64,000 bases of DNA from an uncultured Chloroflexota bacterium. Its GTDB lineage: Bacteria > Chloroflexota > Dehalococcoidia > Lucifugimonadales > UBA1127. Below are positions 1 to 64,000 of this stretch, piece after piece. The translations under genes and the position numbers were made by a program. Below the pieces are notes generated by a model. It was given only the letters and a program-made list of their open reading frames with translations, did no database searches and was not told the DNA's origin. The DNA lies in assembly GCA_913045315.1 (NCBI GenBank), contig CAJWQJ010000003.1, positions 1-64,000 on the forward strand, read 5' to 3'. Position 1 is the first letter of the stretch. Every line of letters starts with the position of its first letter.

Positions 1-48
1 TCAGAGGATGAGTACGTAGAGCTACTTGTGGAAGATGTATTTGAATAG
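1..48 (+). CDS. 3' end of an unidentified protein (partial)
   Basis: Frame 1 is open from the window edge to a TAG at 46-48 and encodes the acidic tail SEDEYVELLVEDVFE. It converges on the minus-strand gene that ends at 50, leaving one base between them, which suits two genes ending tail to tail. Fifteen residues are too few to name a family. Confidence 0.4.
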   Translation, partial: SEDEYVELLVEDVFE

Positions 49-49
49 A

Positions 50-520
50 TTATTCGGAGTTATCATTTTCTGATTCTTCCTCAGGAATATTTATGGAAGT
101 AATGTTTTCTTTACATTTAGATAACAAGTATGAATTGCTAGGAACATATCCAAAGCTAACTATTGATGAGTCTTGCTTCAAAAGTTGAATTGAACAGTAA
201 CCTAAAGTTTGCCCGAAAATTCCTGGAGAAATTTTCATGTTAGTAAATTCTTCATAGACGTGTTCCTCTATTTGAGGTCCTCGTTTAATTATCAACCCAC
301 TATCGGTAACAATGTAAGATATGGCTCTATAACTTATATATCTTGGTAAAATTACAATTCCAGCTAATATAAGAGGTAATCCAATAAATGTTATCTGATC
401 GATATATACGGATAGTACAGCTAATACTGCCCAAGGAGCTGTGTGTAGACCCCATGACCATTGAGATTGTTTAATGATTACTGCATTTTCGGGAATCTCA
501 AAATTTTCTTTATTTGTCAT
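50..520 (-). CDS. PH-domain (bPH2/YdbS-like) membrane protein
   Basis: Small 156-residue protein. Two adjacent hydrophobic segments (about residues 28-42 and 44-60) are followed by a domain containing the stretch YIVTDSGLIIKRG, typical of bacterial PH-like (bPH2) domains. An acidic tail (EEESENDNSE) closes the protein. Proteins of this build are membrane proteins of mostly unknown role. Its start overlaps the end of the PlsY-like gene by 11 bases, so the two are probably translated together. Family assignment is by pattern only. Confidence 0.6.
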   Translation of the reverse strand: MTNKENFEIPENAVIIKQSQWSWGLHTAPWAVLAVLSVYIDQITFIGLPLILAGIVILPRYISYRAISYIVTDSGLIIKRGPQIEEHVYEEFTNMKISPGIFGQTLGYCSIQLLKQDSSIVSFGYVPSNSYLLSKCKENITSINIPEEESENDNSE

Positions 521-1187
521 AATTTGGATGTTCCTTTATTAAGTTTGTGCTTAAAATGCTGTCGGGTAAATGCATTGAATTTTTTCTTTGCTTGTGGCCA
601 TACATGCCATGGAATAAAACTAACAAACCCAGGCAGTTAAGTCCAATTATCATCCAAAAAGTCTCTGGGTAAATTATTACTGAACCAATAAGTAAACTGT
701 ATGCTGAAAAACCACCCCATAATGAAGCATGTTTTTTCTTTAAACGTGAAATTGCTGCGATAGAAGCTCCAATACACATTATTGGAAATCCTATAGCAGG
801 TAGTGAAGCTATTGCTATTCCAATAAGAGTTGATAATCCATCTCCACCTTTAAAATGGGTAAAGATTGAACGCCAATGCCCGAACAATGATGCAAGACCG
901 GGCAACAAAATCATTTCATTGTTGATTCCTAATTTTTGTGCAGTAATAATAGTTAATATTCCCTTTGCTACGTCACCATAACCAACAATTACACCTGACT
1001 TTTTTCCTACATTGCGAAATACATTTGCTGCTCCTGGTAAACCGGTGCCAGTTACAAATATATCAAATCCTTGCTGCTTGCTTACAAGCATAGCTATAGG
1101 TATAGAACCAATTAAGTATCCTAGTAAGACAGCAATCAGCAAATTTGAAATATTGGAATGTGGGAGTGTGGTGATTATTTCATTCAT
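510..1187 (-). CDS. PlsY-like glycerol-3-phosphate acyltransferase family protein
   Basis: Multi-pass membrane protein of about 225 residues resembling PlsY, which moves an acyl group from acyl-phosphate to glycerol-3-phosphate in phospholipid synthesis. Visible landmarks are the N-terminal LLGYLIGSIPIAMLVSK, the motif-1 region GTGLPGAANVFRNVGKKSG, GDVAKG, and the motif-3 region GHWRSIFTHFKGGDG. Compared with the usual SGNxGATN and GGKG signatures, motif 1 has Leu in place of Asn and motif 3 has Asp in place of Lys, so the substrate may differ. The ATG at 1187 is preferred over the GTG at 1193 because the AAGAG Shine-Dalgarno sequence lies five bases before it. It sits between an MFS gene and the PH-domain gene on the same strand. 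Confidence 0.65.
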   Translation of the reverse strand: MNEIITTLPHSNISNLLIAVLLGYLIGSIPIAMLVSKQQGFDIFVTGTGLPGAANVFRNVGKKSGVIVGYGDVAKGILTIITAQKLGINNEMILLPGLASLFGHWRSIFTHFKGGDGLSTLIGIAIASLPAIGFPIMCIGASIAAISRLKKKHASLWGGFSAYSLLIGSVIIYPETFWMIIGLNCLGLLVLFHGMYGHKQRKNSMHLPDSILSTNLIKEHPNYDK

Positions 1188-1249
1188 TAGCACTCTTAGG
1201 TATAAATAGAACTGCTTACAGTTTACTTTGTGTGTATTTCACGGTCAAA

Positions 1250-2533
1250 TTAAGCTGGTTTTGGTTGAGGGGATTTTGCTAAGTACATAAATATACAACC
1301 AATAATTAATGCAATGATAAATATTATAAATGCAGATGTGTAACTTCCAGATTGATCATAAATCCAACCTGCAAATATTGGACCTAGAACAGTTGTAGGC
1401 ATTTGAAAGAGTTGGAAAAATCCTCTAATCGTGGCGTAATTATCGCGTCCATAATAATCGCCTACGATAGCCCAGAATAGTGGAATAGCGCCACCATAGG
1501 CTATTCCATAAATAATTACAAAAAGCCAGAGTTCTGGCATTGAGTCAACTCCTGCAAGAATATATATCCCAATAGCTTGCATTATATAGGTAATTATTAG
1601 AACCCAACGCTTATCATAAAAATCACCAAGCCAGCCGAAAATTAATCTCCCAACCAAACTAATTGTTACCATAGACCCTAGTGCACTACTTGCTATTGTC
1701 AGAGAAATGTCACGAACTTCAGTCAAATAAATTACTTGGTGAATGACCACAGATGTCATGGCTAACGCTCGAGCAGAAGATGATATTACTAACATCCAGA
1801 ATGCAAAAGTTTTAAGGCTTTCTATAGAACCAAATTCATAAATAATGGTTGTTTTCTTGTCTTTTATTTCATTTTCAATTTCCGTTGAAGCTATCCCGTC
1901 AGGAAGCCATCCATAAGGTTCAGGTTTATGTCTTAATAAAAGTGAAAATGGAATAACAATTAAAAAGATACCTATACCTGCAACAAATGCTGTAGTCCTC
2001 CATCCCAAAGCATCCATGATGATTCCAAGAAGCATTACAGTTATCCCACTTGCTCCTGCCCCTAGAGAAAAAAGAGCAAATGCACGGGAACGTTTTTTAT
2101 TGAACCATGCATTTACAGAGGCCATGCTTGCATGACCAAACCCGGTGTTGTAACCAATAGACATCCAGCCTGCATAAAGAAGTAAAAAGATTGTATAAGG
2201 ATTAAGCGTGATGGAACCTATAGAAACTTCTTGAACTTGGCTCATTGCGAAAAAACCAGTTCCAGCAATTACTGCTCCAATAATCGCAAGTTTTCTTGGG
2301 CCATATTTATCAACAAGCTTTCCAACAATTGGCCCTTCGAGTCCACCTTCTAATCGTGAGAGAGATATTACAAGTGCACCGGAAGCAGTACTCCAACCAA
2401 ATTCATCTCTTAGTGCTTTAAAAAAGATAGGAAACCCGTAGAACCAAACTCCTGCACCGTAAGCATTTATTGCTGCTGCAGCAAAGACAATGTACCAACC
2501 AAAGAATATTTTAGGAAAGGTTATTTTTTTCAA
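1250..2533 (-). CDS. MFS transporter, OFA/monocarboxylate-type
   Basis: A 427-residue protein with about twelve hydrophobic segments in two halves joined by a charged central loop (about residues 210-235). The first inter-helix loop has the MFS signature GKLVDKYGPRKL (about residues 71-82), and the matching loop in the second half is GWLGDFYDKRW. The N-terminal FFGWYIVFAAA and overall layout resemble oxalate:formate antiporter or monocarboxylate-type transporters common in marine Chloroflexota. The substrate cannot be read from the sequence. It is divergent from the IMPase-family gene and the two promoters interleave. Confidence 0.8.
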   Translation of the reverse strand: MKKITFPKIFFGWYIVFAAAAINAYGAGVWFYGFPIFFKALRDEFGWSTASGALVISLSRLEGGLEGPIVGKLVDKYGPRKLAIIGAVIAGTGFFAMSQVQEVSIGSITLNPYTIFLLLYAGWMSIGYNTGFGHASMASVNAWFNKKRSRAFALFSLGAGASGITVMLLGIIMDALGWRTTAFVAGIGIFLIVIPFSLLLRHKPEPYGWLPDGIASTEIENEIKDKKTTIIYEFGSIESLKTFAFWMLVISSSARALAMTSVVIHQVIYLTEVRDISLTIASSALGSMVTISLVGRLIFGWLGDFYDKRWVLIITYIMQAIGIYILAGVDSMPELWLFVIIYGIAYGGAIPLFWAIVGDYYGRDNYATIRGFFQLFQMPTTVLGPIFAGWIYDQSGSYTSAFIIFIIALIIGCIFMYLAKSPQPKPA

Positions 2534-2561
2534 ATTCTTTTCATATTTGTTATAAGATTGA

Positions 2562-2596
2562 TTGGAGTAGTATATTCTTATTTATATAATTTTCAA
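2562..2596. promoter_or_regulatory. interleaved divergent promoters (MFS / phosphatase)
   Basis: On the plus strand TTGGAG (2562-2567) and TATAAT (2585-2590) are 17 bases apart and point to the phosphatase gene. On the minus strand TTGAAA (2591-2596) and TATACT (2569-2574) are 16 bases apart and point to the MFS gene. The two promoters occupy the same 35 bases, so RNA polymerase should not be able to bind both at once. Both are matches to sigma70 consensus only. Confidence 0.45.
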
Positions 2597-2651
2597 ACTC
2601 AAAATTATATTATTGTTATGGTGTGGTACGATCTACTTGGGGGTAATATTA

Positions 2652-3566
2652 ATGGGCCTTGACCAGAGAGAATTAAAAGAACTTTCTTCGAGTGCTACTG
2701 ATATGGCATGGAATGCTGGAAAAGTTTTGCTGAAAAGATTTCGTGGTCCATTGAATGTGCAGGATAAAAGCACATCAAAAAGAGTTGATCCTGTAACAGA
2801 ATTAGATAATGAGGTTGAAGATTTAATCGTTAAAACAATTAAAACAAAATTTCCTGATCATGGAGTTATAGGTGAAGAGGGTACTATTGTTGAATCTAAA
2901 AACAGTGATCTTGTCTGGATAATAGACCCTCTTGACGGGACCTTAAACTATGCGAATGGGATTCCGATTTTTGCATCTTCTATAGCTCTTTGTGAAAAAG
3001 GGATTCCTGTGGTTGGGGCAATATATGTTCCTTGGATAAATGAACTAGGAAGAGTTTTTTTTGCATATAAAGGTGGCGGGGCTTGGGTTGATGAAACTCG
3101 ACTTAGTGTTTCTTCAGAAAAATCACTTCATAAGGGAAGAGTTTCAGTACTATCAGGTTTTGCTAATAGTGGATTCAGAATAAAACCGGAGTTTCGTGGT
3201 GAAATTGGTGAACCGAGGGCTATAGGTAGCATAGCATATGAAATGGGGTTAACTTCTGAAGGCATCTATCAATATGTATTTTTTTCATCACCAAAATCGT
3301 GGGATGTAGCAGCTGGAATTATTCTAGTAGAGGAGGCTGGTGGAACAAATATCATATGGAATAAAGATAAAAGAATGTGGGAGTCATTCATATCATTCAC
3401 AATAAGTAGAGATAATGACCTCTTTTCATTATTTCGAAATTGGCAACTTCCCCTACTCTCTGGTAGTTCGATGCTTGTTGAAGAATTTATGAATGTTGTC
3501 TATTTACCAAAAAAAAGATTTGATTTCACTAGTAGTATTAAGAATTATTTTAGTTTATCCAAATAG
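2652..3566 (+). CDS. inositol monophosphatase family phosphatase
   Basis: Mg2+-dependent phosphatase of the IMPase/FBPase fold, about 304 residues. The metal-site motifs are in order: GEEGT (about residue 75), IDPLDGTLNYANG (about residue 98) and WDVAAGIILVEEAGG near residue 220. Family members act on inositol phosphates, histidinol phosphate, PAP or fructose bisphosphate, and nothing visible decides between them. The C-terminus extends about 35 residues past the usual end. The ATG at 2652 follows a GGGGG Shine-Dalgarno sequence by eight bases; the in-frame ATG at 2613 has no such site. pyrD follows 13 bases downstream. Confidence 0.8.
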   Translation: MGLDQRELKELSSSATDMAWNAGKVLLKRFRGPLNVQDKSTSKRVDPVTELDNEVEDLIVKTIKTKFPDHGVIGEEGTIVESKNSDLVWIIDPLDGTLNYANGIPIFASSIALCEKGIPVVGAIYVPWINELGRVFFAYKGGGAWVDETRLSVSSEKSLHKGRVSVLSGFANSGFRIKPEFRGEIGEPRAIGSIAYEMGLTSEGIYQYVFFSSPKSWDVAAGIILVEEAGGTNIIWNKDKRMWESFISFTISRDNDLFSLFRNWQLPLLSGSSMLVEEFMNVVYLPKKRFDFTSSIKNYFSLSK

Positions 3567-3579
3567 AGGAATTTTAATA

Positions 3580-4509
3580 TTGGCAAATTTTCCGAAAAAA
3601 ATTTTTATTACCGATAACCTAATATTAAAAAATCCTGTTATTGTTGCTTCGGGAACATTTGGATTTGATGGATATGGTTCTGGAATAGTTAATAAATTTA
3701 ATTTCTCATCACTTGGGGCTATAGTTATGAAAAGTACGACTTTGCTTCCAAGAGTTGGAAATCCTACTCCAAGATTTTATCATGGAAAACACTGGACTCT
3801 GAATTCCATTGGTATTGAAAATCCAGGAATAGATTCAATTATAGAAAACTATCTTCCTTCTTGGAAAGATTGGGATGTTTCGGTAATTCTTAGCATTGCT
3901 GGAGAATCTATAGATGAATATTTACAAATGGCAACTAAACTGAAAGTGCATACAGGGATATGTGCTTTGGAGTTAAATGTAAGTTGTCCTAATGTTGAGA
4001 ATGGTATGGAAATCGGACAAGACCCAATAATGACAAAAAAACTTGTGGAATCTATAAAGAAAGAAATTGAATTACCAATTATCGTAAAATTATCACCTAA
4101 TGTTACCGATATAAGACCTATAGCAATAGCTGCAGAAGAAGGAGGAGCAAATGCTCTTTCTTTAACAAATACACTTTATGGTATGACCTTAAATAAGGAA
4201 ACTCACAAATCGGTTCTTGGAACAATTGGAGGAGGAGTTTCCGGTTTCGCACTTAAACCCGTTGCTTTATCGATGGTTTGGAAGGCTTTTCAAGTAGTAG
4301 ATATACCTATAATTGGAGTTGGAGGAATATCAAATATCCATGATGCGTTAGAATATATGAATGCTGGAGCTACTGCTTTTCAAATAGGAGTTGCAAATTA
4401 TGCTAATCCTAGACTTCCACTTGATATATTAAGAGACCTTAATGCCTATTGTAATAAGCATAAAATAACTGACTATCATTTTCTTACTGGTATTAGCCAC
4501 AATATGTAG
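3580..4509 (+). CDS. pyrD: dihydroorotate dehydrogenase, class 1
   Basis: FMN enzyme that oxidises dihydroorotate to orotate in pyrimidine synthesis; 309 residues. Visible signatures: NPVIVASGTFGFDGYGSG near the N-terminus, LNVSCPNVENG with the catalytic Cys that marks class 1 (class 2 has Ser), GGGVSGFALKP, and GVGGISNIHDALEYMNAGA for FMN phosphate binding. Sequence style is closest to class 1B, which normally works with a PyrK electron-transfer subunit, but no pyrK is in this window. The TTG at 3580 is chosen because AGAGGA lies nine bases before it and the product then begins at the usual place. It is far from the pyr operon at 46-53 kb. Confidence 0.88.
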   Translation: MANFPKKIFITDNLILKNPVIVASGTFGFDGYGSGIVNKFNFSSLGAIVMKSTTLLPRVGNPTPRFYHGKHWTLNSIGIENPGIDSIIENYLPSWKDWDVSVILSIAGESIDEYLQMATKLKVHTGICALELNVSCPNVENGMEIGQDPIMTKKLVESIKKEIELPIIVKLSPNVTDIRPIAIAAEEGGANALSLTNTLYGMTLNKETHKSVLGTIGGGVSGFALKPVALSMVWKAFQVVDIPIIGVGGISNIHDALEYMNAGATAFQIGVANYANPRLPLDILRDLNAYCNKHKITDYHFLTGISHNM

Positions 4510-4512
4510 GGA

Positions 4513-4563
4513 TTACTTTACTTCAACACATACACTATAGTATATTTACCTGTGGTAAAGTAA
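4513..4563 (+). promoter_or_regulatory. infC leader: promoter and 9-bp inverted repeat
   Basis: TTACTTTAC (4513-4521) and its exact inverse GTAAAGTAA (4555-4563) are separated by 33 bases between pyrD and infC. Inside this span TTTACT (4517-4522) and TATATT (4541-4546), 18 bases apart, form a plausible promoter with a start near 4553. The repeat arms therefore bracket the promoter, which fits an operator better than an RNA hairpin if this promoter is the one used. Consensus matching only. Confidence 0.4.
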
Positions 4564-4590
4564 ATATCGTGTTTATGGAGAGTGTCTGGT

Positions 4591-5190
4591 ATTCCAATAA
4601 AAGAATACAAAATAAATGAACAGATTCGTTCTAGGGAAGTATTTCTTATAGATGAACGTGGCGAACAAATTGGAGTTCGTCCTACAAATCAAGCTATTGA
4701 ACTTTCGATGGACCGTGGTTATGATCTTGTGGAAGTTGCTCCTCAGGCTAATCCGCCTGTGTGTCGAATGATGGATTACGGTCAGTTTAGATACTCTCAA
4801 AGTAAAAAAGAACGTGAAGCTCGCAAAGTACAGAGAGTTAGTGCACTACGAGAGGTTCGATTCCGAACCAGAATAGCTGACCATGATAAAGAATCAAAAA
4901 TTCGCCAAGTTAAAAATTTTCTTGGTGAAGGGAGTAAAGTTAAGCTAACAGTTATGTTTCGAGGAAGAGAGATAGCGAGACCTGATAGAGGTGTCTCATT
5001 GTTGAGAAGTGTAGCTGAAGAGGTTAAAGATTATGCAAAGGTTGATTCCCCTCCATCTATGGAAGGCAGAAGAATCAATGTAGTATTATCTCCCGTTTCT
5101 GCAAAGAGTAAGACAAACAAAACGGCACATGAAGTGCCTTCAAAGGAGTCTGATGAAGGCGAAGAAAAAAACGAAGATGAAAACCCATAA
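4591..5190 (+). CDS. infC: translation initiation factor IF-3
   Basis: IF3 binds the 30S subunit and checks start-codon and initiator-tRNA pairing. The product has the two IF3 domains: IKEYKINEQIR through PPVCRMMDYGQFRY, then the C-domain from about LREVRFRTRIADHD to the end, followed by an acidic, lysine-rich tail. No ATG lies at the right place. The nearest normal start, GTG at 4582, is one base after GGAG and unlikely to be used; an ATT at 4591 lies ten bases after GGAG and begins just before the conserved IKEY. An AUU start is how E. coli infC controls itself, so I favour ATT, with GTG 4582 as alternative. It overlaps rpmI by 14 bases. Confidence 0.85.
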   Translation: MPIKEYKINEQIRSREVFLIDERGEQIGVRPTNQAIELSMDRGYDLVEVAPQANPPVCRMMDYGQFRYSQSKKEREARKVQRVSALREVRFRTRIADHDKESKIRQVKNFLGEGSKVKLTVMFRGREIARPDRGVSLLRSVAEEVKDYAKVDSPPSMEGRRINVVLSPVSAKSKTNKTAHEVPSKESDEGEEKNEDENP

Positions 5191-5368
5191 AGCCGCCGCT
5201 TCTCGTTTCTATATCACTGGAAGTGGTAAGCTTATGAGACTTCATGCTGGTAGAAGTCATTTTCGAAGAAGAAAAACTGCTGCTGTAAAACGTTCTTTTG
5301 GACAAAAGGAACACTTAACATCTGGAGATGCTAAAAGAATTAGTGCGTTAATACCCTACGCTAGGTAG
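5177..5368 (+). CDS. rpmI: 50S ribosomal protein L35
   Basis: A 63-residue basic protein with the L35 signatures MKTHKAAASRFYITGSGK and HAGRSHFRRRK. The family start MKTH is at 5177; upstream in-frame starts would add an unrelated acidic stretch that is really the infC tail in another frame. The start lies inside the last codons of infC, pointing to translational coupling in the standard infC-rpmI-rplT order. Confidence 0.93.
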   Translation: MKTHKAAASRFYITGSGKLMRLHAGRSHFRRRKTAAVKRSFGQKEHLTSGDAKRISALIPYAR

Positions 5369-5403
5369 GACTCTGAAATCAAATATAAAAGGACAATATT
5401 TTT

Positions 5404-5763
5404 ATGACACGAGCAACTAACGCTGTTGCGACTAGAAAACGAAGAAAAAAAATTCTTAATGCGGCTAAAGGTCATTATAGCGTACGAAGTAGACATTTTC
5501 GAAGAGCCAATGAATCGGTTATGCATGCAATGAGATACTCTTATATACATAGGAAGGATCGTAAAGGTGATTTTAGACGCCTTTGGATTACTCGAATAGG
5601 TGCTGCATGCAGAGAAAATGGAATTAACTACAGTCAATTTATAAATGGAATCTTGAAGGCTGGGATACAGCTAGACAGGAAAATACTTGCTGACTTAGCA
5701 GTTAGTGATCCAAAATCATTTTCTATAATTGTTGATAGAGCTAAAGTTGCGTTGGCAGCTTAA
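5404..5763 (+). CDS. rplT: 50S ribosomal protein L20
   Basis: A 119-residue protein of normal L20 length, with [17 protein letters not shown] at the N-terminus, [18 protein letters not shown], and [14 protein letters not shown] in the globular C-terminal part. L20 is an early 23S rRNA binding protein and in several bacteria represses its own operon by binding the infC/rpmI leader. It is the last gene of the operon. The 66 bases between it and the convergent ctaB hold no clear terminator hairpin. Confidence 0.95.
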
Positions 5764-5829
5764 ATAACTCATTCTCCATCCAGTAATTTTATTCTATTCT
5801 CTTAGTTGTTAAATTCTCAGTATATTCTC

Positions 5830-6693
5830 TTATGTTGTAGATTCGATCATGATTATACTGAAAAGAATTGCCAAATAGGCCATTGAGTATATGTAGGTTT
5901 CCAGAATTGCTCTGTGGGTTTTCGATATTACTAATCTAATTGCAGAAACTAAGAATAAAATGCCTAAGAGTCCTGAGCCTATTAAATAGAATAGACCTAA
6001 TTGTTCACTTGCCATGGTAAACAAAGAAGTTATTGTCACTAAGACTATTGTATATAGAAGGATGGATTTTCTAGTGACAGCTTCTCCATATATAACTGGC
6101 AACATTGGAATATTTGCTTCTGCGTAATCTTTTTTAATTAGTAAAGAAAGTGCCCAAAAATGTGGTGGAGTCCAGAAAAATATTATAAGAAAAAGATAGT
6201 ATGCAGATAAGGTCAGGTTTCCAGTAACAGCTGCCCATCCTACTAATGGTGGCATTGCACCAGCTGCACCTCCGATTACAATATTTTGAATGGTACTTCT
6301 TTTCAATAGTTTTGTATAAAGCAAAAGATATAAAACGCTTCCGAGCATAGCAAGTGAAGCTGCGAAAAGATTTGACCCAATCCATATAATTGCAAAGGAG
6401 CAAATAGTTAAAGAAATTCCGAATATGCATGCATTTCTTATTGGGATTCGTCGACTTGATACAGGTCGATTTGCAGTTCTTTTCATTAACAAATCTGAAT
6501 CGCGCTCGAGATAATGATTAAGTGCGCTTGCTCCGCCTGAAGCAAAAGCACCTCCAATTAGTACAGCAGCAATAATATTCCATCCTGGTGCACCTTCAGC
6601 AGCCATGACCATGCCTCCTGCTGCAGTGATTAACAGAAGCAACATTATGGTAGGCTTTGTGAGTGTTATGTAATCCTTTATTATATCAATCAT
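5830..6693 (-). CDS. ctaB: protohaem IX farnesyltransferase (haem O synthase)
   Basis: UbiA-family membrane prenyltransferase, 287 residues, that adds farnesyl to haem B to give haem O, the precursor of haem A for the oxidase encoded upstream. The Asp-rich diphosphate site NHYLERDSDLLMKRT is near residue 60, and hydrophobic segments run through the rest of the protein. It overlaps the end of ctaA by eight bases and is the last gene of the cox/cta operon. Confidence 0.93.
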   Translation of the reverse strand: MIDIIKDYITLTKPTIMLLLLITAAGGMVMAAEGAPGWNIIAAVLIGGAFASGGASALNHYLERDSDLLMKRTANRPVSSRRIPIRNACIFGISLTICSFAIIWIGSNLFAASLAMLGSVLYLLLYTKLLKRSTIQNIVIGGAAGAMPPLVGWAAVTGNLTLSAYYLFLIIFFWTPPHFWALSLLIKKDYAEANIPMLPVIYGEAVTRKSILLYTIVLVTITSLFTMASEQLGLFYLIGSGLLGILFLVSAIRLVISKTHRAILETYIYSMAYLAILFSIIMIESTT

Positions 6694-7597
6694 AATCTAT
6701 TTGTTTTTTATTTGTTCCCGAAAATGCTAATAGCATTATCAAAGAACCCCAAACAGCTGCTGCTATTGCGAGGTGAAGAGATCGGGCAAATGAAGAAAAT
6801 TCTAGCCATGGATTCGCAGCTCCAACAAAAATTTGTATAAATGATAGCACCCCTACTACCATGCTTGCCATACGCAAATCAGTATTTCTACTGGAAGCCC
6901 AAGATTGTCGTGCTGCAAAAAGCACAACAATTATTGTACCACCAGCTATAATTCTATGCGCCATATGAGTCCAGGTTAGAATATTGTCAGGTATTTTGGT
7001 ACTTAGACATAATGGCCAATCTGGACACACAGCAGATGCACCTGAGCCCACGAGGTAGGAACCGGATAAAATAGTTATCATTGTAAGAAATGTGGATATG
7101 TATACTATCCGAAGGACTTTCTTGGATTTGAAATTCTCTTCATTTCCTTCTTTTGTTATACTCCAAACAAATATTAATAATCCAAAAATTGAAAGTGCAA
7201 CAAATAGATGTAGAGTAACTATTTCAGGAGGTAATTCATTTATAACGGTTATAGCACCCAAAATAACTTGGATGATAAGGGCTATAAAGCAAATACGAAG
7301 AGGAATGATGATGTACTTGATATGTCGATATTTTAGATGAGCAATAGTTACTATTATTGAAATAATTAAACCAATAATACTTGCTACGAATCTATGTGCA
7401 TATTCTACAAGTGCATGAAACTCAAATGGTGGAATTATTTGGCCATAACATAGTGGCCAGTCTGGACATCCTAAACCTGATTCTGTAGTTCGCACAACAG
7501 AACCTAATGCAATTAGAAAAAAAGTGATAGTTATGCCGATAGCAAGTAGTTTTTTGTATGGATTTGAGACATTCATATTGCTATTTATTGGATTCAA
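6686..7597 (-). CDS. ctaA: haem A synthase
   Basis: COX15/CtaA membrane enzyme of about 303 residues that oxidises the C8 methyl of haem O to a formyl group. Eight hydrophobic segments form two similar halves. Each half has the Cys/Trp loop seen in this family (GLGCPDWPLCYGQ and SAVCPDWPLCLST) and a haem-ligand His region (EYAHRFVAS and THMAHRIIAG). The TTG start at 7597 follows AAAGG by six bases; an ATG at 7576 is the alternative. ctaB overlaps its end. Confidence 0.93.
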   Translation of the reverse strand: MNPINSNMNVSNPYKKLLAIGITITFFLIALGSVVRTTESGLGCPDWPLCYGQIIPPFEFHALVEYAHRFVASIIGLIISIIVTIAHLKYRHIKYIIIPLRICFIALIIQVILGAITVINELPPEIVTLHLFVALSIFGLLIFVWSITKEGNEENFKSKKVLRIVYISTFLTMITILSGSYLVGSGASAVCPDWPLCLSTKIPDNILTWTHMAHRIIAGGTIIVVLFAARQSWASSRNTDLRMASMVVGVLSFIQIFVGAANPWLEFSSFARSLHLAIAAAVWGSLIMLLAFSGTNKKQIDYD

Positions 7598-7644
7598 GGT
7601 GCACCTTTAAGTTCATTTTTAATACTAGGTAATGTTAAGTATTT

Positions 7645-7953
7645 CTAGAAAGCGCCTAGTATAGCCATCAGAGCAATTGCTATTGAAGTAGCCAGAACAA
7701 GCCCACCAAAGAAGAAAGCAGAAAATAGGTAATGATCCATTTTCAGATGCATATAATAAAAGGCAACAAATGCAAATTTTATTGCACCAGCACCTAGGAA
7801 AATAGCTGCGAAGAGTGATCGCAGCGCCTCTACATAGTAAACACCAACTTCTAGTATTGTTATTACAGTTAGTATGATACCGACAAGTACATATTGTTTT
7901 GCCGTTGGATGATCTGAGTCGTGATGATTATCTAGATGTTCACCAGTGCTCAA
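7645..7953 (-). CDS. coxD: cytochrome c oxidase subunit IV (COX4_pro type)
   Basis: Small 102-residue membrane protein with three hydrophobic segments and the family pattern KFAFVAFYYMHLKMD. The first 18 residues are hydrophilic and rich in His and Asp. Prokaryotic subunit IV stabilises the oxidase and is not catalytic. It sits between coxC and ctaA in the operon, its usual place in caa3-type clusters. The name ctaF is also used. Confidence 0.85.
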   Translation of the reverse strand: MSTGEHLDNHHDSDHPTAKQYVLVGIILTVITILEVGVYYVEALRSLFAAIFLGAGAIKFAFVAFYYMHLKMDHYLFSAFFFGGLVLATSIAIALMAILGAF

Positions 7954-7978
7954 TTTTGTACTCCTCGTTGAATTTTTA

Positions 7979-8599
7979 TTATGAAGATGGCGGCAAACTG
8001 CTTAATAAGTAGATTACCGTAAAAATTACTACCCAAACTATGTCAACAAAATGCCAGTACAAACCAGCCAGTTCTACATTCATACTTTTTTCTGGTGGTA
8101 TGCCTCTCGTATAGCTTACACCTAATAAAGAGAATAACCATATAACACCTAATGCTACGTGGGCACCATGGAAACCTGTAAGTGTAAAGAATGTTGCACC
8201 AAAAAGGTTTGTTTTTGGAGTTAATCCTTCATGGGCGAAATGATAGAATTCAAATACTTGAAATCCCAAGAACGTACTACCTAGGAATGCAGTAGCGAAA
8301 AGCCAAAATCTAGCTGCGCTTGTATTCCCTCTTTGAAAGGCTGCCAAAGATAAAACCATAGCCAAACTACTTGTCAGCAGTATGAAAGTACTTGCACTTG
8401 TTACTGGAATATCAAGGATTTCATGAGGGTACGGGCCGACTATACTCGAATTCCTATAAAGAAGATATGTTGCTATAAATGCTCCAAAGAACAAGCAATC
8501 TGAACCAAGAAACACCCACATTAGGAATTTTCGCATATCAACGCCTAATGTATTTGCGTGATCGGTACTTTCCTGATGTTCTACTTCAATATCCTGCAA
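7979..8599 (-). CDS. coxC: cytochrome c oxidase subunit III
   Basis: A 206-residue membrane protein with five hydrophobic segments, the normal size for the shorter bacterial subunit III. LGSDCLFFGAFIATYLLYR, GFHGAHVALG and GLYWHFVDIVWVVIF are characteristic. Subunit III supports proton uptake and the stability of subunit I. The start is a TTG at 8599 after GAGG. It follows coxA by ten bases. Confidence 0.93.
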   Translation of the reverse strand: MQDIEVEHQESTDHANTLGVDMRKFLMWVFLGSDCLFFGAFIATYLLYRNSSIVGPYPHEILDIPVTSASTFILLTSSLAMVLSLAAFQRGNTSAARFWLFATAFLGSTFLGFQVFEFYHFAHEGLTPKTNLFGATFFTLTGFHGAHVALGVIWLFSLLGVSYTRGIPPEKSMNVELAGLYWHFVDIVWVVIFTVIYLLSSLPPSS

Positions 8600-8609
8600 A
8601 ATTTACCTC

Positions 8610-10457
8610 TTAATGACCTTCAGGAGCAGCTGGTTCAAACGACCATGCGTATACTCCAACTATTGATATTATTACGCCTGAAATGCTAAGGATAGGATTA
8701 ACCATAAGGAGTGCTGCACCTAGACCAACACCTATTGCTGTTATTGCTGGCCAGTATGATGCATTTGGCATGTGAATCGATTCTGTATCAACGTCATCGG
8801 ATGCGCCAGTTACAGAAGGGAGATGGTCTCCTAATTCTGGGTGTTTGCTATCCCATAAAGGTTCTCTACTATGCACCACAGGAATTGTAGCAAAATTGTA
8901 TTCGGGTGGTGGGGAAGGAATTGTCCATTCAAGAGTTCTTCCGTCCCAAGGATCATCACCAGCTATTTCACCATTCTTCCAACTTCGGAACGCATTCTGA
9001 AGAAAGAATAGCATTCCTGCGATAATAATAAATACGCCAATTGTTTCAATTTGGTTTAGGAAATCCCACCCCATGCCGGATGGATAGGTGTAAATTCTTC
9101 TTGGCATTCCGAGGATTCCTACTATATGCATTGGACCGAATGTGACATTCATTCCTATGAAACTTAACCAAAAATGCCATTTACCCAATGTTTCATTCAT
9201 CATTCGCCCAGTTACTTTCGGGAACCAATAATATATTCCTGCAAAAATTCCCATTATGCTTCCACCAAATAAAACGTAATGGATATGAGCCACAATGAAA
9301 TATGTATCCTGTTGCTGTGTATCAACAGGTGGGGATGCATGCATTACACCACTAAGTCCACCAACGACAAATGTTGCAATAAAGCCAATTGACCATAACA
9401 TAGGAGTTCGTAAATCTAATGATCCTCCCCAAAGGGTAGCCATCCAGTTTAATACTTTTACTCCAGTTGGAATAGCTATGAGCATAGTGGCTCCTGAGAA
9501 TACTGAGACTGCCAGGGCAGAGAGGCCAGTAGTGAACATATGATGAGCCCAAACTGCAAAACTTAAAAATGCTATTGCTACTCCAGACCCTACAACAAAG
9601 CCATAACCGAAGAGCGGTTTTCTGGCAAAGGTAGGAATAATATCAGATATAATTCCCATTGCTGGGAGTATGAGTATATATACTTCTGGGTGCCCGAAGA
9701 TCCAGAAAAGGTGTTGCCACAAAATTGGGTCACCCCCCTGATTAGAATTGAAAAATGGCATTTCGTAAAATCTCATGAACATCAACTCAATAAGACCGAC
9801 TGTCAAAACAGGAAATGCGAATACAAGTAGTAGAGAGATAATCAGAGTCATCCAAGTAAATACAGGCATGCGCATAAGGGTCATTCCTGGTGCACGCATA
9901 TTAAGAATTGTTACAATGAAATTACAGGCAGCAGCTAAGGATGAAACTCCAAGTACTTGTAATCCGCATATGAAGAAGTCCGTTCCAGCTCCAGAGTATT
10001 CTGTAGCTGTGAGAGGTGCATAAGCAAACCATCCTACGTTAGGTAATGTATTAAAAAGCCAACCACCGTTTAAGATGAGAGCTCCGAAGAGAAATACCCA
10101 GTAACTAAAAGCGTTAAGCCTAGGGAAAGCCACATCTCTTGCCCCAATTTGAAGGGGTATAATGAAGTTAAAGAAAGCTGCACCTAAGGGCATAATGGCG
10201 AGAAAAATCATGGTAAGCGCATGCATTGTAAACAAAGAGTTATACATCCCAGGAGATACTAGATCCATTCCTGGTGAATAAAGCTGCATCCTTACTACTG
10301 TTGCTTCTAGACCACCAACAAGAAAGAAAAACATTGCTGTGCATCCATAAAGAATGCCTATCCTTTTGTGGTCAACTGTTGTAATCCACCCCATCAGGCC
10401 AGTGTATGTTGCTCTTTCCGTTACACCTTTTATAGCTGTTGAATGTGTTGCCATCAT
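8610..10457 (-). CDS. coxA: cytochrome c oxidase subunit I
   Basis: Catalytic subunit (615 residues) carrying the low-spin haem and the haem-CuB site where oxygen is reduced. Seen in order: VDHKRIGILY, the haem ligand in TMHALTMIF, FWIFGHPEVYILILPAMG (His-CuB, the His-Tyr crosslink and the Glu of an A1-type D-channel), WAHHMFTTG with two CuB His, and YFIVAHIHYVLFGG with the remaining haem ligands. The GHPEVY form indicates an A1-family oxidase. The C-terminus has an extra hydrophobic pair after PPEYNFA, as in caa3-type enzymes. Confidence 0.96.
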   Translation of the reverse strand: MMATHSTAIKGVTERATYTGLMGWITTVDHKRIGILYGCTAMFFFLVGGLEATVVRMQLYSPGMDLVSPGMYNSLFTMHALTMIFLAIMPLGAAFFNFIIPLQIGARDVAFPRLNAFSYWVFLFGALILNGGWLFNTLPNVGWFAYAPLTATEYSGAGTDFFICGLQVLGVSSLAAACNFIVTILNMRAPGMTLMRMPVFTWMTLIISLLLVFAFPVLTVGLIELMFMRFYEMPFFNSNQGGDPILWQHLFWIFGHPEVYILILPAMGIISDIIPTFARKPLFGYGFVVGSGVAIAFLSFAVWAHHMFTTGLSALAVSVFSGATMLIAIPTGVKVLNWMATLWGGSLDLRTPMLWSIGFIATFVVGGLSGVMHASPPVDTQQQDTYFIVAHIHYVLFGGSIMGIFAGIYYWFPKVTGRMMNETLGKWHFWLSFIGMNVTFGPMHIVGILGMPRRIYTYPSGMGWDFLNQIETIGVFIIIAGMLFFLQNAFRSWKNGEIAGDDPWDGRTLEWTIPSPPPEYNFATIPVVHSREPLWDSKHPELGDHLPSVTGASDDVDTESIHMPNASYWPAITAIGVGLGAALLMVNPILSISGVIISIVGVYAWSFEPAAPEGH

Positions 10458-10491
10458 TCCCCCGCGGCATATCTGCCTTCAAGATTAATAT

Positions 10492-11532
10492 TTATTTCAA
10501 AGATTGTATGTATGCAACTAATGCTTGGATATCATTCTCACTCAATGCGTAATTATTATCATTATACATGACACCGTTTGCAGTCATTAGGTTGCCTGGC
10601 TTAGTTTCTTCAGGATTGCGGATCCAATTTGCGATATCATTAGCATTGTTTTCAAGCATTCCAGCAGCAATTTTATTTCTGCTTCCTATATGAGTAAGAA
10701 TTGGAGCTTGTATACCTAATGCATATGGATTGCCTTCAATTGTATGACATCCACCACAACCCTTTGAATTGAATATTTCCATGCCTTCAGCTGCAAGACC
10801 TTCTGGTTCGATAGCTTTTGCTAGTTCATTTGTTTTCCATGCTTCAAAGTCCTCAGCACTGTCTACTATCAACTCAAATTTCATATTTGCATGAGAATCA
10901 CCACAGAATTCAACACATACACCATAATATGTTCCCAGTTGTTCTGCGGTAAACCATATTTTATTTTCTAACCCAGGTACCATGTCTTTCTTTCCTGTAA
11001 TTTGAGGAACCCAGAAAGCATGTATAACATCATTAGAGAGAAGAGTTACTTCAACTGGAACGTCTATGGGGACGTGAACTTCATTGGAGGTTTTAACTCC
11101 AAGTTCAGGGTATTCTATTTCCCACCACCACTGGTTTCCGGTAACTGTAATTTGCATTGAGCCTTCAGGGGCATTTGCAGTTTTGTAAATTACTTGCCAC
11201 GTAGGAATTAATATTACTATTAGTATTACGCTTGGAAGTATGGTCCATAAAATTTCCAATGGACGATTTCCATGAGTTTGTGGAGGCATAGAATCCGTAG
11301 GTTTTCTTTTGAATTTAAAAGTTATGTATACGAGACCTATCATAACTGCAAAGAAAACAGCTGTTGCAGCCCAGAATAGGATTATATAGAGCCCCTGAAT
11401 ATCACGGGTAACATCTGATTTGGGGTCCATTGTGTGTAGGGGTATTGTTTCACTATTACCACAGGCAAAGGTAAAAGTTGCCAGAAGTATTCCAAGCAAA
11501 ACAACTAATACTGATCGTTTGGATGATACCAC
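10492..11532 (-). CDS. coxB: cytochrome c oxidase subunit II with fused cytochrome c domain
   Basis: A 346-residue subunit II. It has an N-terminal hydrophobic signal ending in Cys (TFTFAC, a loose lipobox), two membrane helices, and a cupredoxin domain with the CuA ligands in CVEFCGDSHANM. A C-terminal cytochrome c domain follows with GCGGCH as the haem site (about residue 260) and GNLMT as the likely Met ligand. The fused cytochrome c makes this a caa3-type oxidase that takes electrons from a soluble donor or directly from a bc-type complex. GTG start with AAGGAG five bases upstream. Confidence 0.95.
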   Translation of the reverse strand: MVSSKRSVLVVLLGILLATFTFACGNSETIPLHTMDPKSDVTRDIQGLYIILFWAATAVFFAVMIGLVYITFKFKRKPTDSMPPQTHGNRPLEILWTILPSVILIVILIPTWQVIYKTANAPEGSMQITVTGNQWWWEIEYPELGVKTSNEVHVPIDVPVEVTLLSNDVIHAFWVPQITGKKDMVPGLENKIWFTAEQLGTYYGVCVEFCGDSHANMKFELIVDSAEDFEAWKTNELAKAIEPEGLAAEGMEIFNSKGCGGCHTIEGNPYALGIQAPILTHIGSRNKIAAGMLENNANDIANWIRNPEETKPGNLMTANGVMYNDNNYALSENDIQALVAYIQSLK

Positions 11533-11693
11533 TCGTTCTCCTTAATTTTCCTGAGATCATACTGAATCATGTTCGAAACTTTTTATACCGAAAACTTAGT
11601 GCAATTCTAAGGCGATTCTCTACGTGACGTCAATAGCTTTTGAGTCTATTTGTGAAATTTTAATCAATTCAATAAAGTGTAATTATAAACCGC

Positions 11694-12530
11694 TCATATG
11701 CTTTTTCTTTGTATTTCCCTTTGCAGAACACTTTTTTCTTCTGAAGAAAGTAGTTTTCCCAAAAGTATCAAAAGAGCTATAAGATACATCATTGTTCCTG
11801 GAACCCACATTATAAGACCTGCAAGTTGTTGGTCTTCCAAGGGAGATGTTACGAGCCAAAAATTCCCTTGATCTATATTTTGATACCATGGATATAAAAT
11901 ATCAGGATAGATAGTTATATAGGCTCCTAAAGCTATATTTTGAACAGCTCCTGCAAGTATTATTAAAATCCTTTTGGAATACGCAACATAAGTTTGCAAG
12001 GGTTTAGGGTCGATGATTACTGACCAATATATAGCTGAGGTTATTAGAAACGTAAAATGTTCTAATTGATGAATAGCTTCATGTTTTATTGCTGCCTCAT
12101 AAAAATTTGGCAGATGCCAAACCCACAGTAAAACAGAATAAGCTAATAAAGATATGAGTGGTCTTGTCAAAAACCACAGAGTTTTTCTAACAATTCTATT
12201 TTGCATAATTTTTATAATTACGGATCTACGCAATTTTATTGGCCATCCTCGCATAATTGGCACTATTGGTGTTCCAAGCAAAATAAGAGGTACTGCAATC
12301 ATTTGTAAAAGTAGATGTTGAATCATGTGTATAAAGAAAAATTCATCAGCTAATTGTTCGATAGGGGAAAACAAAGCTGCAATTATACCTATAAATCCAA
12401 TTGAACATAGTAGAGGTCTCCACCATGAAAAAAGCCATTTGCTTTTCCCGTGGCTTCTATTAATTCCTATGAAATAGAGAATGGGTATTCCCAAAGGAAT
12501 CAGTCCAGTTAAATACCAAAATAAGTACAT
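11694..12530 (-). CDS. ctaG: caa3-type cytochrome c oxidase assembly protein CtaG
   Basis: A 278-residue membrane protein of the caa3_CtaG family, which helps insert CuB into subunit I. Seven or so hydrophobic segments are visible. His-rich membrane stretches FFIHMIQHLLLQM and HEAIHQLEHFTF are typical of the family and are potential metal ligands. It is the first gene of the operon, 161 bases before coxB; that gap may hold a second promoter but I see no convincing one. The region upstream is shared with the divergent selD. Confidence 0.85.
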   Translation of the reverse strand: MYLFWYLTGLIPLGIPILYFIGINRSHGKSKWLFSWWRPLLCSIGFIGIIAALFSPIEQLADEFFFIHMIQHLLLQMIAVPLILLGTPIVPIMRGWPIKLRRSVIIKIMQNRIVRKTLWFLTRPLISLLAYSVLLWVWHLPNFYEAAIKHEAIHQLEHFTFLITSAIYWSVIIDPKPLQTYVAYSKRILIILAGAVQNIALGAYITIYPDILYPWYQNIDQGNFWLVTSPLEDQQLAGLIMWVPGTMMYLIALLILLGKLLSSEEKSVLQREIQRKSI

Positions 12531-12680
12531 AGAATTCCTTTTTGTTATGGATGATATATAAGAGTTGAAAGTAGTAGTTTATTCACTAATAAGTATAATA
12601 GTAATTATAATATTTAGTTTGATTAAGAGTAATAGTATTTTAATTTTTATTATTTGCTAAAACTAAAGGAGAATTTATAT

Positions 12681-13715
12681 ATGCGACTAACACAATGGTC
12701 TCATTGTGGTGGATGAGCAGCAAAGTTTAGTCCAGAGGCTCTGGACGATATACTTGGTTTATTTCCTACAATTGAACATGAAAATTTAATAGTTGGATTA
12801 AATGGAAATGAAGATGCTGCTGTTTTTCGATTAAATGATGAATTGGCTATAGTACAAACTGTCGATTTTTTCCCACCAGTTGTTGATGATCCTTTTGATT
12901 TTGGTGCTATTGCAGCGGCTAATGCATTAAGTGATGTTTATGCTATGGGAGCAAAACCAATTACAGCTTTAAACCTAGCCGCTTTTCCTAAGGATGCAGA
13001 TCACAACATTCTTAAATCAATTCTTCAAGGTGGATTTGAAAAAGTAAAAGAAGCTGGGACTGTAATTATAGGAGGACATACCATAGATGATCAAGAACCT
13101 AAGTATGGCCTTTCTGTTACAGGCATCATAAAACCTGGTGAAGAAGTCTGTAATTCCAGTGCAAAACCAGAAGATATAATTATAATAACGAAACCAATTG
13201 GAACTGGAATTGCAACTACTGCTCTACGTGATGGAAAGACGGATGCAAATAGTATCAAAAGTGTAATCGATAGCATGAAAACTTTAAATGATAGAGCATC
13301 TGAAGTTATGTTAAAGGTGGGAGTTAATTCGTGTACTGACATTACTGGATACGGCCTATTGGGACACTTGATTGAAGTTTTAAAGGCTAGTGGGGTTTCA
13401 GGAGTGGTTGATTGGAATTCTGTTCCTATATTTTCTGAAGTAAACAAATTGATTGCTCAAAGAATTTATCCTGGAGGAACTGAGCGAAATTTGGAATGGT
13501 TTGGCGGAAATGTTGATTGGAATAAAGAAATACAAGCTGAAGAAAAATTACTTTTTGCTGATGCTCAAACTTCTGGAGGGCTTCTAATGACTTTGCCGGA
13601 AAATAGGACGAAAAAATTATTAGACGAACTAAAAATTTCAGGAGTTGAGGGTTGGATAGTTGGAAGAGTTGAGGAACGCAATTTTAATACAAAAATTCTT
13701 AAAGTTGATAAGTGA
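12681..13715 (+). CDS. selD: selenide, water dikinase (SelD), a selenoprotein
   Basis: SelD makes selenophosphate from selenide and ATP for selenocysteine synthesis. The frame from the ATG at 12681 (AAAGGAG nine bases upstream) reads MRLTQWSHCGG, then an in-frame TGA at 12714-12716, then AAKFSPEALDD, and continues without a break to 13715, giving 344 residues. The TGA falls on the catalytic Cys/Sec of the family (Cys17 of E. coli SelD), so residue 12 is almost certainly selenocysteine. Further SelD motifs follow: GNEDAAVFRL, TVDFFPPVVDDP, ANALSDVYAMGAKP and DITGYGLLGHL. A caller that treats TGA as stop would place the start wrongly at 12843. uvrA begins 14 bases after the stop. Confidence 0.95.
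12714..12746 (+). promoter_or_regulatory. selenocysteine UGA codon with bacterial SECIS hairpin
   Basis: TGA at 12714-12716 is followed by a perfect stem GTCCAG (12730-12735) / CTGGAC (12741-12746) around the loop AGGCT, whose second base is G. The loop starts 20 bases after the UGA. This fits the known bacterial SECIS requirements of a small G-containing apical loop roughly 16-37 bases downstream. SelB would bind this hairpin to direct Sec-tRNA to the UGA. Confidence 0.85.
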
Positions 13716-13729
13716 TATTCAGGTGATAA

Positions 13730-16648
13730 ATGACAATTGATTCAATAGTTATCAAAGGTGCTCAGGAACATAACCTTAAGAATGTTGATTTGATCATTCC
13801 TAGAAATCAACTTGTTGTATTTACTGGCGTATCAGGATCAGGAAAAAGTTCTCTAGCATTTGATACTATTTACGCTGAAGGCCAAAGACGGTACGTGGAA
13901 TCTTTATCAGCTTATGCAAGACAATTTCTCGGAAGACTAGAAAAGCCTAATGTTGAATATATTGAAGGACTTTCTCCATCTATTTCCATTGACCAAAAAG
14001 GGGTTTCTAATAATCCTAGATCAACTGTAGGTACGGTAACTGAAATATACGATTACCTTCGCTTATTATTTGCAAGAATAGGGAAACCATATTGTCCGCA
14101 TTGTGGAGAACCAGTTCAGAGGCAATCACTAGAACAAATTACTGATTCAATATTAAGTTTTGAAAGTGAACTTCGAATGTTGATTCTTGCTCCAGTTATT
14201 AAGGACAGGAAAGGTGAGCATAAAGATATACTTGATGACATCAGGCAAAAGGGATTTATCCGAGTGAGGATTGATGGAGAAATAAAAGATCTTTCTGAAA
14301 CTTTCGAACTAAAAAAGAATTTTTGGCATTCTATTGATGTTGTCGTAGACAGATTAATAACAGGTCCAGAGATTGATCGAAGTAGATTGTATCAGTCTGT
14401 AGAAACGGCAGTTCAAATTTCAAATGGAGTAGTTATTGTAGCAATTCAAACTAATAATGAACTTGTTCCAGCGAAAAACAAAAAGGGAGGAAAGGATTCA
14501 CAAAAAGAAATGGTATTTTCAGAAAACTTTTCTTGTCCATATGATCAAATAAATTTTCAGGATATAGAACCAAGAACTTTTAGTTTTAATAGTCCTCATG
14601 GAGCTTGTTCTGATTGTACTGGTTTGGGATTCAATCTTGAACCCGATCCAAGACTAGTAATTCCAGATGATAATATATCAGTTGAAAAGGGAGCAATTAA
14701 ACCTTGGAATCGTCCTGGTCCATCAAGGAGATGGAACAGAAGGATACTCAATGCTCTTGCTGAGCAATATGAATTTTCTTTGAGTACGCCATTTAATAAA
14801 TTAGACGATAAGGTAAAAAATGTAATTTTGTATGGAACTTTAGATGTGCCACTCTCGGTCTCATTTAGAACAAGAAGAGGGCAAAGTTTTCAATGGGAAT
14901 CTCCATTTGAAGGTGTTATTGCTAATTTGAAGAGACGTTTTCATGATACCGAATCAGAATACGTTCGAAAAGATATAAGTCGCTATATGTCCCAATTGAT
15001 ATGTCCAGGATGCTCAGGTAAACGTTTACGACCAGAGTCACTAGCAGTAATGATTTGCGGAATTAATATTATGGATCTTTGTTCAATGACAATAGATCAA
15101 GCTCTTAAGTGGATTTCTGGAATACAAAAACCTAGTTATGAGGATAATGATACTCTTGAGCCGAGAGATTTGTTAATTGCTAATCAAATACTTAAGGAAA
15201 TTGATTCCAGGTTGCATTTTCTTGTAAATGTTGGATTGGATTATTTAACGTTAGATCGTACGGCCTCTACCCTTTCGGGTGGTGAATCTCAAAGAATTCG
15301 ATTAGCTACTCAAATAGGTTCAGGTCTTACTGGTGTTTTGTACGTTTGTGATGAACCTACTATTGGGTTACATCCTGCTGATGATGATCGTTTAATAACC
15401 ACATTATTAAATCTTCGTGATCAAGGAAATAGCGTTATTGTTGTGGAACATGATGAAGCGGTAATGAGAAATGCTGACTATATTGTAGATATGGGTCCTG
15501 GAGCAGGAGAGAATGGTGGTGAAGTTGTAGCTGTTGGTAAAATTGATGACATCATGGAGCATGAAAATTCGATTACTGGCATGTATTTATCTGGACGTAA
15601 AAGGATAGTGGTTCCTGAACATCGTCGTTCTGGAACAGGAGAATATATATCATTATTAGGTGCTCGGGAAAATAATCTAAGAAATATTGACGTAAATTTT
15701 CCACTTGGTAAATTTATTTGCGTTACTGGTGTATCAGGTTCTGGAAAGAGCACTTTGGTCTATGAAATTTTGTATAAGAAAATTGCTCAATCCATTAACG
15801 ATTCACGAGATTACCCGGGTGATCATGATGAAATTAGTGGCATTGAATTGATTGATAAGGTTATAAATATAGATCAATCTCCAATTGGAAGAACACCCAG
15901 AAGCAATCCTGCAACATATGTTGGTGCCTTTACGGGCATAAGGGAAATTTTTTCACAATTACCAGAATCTCGTGCAAGAGGCTATAAGCCAGGTAGATTT
16001 TCATTCAATGTAAAGGGTGGTCGATGTGAAGCATGTAGTGGTGATGGGTACAACAATATTGAAATGCACTTTCTTCCAGATGTTACTGTTCCTTGTGAAA
16101 TATGTAACGGTGCGAGATATAATCAAGAGGCATTGGAAGTAAAGTTTCGAAATCATTCCATTAGCGATGTTCTGGCAATGTCTGTTGATCAGGCTCTTGA
16201 ATTGTTTCAAAGTATACCAAAGATTCGTTTAAAACTAGAAACTATGTCTGATGTAGGGTTGGGGTATATTAGACTTGGGCAACCTGCAACTACTCTATCT
16301 GGCGGGGAAGCACAAAGAATTAAATTGGCTACTGAATTGTCACGTAGATCTACAGGAAGAACTCTTTATTTGTTGGATGAACCCACAACTGGTCTTTCAT
16401 TTGCGGATGTAGCTGCGTTACTTAAAGTTTTACACCGATTAGTGGATTCAGGTAATACTGTTATAGTTGTAGAACACCATATTGATGTAATTAAGAATGC
16501 TGATTGGATTATTGATTTAGGCCCTGGTGCAGGAGTTAACGGGGGTTTGATGATGGCAGAAGGAACGCCTGAAGAAATTGCAATCTCACAAAGTTCAATT
16601 ACTGGAAATTTCTTGCAGTCCTTGATTAAGCAATATGCTGAGACTTAG
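13730..16648 (+). CDS. uvrA: excinuclease ABC subunit A
   Basis: Damage-recognition ATPase of nucleotide excision repair, 972 residues, normal length. Two ABC modules are visible: Walker A GVSGSGKSSLAFDT near the start and GVSGSGKSTLVYE near residue 670, with signature sequences LSGGESQRIRLATQ and LSGGEAQRIKLATEL. Zinc-site Cys pairs CPHCGEPV, CSDCTGLG, CPGCSGKR and CEACSGDG are all present. It follows selD closely and may share its transcript. Its 3' end overlaps the convergent MFS gene by four bases. Confidence 0.97.
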   Translation: MTIDSIVIKGAQEHNLKNVDLIIPRNQLVVFTGVSGSGKSSLAFDTIYAEGQRRYVESLSAYARQFLGRLEKPNVEYIEGLSPSISIDQKGVSNNPRSTVGTVTEIYDYLRLLFARIGKPYCPHCGEPVQRQSLEQITDSILSFESELRMLILAPVIKDRKGEHKDILDDIRQKGFIRVRIDGEIKDLSETFELKKNFWHSIDVVVDRLITGPEIDRSRLYQSVETAVQISNGVVIVAIQTNNELVPAKNKKGGKDSQKEMVFSENFSCPYDQINFQDIEPRTFSFNSPHGACSDCTGLGFNLEPDPRLVIPDDNISVEKGAIKPWNRPGPSRRWNRRILNALAEQYEFSLSTPFNKLDDKVKNVILYGTLDVPLSVSFRTRRGQSFQWESPFEGVIANLKRRFHDTESEYVRKDISRYMSQLICPGCSGKRLRPESLAVMICGINIMDLCSMTIDQALKWISGIQKPSYEDNDTLEPRDLLIANQILKEIDSRLHFLVNVGLDYLTLDRTASTLSGGESQRIRLATQIGSGLTGVLYVCDEPTIGLHPADDDRLITTLLNLRDQGNSVIVVEHDEAVMRNADYIVDMGPGAGENGGEVVAVGKIDDIMEHENSITGMYLSGRKRIVVPEHRRSGTGEYISLLGARENNLRNIDVNFPLGKFICVTGVSGSGKSTLVYEILYKKIAQSINDSRDYPGDHDEISGIELIDKVINIDQSPIGRTPRSNPATYVGAFTGIREIFSQLPESRARGYKPGRFSFNVKGGRCEACSGDGYNNIEMHFLPDVTVPCEICNGARYNQEALEVKFRNHSISDVLAMSVDQALELFQSIPKIRLKLETMSDVGLGYIRLGQPATTLSGGEAQRIKLATELSRRSTGRTLYLLDEPTTGLSFADVAALLKVLHRLVDSGNTVIVVEHHIDVIKNADWIIDLGPGAGVNGGLMMAEGTPEEIAISQSSITGNFLQSLIKQYAET

Positions 16649-17889
16649 TATTTATTAGGGTTTTTATATAACACTGGTGCAATCAGGGAAATAATTATTG
16701 CACCTATTACCAAACACCCGCCAAAAATTATTTGAGATGGTTGAACTCCTAAAGATTCACACAATATCCCTGCCAATGCTCCACCTACTGTAATTATAGA
16801 TCTGTCGAAACTCATTAAACTCATAACTCTTCCTCTCATTTTTTCTGGAGATTCAGCTAAGAGAACCGAGTTTGCTAGTGCTATAAAAGGAGTCTGTACC
16901 ATTCCTAGTGGAATTAATATAAGAAATGGAAGAATTTGAGAAGAAGTATATGTGCTCAAAGAAAATATTATTAGCATAAGGCCAAAAGTTGCTGTGACGC
17001 CAATCATTCCAATTCCTCTTTTTTGATTGGGATTAATAGTTGCCAATGTAATTCCACCAATTAATCCTCCAAATCCATTGATAGATAACATTATTCCGAG
17101 CCCGGATGCTCCAATTAGTAATATTTCTGTTGCAAATAAGGGGGCAAATACTTGCATGTATGACATACCAAAGCAAAAATATATTAATGCAAGGACCATA
17201 ACCCATTTAAGTAACGGGTTGTGCCAAGCATAATTGAGACCTTCTTTAAAGCTATCGATGCCAGAACGAATATTTTTACTTGCTGAATTTCTAGTATATG
17301 TTGGGTTTTGCATTAGAATTGTAAAAAATATTGCAAATGATGATACTACTCCAGAAAAAATAAATGTCCATCCAAAACCACTGAATGCCACAAGAAATCC
17401 TGCTCCTGCTGCACCTAATATTCTCATTGTATTCATAGTGGCGCTATTTAGCGCTACTGCACTTGTAAGGTGTTCAGGAGGGATAATACTTGGAATCATG
17501 GCTTGTCGAGCAGGTTGATCAAAAGCATTAACAGCTCCTTTTAATAGTGCTTGGATGTAAATATGCCACAACTCAATTTGCCCAGATAATATTATTATCC
17601 CTAGAGATATATTCAAAATGGTCGAAGCTGTTTTTGAGGTAATCAAAATTGTTCTTCGGTTGTACCAATCTGCAATTACCCCAGCAACGAATCCTCCGGC
17701 TATTTGGGGGATAGTTCTTATTGCAATTACAAATCCAAGATCTATTGCACTTCCCCCAATAGAAAGAACAAGTAATGGCCGAGCTATTTGTTCTGTCCAT
17801 AATGACAAAGCCTGAGCAATTTGAGCTAGCCATAAGTATCTGAACTGATCGAACTGTAATGGTTTAAACGCCTGCAGTGAACGAGGCAT
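16645..17889 (-). CDS. MFS exporter, DHA3/enterobactin-exporter-like
   Basis: About 414 residues with twelve hydrophobic segments. The DHA3-type opening FRYLWLAQIAQALSLWTEQI and the loop-2/3 motif GVIADWYNRRTILI are visible, and FDQPARQAMIPSIIPPEHL is the typical central-loop motif of MFS_3 exporters. The real substrate is unknown. The ATG at 17889 is chosen; a TTG at 17895 would overlap the stop of the CaiB gene, and no good Shine-Dalgarno sequence is seen, so coupling to the upstream gene is likely. Confidence 0.75.
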   Translation of the reverse strand: MPRSLQAFKPLQFDQFRYLWLAQIAQALSLWTEQIARPLLVLSIGGSAIDLGFVIAIRTIPQIAGGFVAGVIADWYNRRTILITSKTASTILNISLGIIILSGQIELWHIYIQALLKGAVNAFDQPARQAMIPSIIPPEHLTSAVALNSATMNTMRILGAAGAGFLVAFSGFGWTFIFSGVVSSFAIFFTILMQNPTYTRNSASKNIRSGIDSFKEGLNYAWHNPLLKWVMVLALIYFCFGMSYMQVFAPLFATEILLIGASGLGIMLSINGFGGLIGGITLATINPNQKRGIGMIGVTATFGLMLIIFSLSTYTSSQILPFLILIPLGMVQTPFIALANSVLLAESPEKMRGRVMSLMSFDRSIITVGGALAGILCESLGVQPSQIIFGGCLVIGAIIISLIAPVLYKNPNKY

Positions 17890-17891
17890 AA

Positions 17892-20318
17892 TCAAGGAAG
17901 CTCATGTGAAATAACATTATTTTCATAAAGAAATTTGATGTCACTTTCAGAATACCCAATTTCCTTTAGTATTGTTGTATTGTTTTCACCTTTGAGTGGT
18001 GCACGATTTACTTGCCCTGGAGTTTTACTGAAAGTTATTGTTGGGCCATGACGCCATAATTCACCAAATCTAGGATGAACCATGTCTACAGTAAAATTAT
18101 TTGTAGCTACGTGCTCATCTTCTGCAAAGAAATGATACATGCCTCTATCTTCTGCCTTAACACATGCTATATCTTTTGCAGTAAGATCCATTTCCCATTG
18201 TTCGGCATCTTGAGTAATAAAGATTGAGGATAATTCTTTTACAAGTAAATTATCATTAGTAATCCTATCGACACTGGTTTTGTAATTGTTATTTTTTAAA
18301 AGATCCTGTCTATTTAATGTTTCACATAAAAGTTTCCATTCATTGTCTGAAGGACAGGCAAGAAAAATCCACCCTTTTTTAGTTTGGTAAAGACGATAAA
18401 GTGCATTTAAACCATATCCATCTTTATCAGGTATTGATCTAGAAGGTTTGTTTTCGAATTCAAAAAAGTCATTTGCATTTGCATAAGCATTCGCACACAG
18501 CATGGTAAGTTCAAGGTATTGTGAAAGATTATGTCGTTCCTTAGCGTAATAAGCTAATGTTAAAGCTGTTGCTACTGCCATAGAAGTATTTGGATCTGGA
18601 TTAGCTTCATTTGCCCTTCCTAATTTTCTTGATACTTCTTCTATTTCTTCAATATTCAGATTGATATCTTCTCCGTATGGTATTCCTATTCCTGCTTGGC
18701 TTATAGCACCTCCATCTACTGCACCCGGGATAGGATGAAAAGCAGGCCTATGAGAATAGGGACCTGTAGATCCATACCCTCCAACATAGAGATAAATTAT
18801 TTCTGGATTGATTTTAGTTAATTGATTGTAATCGATACCTAGGCGTGTAGGAGCACCAGGTCTCATGTTATGAATAAAGATATCTGCTTTTCGTACTAAT
18901 TTTTCCAGTATTGATATGCCATCAGGTTTTTTAAGATCAATAGCTATACTTTCTGTTCCAGCCATTGTTCTATTTGCTGTTACTCCTTTTACATTTCTTC
19001 TCATCCAATCGCCTTCCATAGGTTCAATTCTTATTACTCTTGCCCCCATTTCACTAAAAAGTGAAGTTCCAAGAGGGCCAGCAATAATTGTTGAGCAGTC
19101 AATAACTGTTAAACCTTTAAAAGGTGCTTGTTTGGAATCATTCTTTGTTTCTGTACTTAATAGTTTTTCAAGTTTATCAACATCTAGAATTTCGTTATTA
19201 TTTTCTCCAGGCAAAGGTGCTGGACCTTTGATCGAAGGAGGAGTTTTATCCATTGATATTAAAGGGCCCAATTGCCTCATTTCACCTAATAGGGGATCAT
19301 TGATGGATACAACATGTCCATTATGAAGAATTTGTGGATGGTCTAGAGCTTCAGAGCTGCTCAAGAATGGTTCAGCTCCGACATTTCCATTTTGGTTAAC
19401 AAAAATGTCCATCCATTCTTCCAGGCTTTTTTCTTTAATTTTATTGAGCATTATTTTCCTTAGGACTTCTCTATTCGTATCATCAATTGCGGGTATTTGG
19501 GAAAATTTTGGATCATCAAGTAGGTTTTCTAATCCCATTGCACGAATTGAATCAATAAATAAGTGGTCCATTAAGTTTGCTAATTGTATCCAACGCCCAT
19601 CTTTTGTTAAAGCAGGCAAGTAGGGTAGATTAGGCAATCGTTTCGGATCCCCTTGAGGGTCATTTGGGAATTCATCGGGATCTTTGATCATCATTTGCCA
19701 TACAATCCAATTGTGCATGTCATAGATTGCGATGCATTGTAATAAACTAGTTTCTACTAGCTGCCCATTTCCAGTTTTATCTCTTACTGACAATGCTGCA
19801 ACAATTCCGCGCACGGCCGCCATTGCTGTTGAATAGCTTGCTACGTTAACTGCACTATAGTTCGGCCCCTCTCGGCCATTTTGGCCATTAAACGCCATAA
19901 ACCTTCCGCTTTTGGCAGCAACAATTCCTTCATAACCTTTATAATTTGCATATGCTCCTTTAGGGCCAAATCCAGTTATTGAGCAGTAAATAAGCTTGGT
20001 GTTTAATTGAGTTAATTGTTCGTAATTGATACCATATAAATCTGTAGTTTTAGGTCTGAAGTTGTGAATAACAATATCGTATTGAGCGATTAATTCTTTT
20101 ATTTTTTTCTGACCTTCAGAAGTTTTAAGGTCAATGGTTACACTTTTTTTTCCTCTATCCCAAACACGAGCTTGAGGTGCAGAATTGAATAAAGTTTCTT
20201 TTGGTGCTTCAATTTTTGTGATTTCAGCACCAAAGTCACTTAAAACCATTGTAGCAACTGAACCAGCCATTCCTTGAGTAAAATCAAGTATTTTAATGCC
20301 TTCCAATACTTCGGTCAT
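17892..20318 (-). CDS. tandem (double-domain) CaiB/BaiF CoA-transferase family protein
   Basis: An 808-residue protein made of two complete class III CoA-transferase domains: residues about 1-375 (ILDFTQGMAGSVATMVLSDFGA) and 400-808 (VIDCSTIIAGPLGTSLFSEMGA). Family members move CoA between carboxylic acids through an aspartyl-CoA intermediate. In both halves the catalytic Asp position is Glu: E189 in GNGQLVETSLLQ and E603 in SQYLELTM. The linker around 375-400 is charged. Single-domain members form interlocked dimers, so the fusion probably gives an intramolecular dimer. The start ATG follows a good GGAGG. It lies downstream of an alpha/beta hydrolase and is coupled to an MFS exporter. Substrate unknown. 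Confidence 0.85.
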   Translation of the reverse strand: MTEVLEGIKILDFTQGMAGSVATMVLSDFGAEITKIEAPKETLFNSAPQARVWDRGKKSVTIDLKTSEGQKKIKELIAQYDIVIHNFRPKTTDLYGINYEQLTQLNTKLIYCSITGFGPKGAYANYKGYEGIVAAKSGRFMAFNGQNGREGPNYSAVNVASYSTAMAAVRGIVAALSVRDKTGNGQLVETSLLQCIAIYDMHNWIVWQMMIKDPDEFPNDPQGDPKRLPNLPYLPALTKDGRWIQLANLMDHLFIDSIRAMGLENLLDDPKFSQIPAIDDTNREVLRKIMLNKIKEKSLEEWMDIFVNQNGNVGAEPFLSSSEALDHPQILHNGHVVSINDPLLGEMRQLGPLISMDKTPPSIKGPAPLPGENNNEILDVDKLEKLLSTETKNDSKQAPFKGLTVIDCSTIIAGPLGTSLFSEMGARVIRIEPMEGDWMRRNVKGVTANRTMAGTESIAIDLKKPDGISILEKLVRKADIFIHNMRPGAPTRLGIDYNQLTKINPEIIYLYVGGYGSTGPYSHRPAFHPIPGAVDGGAISQAGIGIPYGEDINLNIEEIEEVSRKLGRANEANPDPNTSMAVATALTLAYYAKERHNLSQYLELTMLCANAYANANDFFEFENKPSRSIPDKDGYGLNALYRLYQTKKGWIFLACPSDNEWKLLCETLNRQDLLKNNNYKTSVDRITNDNLLVKELSSIFITQDAEQWEMDLTAKDIACVKAEDRGMYHFFAEDEHVATNNFTVDMVHPRFGELWRHGPTITFSKTPGQVNRAPLKGENNTTILKEIGYSESDIKFLYENNVISHELP

Positions 20319-20350
20319 ATTTTTTATCCTCCAGAATATATTGGGATGGG

Positions 20351-21052
20351 TTAGTTAATATATTTTGTTATAAATTCATTAAGCCAAATTTCCAATGCCT
20401 CTTCTACATCCTCGATGACTTCCGAAAGTCCATGACCACCACCTTCAAGGAGTATGATTTTTTTTGGTTCATTTGCCCACTCAAAAATAAATTCAGAGCA
20501 GTGTGGCCCTAATCTTGTATCATTTAAACCATGAATAAGCAAAAGTTTTCGAGGTGAAATGTCACCAGCTCTACTGGCACCATATGTTTGACTCGACATT
20601 GCTACGACACCAACAGTTGATTCACTCAATGGTGCTGCAGATATGACAACTGCTCCTCCAAATGAATGACCAATTAAAATTATTTGCTTGATACCCAGAA
20701 ATTCAAGAAGTCCTACTCCTGCTAATGTGTCTAAAACACATTCTTCTAAATTATTAGGTTGTCGATAATGCAAGCGTAGTGAAGAAATTCCTTTAGAGGT
20801 AAGACTATCACTAAATTTCTTATATATTCCACCCGCTGGTCCCGTAAATCCTCCTCTTGCTCCACCTACCCAAACTATACCTAATTGTTCGTTTTCCGCT
20901 TCATGAAAAAGACAGGGAATTTCACCACGAGTTGAATTTATTACTAATGCCTGTCCGGATTCACCTTCAGGTGTTTCATAAAGTTCAGTTCCCAATATTC
21001 CGATAGATAAATCTTTTGGAGATTCATTAGGTTCTGATGAACTTTTATCCAT
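20351..21052 (-). CDS. alpha/beta hydrolase family protein
   Basis: A 233-residue alpha/beta hydrolase. The nucleophile elbow GHSFGGAVV, the acid loop HGLNDTRLGP and the final His in EGGGHGLSEV form a complete Ser-Asp-His triad. The strand-1 region WVGGARGGFTGPAGG resembles dienelactone-hydrolase-like or acyl-esterase proteins. It has no signal peptide. It lies 32 bases before the CaiB gene on the same strand, so a role in the same CoA or ester metabolism is possible but not shown. Confidence 0.75.
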   Translation of the reverse strand: MDKSSSEPNESPKDLSIGILGTELYETPEGESGQALVINSTRGEIPCLFHEAENEQLGIVWVGGARGGFTGPAGGIYKKFSDSLTSKGISSLRLHYRQPNNLEECVLDTLAGVGLLEFLGIKQIILIGHSFGGAVVISAAPLSESTVGVVAMSSQTYGASRAGDISPRKLLLIHGLNDTRLGPHCSEFIFEWANEPKKIILLEGGGHGLSEVIEDVEEALEIWLNEFITKYIN

Positions 21053-21086
21053 TTTGCATGATCTCCTTATGGATTGGGATTAAGTT

Positions 21087-22544
21087 TTAAAGTTGAGGTC
21101 TTTGTATATGCCAGTCTGTCATTTTTTGATATGTATATCCTAATTTTAAAGCTGTTGATTCCTGTAGATAGGTGGTGATAATTTGCATACCTATAGGAAG
21201 TCCATCATGAAAACCACATGGAATTGAGAGTGCAGGAATTCCTGCAATACTTGCAGCTAAGGTGCAGGCATCATTCATGTACATTGCTACTGGATCATGG
21301 GTTTTCAATCCAATTGGGAATGCAACAGTTGGAGAAGTAGGGGTAAGTAATGCATCATATTTTTTAAATACGTTTGTGAATTCTTCACGGATAAGACTTC
21401 TTACTTTTAAAGCTTTTACATAATAGGCATCATAATATCCAGAGGAAAGTGCGTATGTTCCAAGCATAATTCTTCTTTTAACTTCTTTTCCAAATCCCAT
21501 TCCTCTAGTAGATTCTATGCTTTCCCATGCATTTTTTGGATTTGTTGGCGTAACTCCATATCTCACTCCATCATATCTAGCAAGGTTTGCTGAAGCTTCA
21601 GAGGGAGCAAGGACATAGTAAACAGCAAGTGAATATTTTGTTAATGGTAATGAGCACTCTTCTACTATTGCTCCTGCTTGTTTAAAAAGTTCTGCAGCTT
21701 TCAACACAGATTCTCGAACTTCAGTTTGTATTCCCTCAGCAAAATACTCTTTGGGTAATCCAATTCTAAGTCCTTTAATATTTTCATCAAGTGATTGAGT
21801 GTAGTCTGCTGGGGTAACGTTTAGGGAAGTGGAATCGTTTATGTCTTTTCCATAGATTGCATTTAGTATTATTGCACAATCTTCAACATCTCTTGTCATT
21901 GGACCAATCTGGTCTAATGAACTAGCAAATGCTATAAGTCCGAATCTGCTAACCAAACCATAGGTAGGTTTTAATCCGGTAATTCCGCAAAGTGCAGCTG
22001 GTTGACGCACACTTCCCCCTGTGTCACTCCCTAATGCAAATATTGATTCGCCAGATGCAACAGCGGCTGCTCCCCCACCACTAGAACCGCCAGGTACACG
22101 ATTTAAATTCCACGGATTTGCAGTAGGGTAAAAAAAAGAATTTTCTGTTGATGATCCCATTGCAAATTCATCCATGTTCCCTTTTCCCAAAAGAATTGCA
22201 CCCTCATCAAGTAGTCTTGAAAGAACCGTAGCGTCATAAGTTGGGATGTAGTCTTTTAACATATTTGAACCACAAGTAGTTTTAATTCCCTTAGAAGATA
22301 TAACGTCTTTAATTTGCATAGGAATACCAGTTAGTGTTGAAGCTGAATTCTCTTGATACTTTTTATCAGCTTTAATTGCTGCAGATCTTGCTATTTCGGG
22401 GGTGACACTTATGAATGCATGTATTTTACTTTCTAGATGATCAATATTTTCAAGAAAAGCATCTGTTAGTTCAACTGAACTTATTTTTCTTTCTTTTAAA
22501 AGCTTGTGAGCTTCATGGATGGTAAGATCGGTTAAAATATTCAT
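21087..22544 (-). CDS. gatA: Asp-tRNA(Asn)/Glu-tRNA(Gln) amidotransferase subunit A
   Basis: Amidase subunit (485 residues) that releases ammonia from glutamine for tRNA-dependent amidation. The Ser-cisSer-Lys amidase site is complete: Lys in MQIKDVISSKG, and both Ser residues in PGGSSGGGAAAVASG and SDTGGSVRQPAALCG. Full length for GatA. It follows gatC by five bases. gatB, the third subunit, is not in this window and must lie elsewhere. Confidence 0.95.
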   Translation of the reverse strand: MNILTDLTIHEAHKLLKERKISSVELTDAFLENIDHLESKIHAFISVTPEIARSAAIKADKKYQENSASTLTGIPMQIKDVISSKGIKTTCGSNMLKDYIPTYDATVLSRLLDEGAILLGKGNMDEFAMGSSTENSFFYPTANPWNLNRVPGGSSGGGAAAVASGESIFALGSDTGGSVRQPAALCGITGLKPTYGLVSRFGLIAFASSLDQIGPMTRDVEDCAIILNAIYGKDINDSTSLNVTPADYTQSLDENIKGLRIGLPKEYFAEGIQTEVRESVLKAAELFKQAGAIVEECSLPLTKYSLAVYYVLAPSEASANLARYDGVRYGVTPTNPKNAWESIESTRGMGFGKEVKRRIMLGTYALSSGYYDAYYVKALKVRSLIREEFTNVFKKYDALLTPTSPTVAFPIGLKTHDPVAMYMNDACTLAASIAGIPALSIPCGFHDGLPIGMQIITTYLQESTALKLGYTYQKMTDWHIQRPQL

Positions 22545-22549
22545 AAATG

Positions 22550-22843
22550 CTATGTATATTCAATTATTTGAGGAAATACTATGTGATTACTATGTTTCGC
22601 AGGTGCATTAAGAAGCACTTCCTCTTGATTAAGTGAAACACCTACACTGTCGCTTCTTAATGCATTAAGTTCAATTGGTTCATGAATAAATGCTTCTATT
22701 GATGCTGTTTGAACTTCTTGGAGTATTTCGAATTGCTTTAATATGTCCTCAAGTTGATAACTGAATTCCTCGATTTCCTCTTCGGTAATATTCATTCGAT
22801 ATATTTGTGTAAGATGGATAATAGTCTCTCGATCAATTGGCAT
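22550..22843 (-). CDS. gatC: Asp-tRNA(Asn)/Glu-tRNA(Gln) amidotransferase subunit C
   Basis: A 97-residue GatC that holds GatA and GatB together. The N-terminal helix region ETIIHLTQIYRMNITEEEIEEF is typical (usual form: hLakLarl...eee), followed by the extended part ending at PQIIEYT. First gene of the gatC-gatA pair and divergent from trmI. Confidence 0.88.
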   Translation of the reverse strand: MPIDRETIIHLTQIYRMNITEEEIEEFSYQLEDILKQFEILQEVQTASIEAFIHEPIELNALRSDSVGVSLNQEEVLLNAPAKHSNHIVFPQIIEYT

Positions 22844-22874
22844 TTAAATACCTCTATGACACTAGGATCTAGTT

Positions 22875-22880
22875 ATTATA
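22875..22880 (-). promoter_or_regulatory. -10 box of the gatC promoter
   Basis: Perfect TATAAT on the minus strand, 32 bases before the gatC start. The -35 position would fall inside the long palindrome at 22889-22926, where no good -35 hexamer is seen. This arrangement suggests that whatever binds the palindrome affects gatC transcription. Confidence 0.45.
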
Positions 22881-22888
22881 CAGTTTAT

Positions 22889-22926
22889 CAATAAAAAGTA
22901 ACGATTTAAATCGTTACTTTTTATTG
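22889..22926. repeat. perfect 38-bp palindrome between gatC and trmI
   Basis: The 19 bases 22889-22907 (beginning CAATAAAAAGTAACG) are followed directly by their exact reverse complement 22908-22926. There are no mismatches and no spacer. As RNA it would make a hairpin flanked by A and U tracts on both strands, like a two-way terminator. It lies between two divergent starts, where no gene ends, so an operator or a leader attenuator is also possible. Confidence 0.8.
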
Positions 22927-22968
22927 AGTCTGTTGCATTGGATGAATTAGATAGGTATTGTTTAAATT

Positions 22969-22974
22969 TATAAT
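22969..22974 (+). promoter_or_regulatory. -10 box of the trmI promoter
   Basis: Perfect TATAAT 30 bases before the trmI ATG. Hexamers at the -35 position (ATTAGA or TTAGAT) are poor. Assigned from position and the -10 match only. Confidence 0.35.
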
Positions 22975-23004
22975 CTTAATCATTGTTTAAAGGCATGAAA
23001 GAAA

Positions 23005-23796
23005 ATGGATAAAGCAAATACATTTTCTCACGGAGACTTGGTCCTTCTTATCGATCCAAAAAAACGGCAATATATTATCCATTTAGATTCCAAAGGTGTT
23101 TTTCATAGTGTAAACGGTGCTATATCTCATTCTGAAATTCTTGGTGAAATATTTGGAACTCGAAAGAATATAGGAAACAAAACATATGTTTTTATGAAAC
23201 CTACCATGGCTGATTTTATTCAATATGCAAAAAAAGATACTCAAATTATCTATCCAAAAGACATCGGACAGATTTTAATAGCAGCTGATGTTTTCCCCGG
23301 AGCAAATGTACTTGAGATCGGATTAGGTTCAGGGGCACTTTCATTAGCATTACTAAGAGCCATAGGTGATGATGGCAAATTGGTGTCTTATGAAATTAAT
23401 TCTAATCGCGTATTGAATTCGTTAACTAATTCGAAACATTTTTCTCAAAAAGCTAAGCATATTGTAAAACAAATTGATGCTTATGAAAAATGGAATGAGC
23501 CTGATCAAGATAGGATAATTATGGATATTCCAGAACCTTGGAGGGCTATAGATAATTCTTCCGAATCATTGAAGCCAGGTGGGATTTTGTTATGTTATTT
23601 GCCAACTATTTTACAAGTTCACAAGTTGGCTCTAAGTCTTGAATCACATAGTAGTTTTGATTTCATAGAAATTTTTGAAATACTTAAACGAAATTGGCTT
23701 GTAAGTGATAGTAGCGTTCGTCCATCCACGCGTATGGTTGGGCACACCGGTTTTATTGTTACTGCTAGAAAATCTTTGGAGGTTGATTTTGAATAG
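23005..23796 (+). CDS. trmI: tRNA (adenine-58-N1)-methyltransferase TrmI
   Basis: SAM-dependent enzyme that makes m1A58 in the T-loop of tRNA, 263 residues. The N-terminal small domain (GDLVLLIDPKKRQYIIHL) and the region YPKDIGQILIAADVFPGANVLEIGLGSGALS, with the SAM loop GLGSGAL, match the TrmI/GCD14 family. IMDIPEPWRAID carries the family Asp-x-Pro motif. Its last eight bases overlap the HD-domain gene. Confidence 0.9.
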   Translation: MDKANTFSHGDLVLLIDPKKRQYIIHLDSKGVFHSVNGAISHSEILGEIFGTRKNIGNKTYVFMKPTMADFIQYAKKDTQIIYPKDIGQILIAADVFPGANVLEIGLGSGALSLALLRAIGDDGKLVSYEINSNRVLNSLTNSKHFSQKAKHIVKQIDAYEKWNEPDQDRIIMDIPEPWRAIDNSSESLKPGGILLCYLPTILQVHKLALSLESHSSFDFIEIFEILKRNWLVSDSSVRPSTRMVGHTGFIVTARKSLEVDFE

Positions 23797-24346
23797 GATT
23801 GAGGCAATTGAGATTATTGATGAATATGTTAATACCGATAGCTTAAAGAAGCATTTGTATGCAGTGGAGGCGTCTATGAAATCGTATGCAATTCACTATG
23901 GAGAAAATCCTGAAGAGTGGGGTTTAGCAGGACTTCTACATGATTATGACTGGGAAATATGTCCTAATCCTGAAGATCATCCTGTTTTTGGTGCCAATAT
24001 TCTTCGTGAAAAAGGAGTACCTGAAAACATCGTTCGTGCAGTTCTTTCACATGGTGATCATACTGGCATTAAGAGAGAAACATTAATGGAAAAGACCTTG
24101 TTTGCAGTTGATGAATTAAGTGGATTTGTTACTGCAGTTGCTCTGGTACGGCCATCTAAGAGTTTATCGGATGTAGATGTTAGGGCAGTAAAAAAGAAAA
24201 TGAAAGATAAAGGGTTTGCAAAGACAATTAATCGGGAAGATATTATCAAAGGAGCAGTAGAACTGGAACGAGATTTAGATGAGCATATTGAATTTGTAAT
24301 TAATTCGCTTAAACCAATTTCAGAAATTCTGGGCTTATATAATTAA
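23789..24346 (+). CDS. HD-domain hydrolase
   Basis: A 185-residue protein with an HD phosphohydrolase core: the first His in LKKHLYAVEASM, the HD pair in LAGLLHDYDWE and further His in AVLSHGDHTG. It belongs to the small HD proteins often annotated as predicted hydrolases near tRNA or DNA metabolism genes. The TTG at 23789 is chosen because GGAGG lies six bases before it; translation from it overlaps trmI by eight bases, indicating coupling. The target nucleotide or phosphate is unknown. Confidence 0.8.
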   Translation: MNRIEAIEIIDEYVNTDSLKKHLYAVEASMKSYAIHYGENPEEWGLAGLLHDYDWEICPNPEDHPVFGANILREKGVPENIVRAVLSHGDHTGIKRETLMEKTLFAVDELSGFVTAVALVRPSKSLSDVDVRAVKKKMKDKGFAKTINREDIIKGAVELERDLDEHIEFVINSLKPISEILGLYN

Positions 24347-24354
24347 TTTGATTT

Positions 24355-25584
24355 TCATATATTCATCCATGATTTTGGGTTTTCATATTCTGATAAAGGG
24401 TAACGGCCCTTAAGTAATGGAATATAATTTTCATCTGCAAGTAAAGTAGGAATATTTTCTGTACCGTTAGCCATATTTGAAAAATGACTATTTTCCTCTT
24501 CGAATCCCCAGAGTATTTCGTTTGGAACGTTTATACCCTGTAGTAATACCTTAAAGTTCCCTAAACCATCGGGGTTCATCAAAGAGCTCATTGCAAATCG
24601 GTTACTATTATAAGTATAGGAATCTATTATTTTGTGTTTATTGCGCAAAGCTTCAATATATAATCTACCTCCAAGATTCTCTAGAAAATTTTTTTGAGAT
24701 GTATAACCTAAGATCAAAGCATTTTTGCTTTTTCCTTCCTCAATAATTTCTGTAAAGTCTACATGAGTAGTTATATCTTGTGCACCTACATTTTCAAAGA
24801 AGTTATAGCTCGTTGCATGGTTATAATATGACTGAATCGTGCCATTTTTTCTTTTTTTGTCATAAAGTTCGTGTTTTAAATAACCGTAATCTATAGTCAG
24901 CAAATAACCTTGATTAATAACTTCGATTGCTTTTTTAACCCATTGACTAGTGTATAAACAAACTTCACTTTCATAACCATCAGGAAACGAACTTATATTT
25001 TCACCTATTTGTTTAATAATATCTTTATTTGATACTTCACCATAAAAGGGGATGAACTTTTGTGACCAGTCTACAAAAAGCTCTTTTATACTACCGTTTA
25101 TGATTTTAAAACGATGAACTGGGAAAGAATCAAAGAGCTCATTAGAAAGTATGCATCCTTTGATAGGTTTCAGGGGAATTGTTACTGACTGTATAAATGA
25201 ATGCTTGTTTGCGATTGAATTAGTTTGTTTATTTATGTCGATCCCGATATATCTTATGTGATCGAAGAAAGTTGGGTGTTGGTGTTTTATGGATTCCAGA
25301 ATTGTTTTGCCAAGTATTCCATTACCTGAACCAGGTTCAATTAAATAAAATTCGCTAGGATAATCTAACTTTTGCCACATTTGAAAGATTTGAGTGCCTA
25401 TAACCCAACCAAATAAAGGATGTGTGTGAGGACTTGTATAGTAGTCGCCAAATTTACCTATTGGGTTTTTATTTGAGTAATAGCCATGTTTTTTTGAATA
25501 AAGCGATATCTCCATAAATTGAGCGAACGAAATTGGTCCTTTTATTTGTATGAGCTCGATTATTTCTTTTTCAACAGGATGCAT
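24355..25584 (-). CDS. SAM-dependent methyltransferase, MidA/NDUFAF7 family (DUF185)
   Basis: A 409-residue protein. GPISFAQFMEISLYSKKHGYY and GDYYTSPHTHPLFGWVIG open it and FYLIEPGSGNGILGKTIL holds the SAM-binding loop, all typical of the MidA/NDUFAF7 family. The mitochondrial member methylates an arginine of a complex I subunit; the bacterial target is unproven. Close to full family length. It converges on the HD gene with an eight-base gap. Confidence 0.85.
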   Translation of the reverse strand: MHPVEKEIIELIQIKGPISFAQFMEISLYSKKHGYYSNKNPIGKFGDYYTSPHTHPLFGWVIGTQIFQMWQKLDYPSEFYLIEPGSGNGILGKTILESIKHQHPTFFDHIRYIGIDINKQTNSIANKHSFIQSVTIPLKPIKGCILSNELFDSFPVHRFKIINGSIKELFVDWSQKFIPFYGEVSNKDIIKQIGENISSFPDGYESEVCLYTSQWVKKAIEVINQGYLLTIDYGYLKHELYDKKRKNGTIQSYYNHATSYNFFENVGAQDITTHVDFTEIIEEGKSKNALILGYTSQKNFLENLGGRLYIEALRNKHKIIDSYTYNSNRFAMSSLMNPDGLGNFKVLLQGINVPNEILWGFEEENSHFSNMANGTENIPTLLADENYIPLLKGRYPLSEYENPKSWMNI

Positions 25585-25632
25585 AAACTAACTTCTTTGC
25601 TGAAAGAATTATTTTAATACTTCTATTTCTTG

Positions 25633-25929
25633 TTAGTTTTCTTCTTCGTCGTCTTCGATCTTGTCATATTGGTCATTCGAGTCATTTTCTTTGTTACTGT
25701 CGTCTTCGTCATTCGAGTTATTTTCGTTTGGAGTGGCAGATATATTTCCTGAAAGGGTTGAGGATTCTGTTTTTGATTGAGGAGATTTGTCCCAATTGGC
25801 TTCACCTATTGAATTCATGAATTCTCTAGACATATCGCAAATTTTACAGTGACCAGTACTTATTGGACCCTTAGGAGTATCAATAACCCAATGATGAGAA
25901 CAGTTTTCTTGTTCGGGAGTTGTTGTCAT
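25633..25929 (-). CDS. small zinc-ribbon-like protein with acidic tail
   Basis: A 98-residue protein. The N-terminal half has CSHHWVIDTPKGPISTGHCK followed by ICDMSREF, a possible zinc site of Cys/His plus CxxC that recurs in small Chloroflexota and Actinobacteria hypotheticals. The C-terminal half is low complexity, rich in Asn, Asp, Glu and Ser, and probably disordered. The role is unknown. It lies between the MidA-like gene and tRNA-Val. Confidence 0.65.
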   Translation of the reverse strand: MTTTPEQENCSHHWVIDTPKGPISTGHCKICDMSREFMNSIGEANWDKSPQSKTESSTLSGNISATPNENNSNDEDDSNKENDSNDQYDKIEDDEEEN

Positions 25930-25972
25930 AATTTCTCTCTAGTTTTTCTTCCATATGTATATTTTTATCATT

Positions 25973-26049
25973 TGGTGGGCGGTGGAGGATTTGAACCTCC
26001 GACCCCTGCGATGTCAACGCAGTGCTCTAGGCCACTGAGCTAACCGCCC
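25973..26049 (-). tRNA. tRNA-Val (GAC)
   Basis: Full cloverleaf on the minus strand. Acceptor stem GGGCGGT/ACCGCCC, D-arm GCTC...GAGC, anticodon stem CTGCG/CGCAG around the loop TTGACAT (anticodon GAC), T-arm GGAGG TTCAAAT CCTCC, and discriminator A. The 3' CCA is encoded at 25973-25975. Confidence 0.95.
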
Positions 26050-26108
26050 TTTTCATGCTGATCTTCATATAATTATAGATTAATTTCTATTAGTTTAGAA
26101 TAGATTAT

Positions 26109-27017
26109 TTAGTTTGAAAGAATTGCCAACAATCCAGTTAGGGTAGGTAATCCTAGTAATGTTCCAATGACAACAGTGTTAGCTGCAAAATCCGGACGTG
26201 AATTAAATTCATTTGTTAAAATTGTTATTACAACTGCAGGGGGAGTTGAAGCTTGAATTAAAATTGCATTCCTGCTGATATCACTAAATCCAAACATTTG
26301 TAATAAAGGTATGGATACCAAAGTGCAAACGACAAGACGCAAGAATACTGCTATAAGAATAGTTCCTAAATTATTTATACGAATTTGGTTACTTAATTGG
26401 AATCCCAACACAATTAGCATGCATGGTATTGTTGCTTCTGCAAGCATTTTAGTTGACTTTTGTAAAGGTTCTATTGGAGTTATTCCTAATGCATTCACAA
26501 CAAAACCAAGAATTGCTGCATACAAAAGAGGTTGCTTCGCGACTGCCTTTAGTGATTCGGGTATTCCTTGGGTGCCTCTTGATGCTATATAGATTCCAAT
26601 TGTTGAATTCAACATAGCTTGAGTTGAAAAAAAGACTAGCGACTGATCTAGTGCTTGTTGTCCAAAAGTAAGTAATACCAATGAAAGTCCTAGGTTCCCA
26701 GAATTCATAAATATTACGCATAAGATAAATGCACTTTTTGTAGCATCATCTAACTTAAGCATTAAACTTATAATCCTTGATATCACAAACATTATAATTG
26801 TTAGCAATAAAGTAAAAAAAACGATTTCTGATATCTTACCTAACGGCATTGAACTCGAACCAATACCTGTAAAAACTAGTGCAGGTGAAAAGATGTATAG
26901 AACAGTTTGACTTATTCCATCACTAGGAGTTTTTTTCCATAGTTTCAAAACTGAACCTATAGCAACAATTATTGCAATAGGAAGGATAATTGAGTTGAAT
27001 ACTTGAAATACGATCAC
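26109..27017 (-). CDS. AEC (auxin efflux carrier) family transporter
   Basis: A 302-residue membrane protein with about ten hydrophobic segments in two five-helix halves, as in AEC/BASS-type carriers. The segment FIMNSGNLGLSLVLLTFG carries the conserved Asn-Gly pair of the family, and the second half has IQASTPPAVVITILTNEF. Bacterial members export or import organic acids such as malate. No substrate can be inferred. Four bases separate it from prmC, so it is probably cotranscribed with prfA-prmC. Confidence 0.85.
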   Translation of the reverse strand: MIVFQVFNSIILPIAIIVAIGSVLKLWKKTPSDGISQTVLYIFSPALVFTGIGSSSMPLGKISEIVFFTLLLTIIMFVISRIISLMLKLDDATKSAFILCVIFMNSGNLGLSLVLLTFGQQALDQSLVFFSTQAMLNSTIGIYIASRGTQGIPESLKAVAKQPLLYAAILGFVVNALGITPIEPLQKSTKMLAEATIPCMLIVLGFQLSNQIRINNLGTILIAVFLRLVVCTLVSIPLLQMFGFSDISRNAILIQASTPPAVVITILTNEFNSRPDFAANTVVIGTLLGLPTLTGLLAILSN

Positions 27018-27021
27018 TTTT

Positions 27022-27876
27022 CTAACCTTGACTCATAATTATTCTATCAGAGCCACTTAAATCTTTAATAATTTTTGTTTTTTTGGCTGGCCATGTATTA
27101 ACAATTTTTTCATAAAGTTCATTTGCTTGGGGAGGATTGATTTCTATTAAAAAACAACCATCTTTTTTGAGATATTTTTTTGATTGTAAGATTAAATTTT
27201 CAATTATTTCTGTTCCTTTTTCACCCCCAAATAACGCTTGGTGAGGTTCAAATTTAATTATTTCCTCCTGCAAGTCTAATGACTCTTTATTGGGAATGTA
27301 TGGGAGATTTGCAATTATTAAATCTAACTTGCTATCGATACTATTTAATAGATCTCCATTTATTAAATGAATTCGTTTGGACAAATTGTAGTTATGTATA
27401 TTACGACATGCAGTTTCCAAAGCTTTCTTTGATACGTCAACTGCAATTATCTTTGATGATGAGTGATGTATTGCTATTGCTATACCAATACATCCGCTTC
27501 CAGTTCCAATGTCAGCGATAAGTTGAATTGAATTTTGACGTGAATTTAGCCAGTAAAGTGCTGTATCAACTAGAATTTCTGTTTCGGGGCGTGGGATTAA
27601 TACATCAGAGTTCAGAAAAAACGTCAAACCATAAAAATCCCAACTATTAATTATATAAGGTAGAGGTTCTCTATTTTTTCTTCGATCGATAATATTTTTT
27701 GCTATCTTAATTTTCTCATTTGAAATTGGAGTTTCTGGATTCGAATATATTTGAATTTTTTTGAGTTTTGTTATGTGTTCTAATATTGCTTCAGTTTCAA
27801 TATTAGCATCTGAAGTTACAGCTAATAGCTCTTTATAAATGTTGTTTTGGAATTCTTTAATGGTTATTTTATGCAT
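27022..27876 (-). CDS. prmC: peptide chain release factor N5-glutamine methyltransferase
   Basis: PrmC/HemK methylates the Gln of the GGQ motif in release factors, here the product of the preceding gene prfA. 284 residues: helical N-terminal domain, RKNREPLPYIINSWDFYGL linker motif, SAM loop IADIGTGSGCIGIAIA, and the substrate-Gln motif, here NLPYIP in place of NPPY. The Pro-to-Leu change next to the catalytic Asn is a mild variation also seen in some other members. Confidence 0.9.
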   Translation of the reverse strand: MHKITIKEFQNNIYKELLAVTSDANIETEAILEHITKLKKIQIYSNPETPISNEKIKIAKNIIDRRKNREPLPYIINSWDFYGLTFFLNSDVLIPRPETEILVDTALYWLNSRQNSIQLIADIGTGSGCIGIAIAIHHSSSKIIAVDVSKKALETACRNIHNYNLSKRIHLINGDLLNSIDSKLDLIIANLPYIPNKESLDLQEEIIKFEPHQALFGGEKGTEIIENLILQSKKYLKKDGCFLIEINPPQANELYEKIVNTWPAKKTKIIKDLSGSDRIIMSQG

Positions 27877-27886
27877 TTGAATCTAG

Positions 27887-28963
27887 TTAAAAATTTAAAG
27901 TTGAAGTTTCTAAGATCTTTTGTTTTTCACTTGTTTCCAATGCTTCAATAATTTCATCTATATTTCCTTCCATGAATTCTTCAATGTTGTGAGCAGTTAT
28001 ACCGATTCGGTGGTCGGTAACTCTATTCTGGGGGAAATTATAAGTTCGGATTTTTTCTGATCGATCACCTGTACCAACTTGAGTTTTTCTTTGATGGGCT
28101 AACTCTGCATCCTTTTTTTGGCGTTCTATTTCATATAATCGTGTTCTTAAAACAGTCATTGCTTTAATTCTATTTTGTTGTTGAGAGCGTTCATCTTGAC
28201 AAATAACAGCTAAACCAGTTGGAAGGTGGGTTATTCTGATTGCAGTTTCAAGTTTTTGAACATTTTGTCCTCCATTACCACTTGCACGGAATGTATCTAT
28301 ACGTAAATCAGATTGGTTAATATCTATTTCAAATTCTTCTACCTCAGGTAAAACAGCTATAGTAGCTGTGGAAGTATGAACACGGCCACCAGATTCAGTT
28401 GAAGGAACTCTCTGTACTCTATGAACACCACTTTCATATTTGAGTTTTTTAAATACCCCAAGTCCTTTTATTTCTATAATGGCCTCTTTGATTCCACCGA
28501 GACCAGTAGCGTTAGTATTTAAAATGTCTGTTTTCCATCCGTTTCTTTGAGCATACCTGGTGTATAGCCTTAACAAATTTGCTGCAAATAAACTAGCTTC
28601 TTCTCCTCCTGCTCCAGCTCTTATTTCTACAATAGCACTTCTATCTTCGTCTGGATCTTTTGGTAAAAGATTGAATTTTATTGATTCAATCAGATTGGAA
28701 GCTTCTTGGTTTTGGTTTTCGAGATCATCTTTAGCCATTTGAATTAAATCGGAATCAGTTTCTTCAGTGAGGAGAGTTTCACTGTCTTGTAAATTCTTCT
28801 GAACCTGACGATATTGTTTTATCAGTATTATGACGCCCTCAAGATCAGAATGTTCTTTAGCCAACTTTTGCATTTGAGAGAAATCTGAAGCAACGTCAGG
28901 TTGGGCCATCATTTCAGACAATTCAGAATAGCGATCTTCAATTTCTTTCAATTTATCTTGCAT
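27887..28963 (-). CDS. prfA: peptide chain release factor 1
   Basis: RF1 (358 residues) terminates translation at UAA and UAG. The stop-recognition tripeptide is PST in RVPSTESGGRVHTST (the PxT form of RF1, not the SPF of RF2), and the peptidyl-hydrolysis motif is in SGNGGQNVQKLE. It precedes prmC, which modifies this GGQ, in the usual order. UGA is not read by RF1, so it does not compete with selenocysteine insertion. Confidence 0.95.
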   Translation of the reverse strand: MQDKLKEIEDRYSELSEMMAQPDVASDFSQMQKLAKEHSDLEGVIILIKQYRQVQKNLQDSETLLTEETDSDLIQMAKDDLENQNQEASNLIESIKFNLLPKDPDEDRSAIVEIRAGAGGEEASLFAANLLRLYTRYAQRNGWKTDILNTNATGLGGIKEAIIEIKGLGVFKKLKYESGVHRVQRVPSTESGGRVHTSTATIAVLPEVEEFEIDINQSDLRIDTFRASGNGGQNVQKLETAIRITHLPTGLAVICQDERSQQQNRIKAMTVLRTRLYEIERQKKDAELAHQRKTQVGTGDRSEKIRTYNFPQNRVTDHRIGITAHNIEEFMEGNIDEIIEALETSEKQKILETSTLNF

Positions 28964-29032
28964 AATTACTACTAAAATATCATAAATATTAAATTTATTA
29001 GATAGTTGATTATATCATAATTGAATATGAAT

Positions 29033-30256
29033 TTATGATTTATCAGATTTAAAGTTATCAGGAAGAAAGGATAACTGAGAATCGATATTTATCCATTTGG
29101 AATTACTATTGATGGATTTTGTTGCAGTATCTCCTATTGCTACACTCATACACCCAGATAGAATGTCAGCAATAGGAACTTGTCGCGTTAAAACGCTGTT
29201 TATGAAATCGTCCATCAATGGATTGTCTCCTTCACCATGTTCATCAGATCTTCTAGTGTATGTTTTTATTGATTGGTCGGGGTGATTTGTTTGGCTGATT
29301 AGAATATTATTTTCATGTTGGCTTGCAATGATAACCCCTGAGCTCCCGTGAATAGTAAAGTGACGTTCTTGAAAATTTCCTGTAGTTGAAAAATTGTATT
29401 CTATATTCACATCGTTAAGATACTTGACATTGACTATCGCATTATCAATTGAATCCTTAGCTGTCTGATACACGCATAAATCATTATTGTCATTTTCAAT
29501 TATTTTTCTTTCCTCTTGGTTGAGGTAATTCCAATTCCAACCTCCAAACCTATAACTTGCTAAGCAATTATGTCTGAATTGACAATCTTTGCAGTGCATT
29601 GAGGTTCCTTCTTTTTCAATAAAAGAATTAATTCCCCCTTCTCCTGATACCCAACTTGGTTTATTTCCTATTAGCCAATTTGCTATATCTAGTGTGTGAC
29701 AAGCTTTATGAACCAATAGACCGCCACTTTTTTTTACAAAACGATGCCATCTTCGAAAATAAGTAGCTCCATGATAGGACTCAACGGTTTCAAAAATTTT
29801 GATATGTTCTATTTTGCCTATTGATCCTTTATCAACGATTTCTTTCAATTTTGTGTATAAAGGGGAATATCGGAGCATAAATCCTAGTTGGGTAACGTTA
29901 CTTTTTCCTAGGGAAATTTTTGCCATATGTACTGCATCTTCAATAGTAGTTGCTAGTGGTTTTTCACAGAGAATATCCTTGCCGCTGGATAGGGCTTTTT
30001 CGAAAATTTCCCTATGAGTTGAATCAGGTGTAGTTATAATCACAGCTTCAATTTCAGGATCAGAAAGTAAATCTTCATAATTTAAATATGATTTTAAAGA
30101 CATCCCAATATCTTGTTCTGCGCTACTTAACCTTAGTGGATCTTTATCTGCAATTCCAATGAGTTTTGCTTTCTCTGGAAAGGATCTTATGAAAGGGACA
30201 AAAAAATAGATGCATCTTTGTCCTGTGCCAATTATCCCTAATTTTACTGGATCCAT
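29033..30256 (-). CDS. Gfo/Idh/MocA family oxidoreductase with Cys-rich insert
   Basis: NAD(P)-dependent sugar or cyclitol dehydrogenase-like protein of about 407 residues. The Rossmann start KLGIIGTGQRC and the catalytic-Lys motif CEKPLATT are clear. In the C-terminal domain there is an unusual cysteine-rich segment, MHCKDCQFRHNCLAS, that may bind metal. LMDDFINSVLTRQVPIADI near the end is typical of the family. The ATG at 30256 with GGGA upstream is preferred over the TTG at 30271. Substrate unknown. Confidence 0.85.
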   Translation of the reverse strand: MDPVKLGIIGTGQRCIYFFVPFIRSFPEKAKLIGIADKDPLRLSSAEQDIGMSLKSYLNYEDLLSDPEIEAVIITTPDSTHREIFEKALSSGKDILCEKPLATTIEDAVHMAKISLGKSNVTQLGFMLRYSPLYTKLKEIVDKGSIGKIEHIKIFETVESYHGATYFRRWHRFVKKSGGLLVHKACHTLDIANWLIGNKPSWVSGEGGINSFIEKEGTSMHCKDCQFRHNCLASYRFGGWNWNYLNQEERKIIENDNNDLCVYQTAKDSIDNAIVNVKYLNDVNIEYNFSTTGNFQERHFTIHGSSGVIIASQHENNILISQTNHPDQSIKTYTRRSDEHGEGDNPLMDDFINSVLTRQVPIADILSGCMSVAIGDTATKSINSNSKWINIDSQLSFLPDNFKSDKS

Positions 30257-30297
30257 TAGTTTTATTCCCAAGGGTTGCCGTTAAGGTTTTGAACACT

Positions 30298-31215
30298 TCA
30301 TGGTTTGGATTCGCGTAGTTCCCGTGGTAATGAAAAAGATATATCTTCCTGAATTATTTCTCGAGTAATGATTCGATCATATCCAATCGCCTCCACAACC
30401 GAACTTACCAGAGATTCAGGGGTAGATGCTCCTGAAATAATTCCAACTTTTTTAAAATTATTTATCTTGGAAAGATCCAATTCTTTAGGATCCATAAGTA
30501 GTTGAGAAGGGACACCAAGGCTTTCTATAACATCTTTAAGCCTATTACAATTAGAGCTGTTTTTTGCTCCTATAACCAAAACAATATCACAATTTTGCGC
30601 TAATTCTCTCGCAGTTTCTTGACGGTTAGATGTTGCGTAACAGATATCGTTTCGTAATAAAACACTAGGGAATTTCTTTACAAGAATGTCGGCAATTTCT
30701 TGAGTATCGCTAACACTTAATGTTGTTTGAGTTAATATTACTACTTTAGTAGGGTCTGGGACTTGTACGTCATAAGCATCTTTTTTATTCTCAATAACAA
30801 TTGTTTGTTCCGGAGCTTCACCATATGTGCCAACTATTTCCGGGTGATTTTTGTGTCCAACTAGAAGTATCGTATATCCCTTTTCGGAAAATCTTTTTGA
30901 TTCCGAGTGAACTTTTGTTACCAGTGGACAAGTTGCATCAATAACAGACAGATTCCGCATGTCAGCTTCTTTTTGAACAGAAGGGGAAACTCCGTGTGCT
31001 GAAAAGATTACTAGACTTGAATCTGGAACCTCGCTTAATTCTTCGACGAAAATTGCTCCCCTTTTTTTAAGATCTTCTACAACTACTTGATTATGAACAA
31101 TTTCATGACGGACATAAACCGGTGCTCCATATTTACGTAAAGCAATCTCAACTATGTCAATTGCTCTGACTACGCCAGCACAGAATCCTCTTGGTGAACC
31201 TAATAATATTTCCAT
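30298..31215 (-). CDS. ispH: 4-hydroxy-3-methylbut-2-enyl diphosphate reductase
   Basis: IspH, an iron-sulfur enzyme, makes IPP and DMAPP in the last step of the MEP isoprenoid pathway. The three cluster Cys residues are present: C12 in RGFCAGVVRA, C95 in DATCPLV and C191 in DICYATSNRQ. Substrate motifs RHEIVHN, SAHGVSP and GHKNHPE are intact. 305 residues, normal length. It is divergent from rsmG. Confidence 0.95.
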   Translation of the reverse strand: MEILLGSPRGFCAGVVRAIDIVEIALRKYGAPVYVRHEIVHNQVVVEDLKKRGAIFVEELSEVPDSSLVIFSAHGVSPSVQKEADMRNLSVIDATCPLVTKVHSESKRFSEKGYTILLVGHKNHPEIVGTYGEAPEQTIVIENKKDAYDVQVPDPTKVVILTQTTLSVSDTQEIADILVKKFPSVLLRNDICYATSNRQETARELAQNCDIVLVIGAKNSSNCNRLKDVIESLGVPSQLLMDPKELDLSKINNFKKVGIISGASTPESLVSSVVEAIGYDRIITREIIQEDISFSLPRELRESKP

Positions 31216-31302
31216 AAACCACCCTGCTTAATCCTAACGTAGCCTTTTCAAGCCCGCAAGCTATAATTAATCATCTATGAATATTTATTTTGAGGGAGAG
31301 TT

Positions 31303-32022
31303 GTGAGAAGACTTTTGTTGGCTTCTAAAGATTTTGGATTGATTCTTAGTTCGAATCAACTAGAATTATTTGAGGAATATTTTTCTTTAATTAACGAATG
31401 GAAGTCAAAGGTAAATTTAACCAATATTACCGAAAGAGAAAAAGTAATAAATTTACATTTCGTTGATTCCCTGTCAGCTATTTTAGCACTCAAAAATAGA
31501 GATTTAAATAGACAAATTGTTTTGGATATGGGAACTGGTGCTGGTTTTCCTAGTGTTCCATTAAAGATAGCTTTTCCTAGCATGAAATTAAATCTTATAG
31601 AATCTAATCAAAAAAAAATTTCGTTTCTCAAGGATCTCATTGAAAAACTTCACTTAAGAGATGTCTTTCTTAATCATGGAAGAGCTGAGGATTTTGCACA
31701 TGATCCTTTAATGAGAGAAAAATTTGATCTGGTATTTGCAAGAAGTGTTGCTAAATTAAATGTATTATCCGAACTCACCCTTCCATTTTTGGCAATAGAA
31801 GGAAAAGCAATTTTTCATAAAAGATTTCCTATAGATGATGAGTTAGAAAATTCTAAATTCTCAATAAACATTCTTGGTGGATCTAATCCTGAAATTTTTC
31901 CTGTTAATCACGCTAGTTTGCCTGATCGATCAATATTGGTGAAAATTTTGAAAACTACACCATCCCCTTTGAAATATCCGAGACGGGTGGGTATTCCAAA
32001 TAAAAGACCTTTGAGTGGATAG
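31303..32022 (+). CDS. rsmG: 16S rRNA (guanine-527-N7)-methyltransferase
   Basis: RsmG/GidB methylates G527 of 16S rRNA. 239 residues with the N-terminal helix region EEYFSLINEWKSKVNLTNI, then HFVDSLSAI, the SAM loop DMGTGAGFPSVPLKIA, and ARSVAKLNVLSELTLPFL. The GTG start at 31303 follows GGGAG. A TATAAT at 31262-31267 could be its -10 box. Convergent with mutL, eight bases apart. Confidence 0.92.
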   Translation: MRRLLLASKDFGLILSSNQLELFEEYFSLINEWKSKVNLTNITEREKVINLHFVDSLSAILALKNRDLNRQIVLDMGTGAGFPSVPLKIAFPSMKLNLIESNQKKISFLKDLIEKLHLRDVFLNHGRAEDFAHDPLMREKFDLVFARSVAKLNVLSELTLPFLAIEGKAIFHKRFPIDDELENSKFSINILGGSNPEIFPVNHASLPDRSILVKILKTTPSPLKYPRRVGIPNKRPLSG

Positions 32023-32030
32023 TTTTTTAA

Positions 32031-33755
32031 TTATGTCCTTCCAAATTGTTTTGAAATGTCACCAGATTGTATTCTTAGGATAGTTGGTCTTCCATGAGGA
32101 CATGTTTCAGGTGCGTTACATTTTGCTAAATCATTGATCAAATTATTCATTTCATTGTGATTCATGGATTGACCTGCTCTTATGGAGCTATGACAAGCAA
32201 TAGTCGCAGCAAGTTTTTCATGAATTATTGGGATTTTTTGGTTTTCAGATATAACATCGATGATTTCTCTGAAAACCAGATCAATATTCTTTCCACTTAT
32301 TATAGTTGGTACAGATCTAATGACGTATGAGGAATTTCCGAAAATTTCAACTTCCCAGCCGTAATTGGATAAATTTTCTAGATTTTTCCTAATTAAATTG
32401 ATTATGTGTTCGTTTGCACTATCAATTACTGGCTCTAGTAATCCTTGTTGGATGTTGATTTCGTCTTTTTGTTCTTGAAGTATTTTTTCATAGTTAATTC
32501 TCTCATGGGCAGCATGTTGGTCTATTAGTGTTAATTCTTTTTCATTATTGTACAAGATGTACGATTGCCAGATTTGCCCTAAAATTTTGTTTTCGTTTGA
32601 AAAGTCTTCTATTCCTGAAAAAATTTGAAATTTATGAGTTGTCCATTCATTGGATTTTGAATTTGAAATATGTTCGTAATCATTAATCTTTCCACTTGAT
32701 AAAGCTATGTTTTCAGCTGGCCATGAAATATCTTTTTGTATTGATCCAGATACAAAATTTGTAATTGATGATGTTTTGATTAATTCTGCTCTAATTACGT
32801 TACTAATTATTCCTAGGAGTTCATTTTGCTTGTGTATTCTTACCTCAGTCTTTGCTGGATGTACATTTGCATCAATCTCCTTTGGCGGTAATTTGATGGA
32901 TAGGCTTACTACTGGATATCTTCCTATAGGTAAAAAACCTCTGTATGCATTAGTGATGCTATGCGTGATATTTCGGTTCAGTACTGGCCGACCATTTATA
33001 GATATATTGATATATTTTCTATTGCTTCTACTGATTGACGGAGGGCTTACAAGAGCTTCTATATCTATGAGTTCATTATATTCTCTAATAGATATTAGGG
33101 ATTCTGCTGTTTTTACTCCGTAAAGAGCAGTTATAACTTCTCTATGGTTATTCATGCCATAAGATGACAATAAGGTTTTACCATCACTTTCAAGTGAGAA
33201 ATCTTTTTCTGGGTAGTTTATTGCGTATGGTGTAACTACTGATTGAATTTTACCTATCATAGATCTTGTTGAACCCATGAACTTTAGGCGTGCGGGTAGA
33301 TTAGAGAATAAATTAGTTACTGAAACGATAGTTCCTTCATTGCCCATCCAAGGTTCCCAGTATACTAATGAGCCTTTTTGTCCTTGGAGTCTAGTTCCGG
33401 TAGTTTCATTTTTCGCCCGTGTATGAATTTCTATTTCAGACACTGAAGAAAGAGAATGCAGGGCTTCTCCCCGAAAACCAAGAGAAATGATATTTTCTAA
33501 ATCCTTTTCAGTTTGTATCTTTGAAGTCGCATGTCGTTTAAATAATGAATGGATATCGTCTTGGGCTATACCGGATCCATTATCAAGTATTGTTATTTGA
33601 TTGAGTCCACCGTTTGCTATTTGTATTTTAATGGTTGAACTATCAGCATCAATGGAATTTTCAACAAGTTCTTTAATTGCCGATGCTGCATTTTCTACTA
33701 CTTCACCTGCAGCTATCTGAGCAGCTAGAAATGGTGTCAAAATTTGTATACTCAT
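32031..33755 (-). CDS. mutL: DNA mismatch repair protein MutL
   Basis: A 574-residue MutL. The GHKL ATPase domain is marked by KELVENSIDAD, DNGSGI and GFRGEAL. The C-terminal domain has the metal-binding endonuclease motif DQHAAHERINYE (DQHAx2Ex4E) together with ACHSSIRAG and CPHGRPT. This is therefore the nicking type of MutL found in bacteria without MutH. It lies near mutS but is separated from it by two HAD-like genes. Confidence 0.95.
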   Translation of the reverse strand: MSIQILTPFLAAQIAAGEVVENAASAIKELVENSIDADSSTIKIQIANGGLNQITILDNGSGIAQDDIHSLFKRHATSKIQTEKDLENIISLGFRGEALHSLSSVSEIEIHTRAKNETTGTRLQGQKGSLVYWEPWMGNEGTIVSVTNLFSNLPARLKFMGSTRSMIGKIQSVVTPYAINYPEKDFSLESDGKTLLSSYGMNNHREVITALYGVKTAESLISIREYNELIDIEALVSPPSISRSNRKYINISINGRPVLNRNITHSITNAYRGFLPIGRYPVVSLSIKLPPKEIDANVHPAKTEVRIHKQNELLGIISNVIRAELIKTSSITNFVSGSIQKDISWPAENIALSSGKINDYEHISNSKSNEWTTHKFQIFSGIEDFSNENKILGQIWQSYILYNNEKELTLIDQHAAHERINYEKILQEQKDEINIQQGLLEPVIDSANEHIINLIRKNLENLSNYGWEVEIFGNSSYVIRSVPTIISGKNIDLVFREIIDVISENQKIPIIHEKLAATIACHSSIRAGQSMNHNEMNNLINDLAKCNAPETCPHGRPTILRIQSGDISKQFGRT

Positions 33756-33770
33756 AGTGAGTTTATCGCA

Positions 33771-34220
33771 TCAGTCTTTGTATAACCCTAGAGGTCTTGG
33801 TCTAAACGCGTGATCATCTGATGAACCAGTTTCGTCATATATTGATATTATGTTGTACATATGTTCCATTTCTCTGTCATAGTTGTCACCTGCAAAGAAA
33901 GCTTTTATAAGCCCTCCACCTAAAGCTGAAACTATTTCTTCGTGATCATCTACTACGAAATCAGGGTACACATCAATTTCTCCCTCATTGAATTTTTTCT
34001 TTACGAGTTCCTCGAAATCATCTATTGGTTTTGAGGAAACGCCAGCAATATATTCAGAAAGTCCTAATTTTTCTACTTCACTTGATCTGTTACCTAAACC
34101 AGACCATATGTATAGTGTGTGACCATCATCAATAAGTTGCTCGAAAGTTTCTATTACTAGAGGTCGAAGAGTACCTGTAAGGCCGATAAGTGTGTAATCC
34201 ATGTCAAAAAATATATTCAA
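33771..34220 (-). CDS. HAD-superfamily phosphatase-like protein
   Basis: A 149-residue protein. It has the HAD motif I FFDMDYTLIG (DxDxT nucleophile), a motif II Ser in LYIWSGLG, a Lys in SSKPIDDF and motif IV DFVVDDHEE. These are the four HAD positions without a clear cap domain. The C-terminal FRPRPLGLYKD is a proline-rich tail. It ends 15 bases before mutL on the same strand. Substrate unknown. Confidence 0.7.
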   Translation of the reverse strand: MNIFFDMDYTLIGLTGTLRPLVIETFEQLIDDGHTLYIWSGLGNRSSEVEKLGLSEYIAGVSSKPIDDFEELVKKKFNEGEIDVYPDFVVDDHEEIVSALGGGLIKAFFAGDNYDREMEHMYNIISIYDETGSSDDHAFRPRPLGLYKD

Positions 34221-34431
34221 TTAGCTTTTGGTCTCCTTTGAAAATATGAAAGTTATGAAGCACTTGTACAATTCTACTCTATCAAAATAGCTTAATTGAT
34301 GGAAGAAGAAAATACCTTTAAGGTTATTTGATTTCTGTGCACAGTCTTAGTATAGTTGTATTGTATGATAATGGAAGTATTGCTAACTAGCAGTATTGTT
34401 GTACATTCAAAAATAAATCCTGGAGGGTTTC

Positions 34432-34833
34432 TTGCCAATAGTTATCAGTTTTGATATTGATGGAACACTAGAAGTTGGTGATCCCCCAGGAATAGTTACA
34501 ATGGATATGGTTAGGCGTGCAATTGCACATGGGCATATTGTTGGTAGTTGCTCTGATAATACAGTTTCTAATCAGATAGAACTTTGGGAAGAACATCAAA
34601 TTAATGTGGCCTTTACCATATTAAAGCACAATCTTGACGATGTTAAAGAAAGATTCGAGGCGGAGAAATATTTTCATTTGGGGGATACCTTTATGGATAA
34701 ATATTTTGCTAATCAATCTGGATTCGAATTTATTGATGTAACCGATAAAAGCGATTCAATTTGGGAGCCATTTCAGCCATATCTTTCTGATATGGACCCT
34801 TGGTGGATAGATCCTTTGCCTGACATTAATTAG
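34432..34833 (+). CDS. HAD-like protein
   Basis: A 133-residue protein with HAD motif I ISFDIDGTLEVG, a motif II-like SCSDNT (Ser at the end of strand 2) and a late acidic stretch YFHLGDTFMDK in the place of motif IV. A Lys is present in ILKHNLDD. The last 25 residues are rich in Trp, Pro and Asp. TTG start at 34432 with a strong GGAGGG before it. It is unrelated in sequence to the HAD protein at 33771 apart from the superfamily motifs. Its end overlaps the convergent mutS by eight bases. Confidence 0.65.
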   Translation: MPIVISFDIDGTLEVGDPPGIVTMDMVRRAIAHGHIVGSCSDNTVSNQIELWEEHQINVAFTILKHNLDDVKERFEAEKYFHLGDTFMDKYFANQSGFEFIDVTDKSDSIWEPFQPYLSDMDPWWIDPLPDIN

Positions 34834-37402
34834 TTTTATCCTGCAATCTGGTTATTCTTTCGCGTAATTCATTTAATAGATTTATTGCATCGATTGGCTT
34901 CGTTTCAGCTATGTCTATAGATTTTAGTTTTTGAATTATTCCCATCAACTCTTTCGGAATTGAATAACCTTCTGTCGATTGAGATTCTTTTTCAGGTAGG
35001 TTATTTTCTGATTCGAATAGTTTTAATAGTTCAAATGCCCTTTGTGTAACTGTTTTTGGTAATCCAGCCAATTCGCCAACTTGAATACCATAGCTTTTAT
35101 CAGCTTTCCCAGGATATATTTTATGAAGGAATATAACTTTTCCATTTATTTCTTCAACAGCAACATTTTGCAATACCAATTTAGAGAGTGACTCTTCAAG
35201 CTTGGTAAGTTCATGGTAGTGAGTTGCAAATAAAGTTTTAGATCCTAAGTTTCTTGATTCGTGAATATGTTCAGCTACGGCTTGAGCAATTGCTAATCCA
35301 TCGAAAGTACTTGTACCTCGTCCAATTTCGTCAAGAATTATTAATGATTTTGTAGTAGCCTGACTTAATATCATCGCAGTTTCAACCATTTCCACCATGA
35401 AAGTGGATTGTCCAGTTCCTAAATCGTCCTGGAGGCCTACGCGTGTAAAAATCCTATCTGCAATATCTATACATGCATACTTAGCCGGGACGAAAGAACC
35501 TATTTGAGTCATTAATTGTATTAACGCTACCTGTCTAATATAGGTGGATTTTCCTGACATATTAGGTCCAGTGAGTATGACTAAAGATGATTGATCATGA
35601 TCAAGTTGCGTGTCGTTTGGAATGAATGTCCCATTAGGTATTAATTCCTCTACAATTGGATGTCTGCCCTCAATAATAGTAGTGCTAGAGGAGTTGCTGA
35701 GAATTGGTTTTACATAATTATTTTTTGTAGCTATTTCTGCTAATCCTCTGAAGCAATCTATTTCGGCAATGATTTTTGCAATAATCAGCATGAACATTGA
35801 GTTCGATGATGCTTTATTGCAAAGATCATCGAATAATTCACCCTCAATTTCATTGATTAATTTTTCAGATTCAAGTACGGATCTTTCATGTTTTTTAAGT
35901 TCTTCAGTGATGAATCTTTCTGCATTGGTTAATGTTTGTCTTCTAATATATTTTTCAGGGATTTTTTCTAAGTTAGATTTTGATACTTCAATGTAGTATC
36001 CATAAATTCTATTAAATCCTACTTTTAGTGATTTAATTCCTGTTGAAATCTGTTCTTGTTGTTCTAATTTCAGTATGTAATTTCTTCCTTCTGTAAGTAT
36101 ATCCTTTTCTATGTCAAGAATTTTCGAATATCCCTGATTAAAGATTGGTTTTAGTCCTGTAGAGTCCTCATTTAAAGCAGAATCAATTAGTTTAATAGTT
36201 GCCTTACAGCTTTCAACTGAATCGATAAATTCTTGCGTAACAATATTATTTGAATTTTTCAAGAGTTTTATTAACAGTGGCAAAACTTTTATGCTTTCAG
36301 ATATAGATATAAGATCTCGTGGAGAGGCAGTTCCCACGAGCAATCTATTTATTAATCTTTCTATGTCGGATATTTTTGATAAATGAGAGGAACTTTCGTT
36401 GAGAGCCATTCGATGATTTGTAAACCATTCTACAGAGTTTAATCGATTTTCTATTTCCAATCTGTTAAGTAAAGGTTGGCCAATCCATTTGTTGAACAAC
36501 CTACCTCCCATAGGAGTCTTAGTTGCATCAATGGTGTTTATGAGAGCTTTTCCTCCACCAAAACGACCACCCTGAAACAATTCTAAGTTTCTTTTTGTTT
36601 GGACATCTAGAATCATATACTCCTCAGTTGAGTAATATTTAATAGTTTTGATTTGTGGGATTAGGTTCATTTGGGTTTCTCTTAAGTAATCTATTGCATT
36701 AATACTAGCTTGTAGGGCTAAAGGGGACTTTTCTAACCCAAAATCCTCCAGGTCTTTAATATTGAAATGTTTTAGCAATTTCGTTTTTGCTTTTTGATAG
36801 GAGGAATGATGTTTAAGTATAGATATGGGTATTTGTAATTCTATTTCTCTTAGGAGCGATGACATTTGAGAATCATTTGATAGGAGAATGATTTCTTTTG
36901 GTTCTATTCTATCTAATTCTGTGATTAATTTTTCTATAGATATTTGAGTTGTAAAAAAATTCCCTGTTGAAATATCAGTGTATGCTATTCCTACATCATA
37001 ATTTTGGCTTACAATAGCCAAGAGATGGTTACTATTATTGGGATTAAGTAGATTAGGTTCGATAATAGTGCCTGGAGTTATTTTACGGACTACTTCTCTT
37101 TTAAATAAGCTTCTTGTTTCATCAGCTACACCTGTTTGTTCGCATATAGCTACTTTGTGTCCTTGTCGAATTAATCTAGGGAGATATGAATCAAGGGCAT
37201 GATGAGGTATTCCTGCCATTTTTACTCTTTGCCCCTTGCCCATTTCGCGTGACGTCAAGACAATATCAAGTGATTGAGAAAGTTTCTCAGCGTCTTCATC
37301 AAAAGCTTCATAAAAATCTCCCAAACGGAACAACAAAATACTGTCATAATGTTGACTTTTTACTTCTAAGTATTGTTTCCGTAATGGTGTGACTTGTTCC
37401 AT
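34826..37402 (-). CDS. mutS: DNA mismatch repair protein MutS
   Basis: A MutS1-type mismatch sensor of 858 residues. The mismatch-wedging Phe-x-Glu is in RLGDFYEAF (about residue 30), with connector, lever and clamp domains through the middle. The ATPase C-terminus has Walker A GPNMSGKSTYIRQ, Walker B LIILDEIGRGTSTFDGLAIA and the signature ATHYHELT. Full length. It works with the mutL product encoded 1 kb downstream. Confidence 0.97.
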   Translation of the reverse strand: MEQVTPLRKQYLEVKSQHYDSILLFRLGDFYEAFDEDAEKLSQSLDIVLTSREMGKGQRVKMAGIPHHALDSYLPRLIRQGHKVAICEQTGVADETRSLFKREVVRKITPGTIIEPNLLNPNNSNHLLAIVSQNYDVGIAYTDISTGNFFTTQISIEKLITELDRIEPKEIILLSNDSQMSSLLREIELQIPISILKHHSSYQKAKTKLLKHFNIKDLEDFGLEKSPLALQASINAIDYLRETQMNLIPQIKTIKYYSTEEYMILDVQTKRNLELFQGGRFGGGKALINTIDATKTPMGGRLFNKWIGQPLLNRLEIENRLNSVEWFTNHRMALNESSSHLSKISDIERLINRLLVGTASPRDLISISESIKVLPLLIKLLKNSNNIVTQEFIDSVESCKATIKLIDSALNEDSTGLKPIFNQGYSKILDIEKDILTEGRNYILKLEQQEQISTGIKSLKVGFNRIYGYYIEVSKSNLEKIPEKYIRRQTLTNAERFITEELKKHERSVLESEKLINEIEGELFDDLCNKASSNSMFMLIIAKIIAEIDCFRGLAEIATKNNYVKPILSNSSSTTIIEGRHPIVEELIPNGTFIPNDTQLDHDQSSLVILTGPNMSGKSTYIRQVALIQLMTQIGSFVPAKYACIDIADRIFTRVGLQDDLGTGQSTFMVEMVETAMILSQATTKSLIILDEIGRGTSTFDGLAIAQAVAEHIHESRNLGSKTLFATHYHELTKLEESLSKLVLQNVAVEEINGKVIFLHKIYPGKADKSYGIQVGELAGLPKTVTQRAFELLKLFESENNLPEKESQSTEGYSIPKELMGIIQKLKSIDIAETKPIDAINLLNELRERITRLQDKTN

Positions 37403-37479
37403 AAGTATTCATTATAAGTGAAAATAATTTGATGGTCTCTCGGTAAATAAAAAGATTAAACTTTCAAACTCATTGAAGA

Positions 37480-38247
37480 TTATAAAGAATTGTGATTATT
37501 ATCAATACTTTTAATAAAGGTTAATTCTTTAGAGCTAAGTTGTGCTTTTTCTAGGAGATCAGGTCTATTTTTCTTTGTTCTTTTTATGGATTCTTGCTTT
37601 TTCCAAGTTTGAATTTCTTTGTGATTTCCAGACCTTAAAACTTCTGGTACAGAAAATCCTCTGTATTCATGAGGACGCGTATATGATGGACTTTCTAAAA
37701 GATTATTTTCGAAAGTTTCATTCATTGTTGAGCTTTCGTCACCCAAAACTCCAGGAATTAATCTTGATATCGCGTCAATAATTATCATTGCTGGTAATTC
37801 TCCGCCTGTTAAGATGTAATCCCCAATACTAATGCTTTCTGTTACAAGATTTTCTTCTACTCTCGCATCGATCCCGCCGTAATGTCCACATATAAAAATC
37901 AAATTCGATTTTGTTGCCAAATCAAGTGCTATTGATTGATTGAATGGTTTTCCCTGTGGTGATAATAGAATGATTGGAATCTCATTGGTATTAATTGATG
38001 GATTGGTTGACTTATATTGTTTCTTTACATCTTCTACGCAATCGAAAATAGGTTCAGGTTTCATAATCATTCCCGGACCTCCACCATATGGTGCATCATC
38101 TACCATTTTATGACGATCTTTTGCGTAGTCTCTGATGTTAAATATATCAACATTAAGAATTTTTTTATCAATTGCTCTCTTTAGTATGCTCTCAGACATT
38201 GGGGAAAAAAACATGGAAGGAAATAAACTTAATATTGAAATGTTCAT
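37480..38247 (-). CDS. trmD: tRNA (guanine-37-N1)-methyltransferase
   Basis: TrmD (255 residues) makes m1G37 and prevents frameshifting. SPOUT-fold landmarks: SLFPSMFF, DDAPYGGGPGMIMKPEPI, and the trefoil knot CGHYGGIDARVEE with ISIGDYILTGGELPAMIIID. Its usual partners rpsP, rimM and rplS are not adjacent; the neighbours are moaB and mutS. Confidence 0.95.
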   Translation of the reverse strand: MNISILSLFPSMFFSPMSESILKRAIDKKILNVDIFNIRDYAKDRHKMVDDAPYGGGPGMIMKPEPIFDCVEDVKKQYKSTNPSINTNEIPIILLSPQGKPFNQSIALDLATKSNLIFICGHYGGIDARVEENLVTESISIGDYILTGGELPAMIIIDAISRLIPGVLGDESSTMNETFENNLLESPSYTRPHEYRGFSVPEVLRSGNHKEIQTWKKQESIKRTKKNRPDLLEKAQLSSKELTFIKSIDNNHNSL

Positions 38248-38283
38248 TTTTTCTCCAATGAGATTTAATTCTCAATTAAGAAA

Positions 38284-38766
38284 TTAATTTGTGTGATTTT
38301 CTATTTGTTGTGACATAGTTTCAAGTATGTGAGGTATTAAATTTTGAATAACACTTAATGACTCTTTTGCACCTTGAGGACTTCCTGGAAGGTTAATTAT
38401 AAGACAACTTCCAAGTGTTCCTGAAATACCACGACTTAGTGATGACATAGGAGAAAATTTATACGTTTCTCGTCGCATTAGTTCTGAAAGCCCTATTGAT
38501 TTTCGATCTAAAATTTTCTCCGTAGCTTCTGGAGTGACGTCATCTTTTCCGAAACCTGTACCACCTGTAGTAAGTATCAAGTTTGTTAATTCTGACCAAT
38601 TAATGAGAGTTGCTGTTATTAATTCAAAATCGTCAGGTATAATTTTCTCTAATGTGACATTAAAATCTTCCGAAGAAATCATGTCACGTAATGTAGGTCC
38701 ACTTTTATCTACCCGATTACCTGATGAACCTGATGTGCTTATTGTTAAAATACCTACTGTGTACAA
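38284..38766 (-). CDS. molybdenum cofactor biosynthesis protein MoaB/MogA family
   Basis: A 160-residue protein of the MoaB/MogA family, which adenylates molybdopterin before molybdate insertion. The pterin-binding motifs LILTTGGTGFGKDDVTPEAT and IINLPGSPQGAKE are intact, as is SGPTLRDM near the N-terminus. No other moa or moe gene is in the window. MoaB and MogA cannot be separated by eye. 36 bases lie between it and trmD. Confidence 0.85.
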   Translation of the reverse strand: MYTVGILTISTSGSSGNRVDKSGPTLRDMISSEDFNVTLEKIIPDDFELITATLINWSELTNLILTTGGTGFGKDDVTPEATEKILDRKSIGLSELMRRETYKFSPMSSLSRGISGTLGSCLIINLPGSPQGAKESLSVIQNLIPHILETMSQQIENHTN

Positions 38767-38857
38767 TTCAATGCTCCAAATATTTACGCCATCGTATCAC
38801 AATAATTATAAAATTTAAAATTTTTTGAGAAATTAATTAGTAATTTTTTGAAATGAA

Positions 38858-38890
38858 TTGACAAATTTTTTGCATACCACTACAGTAGTG
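38858..38890 (+). promoter_or_regulatory. rsmH-ftsA-ftsZ region promoter with palindrome over the -10
   Basis: TTGACA (38858-38863), a 17-base spacer and TACAGT (38881-38886) form one of the best promoters in the window, 49 bases before rsmH. The -10 is embedded in the 13-bp palindrome CACTAC-A-GTAGTG (38878-38890), a possible operator. No mraZ, the usual regulator of this cluster, is next to it. Confidence 0.6.
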
Positions 38891-38934
38891 ACAGTTTACT
38901 TCTGGGTGCTTTGCATTTAAGGGTGAATTTGTTG

Positions 38935-39891
38935 ATGGATAATGAGTTTCAAGACGTCTCAGCTGATAGCTTTCTTGGATCCCATGAGCCTGTAATGGTT
39001 GATGAGGTTCTTCATTTCCTCAATATTTCGCCTTCCGGAAATTATATAGATTGCACTCTTGGAGGTGGTGGACATTCGATTGCTATACTTGATTCTACGG
39101 AATCCTCTTCCAGGATTCTTGCTTGTGAGGTTGATATTGATGTATTTAGAAGTTCCTCCCTTAAATTCTCGGAGTATAGTAAGAGAATAAAAATAGTTAA
39201 TGATAGTTATGTAAATGTCAGTGTTATCGCTGAGAGGGTTGGTTTTTCTAAGGTTGATGGAATAATTTTTGATCTTGGGGTATCTAGTATGCACCTTGAT
39301 GTTGGATATAGAGGCTTTAGTATTATGAGGGATGGCCCATTGGATATGAGATTTAATTTATCACAAAATCTTACCGCCTATGATGTTGTTAATTCCTATA
39401 ATTTTTCTGACTTAGAACATCTTTTACGAATGTATGGTGGTGAAAAAAAATCCCGTCAGATTGCACGTGAAATCATTCAGAACAGGCCTATTTCTACAAC
39501 TATTAAATTAGCTGCAGTAATATCAAAGGTATTTAATAACTGGCGTGGTCGTATACACCCTGCGACTAAATCATTTCAGGCTATACGTATAGAAGTTAAT
39601 CACGAATTGAAGACTATTGAGAATGGAATCAAATCCTCAATTAATTTACTGAAATCTGGTGGTAGGCTTTGTGTTATTGCTTATCATTCTTTAGAAGTTC
39701 AAATTATACGGAATATTTTTAGGGAAGCTACATTGGATTGTTTATGTCCTAGATGGTTCCCAGTATGTAGGTGTGATCATAATCCATCATTAAAGATTAT
39801 TACACAGAAAGCAGTTACGCCTACTTTGGAAGAAGTGAAGAAAAATCCAAGGTGTAGATCTGCCAGCCTTAGAGTGGCGGAACATATATGA
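38935..39891 (+). CDS. rsmH: 16S rRNA (cytosine-1402-N4)-methyltransferase
   Basis: RsmH/MraW methylates C1402 in the ribosomal P site. 318 residues. SHEPVMVDEVLHFL, IDCTLGGGGHS (SAM loop), DGIIFDLGVSSMHLD and MRFNL are diagnostic. Near the C-terminus a Cys-rich segment, CLCPRWFPVCRCDHNP, resembles that of some other RsmH proteins. The ATG at 38935 is chosen from the family start; TTG and GTG codons lie 24 and 12 bases upstream in frame. Normally the first gene of the dcw cluster, here followed directly by ftsA. Confidence 0.92.
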   Translation: MDNEFQDVSADSFLGSHEPVMVDEVLHFLNISPSGNYIDCTLGGGGHSIAILDSTESSSRILACEVDIDVFRSSSLKFSEYSKRIKIVNDSYVNVSVIAERVGFSKVDGIIFDLGVSSMHLDVGYRGFSIMRDGPLDMRFNLSQNLTAYDVVNSYNFSDLEHLLRMYGGEKKSRQIAREIIQNRPISTTIKLAAVISKVFNNWRGRIHPATKSFQAIRIEVNHELKTIENGIKSSINLLKSGGRLCVIAYHSLEVQIIRNIFREATLDCLCPRWFPVCRCDHNPSLKIITQKAVTPTLEEVKKNPRCRSASLRVAEHI

Positions 39892-39939
39892 GATGGAGGA
39901 TTGCTCTGTCTATCGATATTTGCTATGTCAGGAATTATG

Positions 39940-39983
39940 AGGGTGTTAGCCAATCACTGTCATCCCCCCTCGGTTGGCACCCT
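39940..39983 (+). ncRNA. possible structured RNA element between rsmH and ftsA
   Basis: AGGGT (39940-39944) pairs with ACCCT (39979-39983), and after a short bulge GCCAA (39949-39953) pairs with TTGGC (39974-39978). This encloses a loop with a run of six C. The stretch is markedly GC-rich for this genome and lies in a 211-base gap without a convincing gene. There is no U-tract after it, so it is not a standard terminator. Confidence 0.35.
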
Positions 39984-40067
39984 TATGGTTCCTGGTTAGC
40001 TTAAGGGTTAGTTTAAGAATTACTCACAGTATAAAATTATGCTGAAGAGTCATTAAGAGCCATTTTT

Positions 40068-40083
40068 CTGTCAGGATTGACAG
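40068..40083 (+). promoter_or_regulatory. hairpin just upstream of the ftsA ribosome binding site
   Basis: CTGTCA (40068-40073) and TGACAG (40078-40083) enclose GGAT, four bases before AAAGGGG (40088-40094), the strong Shine-Dalgarno of ftsA. A six-pair stem here could influence translation or simply insulate the site. A TATAAA at 40030-40035 upstream could be the -10 of an ftsA promoter, with no clear -35. Confidence 0.3.
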
Positions 40084-40102
40084 TGAGAAAGGGGCACGAT
40101 AA

Positions 40103-41359
40103 ATGCCAAAGAATGTAATAGTTTCAGTTGTTGATGTGGGCACATCAAAAATTTCAACACTAGTAGCGAATGCTCTTCCTGGTGAAAAACCTCGACTTAT
40201 AGGTGTAGGATTTTCTAATTCTTCTGGAGTAAAAAAAGGTGCAATCGTTAACGTTGAGGAAGCTGCGAATTCTATTAAATCATCCATTGCGGAAGCCTCT
40301 CGTTCTGCAGGAGTTGATATCTCTAGTGCTTATGTTTCAACATCGATGAGTCAAGTTGAAATCTTTCCTCGGTGGGGTTCAGCTAGATCAAGTGAATACA
40401 ATCTACCTCTTGGATATGATGATATTGAAAGGGCAGTTGATGCATCATATCCCGGTGACCTTTCTCCTGAGAAATATTTGATGCACATAATGCCCAGACT
40501 TTATGTGGTAGATGGTCTGACAGGTATAAGAAATCCTGTGGGTATGCACGCTATAAAACTTGATGTGGAAACACTATCAGTAGTAGGAAGTTCTACGACT
40601 ATACAGAATTTAATCCATGCAATACGAGGTTCAAAAGTAAAGGTGGATGGGGTAATTTTCTCTCCTTTAGCTTTGGGAGAGTCAGTCTTAAGCCGAGATG
40701 AAAAGGAAATTGGTGTTTTATCTATTGAAATCGGTGGAGGAGTTACCTCAGTTTCAGCGTTTCAGGGAGGATCACTTTGGAATTCGTCTGTATTACCGGT
40801 TGGAGGACAACAGTTTTCGAGTGATTTAGCAGTAGCTCTTAATGCTCCGTATGACATAGCCGAAGATGTAAAAATCAAACATGGTCAAGCAAATATGGAC
40901 GGAATTGGTACAGATGAACAAGTAGAAATAGAAGCTTTTGGTGATAAGAGGACTGTTCTTGTAGAACGTCGTGAATTGTGTAGATATTTACATGATAGAG
41001 CAGAAGAACTTTTCAAGCTTACTAGAATCAAAATGGAAGAATTTGGTTTTCCAAATGTACCTCCTGCAGGAATTGTTTTATCTGGTGGAGGTGCACTAAT
41101 GCCGGGTATAGATAGGGTAGCAAGAAGAGTCTTTTCTGCACCTATAAGAATAGGGTCCCCAAAAGGAGTTGATAATCTTCCAAGCGGAATGGAGTCTCCT
41201 GAATATGGATCTTCAATAGGAGCTCTTTTATGGGTAGGTAAAAATGAAGATGGAGTAGAACGAAATAATGTTTCCATGAGATTTACAAATGGCTCGAAAA
41301 GAGGCACTAGAAGTCCAGTGAGTTGGCTTCGAGGCCTCGTTAAAGGTGTAGCTTTATAA
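40103..41359 (+). CDS. ftsA: cell division protein FtsA
   Basis: Actin-like protein (418 residues) that anchors FtsZ to the membrane. Phosphate-1 motif VVDVGTSKISTLVA, 1C-domain region GVGFSNSSGVKKGAIVNVEEA, phosphate-2 SIEIGGGVTSVSAF, and adenosine motif GIVLSGGGALMPGI are in order. The last residues, SPVSWLRGLVKGVAL, form an amphipathic helix as expected for the membrane-targeting sequence. 46 bases before ftsZ. Confidence 0.93.
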   Translation: MPKNVIVSVVDVGTSKISTLVANALPGEKPRLIGVGFSNSSGVKKGAIVNVEEAANSIKSSIAEASRSAGVDISSAYVSTSMSQVEIFPRWGSARSSEYNLPLGYDDIERAVDASYPGDLSPEKYLMHIMPRLYVVDGLTGIRNPVGMHAIKLDVETLSVVGSSTTIQNLIHAIRGSKVKVDGVIFSPLALGESVLSRDEKEIGVLSIEIGGGVTSVSAFQGGSLWNSSVLPVGGQQFSSDLAVALNAPYDIAEDVKIKHGQANMDGIGTDEQVEIEAFGDKRTVLVERRELCRYLHDRAEELFKLTRIKMEEFGFPNVPPAGIVLSGGGALMPGIDRVARRVFSAPIRIGSPKGVDNLPSGMESPEYGSSIGALLWVGKNEDGVERNNVSMRFTNGSKRGTRSPVSWLRGLVKGVAL

Positions 41360-41405
41360 AAAACAATAAGTAGAACCTATAATTGTAGATATTAAGGAGG
41401 GTCAC

Positions 41406-42533
41406 ATGACCAATCAGGGACAATATAATTCACAAGATTTTAATCCTTCTGGTGGCACGCCGGTAATTAAAGCAATCGGTGTTGGTGGTGGTGGTTCAAA
41501 TGCAGTAAATCGAATGTTTAAAACTCCTTTGGAGGGAGTCGAATATATTTCGGTAAATACTGATGTGCAGGCTTTGTATCGTGCTTCGACACCAAAAAAA
41601 ATCCAGATTGGAGAGCGGTTAACACGAGGACTTGGGGTTGGAGGTGATCCTGAGACCGGCAGAATGGCTTCAGAAGAAAGCCGTGAAAATCTTGGAGAAT
41701 TAGTCAAAGGAGCGGATTTAGTATTCGTTGCTGCAGGTATGGGTGGTGGAACTGGAACTGGCTCTGCCCCATTAATTGCGGAATTAGCAAAAGAATCCGG
41801 GGCTCTTACTGTAGGTGTTGTAACAAAACCATTTGATTTTGAGGGTTCTAAACGTAGAGGTCAAGCAGATGAAGGAATTCATAAACTGCGAGAGAAAGTT
41901 GATTCTCTAATTGTTATTCCCAATGATCGATTAGCAACATTCAGTGATGAGAAGATTACTATGGCAAATGCATTTGCACTTGCAGATGATGTTTTAATTC
42001 AAGCAGTTCAAGCTATTGCTGAACTAGTTACAACCGCAGGTGATATTAACCTTGATTTTGCTGACGTGAAGAGTGTTATGTCGCAAGCTGGACCATCTTG
42101 GCTTGGTATAGGTCACGGACATGGAGAAAAACGAGCAATTATGGCTGCGAAAGACGCGATAGCATGTCCTTTGTTAGAAGTTTCTATTGAAGGCTCCAAG
42201 GGAGTTTTATTTAACATTACTGGTGGAGATAATCTCACTTTAGATGAGGTTCGTGCTGCTTCAGATACAATTAGCCAAGTAGTTGATCCGGATGCAAATA
42301 TCTTTTTTGGAATGGTTACAGATCCTACCATGGAGGATCAAGTAAGGATAACTATTATTGCTACAGGTTTTCCTTCAAGTGAATCATACAATGAGCTACG
42401 TGATCAAGAATTAGCCACACTTGTTTCTGGTTCTGTTTTTGGGAATCAGGAGCCTGATATTGACTTACCTCCATTTCTACGTAATTCCTCTATGGCCCGT
42501 CGAAGACTTACTAGCCGTCTCAACGGGTTCTAG
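41406..42533 (+). CDS. ftsZ: cell division protein FtsZ
   Basis: Tubulin-like GTPase (375 residues) that forms the division ring. The GTP-binding tubulin motif GMGGGTGTGSAPLIAELA, the T3/T7 regions VNTDVQAL and NLDFADVKSVMSQ, and the C-terminal conserved peptide DIDLPPFLRNSS are all present. The linker before that peptide is short. AAGGAGG precedes the ATG. Followed by an unusual double hairpin. Confidence 0.97.
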   Translation: MTNQGQYNSQDFNPSGGTPVIKAIGVGGGGSNAVNRMFKTPLEGVEYISVNTDVQALYRASTPKKIQIGERLTRGLGVGGDPETGRMASEESRENLGELVKGADLVFVAAGMGGGTGTGSAPLIAELAKESGALTVGVVTKPFDFEGSKRRGQADEGIHKLREKVDSLIVIPNDRLATFSDEKITMANAFALADDVLIQAVQAIAELVTTAGDINLDFADVKSVMSQAGPSWLGIGHGHGEKRAIMAAKDAIACPLLEVSIEGSKGVLFNITGGDNLTLDEVRAASDTISQVVDPDANIFFGMVTDPTMEDQVRITIIATGFPSSESYNELRDQELATLVSGSVFGNQEPDIDLPPFLRNSSMARRRLTSRLNGF

Positions 42534-42544
42534 CCTCACTTAAC

Positions 42545-42604
42545 ACCTGTTCTGCGCAGAACAGGTCTTCTGGGCCGCCTTGGCACCCCTCCCAAGGTGG
42601 CCCA
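42545..42604 (+). ncRNA. tandem GC-rich hairpins in the ftsZ 3' region
   Basis: First hairpin: a perfect 22-bp palindrome, ACCTGTTCTGC (42545-42555) and its inverse (42556-42566). Second: a 13-bp stem TGGGCCGCCTTGG (42571-42583) with CCAAGGTGGCCCA (42592-42604), one G-U pair, loop of eight mostly C. Both lie 12-70 bases after ftsZ in otherwise AT-rich DNA. A T-run comes only about 17 bases later, so this is not a textbook terminator. It may be a strong RNA processing barrier or a structured RNA. Confidence 0.55.
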
Positions 42605-42723
42605 AAACATATCCTTTCAATTTTTTCTATGCACATTGCTTTCTTGCATCTATAATTAAAACGTTGATTATAAGTGGTTTGTTCCCATGACTTTTTATAG
42701 ATGATACCGAATCATATGATGAG

Positions 42724-43992
42724 ATGAGTTATAAAATGAATTCCTTCGCTCCTAATGATCCAATATCTTCTTTTGAAGCAGTAAGTTGGTTTTTTGAAGA
42801 AGCTGCTAATTATTTACAACTAAGTGATGGTATTAAAGATTTATTGCGAAATCCGTGGAGGGTGATTCATACGCAAGTTCCTGTAAGAATGAATGATGGG
42901 AAGATTAATGTTTTTCAAGGTTATCGTGTTCAACACAACGGTGCTAGAGGTCCCTATAAGGGAGGAATTCGTTTCCATCCCGATGCTACAAGAGATGATG
43001 TAACAGCTTTATCCTGTCTTATGACATGGAAAAATGCCTTAGCTGATGTTCCATTTGGTGGTGCTAAAGGGGGTGTTCAATGTGATCCTAGCAAAATGGA
43101 TTTAGTTGAATTGAATTCTCTAACGCGCCGTTTTACCCAAAATATAGAACATATATTGGGACCGAATAGAGATATACCTGCTCCAGATATGGGTACTAAT
43201 TCTCAAGTTATGGCCTGGATGATGGATGCATATGGGCAAATTAATGGACATACTCCATCAATCGTCACAGGAAAACCTATCGAATTAGGTGGTTCATATG
43301 GTCGTGAAGCTGCACCTGGTAAAGGAGCCGTTATAGCACTTTCCGTTTGGGCCAAATTGGTTAATTACGAATTAAAAGATCGAAAAGTAGCTATTCAGGG
43401 TTTTGGTCAAGTTGGTAAAGCAGCTGCTGAGAACTTAATTAAATTGGGATGCATAATTGTGGCTATCAGCGATGTTAATGGAGGTATTTATAATAGTACT
43501 GGCTTGAATATTGATAGATTAAATGAATATTTCCAAGAAAATCAAACTGTTGTAGGTTTTGAGAGCAGTGATGCTGTGAGTAATAGGGAACTTATCGAAT
43601 TGCCTTGTGATATATTGGTTCCTGCTGCAATTAGTGAAGTAATTAATAGTCGCAACGCTAATTCGATAAAAGCAAATGTAATTCTTGAAGGTGCAAATTA
43701 TCCCGTAACACCTGCTGCTGATAAAATTTTAAATGAATCTGGAGTTGCTATATTGCCTGATATCTTAGTGAATGCAGGCGGAGTCATAGTTTCATATTTT
43801 GAATGGGTTCAAAATACACAACAATTTCGTTGGACTGAAGAACACGTTAATCGTGAATTAGAAAGATATATAAACGATTCAGTTAAGACAGCATACGCTT
43901 TATCTGGATCTGTTCAAACACTTAGGCATGCATCATATATAGTTGCTGTTGAAAGAGTTGCAAGAGCTGTGGAATTAAGAGGCTTTGTTTAA
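42724..43992 (+). CDS. gdhA: glutamate dehydrogenase
   Basis: A 422-residue Glu/Leu/Phe/Val dehydrogenase-family protein that interconverts glutamate and 2-oxoglutarate plus ammonia. The substrate Lys residues are in PYKGGIRFHPD and WKNALADVPFGGAKGGV, the catalytic Asp in PAPDMGTNSQ, and the Rossmann loop in IQGFGQVGKAAA. The Asp ending the second Rossmann strand (VAISD) suggests NAD preference. A TATAAT at 42651-42656 may be its -10 box. It converges on the MfnB-like gene, three bases apart. Confidence 0.9.
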   Translation: MSYKMNSFAPNDPISSFEAVSWFFEEAANYLQLSDGIKDLLRNPWRVIHTQVPVRMNDGKINVFQGYRVQHNGARGPYKGGIRFHPDATRDDVTALSCLMTWKNALADVPFGGAKGGVQCDPSKMDLVELNSLTRRFTQNIEHILGPNRDIPAPDMGTNSQVMAWMMDAYGQINGHTPSIVTGKPIELGGSYGREAAPGKGAVIALSVWAKLVNYELKDRKVAIQGFGQVGKAAAENLIKLGCIIVAISDVNGGIYNSTGLNIDRLNEYFQENQTVVGFESSDAVSNRELIELPCDILVPAAISEVINSRNANSIKANVILEGANYPVTPAADKILNESGVAILPDILVNAGGVIVSYFEWVQNTQQFRWTEEHVNRELERYINDSVKTAYALSGSVQTLRHASYIVAVERVARAVELRGFV

Positions 43993-43995
43993 TTA

Positions 43996-44985
43996 TTAAG
44001 GTTGAACAAGCATCCTAAGTGTTCCCTCATTTTCCTTGCGTTGATTGAGAATTTTATGTCCAGAATTCTCAGCCCATACAATGACATCATAAATGTTAAG
44101 AATTCCTGGGATTACAACTTCAATTAAGCTGCTGTTATCCTGTTTTATTTGTTCAGATAGAGCTGCAATAATTCCAGCACAGTTTTTACCTGTCCCATCT
44201 ATAACTATCCATCCTGAGGTATTTGATGAAACAAGGTTATTTACTTCTAGTGGATTTTGTAAAACATCTATCTCACCGAATTTTCTTAATTCTACCTGAT
44301 GTTTAAATTCTGCAACTGATTCCCAATATACTCCATTATCTCGATCACCTCTTGAACAGACAGCACCTCTCACACCAACTATATCAGGATTAACTCGTGC
44401 TAATTCATCTAAATCTGACATCTTTAGATGTCCTGATAAAGCTGTGCTCATTCCATCGGATTTTCCTTCCATTACCATGTCTTTAAGTTCGGATTCTGGA
44501 ATGAAGTCAAATAAATTTCTACCATCCTTGGTTAAAGTGTCTATTAACCAACCATCACAATTACCATCACGTGCTAGTTTTGGCATTAAATGAGGATCTA
44601 ATCCCCCTTTGTATAAAACGTTATCAGCAAAAAGCGAACCTATTAACTTTGTTTCTGTTCCTTCCAATGCTTCTTTTGATGCTTGTAGTATTTCAACAGA
44701 TTTTTCATATTCTGCTTGCATAAATCCTACTTTTACAGAAGTTGCATTCATTTTTCCAGCAGCCCAAACTGCCATAGCTACAGTCCCTTCCTGATTTGGA
44801 ACTACGCCTAGAGTTAGAGATGCATGTATTTCAGAAGGAACTGCATCTCTAACGCTTTTAAAAATAGTAGGTTTTGCAGATCCAACTAAAGCTTCTTGTA
44901 AATTTTTTACATCTATTATATCTGCATGGCCTTGCATTGCTTGCTTAGCTTCATGAAGATTTTGGACACTTACCATTAACATCAT
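43996..44985 (-). CDS. MfnB-like (5-formylfuran-3-yl)methyl phosphate synthase fused to a TusA-like domain
   Basis: 329 residues in two parts. Residues 1-235 match MfnB (DUF556), a TIM-barrel enzyme that in methanogens condenses two glyceraldehyde-3-phosphates to the furan precursor of methanofuran: K27 in ADIIDVKNLQEALVG, K85 in SVKVGF, and the closing DIVGVRGAVCSRGDRDNG. Both lysines are at the numbers of the catalytic pair in the M. jannaschii enzyme as I recall them. Residues about 258-329 look like a TusA/SirA sulfur-carrier fold: IDGTGKNCAG with C269 at the TusA Cys, then VIVWAENSGHKIL where TusA has its RDIPxW...GHE strand-helix. The CPxP motif is degenerate. The gene follows a DapA-like aldolase by two bases. 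Function in this organism unknown. Confidence 0.8.
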   Translation of the reverse strand: MMLMVSVQNLHEAKQAMQGHADIIDVKNLQEALVGSAKPTIFKSVRDAVPSEIHASLTLGVVPNQEGTVAMAVWAAGKMNATSVKVGFMQAEYEKSVEILQASKEALEGTETKLIGSLFADNVLYKGGLDPHLMPKLARDGNCDGWLIDTLTKDGRNLFDFIPESELKDMVMEGKSDGMSTALSGHLKMSDLDELARVNPDIVGVRGAVCSRGDRDNGVYWESVAEFKHQVELRKFGEIDVLQNPLEVNNLVSSNTSGWIVIDGTGKNCAGIIAALSEQIKQDNSSLIEVVIPGILNIYDVIVWAENSGHKILNQRKENEGTLRMLVQP

Positions 44986-44987
44986 AA

Positions 44988-45977
44988 TTATGCACCTGCT
45001 ATTTGTTTGATAGGATGGCCTATTGCCAACAAGTCGTTTTCTAATTCTAATTTTTCTGTATGATCAAAAGGCGTCAGTGGTGGTCGAGGATCTCCTGCAG
45101 CCATACCCATTAATTCTGACCAGTATTTACATAAAGTTACTGGAAGCACACCACCAAATTTCTGTACAGTTCTAGGCCACCATTTATCTGAAACTTCTTT
45201 AACGGCTTTTACGTGTGTATCATAGAACTTTTTATCTATTAATCCTTCTGATGCTTTGTTAATAAATTGTACATAATAATTGTTTTCCTTGGTATCAAAA
45301 CGCCAATCAGAGGTATTTGCGAACATAACTTGTTGGTGGAAACCCAGCTCCTCTTGTTTGAAATAAATCCACTCATCAGGAGTGCTTATTACTTTTTCTT
45401 TTCCTATAAGCATGTGAGTGTCGAGAGATATTTGTTGATTAAAACTTGCTTCTTTTACTCCAACTACATTAGAAGGTTTACATACTTCTTTGAGTCCTTC
45501 AGGACTCATAACAATTCCAAATTGTGGAGAATTATAAAACATAATTGCCAGATTAGTATTATTTGCTAGAAGTTCCGTATACTCTACTACTTGTTTCTCA
45601 GTCTTTGTAGCGAAATAAGGTGCAGCAAGTATTAGTAAATCAATACCAATCTCCTCAGCATATTTGGCTAAGTTTAGCATATCTTTATAAGAAGTATGTG
45701 TAACATGAGCTGCGGTAAGCCAGTTGCCACGAGCTTCATCACTTAGAATTTCCATCACATTAAAACGTTCTTCAAGCTCAAGGCTCCAGAATTCGCCCAT
45801 ACCCCATGTGCATCCTCCACCTTTTGTTCCCAATGAGCGAATGTGTTTAATATTTTGACGAAGGCCTTGTTCATCTAGTTCATTGTCTTTTCCAAAGGGA
45901 GTCATTAATGTGGTCCATTGACCTTTAAGATTTTTCCATGCCCATTCCTGTGCATCTTGTTTGTCGTAATTGGCCAT
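44988..45977 (-). CDS. dihydrodipicolinate synthase (DapA) family aldolase
   Basis: A 329-residue TIM-barrel class I aldolase or lyase. The Schiff-base Lys is K175 in VVGVKEASFN and the catalytic Tyr is Y148 in IMFYNSPQFG, so the active site is intact. It is longer than DapA, with an extra N-terminal stretch (EWAWKNLKGQWTTLMTPF) and a long C-terminal helix region, so it is probably not the lysine-pathway enzyme but another pyruvate- or 2-oxoacid-dependent aldolase. First gene of a two-gene operon with the MfnB-TusA fusion. GGGGGG lies four bases before the ATG. Confidence 0.85.
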   Translation of the reverse strand: MANYDKQDAQEWAWKNLKGQWTTLMTPFGKDNELDEQGLRQNIKHIRSLGTKGGGCTWGMGEFWSLELEERFNVMEILSDEARGNWLTAAHVTHTSYKDMLNLAKYAEEIGIDLLILAAPYFATKTEKQVVEYTELLANNTNLAIMFYNSPQFGIVMSPEGLKEVCKPSNVVGVKEASFNQQISLDTHMLIGKEKVISTPDEWIYFKQEELGFHQQVMFANTSDWRFDTKENNYYVQFINKASEGLIDKKFYDTHVKAVKEVSDKWWPRTVQKFGGVLPVTLCKYWSELMGMAAGDPRPPLTPFDHTEKLELENDLLAIGHPIKQIAGA

Positions 45978-46012
45978 TTTCCCCCCTTGAATTTATTTAA
46001 GTTTCTAGATTG

Positions 46013-46042
46013 AGTGTAGTCAGGTTTAAACCGGAGTGTCAA
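46013..46042 (-). promoter_or_regulatory. promoter of the aldolase/MfnB-TusA operon with spacer palindrome
   Basis: On the minus strand a perfect TTGACA (46037-46042), 18 bases, then TACACT (46013-46018), 36 bases before the aldolase start. The spacer contains the palindrome GGTTTAAACC (46023-46032), a likely operator for a repressor or activator. This shows that the two genes are not simply the tail of the pyr operon that ends at 46058. Confidence 0.65.
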
Positions 46043-46057
46043 GCTAAAATGTAATGA

Positions 46058-49000
46058 TTAATTCATTAAATAATTTATTTGTGGTCTTATTGTGTATCCC
46101 TGATCATCAATTTTTGCGCGCATAATGGATACTGCAGTTCTGGCAGTATCCATTGATGTAAAGCAAGGAATCCTTTGTTCAACAGCTGCTCTTCGAATAT
46201 AAAACCCGTCACGCATAGGTTGTTCCCCACCAGATAATGTGTTTATTACGCAATCTACATTCGCATTGAGAATTAAGTCCAGAACATTTGGATTCCCTTG
46301 GTCTAGTTTCGATACTTCCTTTATATCATCATAGCCCAAGCTTCTTATGAAATTTGCTGTTCCCTCAGTAGCATAAATTATGTAATTCGAAGCAATTAAA
46401 TCGTTGATTAAATTTTCAGAATCTTTTTTATCTCTATCAGCTATACTTAGAAGTATTGATCCGTTTTGTTTAAGCATTAATCCAGAAGCTATAAGTGCTT
46501 TTGCAAGTGCATTTTCGTAAGTTTTGTCAATTCCCATCACCTCACCAGTAGATTTCATCTCTGGTCCAAGATGGGTATCAACTCCAGAAAGTTTGGCCAT
46601 AGAAAAAACTGGTGCTTTTATTGCTACAAGGGGTTTACTTGAAAGTAAACCTGAAGTATATCCCATTGAGCGTAATTTTTTGCCAATCATTATTCCACTT
46701 GCTAATTTTACCATTGGGGTATCAGTTACTTTTGATATAAATGGTATAGTTCTGCTAGCTCTTGGATTGACTTCAATTATATAAACTTTTGGGGTATTTT
46801 CATTCCTCATAATTATGTATTGAATGTTCATTAATCCTTTAATTTCCAGTCCTAATCCTATCTTTATTGTATAAGAGGTTATTTCATCTATTATTTGTTG
46901 GGAAATTGTTTGAGTGGGATACACTGCCATTGAGTCACCACTATGAACTCCAGTTCTTTCTATATGTTCCATAATTCCAGGAATTACTACTGTTTCCCCA
47001 TCACAAACTGCATCAACTTCACATTCGATACCTTCAAAATATTTATCAATTAGAATAGGTCTATCAGGACTTGCTATCAGTCCCTGCTCTATGTATTTTT
47101 CTAACTCAAATATGTTATAAACTATTTCCATAGCTCTACCACCCAGAACGTAGCTAGGTCTTACTAAAACGGGATACCCAATATTTTCCGCTACAGTTAT
47201 TGCTTCTTTTAGATTGGTAACAGTAGCACCTGGAGGTTGAGGTAACCCATTTCTTGATGCAAATTCCTCAAATTTTTTTCTATCAGATGCAATATCAATA
47301 ACTTGAGCAGTAGATCCTAAAATTGGAAGTTCAACATTATTGAGTTTTTGTGAGAGGTTTATTGAAGTTTGTCCACCAAACTGAACTACTGATTCAGGTA
47401 AAAAATTTGAGGTAGAGTTAGTTTCATTATCTATAATATCCCTTAAGCTTTCTTCGTCTAATGGTTCAAAATATAATCGATCACTAGAATCAAAGTCTGT
47501 AGAAACGGTTTCAGGATTCGAATTAACAATAATGCTTTGACGGCCTTGCTCTCGAAGAGAGGAAGCAGCGTGTACAGAGCAGTAGTCAAATTCTATTCCT
47601 TGTCCTATACGAATAGGGCCACTTCCTATTACTATTGCTTTTGGTTCAGGTAATGGGAGGGCCTCGTTTTCTTCTTCATAGGTGCTGTAATAATAGGAAG
47701 TTATTGACTCAAATTCACCCGCACATGTATCTACCATTTTATATACAGGAGTAATTCCCATAGATTTACGTAGATTCCGTACATGCTCAGCAAGACCTTC
47801 TGCAATTCCTAAATTTGCAAGCTGAACGTCTGAATAGCCCATTCTCTTTGCATATAGTAAGAATTTGGAGTCAATAGACGTTTCAGGGTTTTCCATAACA
47901 TATTTTTCGATATCAGTAATGTTTTTTATAGATTGAATAAACCAAAAGTCAATAAATGTCTTTTTACTGATTTCCTCCACACTTGCACCTCGTCTTAATG
48001 CAGCTGCTAATGCCCATATTCTTTGATCTGTGGGAGGAAATAATGGAAGTTCCTGCCATGAATCAATAGATTTCCAATCAGGGTCTTCCCATAATAGACT
48101 TGTTTCAGTTTGTTCTAGCGATCTAATAGCTTTTTGTAACGCGGATTCGAAACTTCGATCAATAGCCATTACTTCACCTGTGGCTTTCATTTGAGTGTTA
48201 ATTTGTCTATTCCCAGAAGGGAATTTATCAAAAGGCCATCTTGGAATTTTGACTACGCAATAATCTAATGCAGGTTCAAATGCAGCTACAGTTTGTCCTG
48301 TAACGGAATTTTGAATTTCATTTAATTTTTTGCCAATTGCAATTTTTGCTGCAACTCTAGCAATTGGATATCCTGTGGCTTTTGACGCAAGAGCAGAAGA
48401 ACGACTCACTCTAGGATTCACTTCGATAACATAATAGTCAATTTCTTTAGTAGGCCTTGAGTTTTTAGCAAGTTCAGCTGCAATTTCTTGGTGTGGAGCT
48501 AAAGCTAACTGAACATTACAACCACCTTCTATCCCTAATGCACGAATTATTTTTATGCTTGCTGTTCGCAAAGTTTGATATTCTTTATCTGATAAGGTTT
48601 GGGATGGAGCTACTACGATACTGTCACCAGTATGGACACCCATTGGATCAAGATTTTCCATGTTACAAATAGTTATACAAGTGTCATTCCCATCGCGCAT
48701 AACCTCATATTCAACTTCTTTCCAGCCAATTAGTGATTTTTCCAATAATACTTGATTGATAGGACTAGCATTAAGGCCAGATTGAATCACGCTTTCTAAT
48801 TCATTTTCATTATTTATTATTCCTCCACCTGTTCCCCCTAGTGTGTAGGCAGGTCTTGCAATTAAAGGATAGCCTATGGAATCTGCAACTTCGATTGCAT
48901 TTTTTACTGAATCCACAGTTACATTTGGAGGTTCAGGCTCATTAATTTCATGTAATAATTGCCGAAAAAGTTCCCTATCTTCGGCTTTTTGTATTGCCTC

Positions 49001-49354
49001 AATCTGTGTTCCGAGTAGTTGAACATTGTATTTTTCGAGGATACCTGATTCAGAAAGTTCAACAGCTAAATTTAAGCCTGTTTGTCCACCTAGAGTTGCT
49101 AATAAACCATCTGGACGTTCGATGTCGATTATTTTTTCCAAAAATGCTTTTGTTAATGGCTCTATATAAACAACATCGGCTGTTTCTTGATCTGTCATTA
49201 TAGTAGCAGGATTTGAATTAACTAAAATTGTTTTAATTCCCTCTTCCCTTAGGGATTTACATGCCTGAGTTCCTGCATAATCAAATTCGGCAGCTTGACC
49301 TATAACAATTGGACCTGAACCGATTACTAGAACTTTTGAAGGGAGTGTAGACAT
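46058..49354 (-). CDS. carB: carbamoyl-phosphate synthase large subunit
   Basis: A 1098-residue synthetase with two ATP-grasp halves. First: VLVIGSGPIVIGQAAEFDYAG; second: AIVIGSGPIRIGQGIEFDYC, beginning near residue 560. ARPAYTLGGTGGG and VRPSYVLGGRAME are the two nucleotide loops. The last 140 residues are the allosteric MGS-like domain (IYATEGTANFIRSLG), where UMP or ornithine acts in other bacteria. Makes carbamoyl phosphate for the pyrimidine pathway together with carA, one base upstream. Confidence 0.97.
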   Translation of the reverse strand: MSTLPSKVLVIGSGPIVIGQAAEFDYAGTQACKSLREEGIKTILVNSNPATIMTDQETADVVYIEPLTKAFLEKIIDIERPDGLLATLGGQTGLNLAVELSESGILEKYNVQLLGTQIEAIQKAEDRELFRQLLHEINEPEPPNVTVDSVKNAIEVADSIGYPLIARPAYTLGGTGGGIINNENELESVIQSGLNASPINQVLLEKSLIGWKEVEYEVMRDGNDTCITICNMENLDPMGVHTGDSIVVAPSQTLSDKEYQTLRTASIKIIRALGIEGGCNVQLALAPHQEIAAELAKNSRPTKEIDYYVIEVNPRVSRSSALASKATGYPIARVAAKIAIGKKLNEIQNSVTGQTVAAFEPALDYCVVKIPRWPFDKFPSGNRQINTQMKATGEVMAIDRSFESALQKAIRSLEQTETSLLWEDPDWKSIDSWQELPLFPPTDQRIWALAAALRRGASVEEISKKTFIDFWFIQSIKNITDIEKYVMENPETSIDSKFLLYAKRMGYSDVQLANLGIAEGLAEHVRNLRKSMGITPVYKMVDTCAGEFESITSYYYSTYEEENEALPLPEPKAIVIGSGPIRIGQGIEFDYCSVHAASSLREQGRQSIIVNSNPETVSTDFDSSDRLYFEPLDEESLRDIIDNETNSTSNFLPESVVQFGGQTSINLSQKLNNVELPILGSTAQVIDIASDRKKFEEFASRNGLPQPPGATVTNLKEAITVAENIGYPVLVRPSYVLGGRAMEIVYNIFELEKYIEQGLIASPDRPILIDKYFEGIECEVDAVCDGETVVIPGIMEHIERTGVHSGDSMAVYPTQTISQQIIDEITSYTIKIGLGLEIKGLMNIQYIIMRNENTPKVYIIEVNPRASRTIPFISKVTDTPMVKLASGIMIGKKLRSMGYTSGLLSSKPLVAIKAPVFSMAKLSGVDTHLGPEMKSTGEVMGIDKTYENALAKALIASGLMLKQNGSILLSIADRDKKDSENLINDLIASNYIIYATEGTANFIRSLGYDDIKEVSKLDQGNPNVLDLILNANVDCVINTLSGGEQPMRDGFYIRRAAVEQRIPCFTSMDTARTAVSIMRAKIDDQGYTIRPQINYLMN

Positions 49355-50470
49355 TTATACTGTTCCTTTTTTTATAAGATTAAGAAAATTTTCAAATATA
49401 TCTTTATTGTCAGTTGGACCAGGGGAAGCTTCACTATGAAATTGCAGAGTCATTATAGGAAGATCATTGTGAACTAAACCTTCAACTGTATCGTCGTTGA
49501 GATTTATATAGCTTGGAGTTAATTCATTTGGAAGGGAATTTTTGTCAACTGCATATCCGTGATTTTGTGAGGTTACGGAAACTTTTCCAGTTTTTGTATT
49601 TATTACCGGATGATTTGCTCCACGGTGTCCAAATTTTAATTTATAAGTGTTTGCCCCAAATGCCCTTGCAATGATTTGATGCCCTAAACATATTCCAAAG
49701 ATAGGTAATTTAGTAGATAACGTTTTAACCATTTCAATGGTGTTATTTAACAATTTTGGATCTCCTGGACCGGGCGATAATAAAAGCCCATCAGTTTTTA
49801 ATTCGAGAATATCTTGAGCAGTACTGGTATGTGGGAGTGTAATTATGTCGCAACCTAGGGATTTAAGAATTCTTTGAATGTTAAATTTTACTCCGTAATC
49901 GAGAATAGCAATTTTAGTAGGAGAATTGTTAGGGTAGTGCGAGTCTGAAATGGAGGAATAGGTTGTTTTTGTGCTAACTTTCTCAACTAGGTTAAGGTTT
50001 TCATAATGTGTAGCTATTTTTAGATTTTCAATAATTTTTTCAGTTTGATTTTCAAAAGCTATTGCACCCATCATAACACCAGAAGATCGCAATTTTTTTG
50101 CTAAGGAACGGGTATCAATCCCATGAATTCCTGGGACGCCTTCTTTTTTTAAGTAATTATCAAGTGTCATTGCACTAGAAGAATGGCTTGGGTAGTCACA
50201 TAAATTTCGGATTATTAATCCAGATGCTTGAATTTTTTCTGATTCAATATTGGTGTCACTTATTCCATAATTTCCTACGATAGGGTAGGTAATAGTAATA
50301 ATTTGCCCAGCAAAAGAAGGATCTGTAAGCATTTCTTGGTAACCTGTCATTCCTGTTGTAAAAACAACTTCTCCGTAACCATTTTCTAGGCTTCCAAACC
50401 CTTCTCCTTGGTATACGGTTCCATCTTGTAAAATTAAGTTTGCAATTGGGGCATCTGATAAAATTTTCAA
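49355..50470 (-). CDS. carA: carbamoyl-phosphate synthase small subunit
   Basis: Glutaminase subunit, about 371 residues. The N-terminal CarA domain (GEGFGSLENGYGEVVFTTGMTGYQE) is followed by a class I glutamine amidotransferase with the nucleophile Cys in FGICLGHQIIA and the His/Glu pair in LQFHSEASPG. The TTG at 50470 is preferred, since AAAGG lies eight bases before it; the GTG at 50479 overlaps that Shine-Dalgarno sequence. Passes ammonia to carB, which follows immediately. Confidence 0.93.
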   Translation of the reverse strand: MKILSDAPIANLILQDGTVYQGEGFGSLENGYGEVVFTTGMTGYQEMLTDPSFAGQIITITYPIVGNYGISDTNIESEKIQASGLIIRNLCDYPSHSSSAMTLDNYLKKEGVPGIHGIDTRSLAKKLRSSGVMMGAIAFENQTEKIIENLKIATHYENLNLVEKVSTKTTYSSISDSHYPNNSPTKIAILDYGVKFNIQRILKSLGCDIITLPHTSTAQDILELKTDGLLLSPGPGDPKLLNNTIEMVKTLSTKLPIFGICLGHQIIARAFGANTYKLKFGHRGANHPVINTKTGKVSVTSQNHGYAVDKNSLPNELTPSYINLNDDTVEGLVHNDLPIMTLQFHSEASPGPTDNKDIFENFLNLIKKGTV

Positions 50471-50491
50471 ATAGTACACCTTTAAAAGTAT

Positions 50492-51859
50492 TTATTTATC
50501 TTCGTAAACAATTTCGCCATTTCGAATCGTATAAGCTATCTTACCTTCTAACTCCATTCCATTTAATGGAGTATTCTTTCCTTTTGACAAAAAAGTATTT
50601 GAATCAACTAACCATTTTTTATTTATATTAATAATGGTTATATCTGCTACAGTATCTTCTTTTAAGGACTCTAATTCTTTCCATTTGGGTCCCAAAATTT
50701 TGACTGGTCCTGTTGTTAAACTAGATATGATTGTTTCCAAAGTAATTAATTGATTTTTAGATGCTGTCGTAAGTAAACCAATAGCAGTTTCTAACCCACT
50801 AATTCCTACAGAAGCATCTTCCCATGTAGTAGCTTTATCGAAATAGCTATGCGGTGCATGATCGGTTGCTATAGCGTCAATTGTTCCGTCATTAATCGCC
50901 TTTAGAACAGCTTTATTATCTTGCTTGCTTCTTAGAGGAGGACTTACTTTAGAATTGGTATCGTATGTATTTTTTGTTACTTGGGAAAAAATATTTGGTC
51001 CCGTAAGGTCTTTTTTTTCATTATCACCCCAACCCATTATCCAGTCTTCTGATAATAGAATGTGATGTGGGGTAGCTTCTGCGGTTATATTAATTTTCCG
51101 CTTTTTGGCATCCCTGATTAAACGGACCGAACCTTCAGTACTTATATGAGCTAAGTGAAGTTTACCCCCTGTTATTCGTGCCATTTCTATATCACGAGCC
51201 ACCATCATTTCTTCAGCTATAGAAGGTGAGGAAGGTAAACCCAGACGACTTGATACCCAGCCTTCATTTATTCCTTTGCCGGTAACTAATTCAGGATCTT
51301 CACAATGAGTAATTATGGGTAATTCAGTTATAGTACTGTATGAAAGAGCTTCTCTGAGCAGATCGGGTCTTTTTAAAGCGTCTCCATCATCACTAAATCC
51401 TATTACGCCAGCTTGAGCTAGGTCAGACATTTCTACAATAGAATTGCCTGCACGGTTTGTAGTTATGCTTGCAATGGGTAGTATTCTAATTTTGGTGCGG
51501 TCACCAATTCTTATAATATCCCTAACTACTGGTGCATTATCAGGACAAGGATTAGTATTCGGCATGGAACAAATTGTAGTGAATCCACCCTTTGCCGCTG
51601 CTTGAGCTCCTGTAAGTATAGTTTCTTTATGTTCGAATCCAGGTTCGCGTAAATGTGTGTGAATGTCGATAAAGCCTGGACATATTACCATCCCTTCACA
51701 ATCAATCATTAAACAATCATTTGGAAGAGGTTTGGGAACAGCATTTTTGGGTATTAAACTTTGTATTTTACCGTTTGATATTAGTAGACTACCTTCAAAA
51801 TCTATTTTTTGTGAAGGGTCAATTATTCGTCCATTATTTAAGAATATGGATTTATTCAT
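50492..51859 (-). CDS. pyrC: dihydroorotase
   Basis: Type I dihydroorotase, about 455 residues, that closes carbamoyl-aspartate to dihydroorotate. The zinc motif HxH is in DIHTHLREPGFEHKE, further ligands are in ITHCEDPEL and LHLAHIS, and the catalytic Asp is in ATDHAPHSYFDK. The ATG at 51859 is chosen for its spacing from AGGG; the next upstream ATG is at 51865. It overlaps the end of pyrB by eight bases. Confidence 0.95.
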   Translation of the reverse strand: MNKSIFLNNGRIIDPSQKIDFEGSLLISNGKIQSLIPKNAVPKPLPNDCLMIDCEGMVICPGFIDIHTHLREPGFEHKETILTGAQAAAKGGFTTICSMPNTNPCPDNAPVVRDIIRIGDRTKIRILPIASITTNRAGNSIVEMSDLAQAGVIGFSDDGDALKRPDLLREALSYSTITELPIITHCEDPELVTGKGINEGWVSSRLGLPSSPSIAEEMMVARDIEMARITGGKLHLAHISTEGSVRLIRDAKKRKINITAEATPHHILLSEDWIMGWGDNEKKDLTGPNIFSQVTKNTYDTNSKVSPPLRSKQDNKAVLKAINDGTIDAIATDHAPHSYFDKATTWEDASVGISGLETAIGLLTTASKNQLITLETIISSLTTGPVKILGPKWKELESLKEDTVADITIININKKWLVDSNTFLSKGKNTPLNGMELEGKIAYTIRNGEIVYEDK

Positions 51860-52874
51860 TAACATCCCTACCTTTATTAGTCATAAGAAGTAATATTGCC
51901 ATCCTTATTGCAATACTATTGGATACTTGTTCTTGAACTACTGAATTGGTTGAATAAGCCACTTCTGGGCTGATTTCAACTCCTATATTCATTGGGCCAG
52001 GGTGCATGAGAAGAACATTAGTTGAAGCCTTTGCAAGGCGGTCAGTTGTTACTTGCCAAAGATTTGCATACTCTCTAAGGCTAGGTAATAGACCCTTTGA
52101 ATGGCGTTCTGATTGTAGTCTTAAGGTCATTACTACGTCAGCATCGATTATGGCTTGATCGAGATCAGGCATAATCGATACTTTATTGAAAGGATTAGAA
52201 TCAACCCTATATTGTTTTCCAAATAGATCCCAGGGAATCAGGTTTGGAGGTCCAGAAATAATTGGCTTAGCTCCTAAAGTACACAAAGCTAATAAATTTG
52301 ATCTAGCAACTCTGCTATGTGCAACATCACCTACAATTAAAACTTTTTTGTCTTTTAAGGATTTCATGTGTTGAGCTAATGTAAACATATCTGCAAGAGC
52401 TTGAGTGGGATGAGCATGTGATCCATCTCCAGCATTAATTACCAGTGTTTTTTCTAAATGTTTTGCTGCCATATATGGAGCTCCAGAGTGATTGTGGCGA
52501 ATAACTAAAAGATCAATGTTGTTTGATTGGAGAGTTAACATAGTGTCGTAAAAAGATTCTCCTTTTCTGGTGCTACTATTATCAACAGATAAATTTATTA
52601 CGTCAGCTGAAAGCATTTTTCCAGCAGCTTCAAAAGAAATTCTTGTTCGAGTACTTGGTTCATAGAATAATGTGGCAATCGTTATTCCCTTAAGAAGAGA
52701 TGATTTTTTTGGCCCAACTGTGTAAATTTTTTTCATTCTATTAGCTATAGAAAAAGTTAATTCGAAATCTTGTTGAGAGAAAGTATCTACATCCAATAAA
52801 TGCGGTGTAATAACAGGACTATCTTCTCTATATACTTTATCAAAATGGTGCAAATTTTTTTGCATAAAATGCAT
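51852..52874 (-). CDS. pyrB: aspartate carbamoyltransferase catalytic subunit
   Basis: A 340-residue ATCase catalytic chain. The carbamoyl-phosphate site FYEPSTRTRISFE and the aspartate-side segments DGSHAHPTQALAD and LMHPGPMN are intact. The N-terminus is about 25 residues longer than the usual catalytic chain. No regulatory pyrI is seen, as in other PyrR-controlled operons. GGAGAG lies ten bases before the ATG at 52874; a second in-frame ATG is at 52865. Confidence 0.95.
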   Translation of the reverse strand: MHFMQKNLHHFDKVYREDSPVITPHLLDVDTFSQQDFELTFSIANRMKKIYTVGPKKSSLLKGITIATLFYEPSTRTRISFEAAGKMLSADVINLSVDNSSTRKGESFYDTMLTLQSNNIDLLVIRHNHSGAPYMAAKHLEKTLVINAGDGSHAHPTQALADMFTLAQHMKSLKDKKVLIVGDVAHSRVARSNLLALCTLGAKPIISGPPNLIPWDLFGKQYRVDSNPFNKVSIMPDLDQAIIDADVVMTLRLQSERHSKGLLPSLREYANLWQVTTDRLAKASTNVLLMHPGPMNIGVEISPEVAYSTNSVVQEQVSNSIAIRMAILLLMTNKGRDVNE

Positions 52875-52914
52875 TTAAGTAATTCTCTCCAAAATATTTT
52901 TATTATTAGTAAAA

Positions 52915-53460
52915 TTAATCATATTGTTCCAATAAAACTTCATCTTTGGAATCAACCTCCAAAAGTGAAACTTTTATTTTTTCTGATAAAGCACTTGGAA
53001 CATTTTTTCCTACATAGTCGGCTCTAATTGGCAACTGTCTATGTCCTCTGTCTATCAGAACAGCTAGTTGTATAGTATCAGGTCTGCCGATATCAATAAT
53101 TGCGTCCATTGCAGCTCGAATTGATCTACCTGTATAAAGAACATCATCTACAAGAATCACATTTTGCTGGTCAACCATTTCAAAATCAGGAACAGGTAAA
53201 TTTTTTAAATTTAATGGATTCTGGTGCTTATAGGTTGCATCATCTCTATATGTAGAGATATCTAAACATCCAACTGGGACATTCACGCTTTCAAAAATAT
53301 TAATTAATTCAGCTAATCTTTTTGCTATAGGAAAGCCTCTTGTATGAACTCCAACTAAAGACAACTTATTTGGTCCATCTAATCGTTCAAGCATTTCATG
53401 GGCAATTCTAGAAAAAGCCCGTCGCATCTCATTCTCGTTCATAATTTGTTTAGCATTCAT
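52915..53460 (-). CDS. pyrR: pyr operon attenuation regulator / uracil phosphoribosyltransferase
   Basis: A 181-residue phosphoribosyltransferase-fold protein. The PRPP loop NVILVDDVLYTGRSIRAAMDAI and the PyrR-typical DISTYRDDATY and VDSKDEVLL are present. In Bacillus-type systems PyrR binds pyr leader RNA when UMP is high and favours termination; many also make UMP from uracil. It is the first gene of the operon, and a matching RNA target and terminator are visible just upstream. The pyrB start lies 40 bases downstream. Confidence 0.95.
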   Translation of the reverse strand: MNAKQIMNENEMRRAFSRIAHEMLERLDGPNKLSLVGVHTRGFPIAKRLAELINIFESVNVPVGCLDISTYRDDATYKHQNPLNLKNLPVPDFEMVDQQNVILVDDVLYTGRSIRAAMDAIIDIGRPDTIQLAVLIDRGHRQLPIRADYVGKNVPSALSEKIKVSLLEVDSKDEVLLEQYD

Positions 53461-53503
53461 ATAATAATTGCCCTGTATTCATTCAAATGAGAAGTTTATT
53501 TAT

Positions 53504-53535
53504 AAAAAAACCTCGCAAATTTTGCGAGGTTTTTT
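53504..53535 (-). terminator. intrinsic terminator in the pyr leader (attenuator)
   Basis: CCTCGCAAA (53511-53519) and TTTGCGAGG (53521-53529) form a GC-topped stem flanked by seven A on one side and six T on the other. On the minus strand the stem is followed by a U-run, so it stops transcripts before pyrR. It lies 44 bases before the pyrR start, with the PyrR target upstream. It is also nearly symmetrical and could end plus-strand RNA. Confidence 0.85.
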
Positions 53536-53564
53536 ATTTGTATTTTTCTTTTTAACACTTAGCT

Positions 53565-53578
53565 AGCCTCGCTGGACC
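53565..53578 (-). promoter_or_regulatory. PyrR-binding RNA site
   Basis: The leader RNA reads GGUCCAGCGAGGCU here, matching the known PyrR loop consensus ARUCCNGNGAGGYU at 13 of 14 positions. Flanking bases can pair to extend the stem (UUUAA upstream with UUAAA downstream). The GCGAGG inside this site is complementary to CCUCGC in the terminator's 5' arm, giving an antiterminator. PyrR binding would hold the site closed and release the terminator. Confidence 0.85.
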
Positions 53579-53598
53579 ACTTTAAAGTCTTAATAAAA

Positions 53599-53628
53599 AA
53601 TATAACATTTTTAACATATAAACATCAA
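53599..53628 (-). promoter_or_regulatory. promoter of the pyr operon
   Basis: On the minus strand TTGATG (53623-53628), an 18-base spacer and TATATT (53599-53604). The predicted start near 53592 is only about 14 bases before the PyrR site, as expected for an attenuator leader. Confidence 0.55.
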
Positions 53629-53681
53629 CTAAAAACTAAAAAATTTATTTGCAAATGCTTTAATGATGATAAAATGAAATG

Positions 53682-53687
53682 TATAAT
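53682..53687 (+). promoter_or_regulatory. -10 box of the eno promoter
   Basis: Perfect TATAAT on the plus strand about 100 bases before eno. There is no good -35 at the expected spacing. The rest of the 328-base gap between pyrR and eno is AT-rich and holds only the pyr leader elements. Confidence 0.35.
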
Positions 53688-53788
53688 CTAAATTAATAAA
53701 TGCGTAAATTTATTTTATTCCTTTGTTGGTTCTATTTTATTATTCTAGGGATAATTTATATTAAATTATTACTAATTTGGTGGAATTG

Positions 53789-55093
53789 ATGTCAAAGAAA
53801 TATAGTCAAGATATCCAACAAATAATAGGTCGTGAAATATTAGATTCTCGAGGAATTCCTACTGTATCTGTTGAGGTTCATCTGGGAGATGGTTCAATAG
53901 GTATTGCTTCTGTTCCTTCTGGGGCTAGCACTGGTCGCCACGAAGCTGTTGAACTTCGAGACGGTGATCCTGATCGATTTTTTGGGTCTGGAGTTCTGAA
54001 GGCAATTTTTAATATTAATACCACTATTAATACGAGTTTAGCTGGTTCTAATGCTTATGAACAAATCAATATTGATCAGAAGCTTATAGATTTGGATGGT
54101 ACGGAAAATAAGTCAAATCTTGGTGCTAATGCTACTTTGGGTGTTTCACTGGCTGTAGCTCAGGCCTCAGCTGTTTCGAAAAAAATTCCATTATATAAAT
54201 ATCTTGGTATGAAAGAAACAACAAACCTTCCTGTTCCACTTTTTAATATTCTTAATGGTGGTAAACATGCTCAAAACTCCACTGATTTTCAGGAATTCAT
54301 GATTGTTCCATTAGGGATTAATTCATTCCCTGATGCCTTACGTGCTGGTTCTGAAATTTATTATTCTTTGAAAAAATTTCTTAATTCTGAAGGGTTAGGT
54401 TCAAATGTTGGTGATGAGGGTGGTTTTGCTCCTTCTTTAAAAACCAACCGAGAAGCTCTTGAGGTTATAATGATTGCTATCAATAATGCTGGATATACAG
54501 CTGGAAAAGATATTTATTTGGCTTTGGATGTTGCTGCAACAGAATTATTTGAGGATGGTAAATATTTTCTCTCGAGAGAAATGAAATCATATAAGTCTCC
54601 TGAAATGGTTCAGTATTATAAAGAATTGATTGAAAACTTTCCTGTTATCAGTATTGAAGATGGAATGGCAGAAGATGATTGGGAAGGATGGAGTATGTTA
54701 ACTCAAATTATTGGCCATAAAGTTCAACTGGTGGGAGATGACCTCTTTACTACAAATACTGAAAGAATTCAAAAGGGGATCAATGAAAATTCAGCTAATT
54801 CGGTTTTGATAAAACTCAATCAGATAGGAACTCTTTCAGAGACTTTATCAGCTGTTAACATGACTCAAGCTGCAGGATGGAGTGCAATCATTAGTCATCG
54901 TTCAGGTGAAACAGAGGATACTTTTATAGCTGATCTTTCTGTATCTACATCCGCAGGTCAGATAAAAACCGGGGCACCTGCACGATCTGAACGGAACGCA
55001 AAATATAACCGATTGTTAAAAATTTCTAATGAAATTTACGACCACTCATCTTATGGAAGTAATGCGCTGGAGGCATTTTCGAAAAAGTTTTAA
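53789..55093 (+). CDS. eno: enolase
   Basis: A 434-residue enolase (2-phosphoglycerate to phosphoenolpyruvate). [13 protein letters not shown], the loop [17 protein letters not shown], the catalytic Glu in [11 protein letters not shown], metal ligands in [10 protein letters not shown] and [11 protein letters not shown], the catalytic Lys in [13 protein letters not shown], and [16 protein letters not shown] are all present. The ATG at 53789 is preferred over the TTG at 53777 because GGTGGA sits five bases before it. gapA follows 38 bases after. Confidence 0.96.
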
Positions 55094-55131
55094 TTTGATA
55101 CCATATAATTATTATTACACGGGGGGTAATC

Positions 55132-56145
55132 GTGACAATAAAAATAGGGATTAATGGGTTTGGAAGAATTGGGCGACAAGTTTTCAAAGCGATTCAAGAT
55201 AGATATCCATCGAGTTTGCAGGTTGTAGCCGTTAATGATTTGACAAATACTAATACTAATGCACATCTGCTTAAATATGATACTAACTATGGGCGTTTTC
55301 CTGGAACTGTTGAAGCGACTGAGGATAGTCTTGTAGTTAACGGGAACACAATTCGTGTTCATTCTGAGCGGGATCCAGGACTAATACCATGGGGTGAATC
55401 AGGAGTCGAAATTGTTGTAGAGTCTACTGGTGTTTTTACGGATGCAAGTAAGGCACGTCTTCATGTGCATGATACTGTAAAAAAGGTTATTATTTCTGCG
55501 CCAGCTACTGGAGAGGATCTTACTGTAGTTTTAGGAGTGAATGAAGATAAATATGATCCTGCAAATCATCATGTTGTATCGAATGCATCTTGCACAACTA
55601 ATTGTGTTGCTCCTCTGGCAAAAGTTCTTAATGATTCTTTCGGCATTTCCAATGCGTTGATGTCAACTATTCATGCTTATACCAATGATCAAAGTATTTT
55701 GGATGTGGTTCATAGTGATTTGAGACGAGCTCGAGCAGCTGCTATGAATATTATACCTACAAGTACAGGTGCAGCTAGAGCAGTTGGAATAGTAATCCCT
55801 GAGTTACAAGGAAATATACATGGGATGGCATACAGAGTTCCTGTTTCATCAGTTTCGGTTACTGATCTTGTTGCCACGACCAATAAAAAAGTAAGTGTAG
55901 AAGATCTTAAAGAAGCATACGCACAAGCAGCTTCTGGTTCTTTAAAAGGGATACTTGACTACTGTGATGAACCTTTAGTCAGCAGTGATTTTAAAGAAGA
56001 TACTCATTCTTGTATATTTGATGCTCCAAGTGCTATGGTCATAGGTGACAATCTGGTAAAGGTAGTTGGATGGTACGATAATGAATGGGGATATTCTTGC
56101 AGAACAAGTGACTTGTGTGATTTTATAGCTCAAAAGGGCTTTTAG
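55132..56145 (+). CDS. gapA: glyceraldehyde-3-phosphate dehydrogenase, type I
   Basis: A 337-residue NAD-dependent [20 protein letters not shown] is the Rossmann start, the catalytic Cys is in [13 protein letters not shown], and [15 protein letters not shown] is the C-terminal signature. VNDLTN after the second strand suggests NAD specificity. GTG start with a strong GGGGGG before it. Forms a glycolytic pair with eno upstream. Confidence 0.96.
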
Positions 56146-56154
56146 GTTTACAAC

Positions 56155-58326
56155 TTGAAGTCAGACCTCCTGACTAAACTTAACAAGCAGCAATTATTGG
56201 CTGTAACTAATGATTCAGGACCTTTACTGGTAATTGCTGGCCCGGGAAGTGGTAAGACGCGTGTTATTGTTCATCGTGTCGCTTTTCTTATCAGTGAAAA
56301 ACAAGTAAAACCAGATGAAATAATGGTTGTTACTTTTACTAACAAGGCTTCCCGAGAACTTAAAGATCGATTGAATGGGTTGCTTGGTCAATATGATGCA
56401 TCAAGGATTATTTCTGGAACTTTCCATTCTATAGCATCCAAAATGCTGAGAATTAATGGAGATTCGATAGGTATTGCAAATAATTTCAGCATCTATGACA
56501 GAGAAGATCAGATTTCGATAGTTAGACAAGCATGTGAATTAGTGGAAGTTGATACAAAACGCTATAATCCCTCAATTTTCCTAAGTATAATCTCAAATGC
56601 TAAATCAAAAATGATTGATCCGATATTAAACCAAGCAACTTCAGATTCATTGTTTGATAAATTAGCAGCTAATGTTTATTTAGAATATGAAAAATTATTA
56701 CACGATAATCAAGCATTAGATTTTGATGATCTGCTTTTACGTGCATGTACTCTTTTTGAAAAATCACCATTGGTTCTTGCTGATCTCCAAAATCGAATAA
56801 AATATCTGCTTGTTGATGAATTTCAGGATACAAATTTTGTTCAATATAAATTTGCAAAACAATTGACAGGCGATAGTCAGAATATTTGTGTTGTGGGTGA
56901 CCCTGACCAATCTATTTATTCCTGGAGGAATGCTGATCTGAGGAATATATTGAATTTTCAAAAGGATTTCAAAAATTGCACTGTAGTAAAATTAGTCGAG
57001 AATTATCGGTCAACATCTAATATTCTTAATGCATCTCAAGCACTTATCAGCCAAAACAGTAATCGAATAACTAATGATATAGAAACTTATAATCCTGAAG
57101 GAACTCCGATCGAATTGCACGTGGCAGAAAATGAATATGATGAAGCAAGTATAATTACCGAAAAGATAAAAAAACTTAGATTGGAAGGGTTTTCCTATGA
57201 AAACTTTGCAGTTACCTATAGGGTTAATGCACAGTCAAGAGCTTTTGAAGAGGCTTTTGTAAGAAATGGAGTGCCATATAAATTAATTGGAGCATTGAAA
57301 TTTTATCAGAGAAGAGAAATCAAAGACATTATTGCGTATTTAAGAATTATTCAAAATTCCAATGATGATAATAGTATGCTTCGTGTTATCAATGTACCAC
57401 CAAGAGGAATTGGAGAACGAACAGTTACTGCCCTAAAAAATCTTGCAAATCTGAATGGTGATTCCGTATGTCATGCACTTCTAAATCTAGATGAAACTGT
57501 GTTGAATATTCATAAAACTGGAATTAAATCCCTGAAAAATTTTCAAGGAATTTTAAATGAAGTAATTGAAGAAAGCTTAAGCGATCACAGTTTGACCTCA
57601 TTACTGGATAAAATTTTATCTATCACTGGATATCGTGAACATATTTTGCGTGAACTCGAGGGTTCTGAGGAACGATGGGAAAATATTGGCGAATTAAGAT
57701 CTATAGCCGGACAATTCGACGATATTCAACCCAATGAAGCACTTAATGCATTTTTAGACCAAGTTGCATTAGTGACTGCTGAAGATGATCCATCTAGTGA
57801 TTCTAATGAATCTGTTACTCTTATTACTTTGCATCAAACAAAAGGGTTAGAATTTCCAGTAGTTTTTATACCTGGGCTTGAGGAAGGATTGTTACCTCAT
57901 AGTAGATCCATGGATAGTTTTGATGAGATTGAAGAAGAACGACGTCTTTTCTATGTAGGGATAACACGAGCAATTTCAAATTTGTATTTGTCTTGGTCAA
58001 AATACAGAACAATTTTTGGAACTACTACTCGAACAATAAGATCTCAGTTTGTAGACAATATCCCAGAGAATCTATTGAAGATCGTAAATACCAATAAATT
58101 TCAACTTGAAGAAAGATCTTTTACAAAGACAACAAACTTGTTCGATCAGCAAAATTTATTGCCTACAATTAACGAGGGAGATAAAGTTGAACATTTTAAA
58201 TTTGGCAAAGGTGTAGTTGTCCAGACAATTCCAAGATCTGGGGATTTTGAAATTGTTGTAGCCTTTAAAGTTAATGGAATTAAGCATCTTCTTTCTTCTG
58301 TAGCAAAACTAAAGGTTCTTGAGTAA
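56155..58326 (+). CDS. pcrA: ATP-dependent DNA helicase PcrA/UvrD
   Basis: Superfamily 1A helicase, 723 residues. Q motif LNKQQLLAV, Walker A AGPGSGKTRVI, Ia TFTNKASRELKDRL, Walker B LLVDEFQDTN, III VGDPDQSIYSWRNA, IV ENYRST, V TLHQTKGLEFPVVF and VI YVGITRA are all present. The last 50 residues (GDKVEHFKFGKGVVV) are the Tudor-like tail of PcrA that binds RNA polymerase. TTG start nine bases after AGG. Works in excision repair and clearing of stalled complexes. Confidence 0.95.
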   Translation: MKSDLLTKLNKQQLLAVTNDSGPLLVIAGPGSGKTRVIVHRVAFLISEKQVKPDEIMVVTFTNKASRELKDRLNGLLGQYDASRIISGTFHSIASKMLRINGDSIGIANNFSIYDREDQISIVRQACELVEVDTKRYNPSIFLSIISNAKSKMIDPILNQATSDSLFDKLAANVYLEYEKLLHDNQALDFDDLLLRACTLFEKSPLVLADLQNRIKYLLVDEFQDTNFVQYKFAKQLTGDSQNICVVGDPDQSIYSWRNADLRNILNFQKDFKNCTVVKLVENYRSTSNILNASQALISQNSNRITNDIETYNPEGTPIELHVAENEYDEASIITEKIKKLRLEGFSYENFAVTYRVNAQSRAFEEAFVRNGVPYKLIGALKFYQRREIKDIIAYLRIIQNSNDDNSMLRVINVPPRGIGERTVTALKNLANLNGDSVCHALLNLDETVLNIHKTGIKSLKNFQGILNEVIEESLSDHSLTSLLDKILSITGYREHILRELEGSEERWENIGELRSIAGQFDDIQPNEALNAFLDQVALVTAEDDPSSDSNESVTLITLHQTKGLEFPVVFIPGLEEGLLPHSRSMDSFDEIEEERRLFYVGITRAISNLYLSWSKYRTIFGTTTRTIRSQFVDNIPENLLKIVNTNKFQLEERSFTKTTNLFDQQNLLPTINEGDKVEHFKFGKGVVVQTIPRSGDFEIVVAFKVNGIKHLLSSVAKLKVLE

Positions 58327-58334
58327 AGGTATTT

Positions 58335-59279
58335 ATGAATAGAAATGATTTGTTTGTAAATAGTGGAAATGGTATGGTTTTTCACCAACAAAAAAGTTGG
58401 TCAGAATCATTTGAAATATTTGGCATGTCATTAAATTACAAACAGATTGGGAATTTTGCTATTGTGCTTGGATCTCCATGGAATGTTTCTGGTGAATTTA
58501 TTACTAATTTTGAGCAATTTTGTAATAAATCTAAATTGATACCAGTTTTCTGTGGTATCAATTCTATAAGCAAGAATTTTTTTGATAAACGGAATTATCA
58601 GATATTAAAATTGGGTGATGAAGCTATTATAGATTTGCCTTCAATGGATTTAAAAGGAAGACAATGGAGATCCTCTCGATCTGCTTTAAATAGAGCAAAA
58701 AAAAATAAATTAACATTCCAATGGGTAAAGTCTAACAAGCGTAATGCAATTATAAATGAAATATGCAAAATTTCTGACGAATGGTTGCAAAAACGTTCAC
58801 TACCTGAACTTGGATTTGTTATGGGAACTTTTCAGGATGCTCGCAAGTCAGATTTACTAGCAATAGCTCGTGAATCTGATGGTACCATTTGTGGGTTTGC
58901 TACATGGAACCCTATTCCTGGTTCGCAAGGCTGGATGTTGGATCTTATGAGAAGTAAAGATAATGTAATGAATGGATTAAATGATTTTTTACTTACTAAG
59001 TCGCTGTTATTTTTTCAAAAATCAGGTTGTTCTATTGCTAGTTTAGGAGGAGTTCCTCTTTCGAATTGGAATTCAGAAAATCAGGGAATTACTCGAAAAT
59101 TCATGGATATTATTTTTGAATATTGTAATATTGTTTACCCATTTAAAAGGTTGTGGAATTTCAAAGAAAAATTTAATCCTCACTGGCAACCTATGTATTT
59201 GGCAATCGGTTCAAAAGGATCGAAAATATTACCTTTATTAGCGGTTTTTCGAGCCTGTATTTTGCCTAAGTCTAATTAG
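58335..59279 (+). CDS. stand-alone MprF C-terminal-like (DUF2156) protein
   Basis: 314 residues resembling the cytosolic aminoacyl-transfer domain of MprF, which moves an amino acid from aminoacyl-tRNA to phosphatidylglycerol. Landmarks: LGDEAIIDLPSMDLKGRQWR, RSALNRAKKNKLTFQW, EWLQKRSLPELGFVMGTF, WMLDLMRSKDNVMNGLNDFL and the closing KFNPHWQPMYLAI. This is a two-GNAT-fold arrangement. The membrane flippase half of MprF is missing, so it may modify lipids or another acceptor in the cytosol. It starts nine bases after pcrA. Confidence 0.8.
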   Translation: MNRNDLFVNSGNGMVFHQQKSWSESFEIFGMSLNYKQIGNFAIVLGSPWNVSGEFITNFEQFCNKSKLIPVFCGINSISKNFFDKRNYQILKLGDEAIIDLPSMDLKGRQWRSSRSALNRAKKNKLTFQWVKSNKRNAIINEICKISDEWLQKRSLPELGFVMGTFQDARKSDLLAIARESDGTICGFATWNPIPGSQGWMLDLMRSKDNVMNGLNDFLLTKSLLFFQKSGCSIASLGGVPLSNWNSENQGITRKFMDIIFEYCNIVYPFKRLWNFKEKFNPHWQPMYLAIGSKGSKILPLLAVFRACILPKSN

Positions 59280-59289
59280 AATATTTATT

Positions 59290-60936
59290 TTAGTATTCGC
59301 CAAATACAGTTCTTAAAGAATCCATCATTTCACCAAGAGTAGCTAATGCTTCTACAGATTGAATTAAAGCTGGCATAACATTTTTTTGAGATTTTGCTAC
59401 TTTTTCTAGATCATTTAAGGCTCGGGAGACTGCTTTATTGTCCCGTGTGCGTTTTAGTTCATTAAGTCGATGGATTTGTTCATTTTTACCTTCCTCATCG
59501 ACTTTCAGTAGAGGTATTTCAATCATATCGTCAGTGGTATATTTGTTTACTCCGACTATAACACGTTCTCTGGATTCAAGTTGTCGTTGCAATTGATATG
59601 ATGATTCTGCAATTTCTTGTACAATGTAGTTATTGTTTATACAGGCAATAATTCCACCATGGGCATCTATTTTTTTAAAATACTCTATGGAATTCTCTTC
59701 CATTTTGTTAGTGAGATTTTCAATGAAATAACTACCACCTAAAGGGTCAACAGTATTCGCAACACCTGTTTCTTCGGCAATTACTTGTTGAGTTCTTAGT
59801 GCAGTAAGAACAGCTTCTTCTGATGGCAATGCCCAAGCTTCATCTAATGAATTTGTATGTAAGGATTGAGTTCCAGCTAATACTGCTGCAAGTGCTTGAA
59901 TGGCTACTCTTGCAACGTTTAGATTTGGTTGCTGAGCAGTGAGGGATGCTCCAGCAGTTTGGGCATGGCATCTAAGACGTAATGTTCTTGGATCTGTTGC
60001 GTGATATTTTTCTTTTAATGTTTTGGCCCAAATTCTTCGAGCTGCTCTCATTTTTGCTATTTCCTCAAAGAAATCCATCTCGACATTCCAAAAAAAGCTG
60101 ATTCGTGGTCCGAATTCATCAATTTTAAGACCTCTTTCAATGGCCCATTCAATATATTCAAAACCATCAGCTAATGTAAAAGCTAACTCTTGAACTGCTG
60201 TCGAACCAGCTTCTCTCATGTGATAACCACTTACACTTATAGGGTTCCATTTTGGCATTTCTTTTGTTGCAAATTCGATTGTATCTGTAACTAGTCTCAT
60301 CGAAGGATTGGGAGGAAAAATATACTCATTCTGTGCGTGATATTCTTTAAGAATGTCATTTTGGAGAGTTCCTCCAAGGTTAGCTATATTAATTCCTTGT
60401 TTTTGAGCTGCAACTATATACATTGCCCATATAATTGCTGCTGGACTGTTAATTGTCATGGATGTTGTGATGGATTCAAGGGGGATACCTTCGAATAATT
60501 CTTGCATATCCCATAGTGAAGATACTGCGACACCACATTTACCAAACTCTCCAGCGGCACGTTCATCATCAGTATCGTAGCCGTATAATGTTGGCATATC
60601 AAATGCAGTACTTAACCCAGATTCACCATTAGCTAATAAGAATTTAAATCTTTCATTTGTGTCTTTCGGAGTTCCAAATCCTGCAAACATTCTCATCGTC
60701 CAGGTTTTACCTCGATATCCTGAAGCGTGTACGCCTCTTGTGAAAGGAAATTCTCCTGGAAAACCGATTTGTTCAAGATACTTAGAGACATCTATGCTTT
60801 TAGGTGTGTATAAATTTTCCATAGGAAGTCCTGATAAGGTTTGATATAGACGTTGTTCTTGATTTGAATTACTAATCGCGTCTAACCAATCTTTTTCAGA
60901 AGGTTCAATTTCTTCCCATGGATATTGATTATTCAA
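59290..60936 (-). CDS. acyl-CoA mutase large subunit, isobutyryl-CoA-mutase-type specificity
   Basis: A 548-residue TIM-barrel half of a B12-dependent acyl-CoA mutase; there is no B12-binding domain, so a separate small subunit is needed and none is in the window. Two specificity positions can be read. The residue matching Y89 of methylmalonyl-CoA mutase is F84 (MRMFAGFG), and that matching R207 is Q202 (AQNEYIFPP). Phe plus Gln is the pair of isobutyryl-CoA mutase; methylmalonyl mutase has Tyr/Arg and 2-hydroxyisobutyryl mutase Ile/Gln. The distance of 118 residues between the two sites is preserved. Likely interconverts isobutyryl- and butyryl-CoA. Start ATG at 60936. Confidence 0.85.
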
Positions 60937-60989
60937 TGCTGATCACACTTTTTTGTTTCTGCAAGATTTATTGATAAGTATAAAAGATA

Positions 60990-61064
60990 TGGACCGGAAG
61001 AGGGGATTCGAACCCCCGGCCTCCTCCTTGGCAAGGAGGCGTTCTACCACTGAACTACTTCCGG
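60990..61064 (-). tRNA. tRNA-Gly (GCC)
   Basis: Minus-strand cloverleaf: acceptor CTTCCGG pairing as an AT/GC stem with CCGGAAG, anticodon stem CCTCC/GGAGG around TTGCCAA (anticodon GCC), T-arm GGGGG TTCGAAT CCCCT, discriminator T as usual for bacterial tRNA-Gly. CCA is encoded at 60990-60992. Confidence 0.95.
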
Positions 61065-61075
61065 TCGGAATAGTA

Positions 61076-61105
61076 ATTATAATTTGGGCATTCGTAAAGG
61101 GTCAA
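61076..61105 (-). promoter_or_regulatory. tRNA-Gly promoter
   Basis: TTGACC (61100-61105), 18 bases, TATAAT (61076-61081) on the minus strand. The predicted start is a few bases before the mature 5' end at 61064. Confidence 0.65.
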
Positions 61106-61124
61106 CAAATATTCCTTAGTTTAC

Positions 61125-61943
61125 TTAGTTCAGTTTAAACGATGCAGGTTCTTCAGTAACTAAACCGTCTTTGATTAATTTTGCCAAGTGAGTCCTGACA
61201 TTTCTTTCCGCTGCATCGCGCAAACCTTTTTTTAGGTTTCTGGGATAGATATCACTTACAATTTCTTTAGTGTTCGTGATTCCTTTTTTTAGAGATTCCA
61301 TAACCTCTTTTTCCCTTTGCTCTCTATGGTTTATGTACCATGATACCAATTGTCCTCCTCTTGGTGGAGATACTATTTTTCCATGTGCAGGGCATATGGT
61401 TGTATGTTTAAATTTAGAAAGTAATCGCAATGATTTCATATAATTATATAAGTCTTGAACTGTTGAAGAAGAAGAACCCAAAATAGAATCACCAGTAAAC
61501 ATAACTTTATCTTTTCTAAGATAGTAACATACATGATCTACTTCATGGCCGGGAGTAAATAATGCTCGTAAAGTAACATCATCGATATGGAGTAATTCGC
61601 GGGATTTAAGAGGGATTACATTTTCCTCACCAACTATTTTTTGAAGCTTTTTTACTAATTTTGGATGACATCTAACTGGGCACTGAAATTCTTCGTGTAG
61701 TCTATCTAATCCACCTATGTGGTCAAAATGACCATGAGTGATCAGGATTGAAGTAATTTGTGGGCTACCCAATTCTTTGTGAAAATCAAGAATTCTTTTT
61801 AACCATTCTTTTTCATGGTCTCCAGTATCGATAAGAATCATTTCTTTTTTTGGGTTTCCTACGAAACAGTTATTACTTCCACCTGGATGCGCTGTTGCCC
61901 CATCATCGTAGTGCATAACCCAAACATGATCAGTGACTTGCAT
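61125..61943 (-). CDS. MBL-fold metallo-hydrolase
   Basis: About 272 residues of metallo-beta-lactamase fold. The metal motif HxHxDH is in ILITHGHFDHIGG, with further ligands in LFTPGHEVDH, FTGDSILG and CPAHGK. The C-terminal helical part, ending in a winged-helix-like segment (ERNVRTHLAKLIKDGLV), matches the LACTB2 group, whose human member is an RNase; other members are glyoxalase-like hydrolases. The ATG at 61943 is chosen for GGGGG eight bases before it. Substrate unknown. Confidence 0.8.
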   Translation of the reverse strand: MQVTDHVWVMHYDDGATAHPGGSNNCFVGNPKKEMILIDTGDHEKEWLKRILDFHKELGSPQITSILITHGHFDHIGGLDRLHEEFQCPVRCHPKLVKKLQKIVGEENVIPLKSRELLHIDDVTLRALFTPGHEVDHVCYYLRKDKVMFTGDSILGSSSSTVQDLYNYMKSLRLLSKFKHTTICPAHGKIVSPPRGGQLVSWYINHREQREKEVMESLKKGITNTKEIVSDIYPRNLKKGLRDAAERNVRTHLAKLIKDGLVTEEPASFKLN

Positions 61944-62011
61944 TCTATAATCCCCCAAATTTTCTAACGAGTATACATCAGTGTTTTTCTTTCGAAAACC
62001 TGAAAAAAAAT

Positions 62012-63730
62012 TTATAGATAATTTAAAGATCCCTTGAAAGGTTCATCGGAATCTTCTTGAAACCATTTTCCCCCACTATTTGCTGGAATAACAGGAAGTA
62101 TGATTGAGGAAGGATAATCCTTTGAATGATAAATTGAATTTAATGATGGATAAGGGCAAGGTTCTGTTTTAGGAAAATTGGCATTCATAATGTCGATACG
62201 AATACGATTTCCTTTTTTAAAAACTTGGCTCATTGGCCATATTTCTATCTCTAGCTTATGTATTTGATTGGGTTCTAGTTTAGTTGGGTTTGAATGTGAG
62301 TTATTATGGCTTGCCTTTAGTATTCCGTCACTACAAAGCCAAGAAGTTCCATCCGGGTATACGTTTGTGAGGTTCACAGCCCATACTTGATCTACTGCTG
62401 TGCTAGAAATATATAATTCAACCAGTACTTCACCCGTTATTTCTAAATCCTCTTCCAATATACTTGTAGAATAAGTAAGCACTTGACCCGATACTTCGTC
62501 ATCTAATTGGTTGCTTCCAGGATTATTTGCTCCAATCGCCAAGCTTCTAAAACCGATGTTTCCAGGCAAATTCTCATTGACAGGATTGTAATCGATGACA
62601 TCTATTTTCTCAGAAGAGTTTGGTATTTCAATCTTTAAAGATCCATCATTCAATGATTGAACTGAACCACTTTTTTCTTCATTGAGATAGAATTTCTTGA
62701 ATTCAGTCCTTTTAAGTGGCCATTCCTTTTCAAATCGCCAAATTCCTTCCTGTGGTCCTGAACTATCAGGATTTGCACCAACCACAAATATTTTTACTGG
62801 GAATTCTAATAGATGAGAGTTATTTTCATCTTTCATCCAATAGTCTAACCATTGTTCTTCTATTTGGGATATGAATGGGGTGTCGATTTTTCCATGAAAC
62901 CATGGTCCAATAATTAACATTTGAGGACCTGCATTCGGATTATTTTTCATTCCTTTATAATTTTCTAGGTTTCCACGTTGAAACTGGTCATACCAACCAG
63001 CTATGTGGAGAGTGGGCACTACAGTATGTGCATACTTGTCATCTATTGATTGGGCTTTCCAGTAGTCATCAAATTTTGAATGATGATAGGATTCCATAAG
63101 AAAATCTGTAGCGAGAGGGTTTCCTTGACCTAATTGCATTCTCTTAACGGTTTTTCTTGCTCTTTCAATGGTAATTTTTTTTATTCTATCTATAGTTTCG
63201 GATGATAAATTTGAATTTTTTGGCAATGGTTTTGGGCCAGTGTTAACTTCAACTAGTTGTGCCCAATGTGCTGCGTGAGCAACGTGCCAAACACCTCCTC
63301 TCCACCTCCCATCAAGATAATTGTTTGAGGTGCCTAGAGCACATATCATTGCTGTTAGTCCATTTGGTTGAGTTGGAGCAAGTAAATATCCTGCATTGGC
63401 ACTATACGATGTTCCTACTATACCAACTTTTCCATTAGACCAATGTGTTTTGGAGATCCATTCCACAGAATCATGCCCATCATCTGCATCATCAAGATAG
63501 TAGTGGTAGTCTCCTTCAGAATTACCAGTTCCGCGGCAATCTTGGACAACAACTACATATCCTCTTTTTACCCATCTTGAGGCACCCTGTAAAGTTCCTT
63601 CACGATCTTTCCCGTAAGGTGATCTTATTAAGATGGATGGAAATTTTTCGTTATTATTAGGTAAGTAAATATCTGCTGCAAGGTGTGTTGTGTCACGCAT
63701 AGGAATGTAAACATTTTCATTTATTATCAT
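62012..63730 (-). CDS. CocE/NonD family hydrolase
   Basis: 572 residues of the X-Pro dipeptidyl-peptidase S15/CocE type. N-terminal alpha/beta hydrolase domain with VQDCRGTGNSEGDYHYY, nucleophile Ser in VGIVGTSYSANAGY, Asp in HIAGWYDQFQRGN and His in IGPWFHGKID. The C-terminal beta-jelly-roll has VELYISSTAVDQVW and LEIEIWPMSQVFKKGNRIRIDI. Family members hydrolyse acyl esters or peptides (cocaine, glutaryl-7-ACA, Xaa-Pro). No signal peptide is seen, so it is probably cytosolic. The ATG at 63730 after AAAGG is chosen over the GTG at 63748. Confidence 0.88.
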   Translation of the reverse strand: MIINENVYIPMRDTTHLAADIYLPNNNEKFPSILIRSPYGKDREGTLQGASRWVKRGYVVVVQDCRGTGNSEGDYHYYLDDADDGHDSVEWISKTHWSNGKVGIVGTSYSANAGYLLAPTQPNGLTAMICALGTSNNYLDGRWRGGVWHVAHAAHWAQLVEVNTGPKPLPKNSNLSSETIDRIKKITIERARKTVKRMQLGQGNPLATDFLMESYHHSKFDDYWKAQSIDDKYAHTVVPTLHIAGWYDQFQRGNLENYKGMKNNPNAGPQMLIIGPWFHGKIDTPFISQIEEQWLDYWMKDENNSHLLEFPVKIFVVGANPDSSGPQEGIWRFEKEWPLKRTEFKKFYLNEEKSGSVQSLNDGSLKIEIPNSSEKIDVIDYNPVNENLPGNIGFRSLAIGANNPGSNQLDDEVSGQVLTYSTSILEEDLEITGEVLVELYISSTAVDQVWAVNLTNVYPDGTSWLCSDGILKASHNNSHSNPTKLEPNQIHKLEIEIWPMSQVFKKGNRIRIDIMNANFPKTEPCPYPSLNSIYHSKDYPSSIILPVIPANSGGKWFQEDSDEPFKGSLNYL

Positions 63731-63785
63731 AATGATGCCTTTAATCACAATCTGTCTTAAGTTTTGATGACGATTTTTTCAAGTG

Positions 63786-63857
63786 TGGCAAGGACAGGAT
63801 TCGAACCTGTGACCTAGCGCTTATGAAGCGCCCGCTCTGCCGCTGAGCTACCTTGCC
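63786..63857 (-). tRNA. tRNA-Met (CAT)
   Basis: Minus-strand cloverleaf: acceptor GGCAAGG/CCTTGCC, anticodon stem GGCGC/GCGCT (one G-T pair) around TTCATAA (anticodon CAT), T-arm ACAGG TTCGAAT CCTGT, discriminator A. The first acceptor pair is G-C, so it is not an initiator tRNA (which has a mismatch); it is elongator Met or, less likely, lysidine-modified Ile. CCA is not encoded, unlike the other two tRNAs here. Confidence 0.9.
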
Positions 63858-63877
63858 TTAGTTTGTGATTATTGTTT

Positions 63878-63907
63878 AATCTAGCAATATATTTTTATTA
63901 GTGTCAA
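63878..63907 (-). promoter_or_regulatory. tRNA-Met promoter
   Basis: Perfect TTGACA (63902-63907), 18 bases, TAGATT (63878-63883) on the minus strand, with the predicted start about 13 bases before the mature tRNA 5' end. Confidence 0.6.
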
Positions 63908-63919
63908 TGCCGAATACGA

Positions 63920-64000
63920 TTAATCTACTATTTCAAGTAATTTTGCACATTCATAAAGGAGCATTGTTAAATTATTCTGATTTGTTGTTTCTGAATAGAT
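63920..64000 (-). CDS. possible 3' end of an unidentified protein (partial)
   Basis: The minus-strand frame is open from the window edge to a TAA at 63922-63920. It reads 26 residues ending MLLYECAKLLEIVD, an amphipathic helix-like tail. The other two frames on this strand are closed within ten codons. It is too short for more than a weak call. Confidence 0.3.
   Translation of the reverse strand: MYSETTNQNNLTMLLYECAKLLEIVD

Follow-up and report, generated by a model that had tools for sequence, protein, structure and literature searches.

An aldolase and MfnB-TusA gene pair of SAR202 Chloroflexota as a candidate multi-active-site enzyme

Gene content of the locus

The whole stretch of DNA analysed here (hereafter the window) is 64,000 nucleotides long and corresponds to positions 1-64000 of its contig, in an assembly of 1.45 Mb with a completeness of 89%. 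Two genes on the same strand, separated by a gap of 2 nt, form the unit described below. The first encodes a class I aldolase of the DHDPS/DapA family, and the second encodes an MfnB-like TIM barrel that continues through a linker into a TusA-fold domain (Table 1). The initial annotation, made from the letters of the window, had described a 329-residue MfnB-like protein with a Schiff-base aldolase two bases upstream, and both open reading frames were recovered. In the window assembly, the MfnB-TusA gene is the sole match to the Pfam family PF04476.

Table 1 Features of the aldolase and MfnB-TusA unit in the window
Feature	Position	Strand	Remarks
MfnB-TusA protein, 329 aa	43996..44985	(-)	
MfnB-like TIM barrel (4-HFC-P synthase family PF04476), residues 1-235	44281..44985	(-)	D25, K27, K85, D149, K153 and R215 invariant; V61
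Linker, residues 236-258	44212..44280	(-)	Low conservation (mean column identity 0.48)
TusA-fold domain, residues 259-329	43999..44211	(-)	Motif D263-G-x-G266-K-x-C269-A-G
Cys269 codon	44179..44181	(-)	Invariant in 40/40 homologues; first residue of helix 1; position of the TusA active-site Cys
DHDPS/DapA-family class I aldolase, 329 aa	44988..45977	(-)	Y148 and K175 invariant; N-terminal in-frame fusion in 53 other SAR202 genomes

A glutamate dehydrogenase gene lies downstream of the unit on the opposite strand. On the upstream side, genes for PyrB, PyrC, CarA and CarB, recognised by reading their translations, occupy window positions 46058-52874 on the minus strand. As these pyrimidine genes end only 80 nt upstream of the aldolase and on the same strand, the unit may be co-transcribed with them here. 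No such arrangement of pyrimidine genes was present upstream of the unit in the relatives whose loci were read.

The MfnB-like barrel and its genomic context

MfnB is the (5-formylfuran-3-yl)methyl phosphate (4-HFC-P) synthase, which forms 4-HFC-P from two molecules of glyceraldehyde-3-phosphate. The PF04476 profile matched the window protein over residues 3-227 (profile positions 1-227 of 228) with an E-value of 6.5e-53 and 180 bits, compared with a curated cut-off of 22.4, and the barrel aligned over its whole length with MJ1099, the MfnB of M. jannaschii (4RC1/4U9P; E-value 7.9e-43, 40% identity). Among 40 homologues, D25, K27, E31, K85, D149, K153, R206, C210, R215, D263, G266, C269, D300 and W304 were invariant. 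The catalytic Lys/Asp set of MJ1099 (D25, K27, K85, D151 and K155) therefore has its equivalents kept throughout, as has R217. Within that set, we take D25, K27, K85 and D151 to be catalytic. Lys155 has been described as a catalytic residue of MfnB (PMC11365854). The MfnB signatures that had been read in the first 235 residues were thus borne out by the full-length profile match and by the complete conservation of K27 and K85.

The furan synthase named in the initial annotation fared less well. The intact catalytic lysines and aspartates agree with it, but position 61 and the profile scores do not. This position is Val in all 40 SAR202 sequences, whereas each of the nine other archaeal and bacterial MfnB sequences compared has an acid there (Asp in MJ1099 and seven bacterial sequences, Glu in one Rhizobium sequence). 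From the strand pattern, we read position 61 as the C-terminal end of strand 3, which in TIM barrels is the side that bears the active-site residues. Other positions that are uniform in the nine archaeal and bacterial MfnB sequences have also changed in SAR202, namely P29 to L, G32 to A, and A186 (MJ1099 numbering) to S. Together with V61, these changes suggest that even the reaction of the MfnB barrel may differ here. Furthermore, the NCBIfam MfnB equivalog cut-off was missed widely (185.4 against 341 bits). The window protein hence departs from MfnB in its residues at V61, L29, A32, S184 and H186 and in its score, and also in its extra TusA domain, its near-obligate DHDPS-family partner and its lack of methanofuran partners. 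Furan synthase activity is thus putative.

Given its MfnB homology, the unit could be taken for a methylofuran or methanofuran biosynthesis gene (compare PMC8141765 for bacterial MfnB serving methylofuran). This is extremely improbable. MfnF (TIGR03123) and DUF447 (PF04289) were detected in none of 15 genomes carrying the unit, while methanogen controls were positive, and FwdA/FhcA (TIGR03121) gave no match above the cut-off. Genuine bacterial MfnB genes, in contrast, adjoin these methanofuran partners, as on Aquabacterium and Azospirillum plasmids. A role in this pathway was therefore rejected, and the earlier remark that the window holds no other methanofuran gene can be extended to the absence of MfnF and DUF447 from the 15 carriers. 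The TIGR03121 matches below the cut-off were short and of amidohydrolase type and were disregarded; the one in the window (51650-51847) lies inside the open reading frame that reads as dihydroorotase.

In the loci read, the two genes had no constant neighbours besides each other, and the surrounding genes were unrelated housekeeping genes. Recurring neighbours, named by sequence reading, occurred only in subsets of the loci (DAK2/DegV/RecG-like, prephenate dehydratase-like, Trk/Ktr-like, Fpg-like and IleRS-like), and no sulfur-related gene adjoined the unit. This variability indicates that the unit is self-contained and that its chromosomal place has changed.

Another MfnB homologue, 34% identical to the window protein, was seen on Streptomyces plasmids (L085:9001-13263, L086:8980-13437 and L095:2001-4711). 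It is followed by genes for an aldehyde dehydrogenase and an alcohol dehydrogenase and, in the stretches that reach far enough, by a SAM methyltransferase gene, with no methanofuran genes in any of the stretches read. On its predicted gene content, this operon is another bacterial use of MfnB outside C1 metabolism. It resembles the unit as a bacterial MfnB homologue placed outside methanofuran synthesis, but it has neither a TusA domain nor a DHDPS-family partner and keeps Asp at position 61.

The aldolase, its partnership and its fusion

The aldolase matched PF00701 with an E-value of 1.2e-28 and 100 bits (cut-off 22.1), and the Schiff-base residue K175 and Y148, noted from the start as an intact Lys and Tyr, were invariant in 26 homologues. 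It shares its fold family and these two residues with the class I aldolases of the DHDPS/DapA superfamily, including KdgD and N-acetylneuraminate lyase. It differs from them in that WGMGEFW replaces GTTGE, and it scores far below all curated subfamily cut-offs, including that of DapA proper (TIGR00674, 78.9 against 206 bits). At aligned positions, T44/T45 and R138 of DapA, residues with presumed roles in that enzyme, are replaced by G59/M60 and F153, respectively, so that pyruvate as the donor is not assured. The invariant tryptophans and the WGMGEFW loop might fit an aromatic or furan-like substrate, although this is a guess. On plasmids, the nearest DHDPS-family relative (Phaeobacter, 29% identical) lies in a context without a clear functional hint. 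Neither the aldolase nor the MfnB-like protein should be named after its nearest characterised relative.

Across the members of the aldolase family, the closest curated profile was 5-dehydro-4-deoxyglucarate dehydratase. Accordingly, one might picture a catabolic unit, in which the DHDPS-family aldolase/dehydratase would degrade a sugar acid and the MfnB barrel would act as a second aldolase on its product. Such a unit would fit the catabolism of sugar acids in SAR202 cultures, for which non-phosphorylating L-fucose/L-rhamnose pathways leading to pyruvate and lactate or lactaldehyde have been proposed (PMC10444878). We nevertheless regard it as improbable. The scores fall far short of all curated cut-offs, the unit has no constant neighbour encoding a transporter, a dehydrogenase or an enolase-superfamily protein, and the TusA-like domain would be left unexplained.

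The MfnB-TusA gene was found in 118 of 250 genomes of the window's order (SAR202), with the TusA part always present unless the contig ends. A phylum-wide sample of 400 genomes yielded two matches, both inside the order, namely the window genome itself and one other genome. By homology, the unit is thus shown to be restricted, within the genomes searched, to a single Chloroflexota order. No relatives of the unit were found in viral contigs. None of the 31 plasmid records matching the MfnB-TusA protein covers 80% of this query, and the matches listed stop at or before residue 238, which speaks against a TusA fusion in plasmid-borne MfnB.

Of 247 genomes of the order, 116 have an aldolase orthologue (E ≤ 1e-60). 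In the two carriers of MfnB-TusA where it was not detected, G082 and G182, the contig starts 204 nt and 1 nt, respectively, before the MfnB match. The genes were seen apart in a single carrier, G164, where they are apparently unlinked and lie on two contigs (C74 and C122; loci L096 and L097) with other sequence in the partner's place. Furthermore, the aldolase and MfnB matches fall in one open frame in 53 genomes, which implies a single aldolase-MfnB-TusA open reading frame of approximately 670-750 aa, as at L042:9896-11950 (-); 15 of these fused frames were read out directly and 14 were aligned end to end. The initial annotation had proposed looking for the same fusion and gene order in other Chloroflexota, and what emerged is near-perfect co-occurrence together with this in-frame fusion. 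Judging from gene order and fusion, the aldolase and MfnB-TusA almost certainly constitute one functional unit, as a complex or, in other lineages, as a single chain.

In a tree of the concatenated proteins from 41 loci, one branch (SH-aLRT 99) parted the fused from the split forms, while shuffled labels needed 11.9 changes. One fusion event therefore suffices for the 41 sampled loci in this quick tree, in which the deep branches are weak and the root is not placed. The window copy comes from family f1 but clusters in this tree with a genome from family f13, and the other sampled f1 genomes have the fused form, which suggests transfer within the order. One genome, G242, holds two aldolase/MfnB-TusA pairs (L098:131-2130 and L099:6256-8259), which fall on different branches and share 80 and 69% identity with the window protein; this double copy reflects either within-order transfer or bin contamination.

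The TusA-fold domain and the proposed chemistry

The window protein alone gave a sub-threshold match to the TusA family PF01206 (15-19 bits against a gathering cut-off of 28.6, residues 261-328). The C-terminal domains of all 40 homologues matched this profile at E ≤ 1, with a best E-value of 2.9e-7, and the cut-off was exceeded at the same locus in two genomes (30.3 bits in G200 and 29.4 bits in G179). Taken across the homologues, the predicted TusA match is not a chance one. An AlphaFold2 model of the 72-residue domain (mean pLDDT 93.8) has the order beta-alpha-beta-alpha-beta-beta. In Foldseek, it superposed on YeeD/TsuB (TM 0.82, 1.7 Å), E. coli TusA (TM 0.80/0.75, 2.0 Å) and a SirA-like protein (TM 0.80/0.78, 1.9 Å), and the highest TM-scores among the matches listed were those of TusA-family PDB entries. 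None of the E-values fell below 0.001, as is usual for a domain of this size. When the PDB was searched by profile with the TusA domain, chance matches alone came back, so the assignment is based on the fold and on the Pfam matches shared by the homologues. A full-length model from five sequences was poor (mean pLDDT 57), and nothing but the secondary structure of residues 260-329 was taken from it. The TusA likeness that the initial annotation had seen in the last 72 residues therefore holds, both in the fold and in Cys269, which is as fully conserved as K27 and K85.

The segment D263-G-x-G266-K-x-C269 has the same spacing as the D-x-x-G-x-x-C start of TusA, and Cys269 lies in the first turn of helix 1, as in TusA, YeeD/TsuB and SirA-like proteins. 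The domain differs from this family in being joined to a TIM barrel and in having lost the CPxP motif, which is replaced by CA[GS]x (Cys in 40/40, then A/S and G/S, with both prolines replaced). CPxP is conserved in the TusA family, and its Cys is the acceptor residue (PMC11073785). Its loss weakens the claim of a sulfur carrier without excluding it, because the Cys is the acceptor residue of TusA; the fold and the single invariant Cys of the proposed carrier stand, and its defining motif does not. Mean conservation was 0.79 in the barrel and 0.70 in the TusA domain, compared with 0.48 in the linker. In six close pairs, the barrel had a dN/dS of 0.02-0.07 and the TusA domain one of 0.01-0.08. 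Such low values indicate that the TusA domain is under purifying selection and is no decaying appendage. With this degree of conservation, Cys269 is very probably essential for function, while the chances that it carries a persulfide appear evenly balanced.

Two further explanations assign other tasks to this domain. The MfnB barrel might form a furan or a related C6 aldehyde from triose phosphates, to be extended by the second aldolase, with the TusA fold serving in docking, redox sensing or regulation and donating no sulfur. The kept MfnB catalytic residues, the lost CPxP and the non-methanofuran Streptomyces operon are all consistent with this explanation, yet a pure docking domain would need no absolutely invariant Cys at the TusA catalytic position, and we consider it unlikely, though a possibility to be reckoned with. 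Alternatively, Cys269 could be a covalent shuttle that, like a short swinging arm, takes up the reactive aldehyde as a thiohemiacetal at the MfnB site and hands it to the DHDPS-family barrel. An invariant Cys in a small domain on a variable linker, two aldolase sites within one chain and the missing CPxP might be read in this way. The order aldolase-MfnB-TusA, however, tethers the arm to MfnB only, and we know of no precedent for a TusA-fold domain carrying aldehydes, which makes such a shuttle improbable.

Comparison with the known families shows the unit to comprise two predicted class I aldolase sites, with the Schiff-base residues intact in both barrels, and a TusA-fold domain. In our tentative opinion, the best explanation of the whole is a SAR202-specific multi-active-site enzyme, in which two Schiff-base aldolases would act one after the other on an aldehyde derived from triose phosphate and Cys269 would deliver sulfur or dock a partner. 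On K27, the MfnB barrel would form an imine with a triose phosphate, either DHAP or glyceraldehyde-3-phosphate, and build from it a phosphorylated aldehyde or heterocycle; imine chemistry of the triose-phosphate type on K27 is likely. Through K175, the DHDPS-family barrel would, most simply, join this reactive aldehyde to a 2-oxo acid, for instance pyruvate, by aldol condensation or, alternatively, supply the aldehyde by retro-aldol cleavage, with the intermediate being channelled. A SufS-type cysteine desulfurase would load Cys269 as a persulfide, and Cys269 would then present the sulfur to the imine intermediate, in a manner comparable to ThiG with ThiS. In that system, too, a TIM barrel Lys forms an imine with a phosphorylated sugar and is served by a small sulfur carrier. 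ThiS, however, is a thiocarboxylate carrier of ubiquitin fold, in contrast to the TusA fold here, and the comparison is one of analogy, with no claim of homology. What results would be a small metabolite that contains sulfur and is distinct from methanofuran, although it is somewhat doubtful that the sulfur ends up in the product. Rather unlikely is the more specific idea of a heterocycle synthase of the furan or thiophene type, with the TusA fold feeding persulfide sulfur to the MfnB Schiff base and the fused aldolase elaborating the product. The uncharacterised bacterial pathway that the initial annotation had envisaged thus gains from the architecture, the operon partner, the co-occurrence and the fusion, but its sulfur carrier and its furan synthase are weaker than proposed.

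We found no description of an aldolase/MfnB/TusA fusion in the open-licence literature. The parts belong to known families and their assembly appears to be new, with a real chance of new chemistry; the unit probably builds a small molecule not yet described. It ties two sites for C-C bond formation to a sulfur-carrier fold, and many genomes encode the whole as a single chain. Roughly half of the genomes sampled from this widespread marine order have the unit, and strong purifying selection maintains it there. As it consists of one or two genes without constant pathway neighbours, its chemistry is directly testable with one fused protein of approximately 700 residues. If sulfur reaches the product, the unit would represent a small-molecule sulfur-transfer route without carriers of the ThiS/MoaD type; if not, it would still be a bacterial MfnB offshoot outside C1 metabolism. 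Should it prove to be a heterocycle synthase, it would constitute a new trifunctional class of biosynthetic enzymes, and an abundant clade of the dark ocean would then make a sulfur-containing metabolite or coenzyme not described before.

A SufS-type cysteine desulfurase was present in all 15 carrier genomes tested. With the PF01206 profile, the window genome yielded no further TusA. Two other carriers have a separate small TusA-like open reading frame, in the region around 2032295-2033135 of G005:C1 (L078) and around 1635032-1635933 of G228:C1 (L075 and L084). In both, a second TusA match follows approximately 0.5 kb downstream of the small frame, inside an open frame of 508-579 aa. A few carriers therefore own other TusA proteins.
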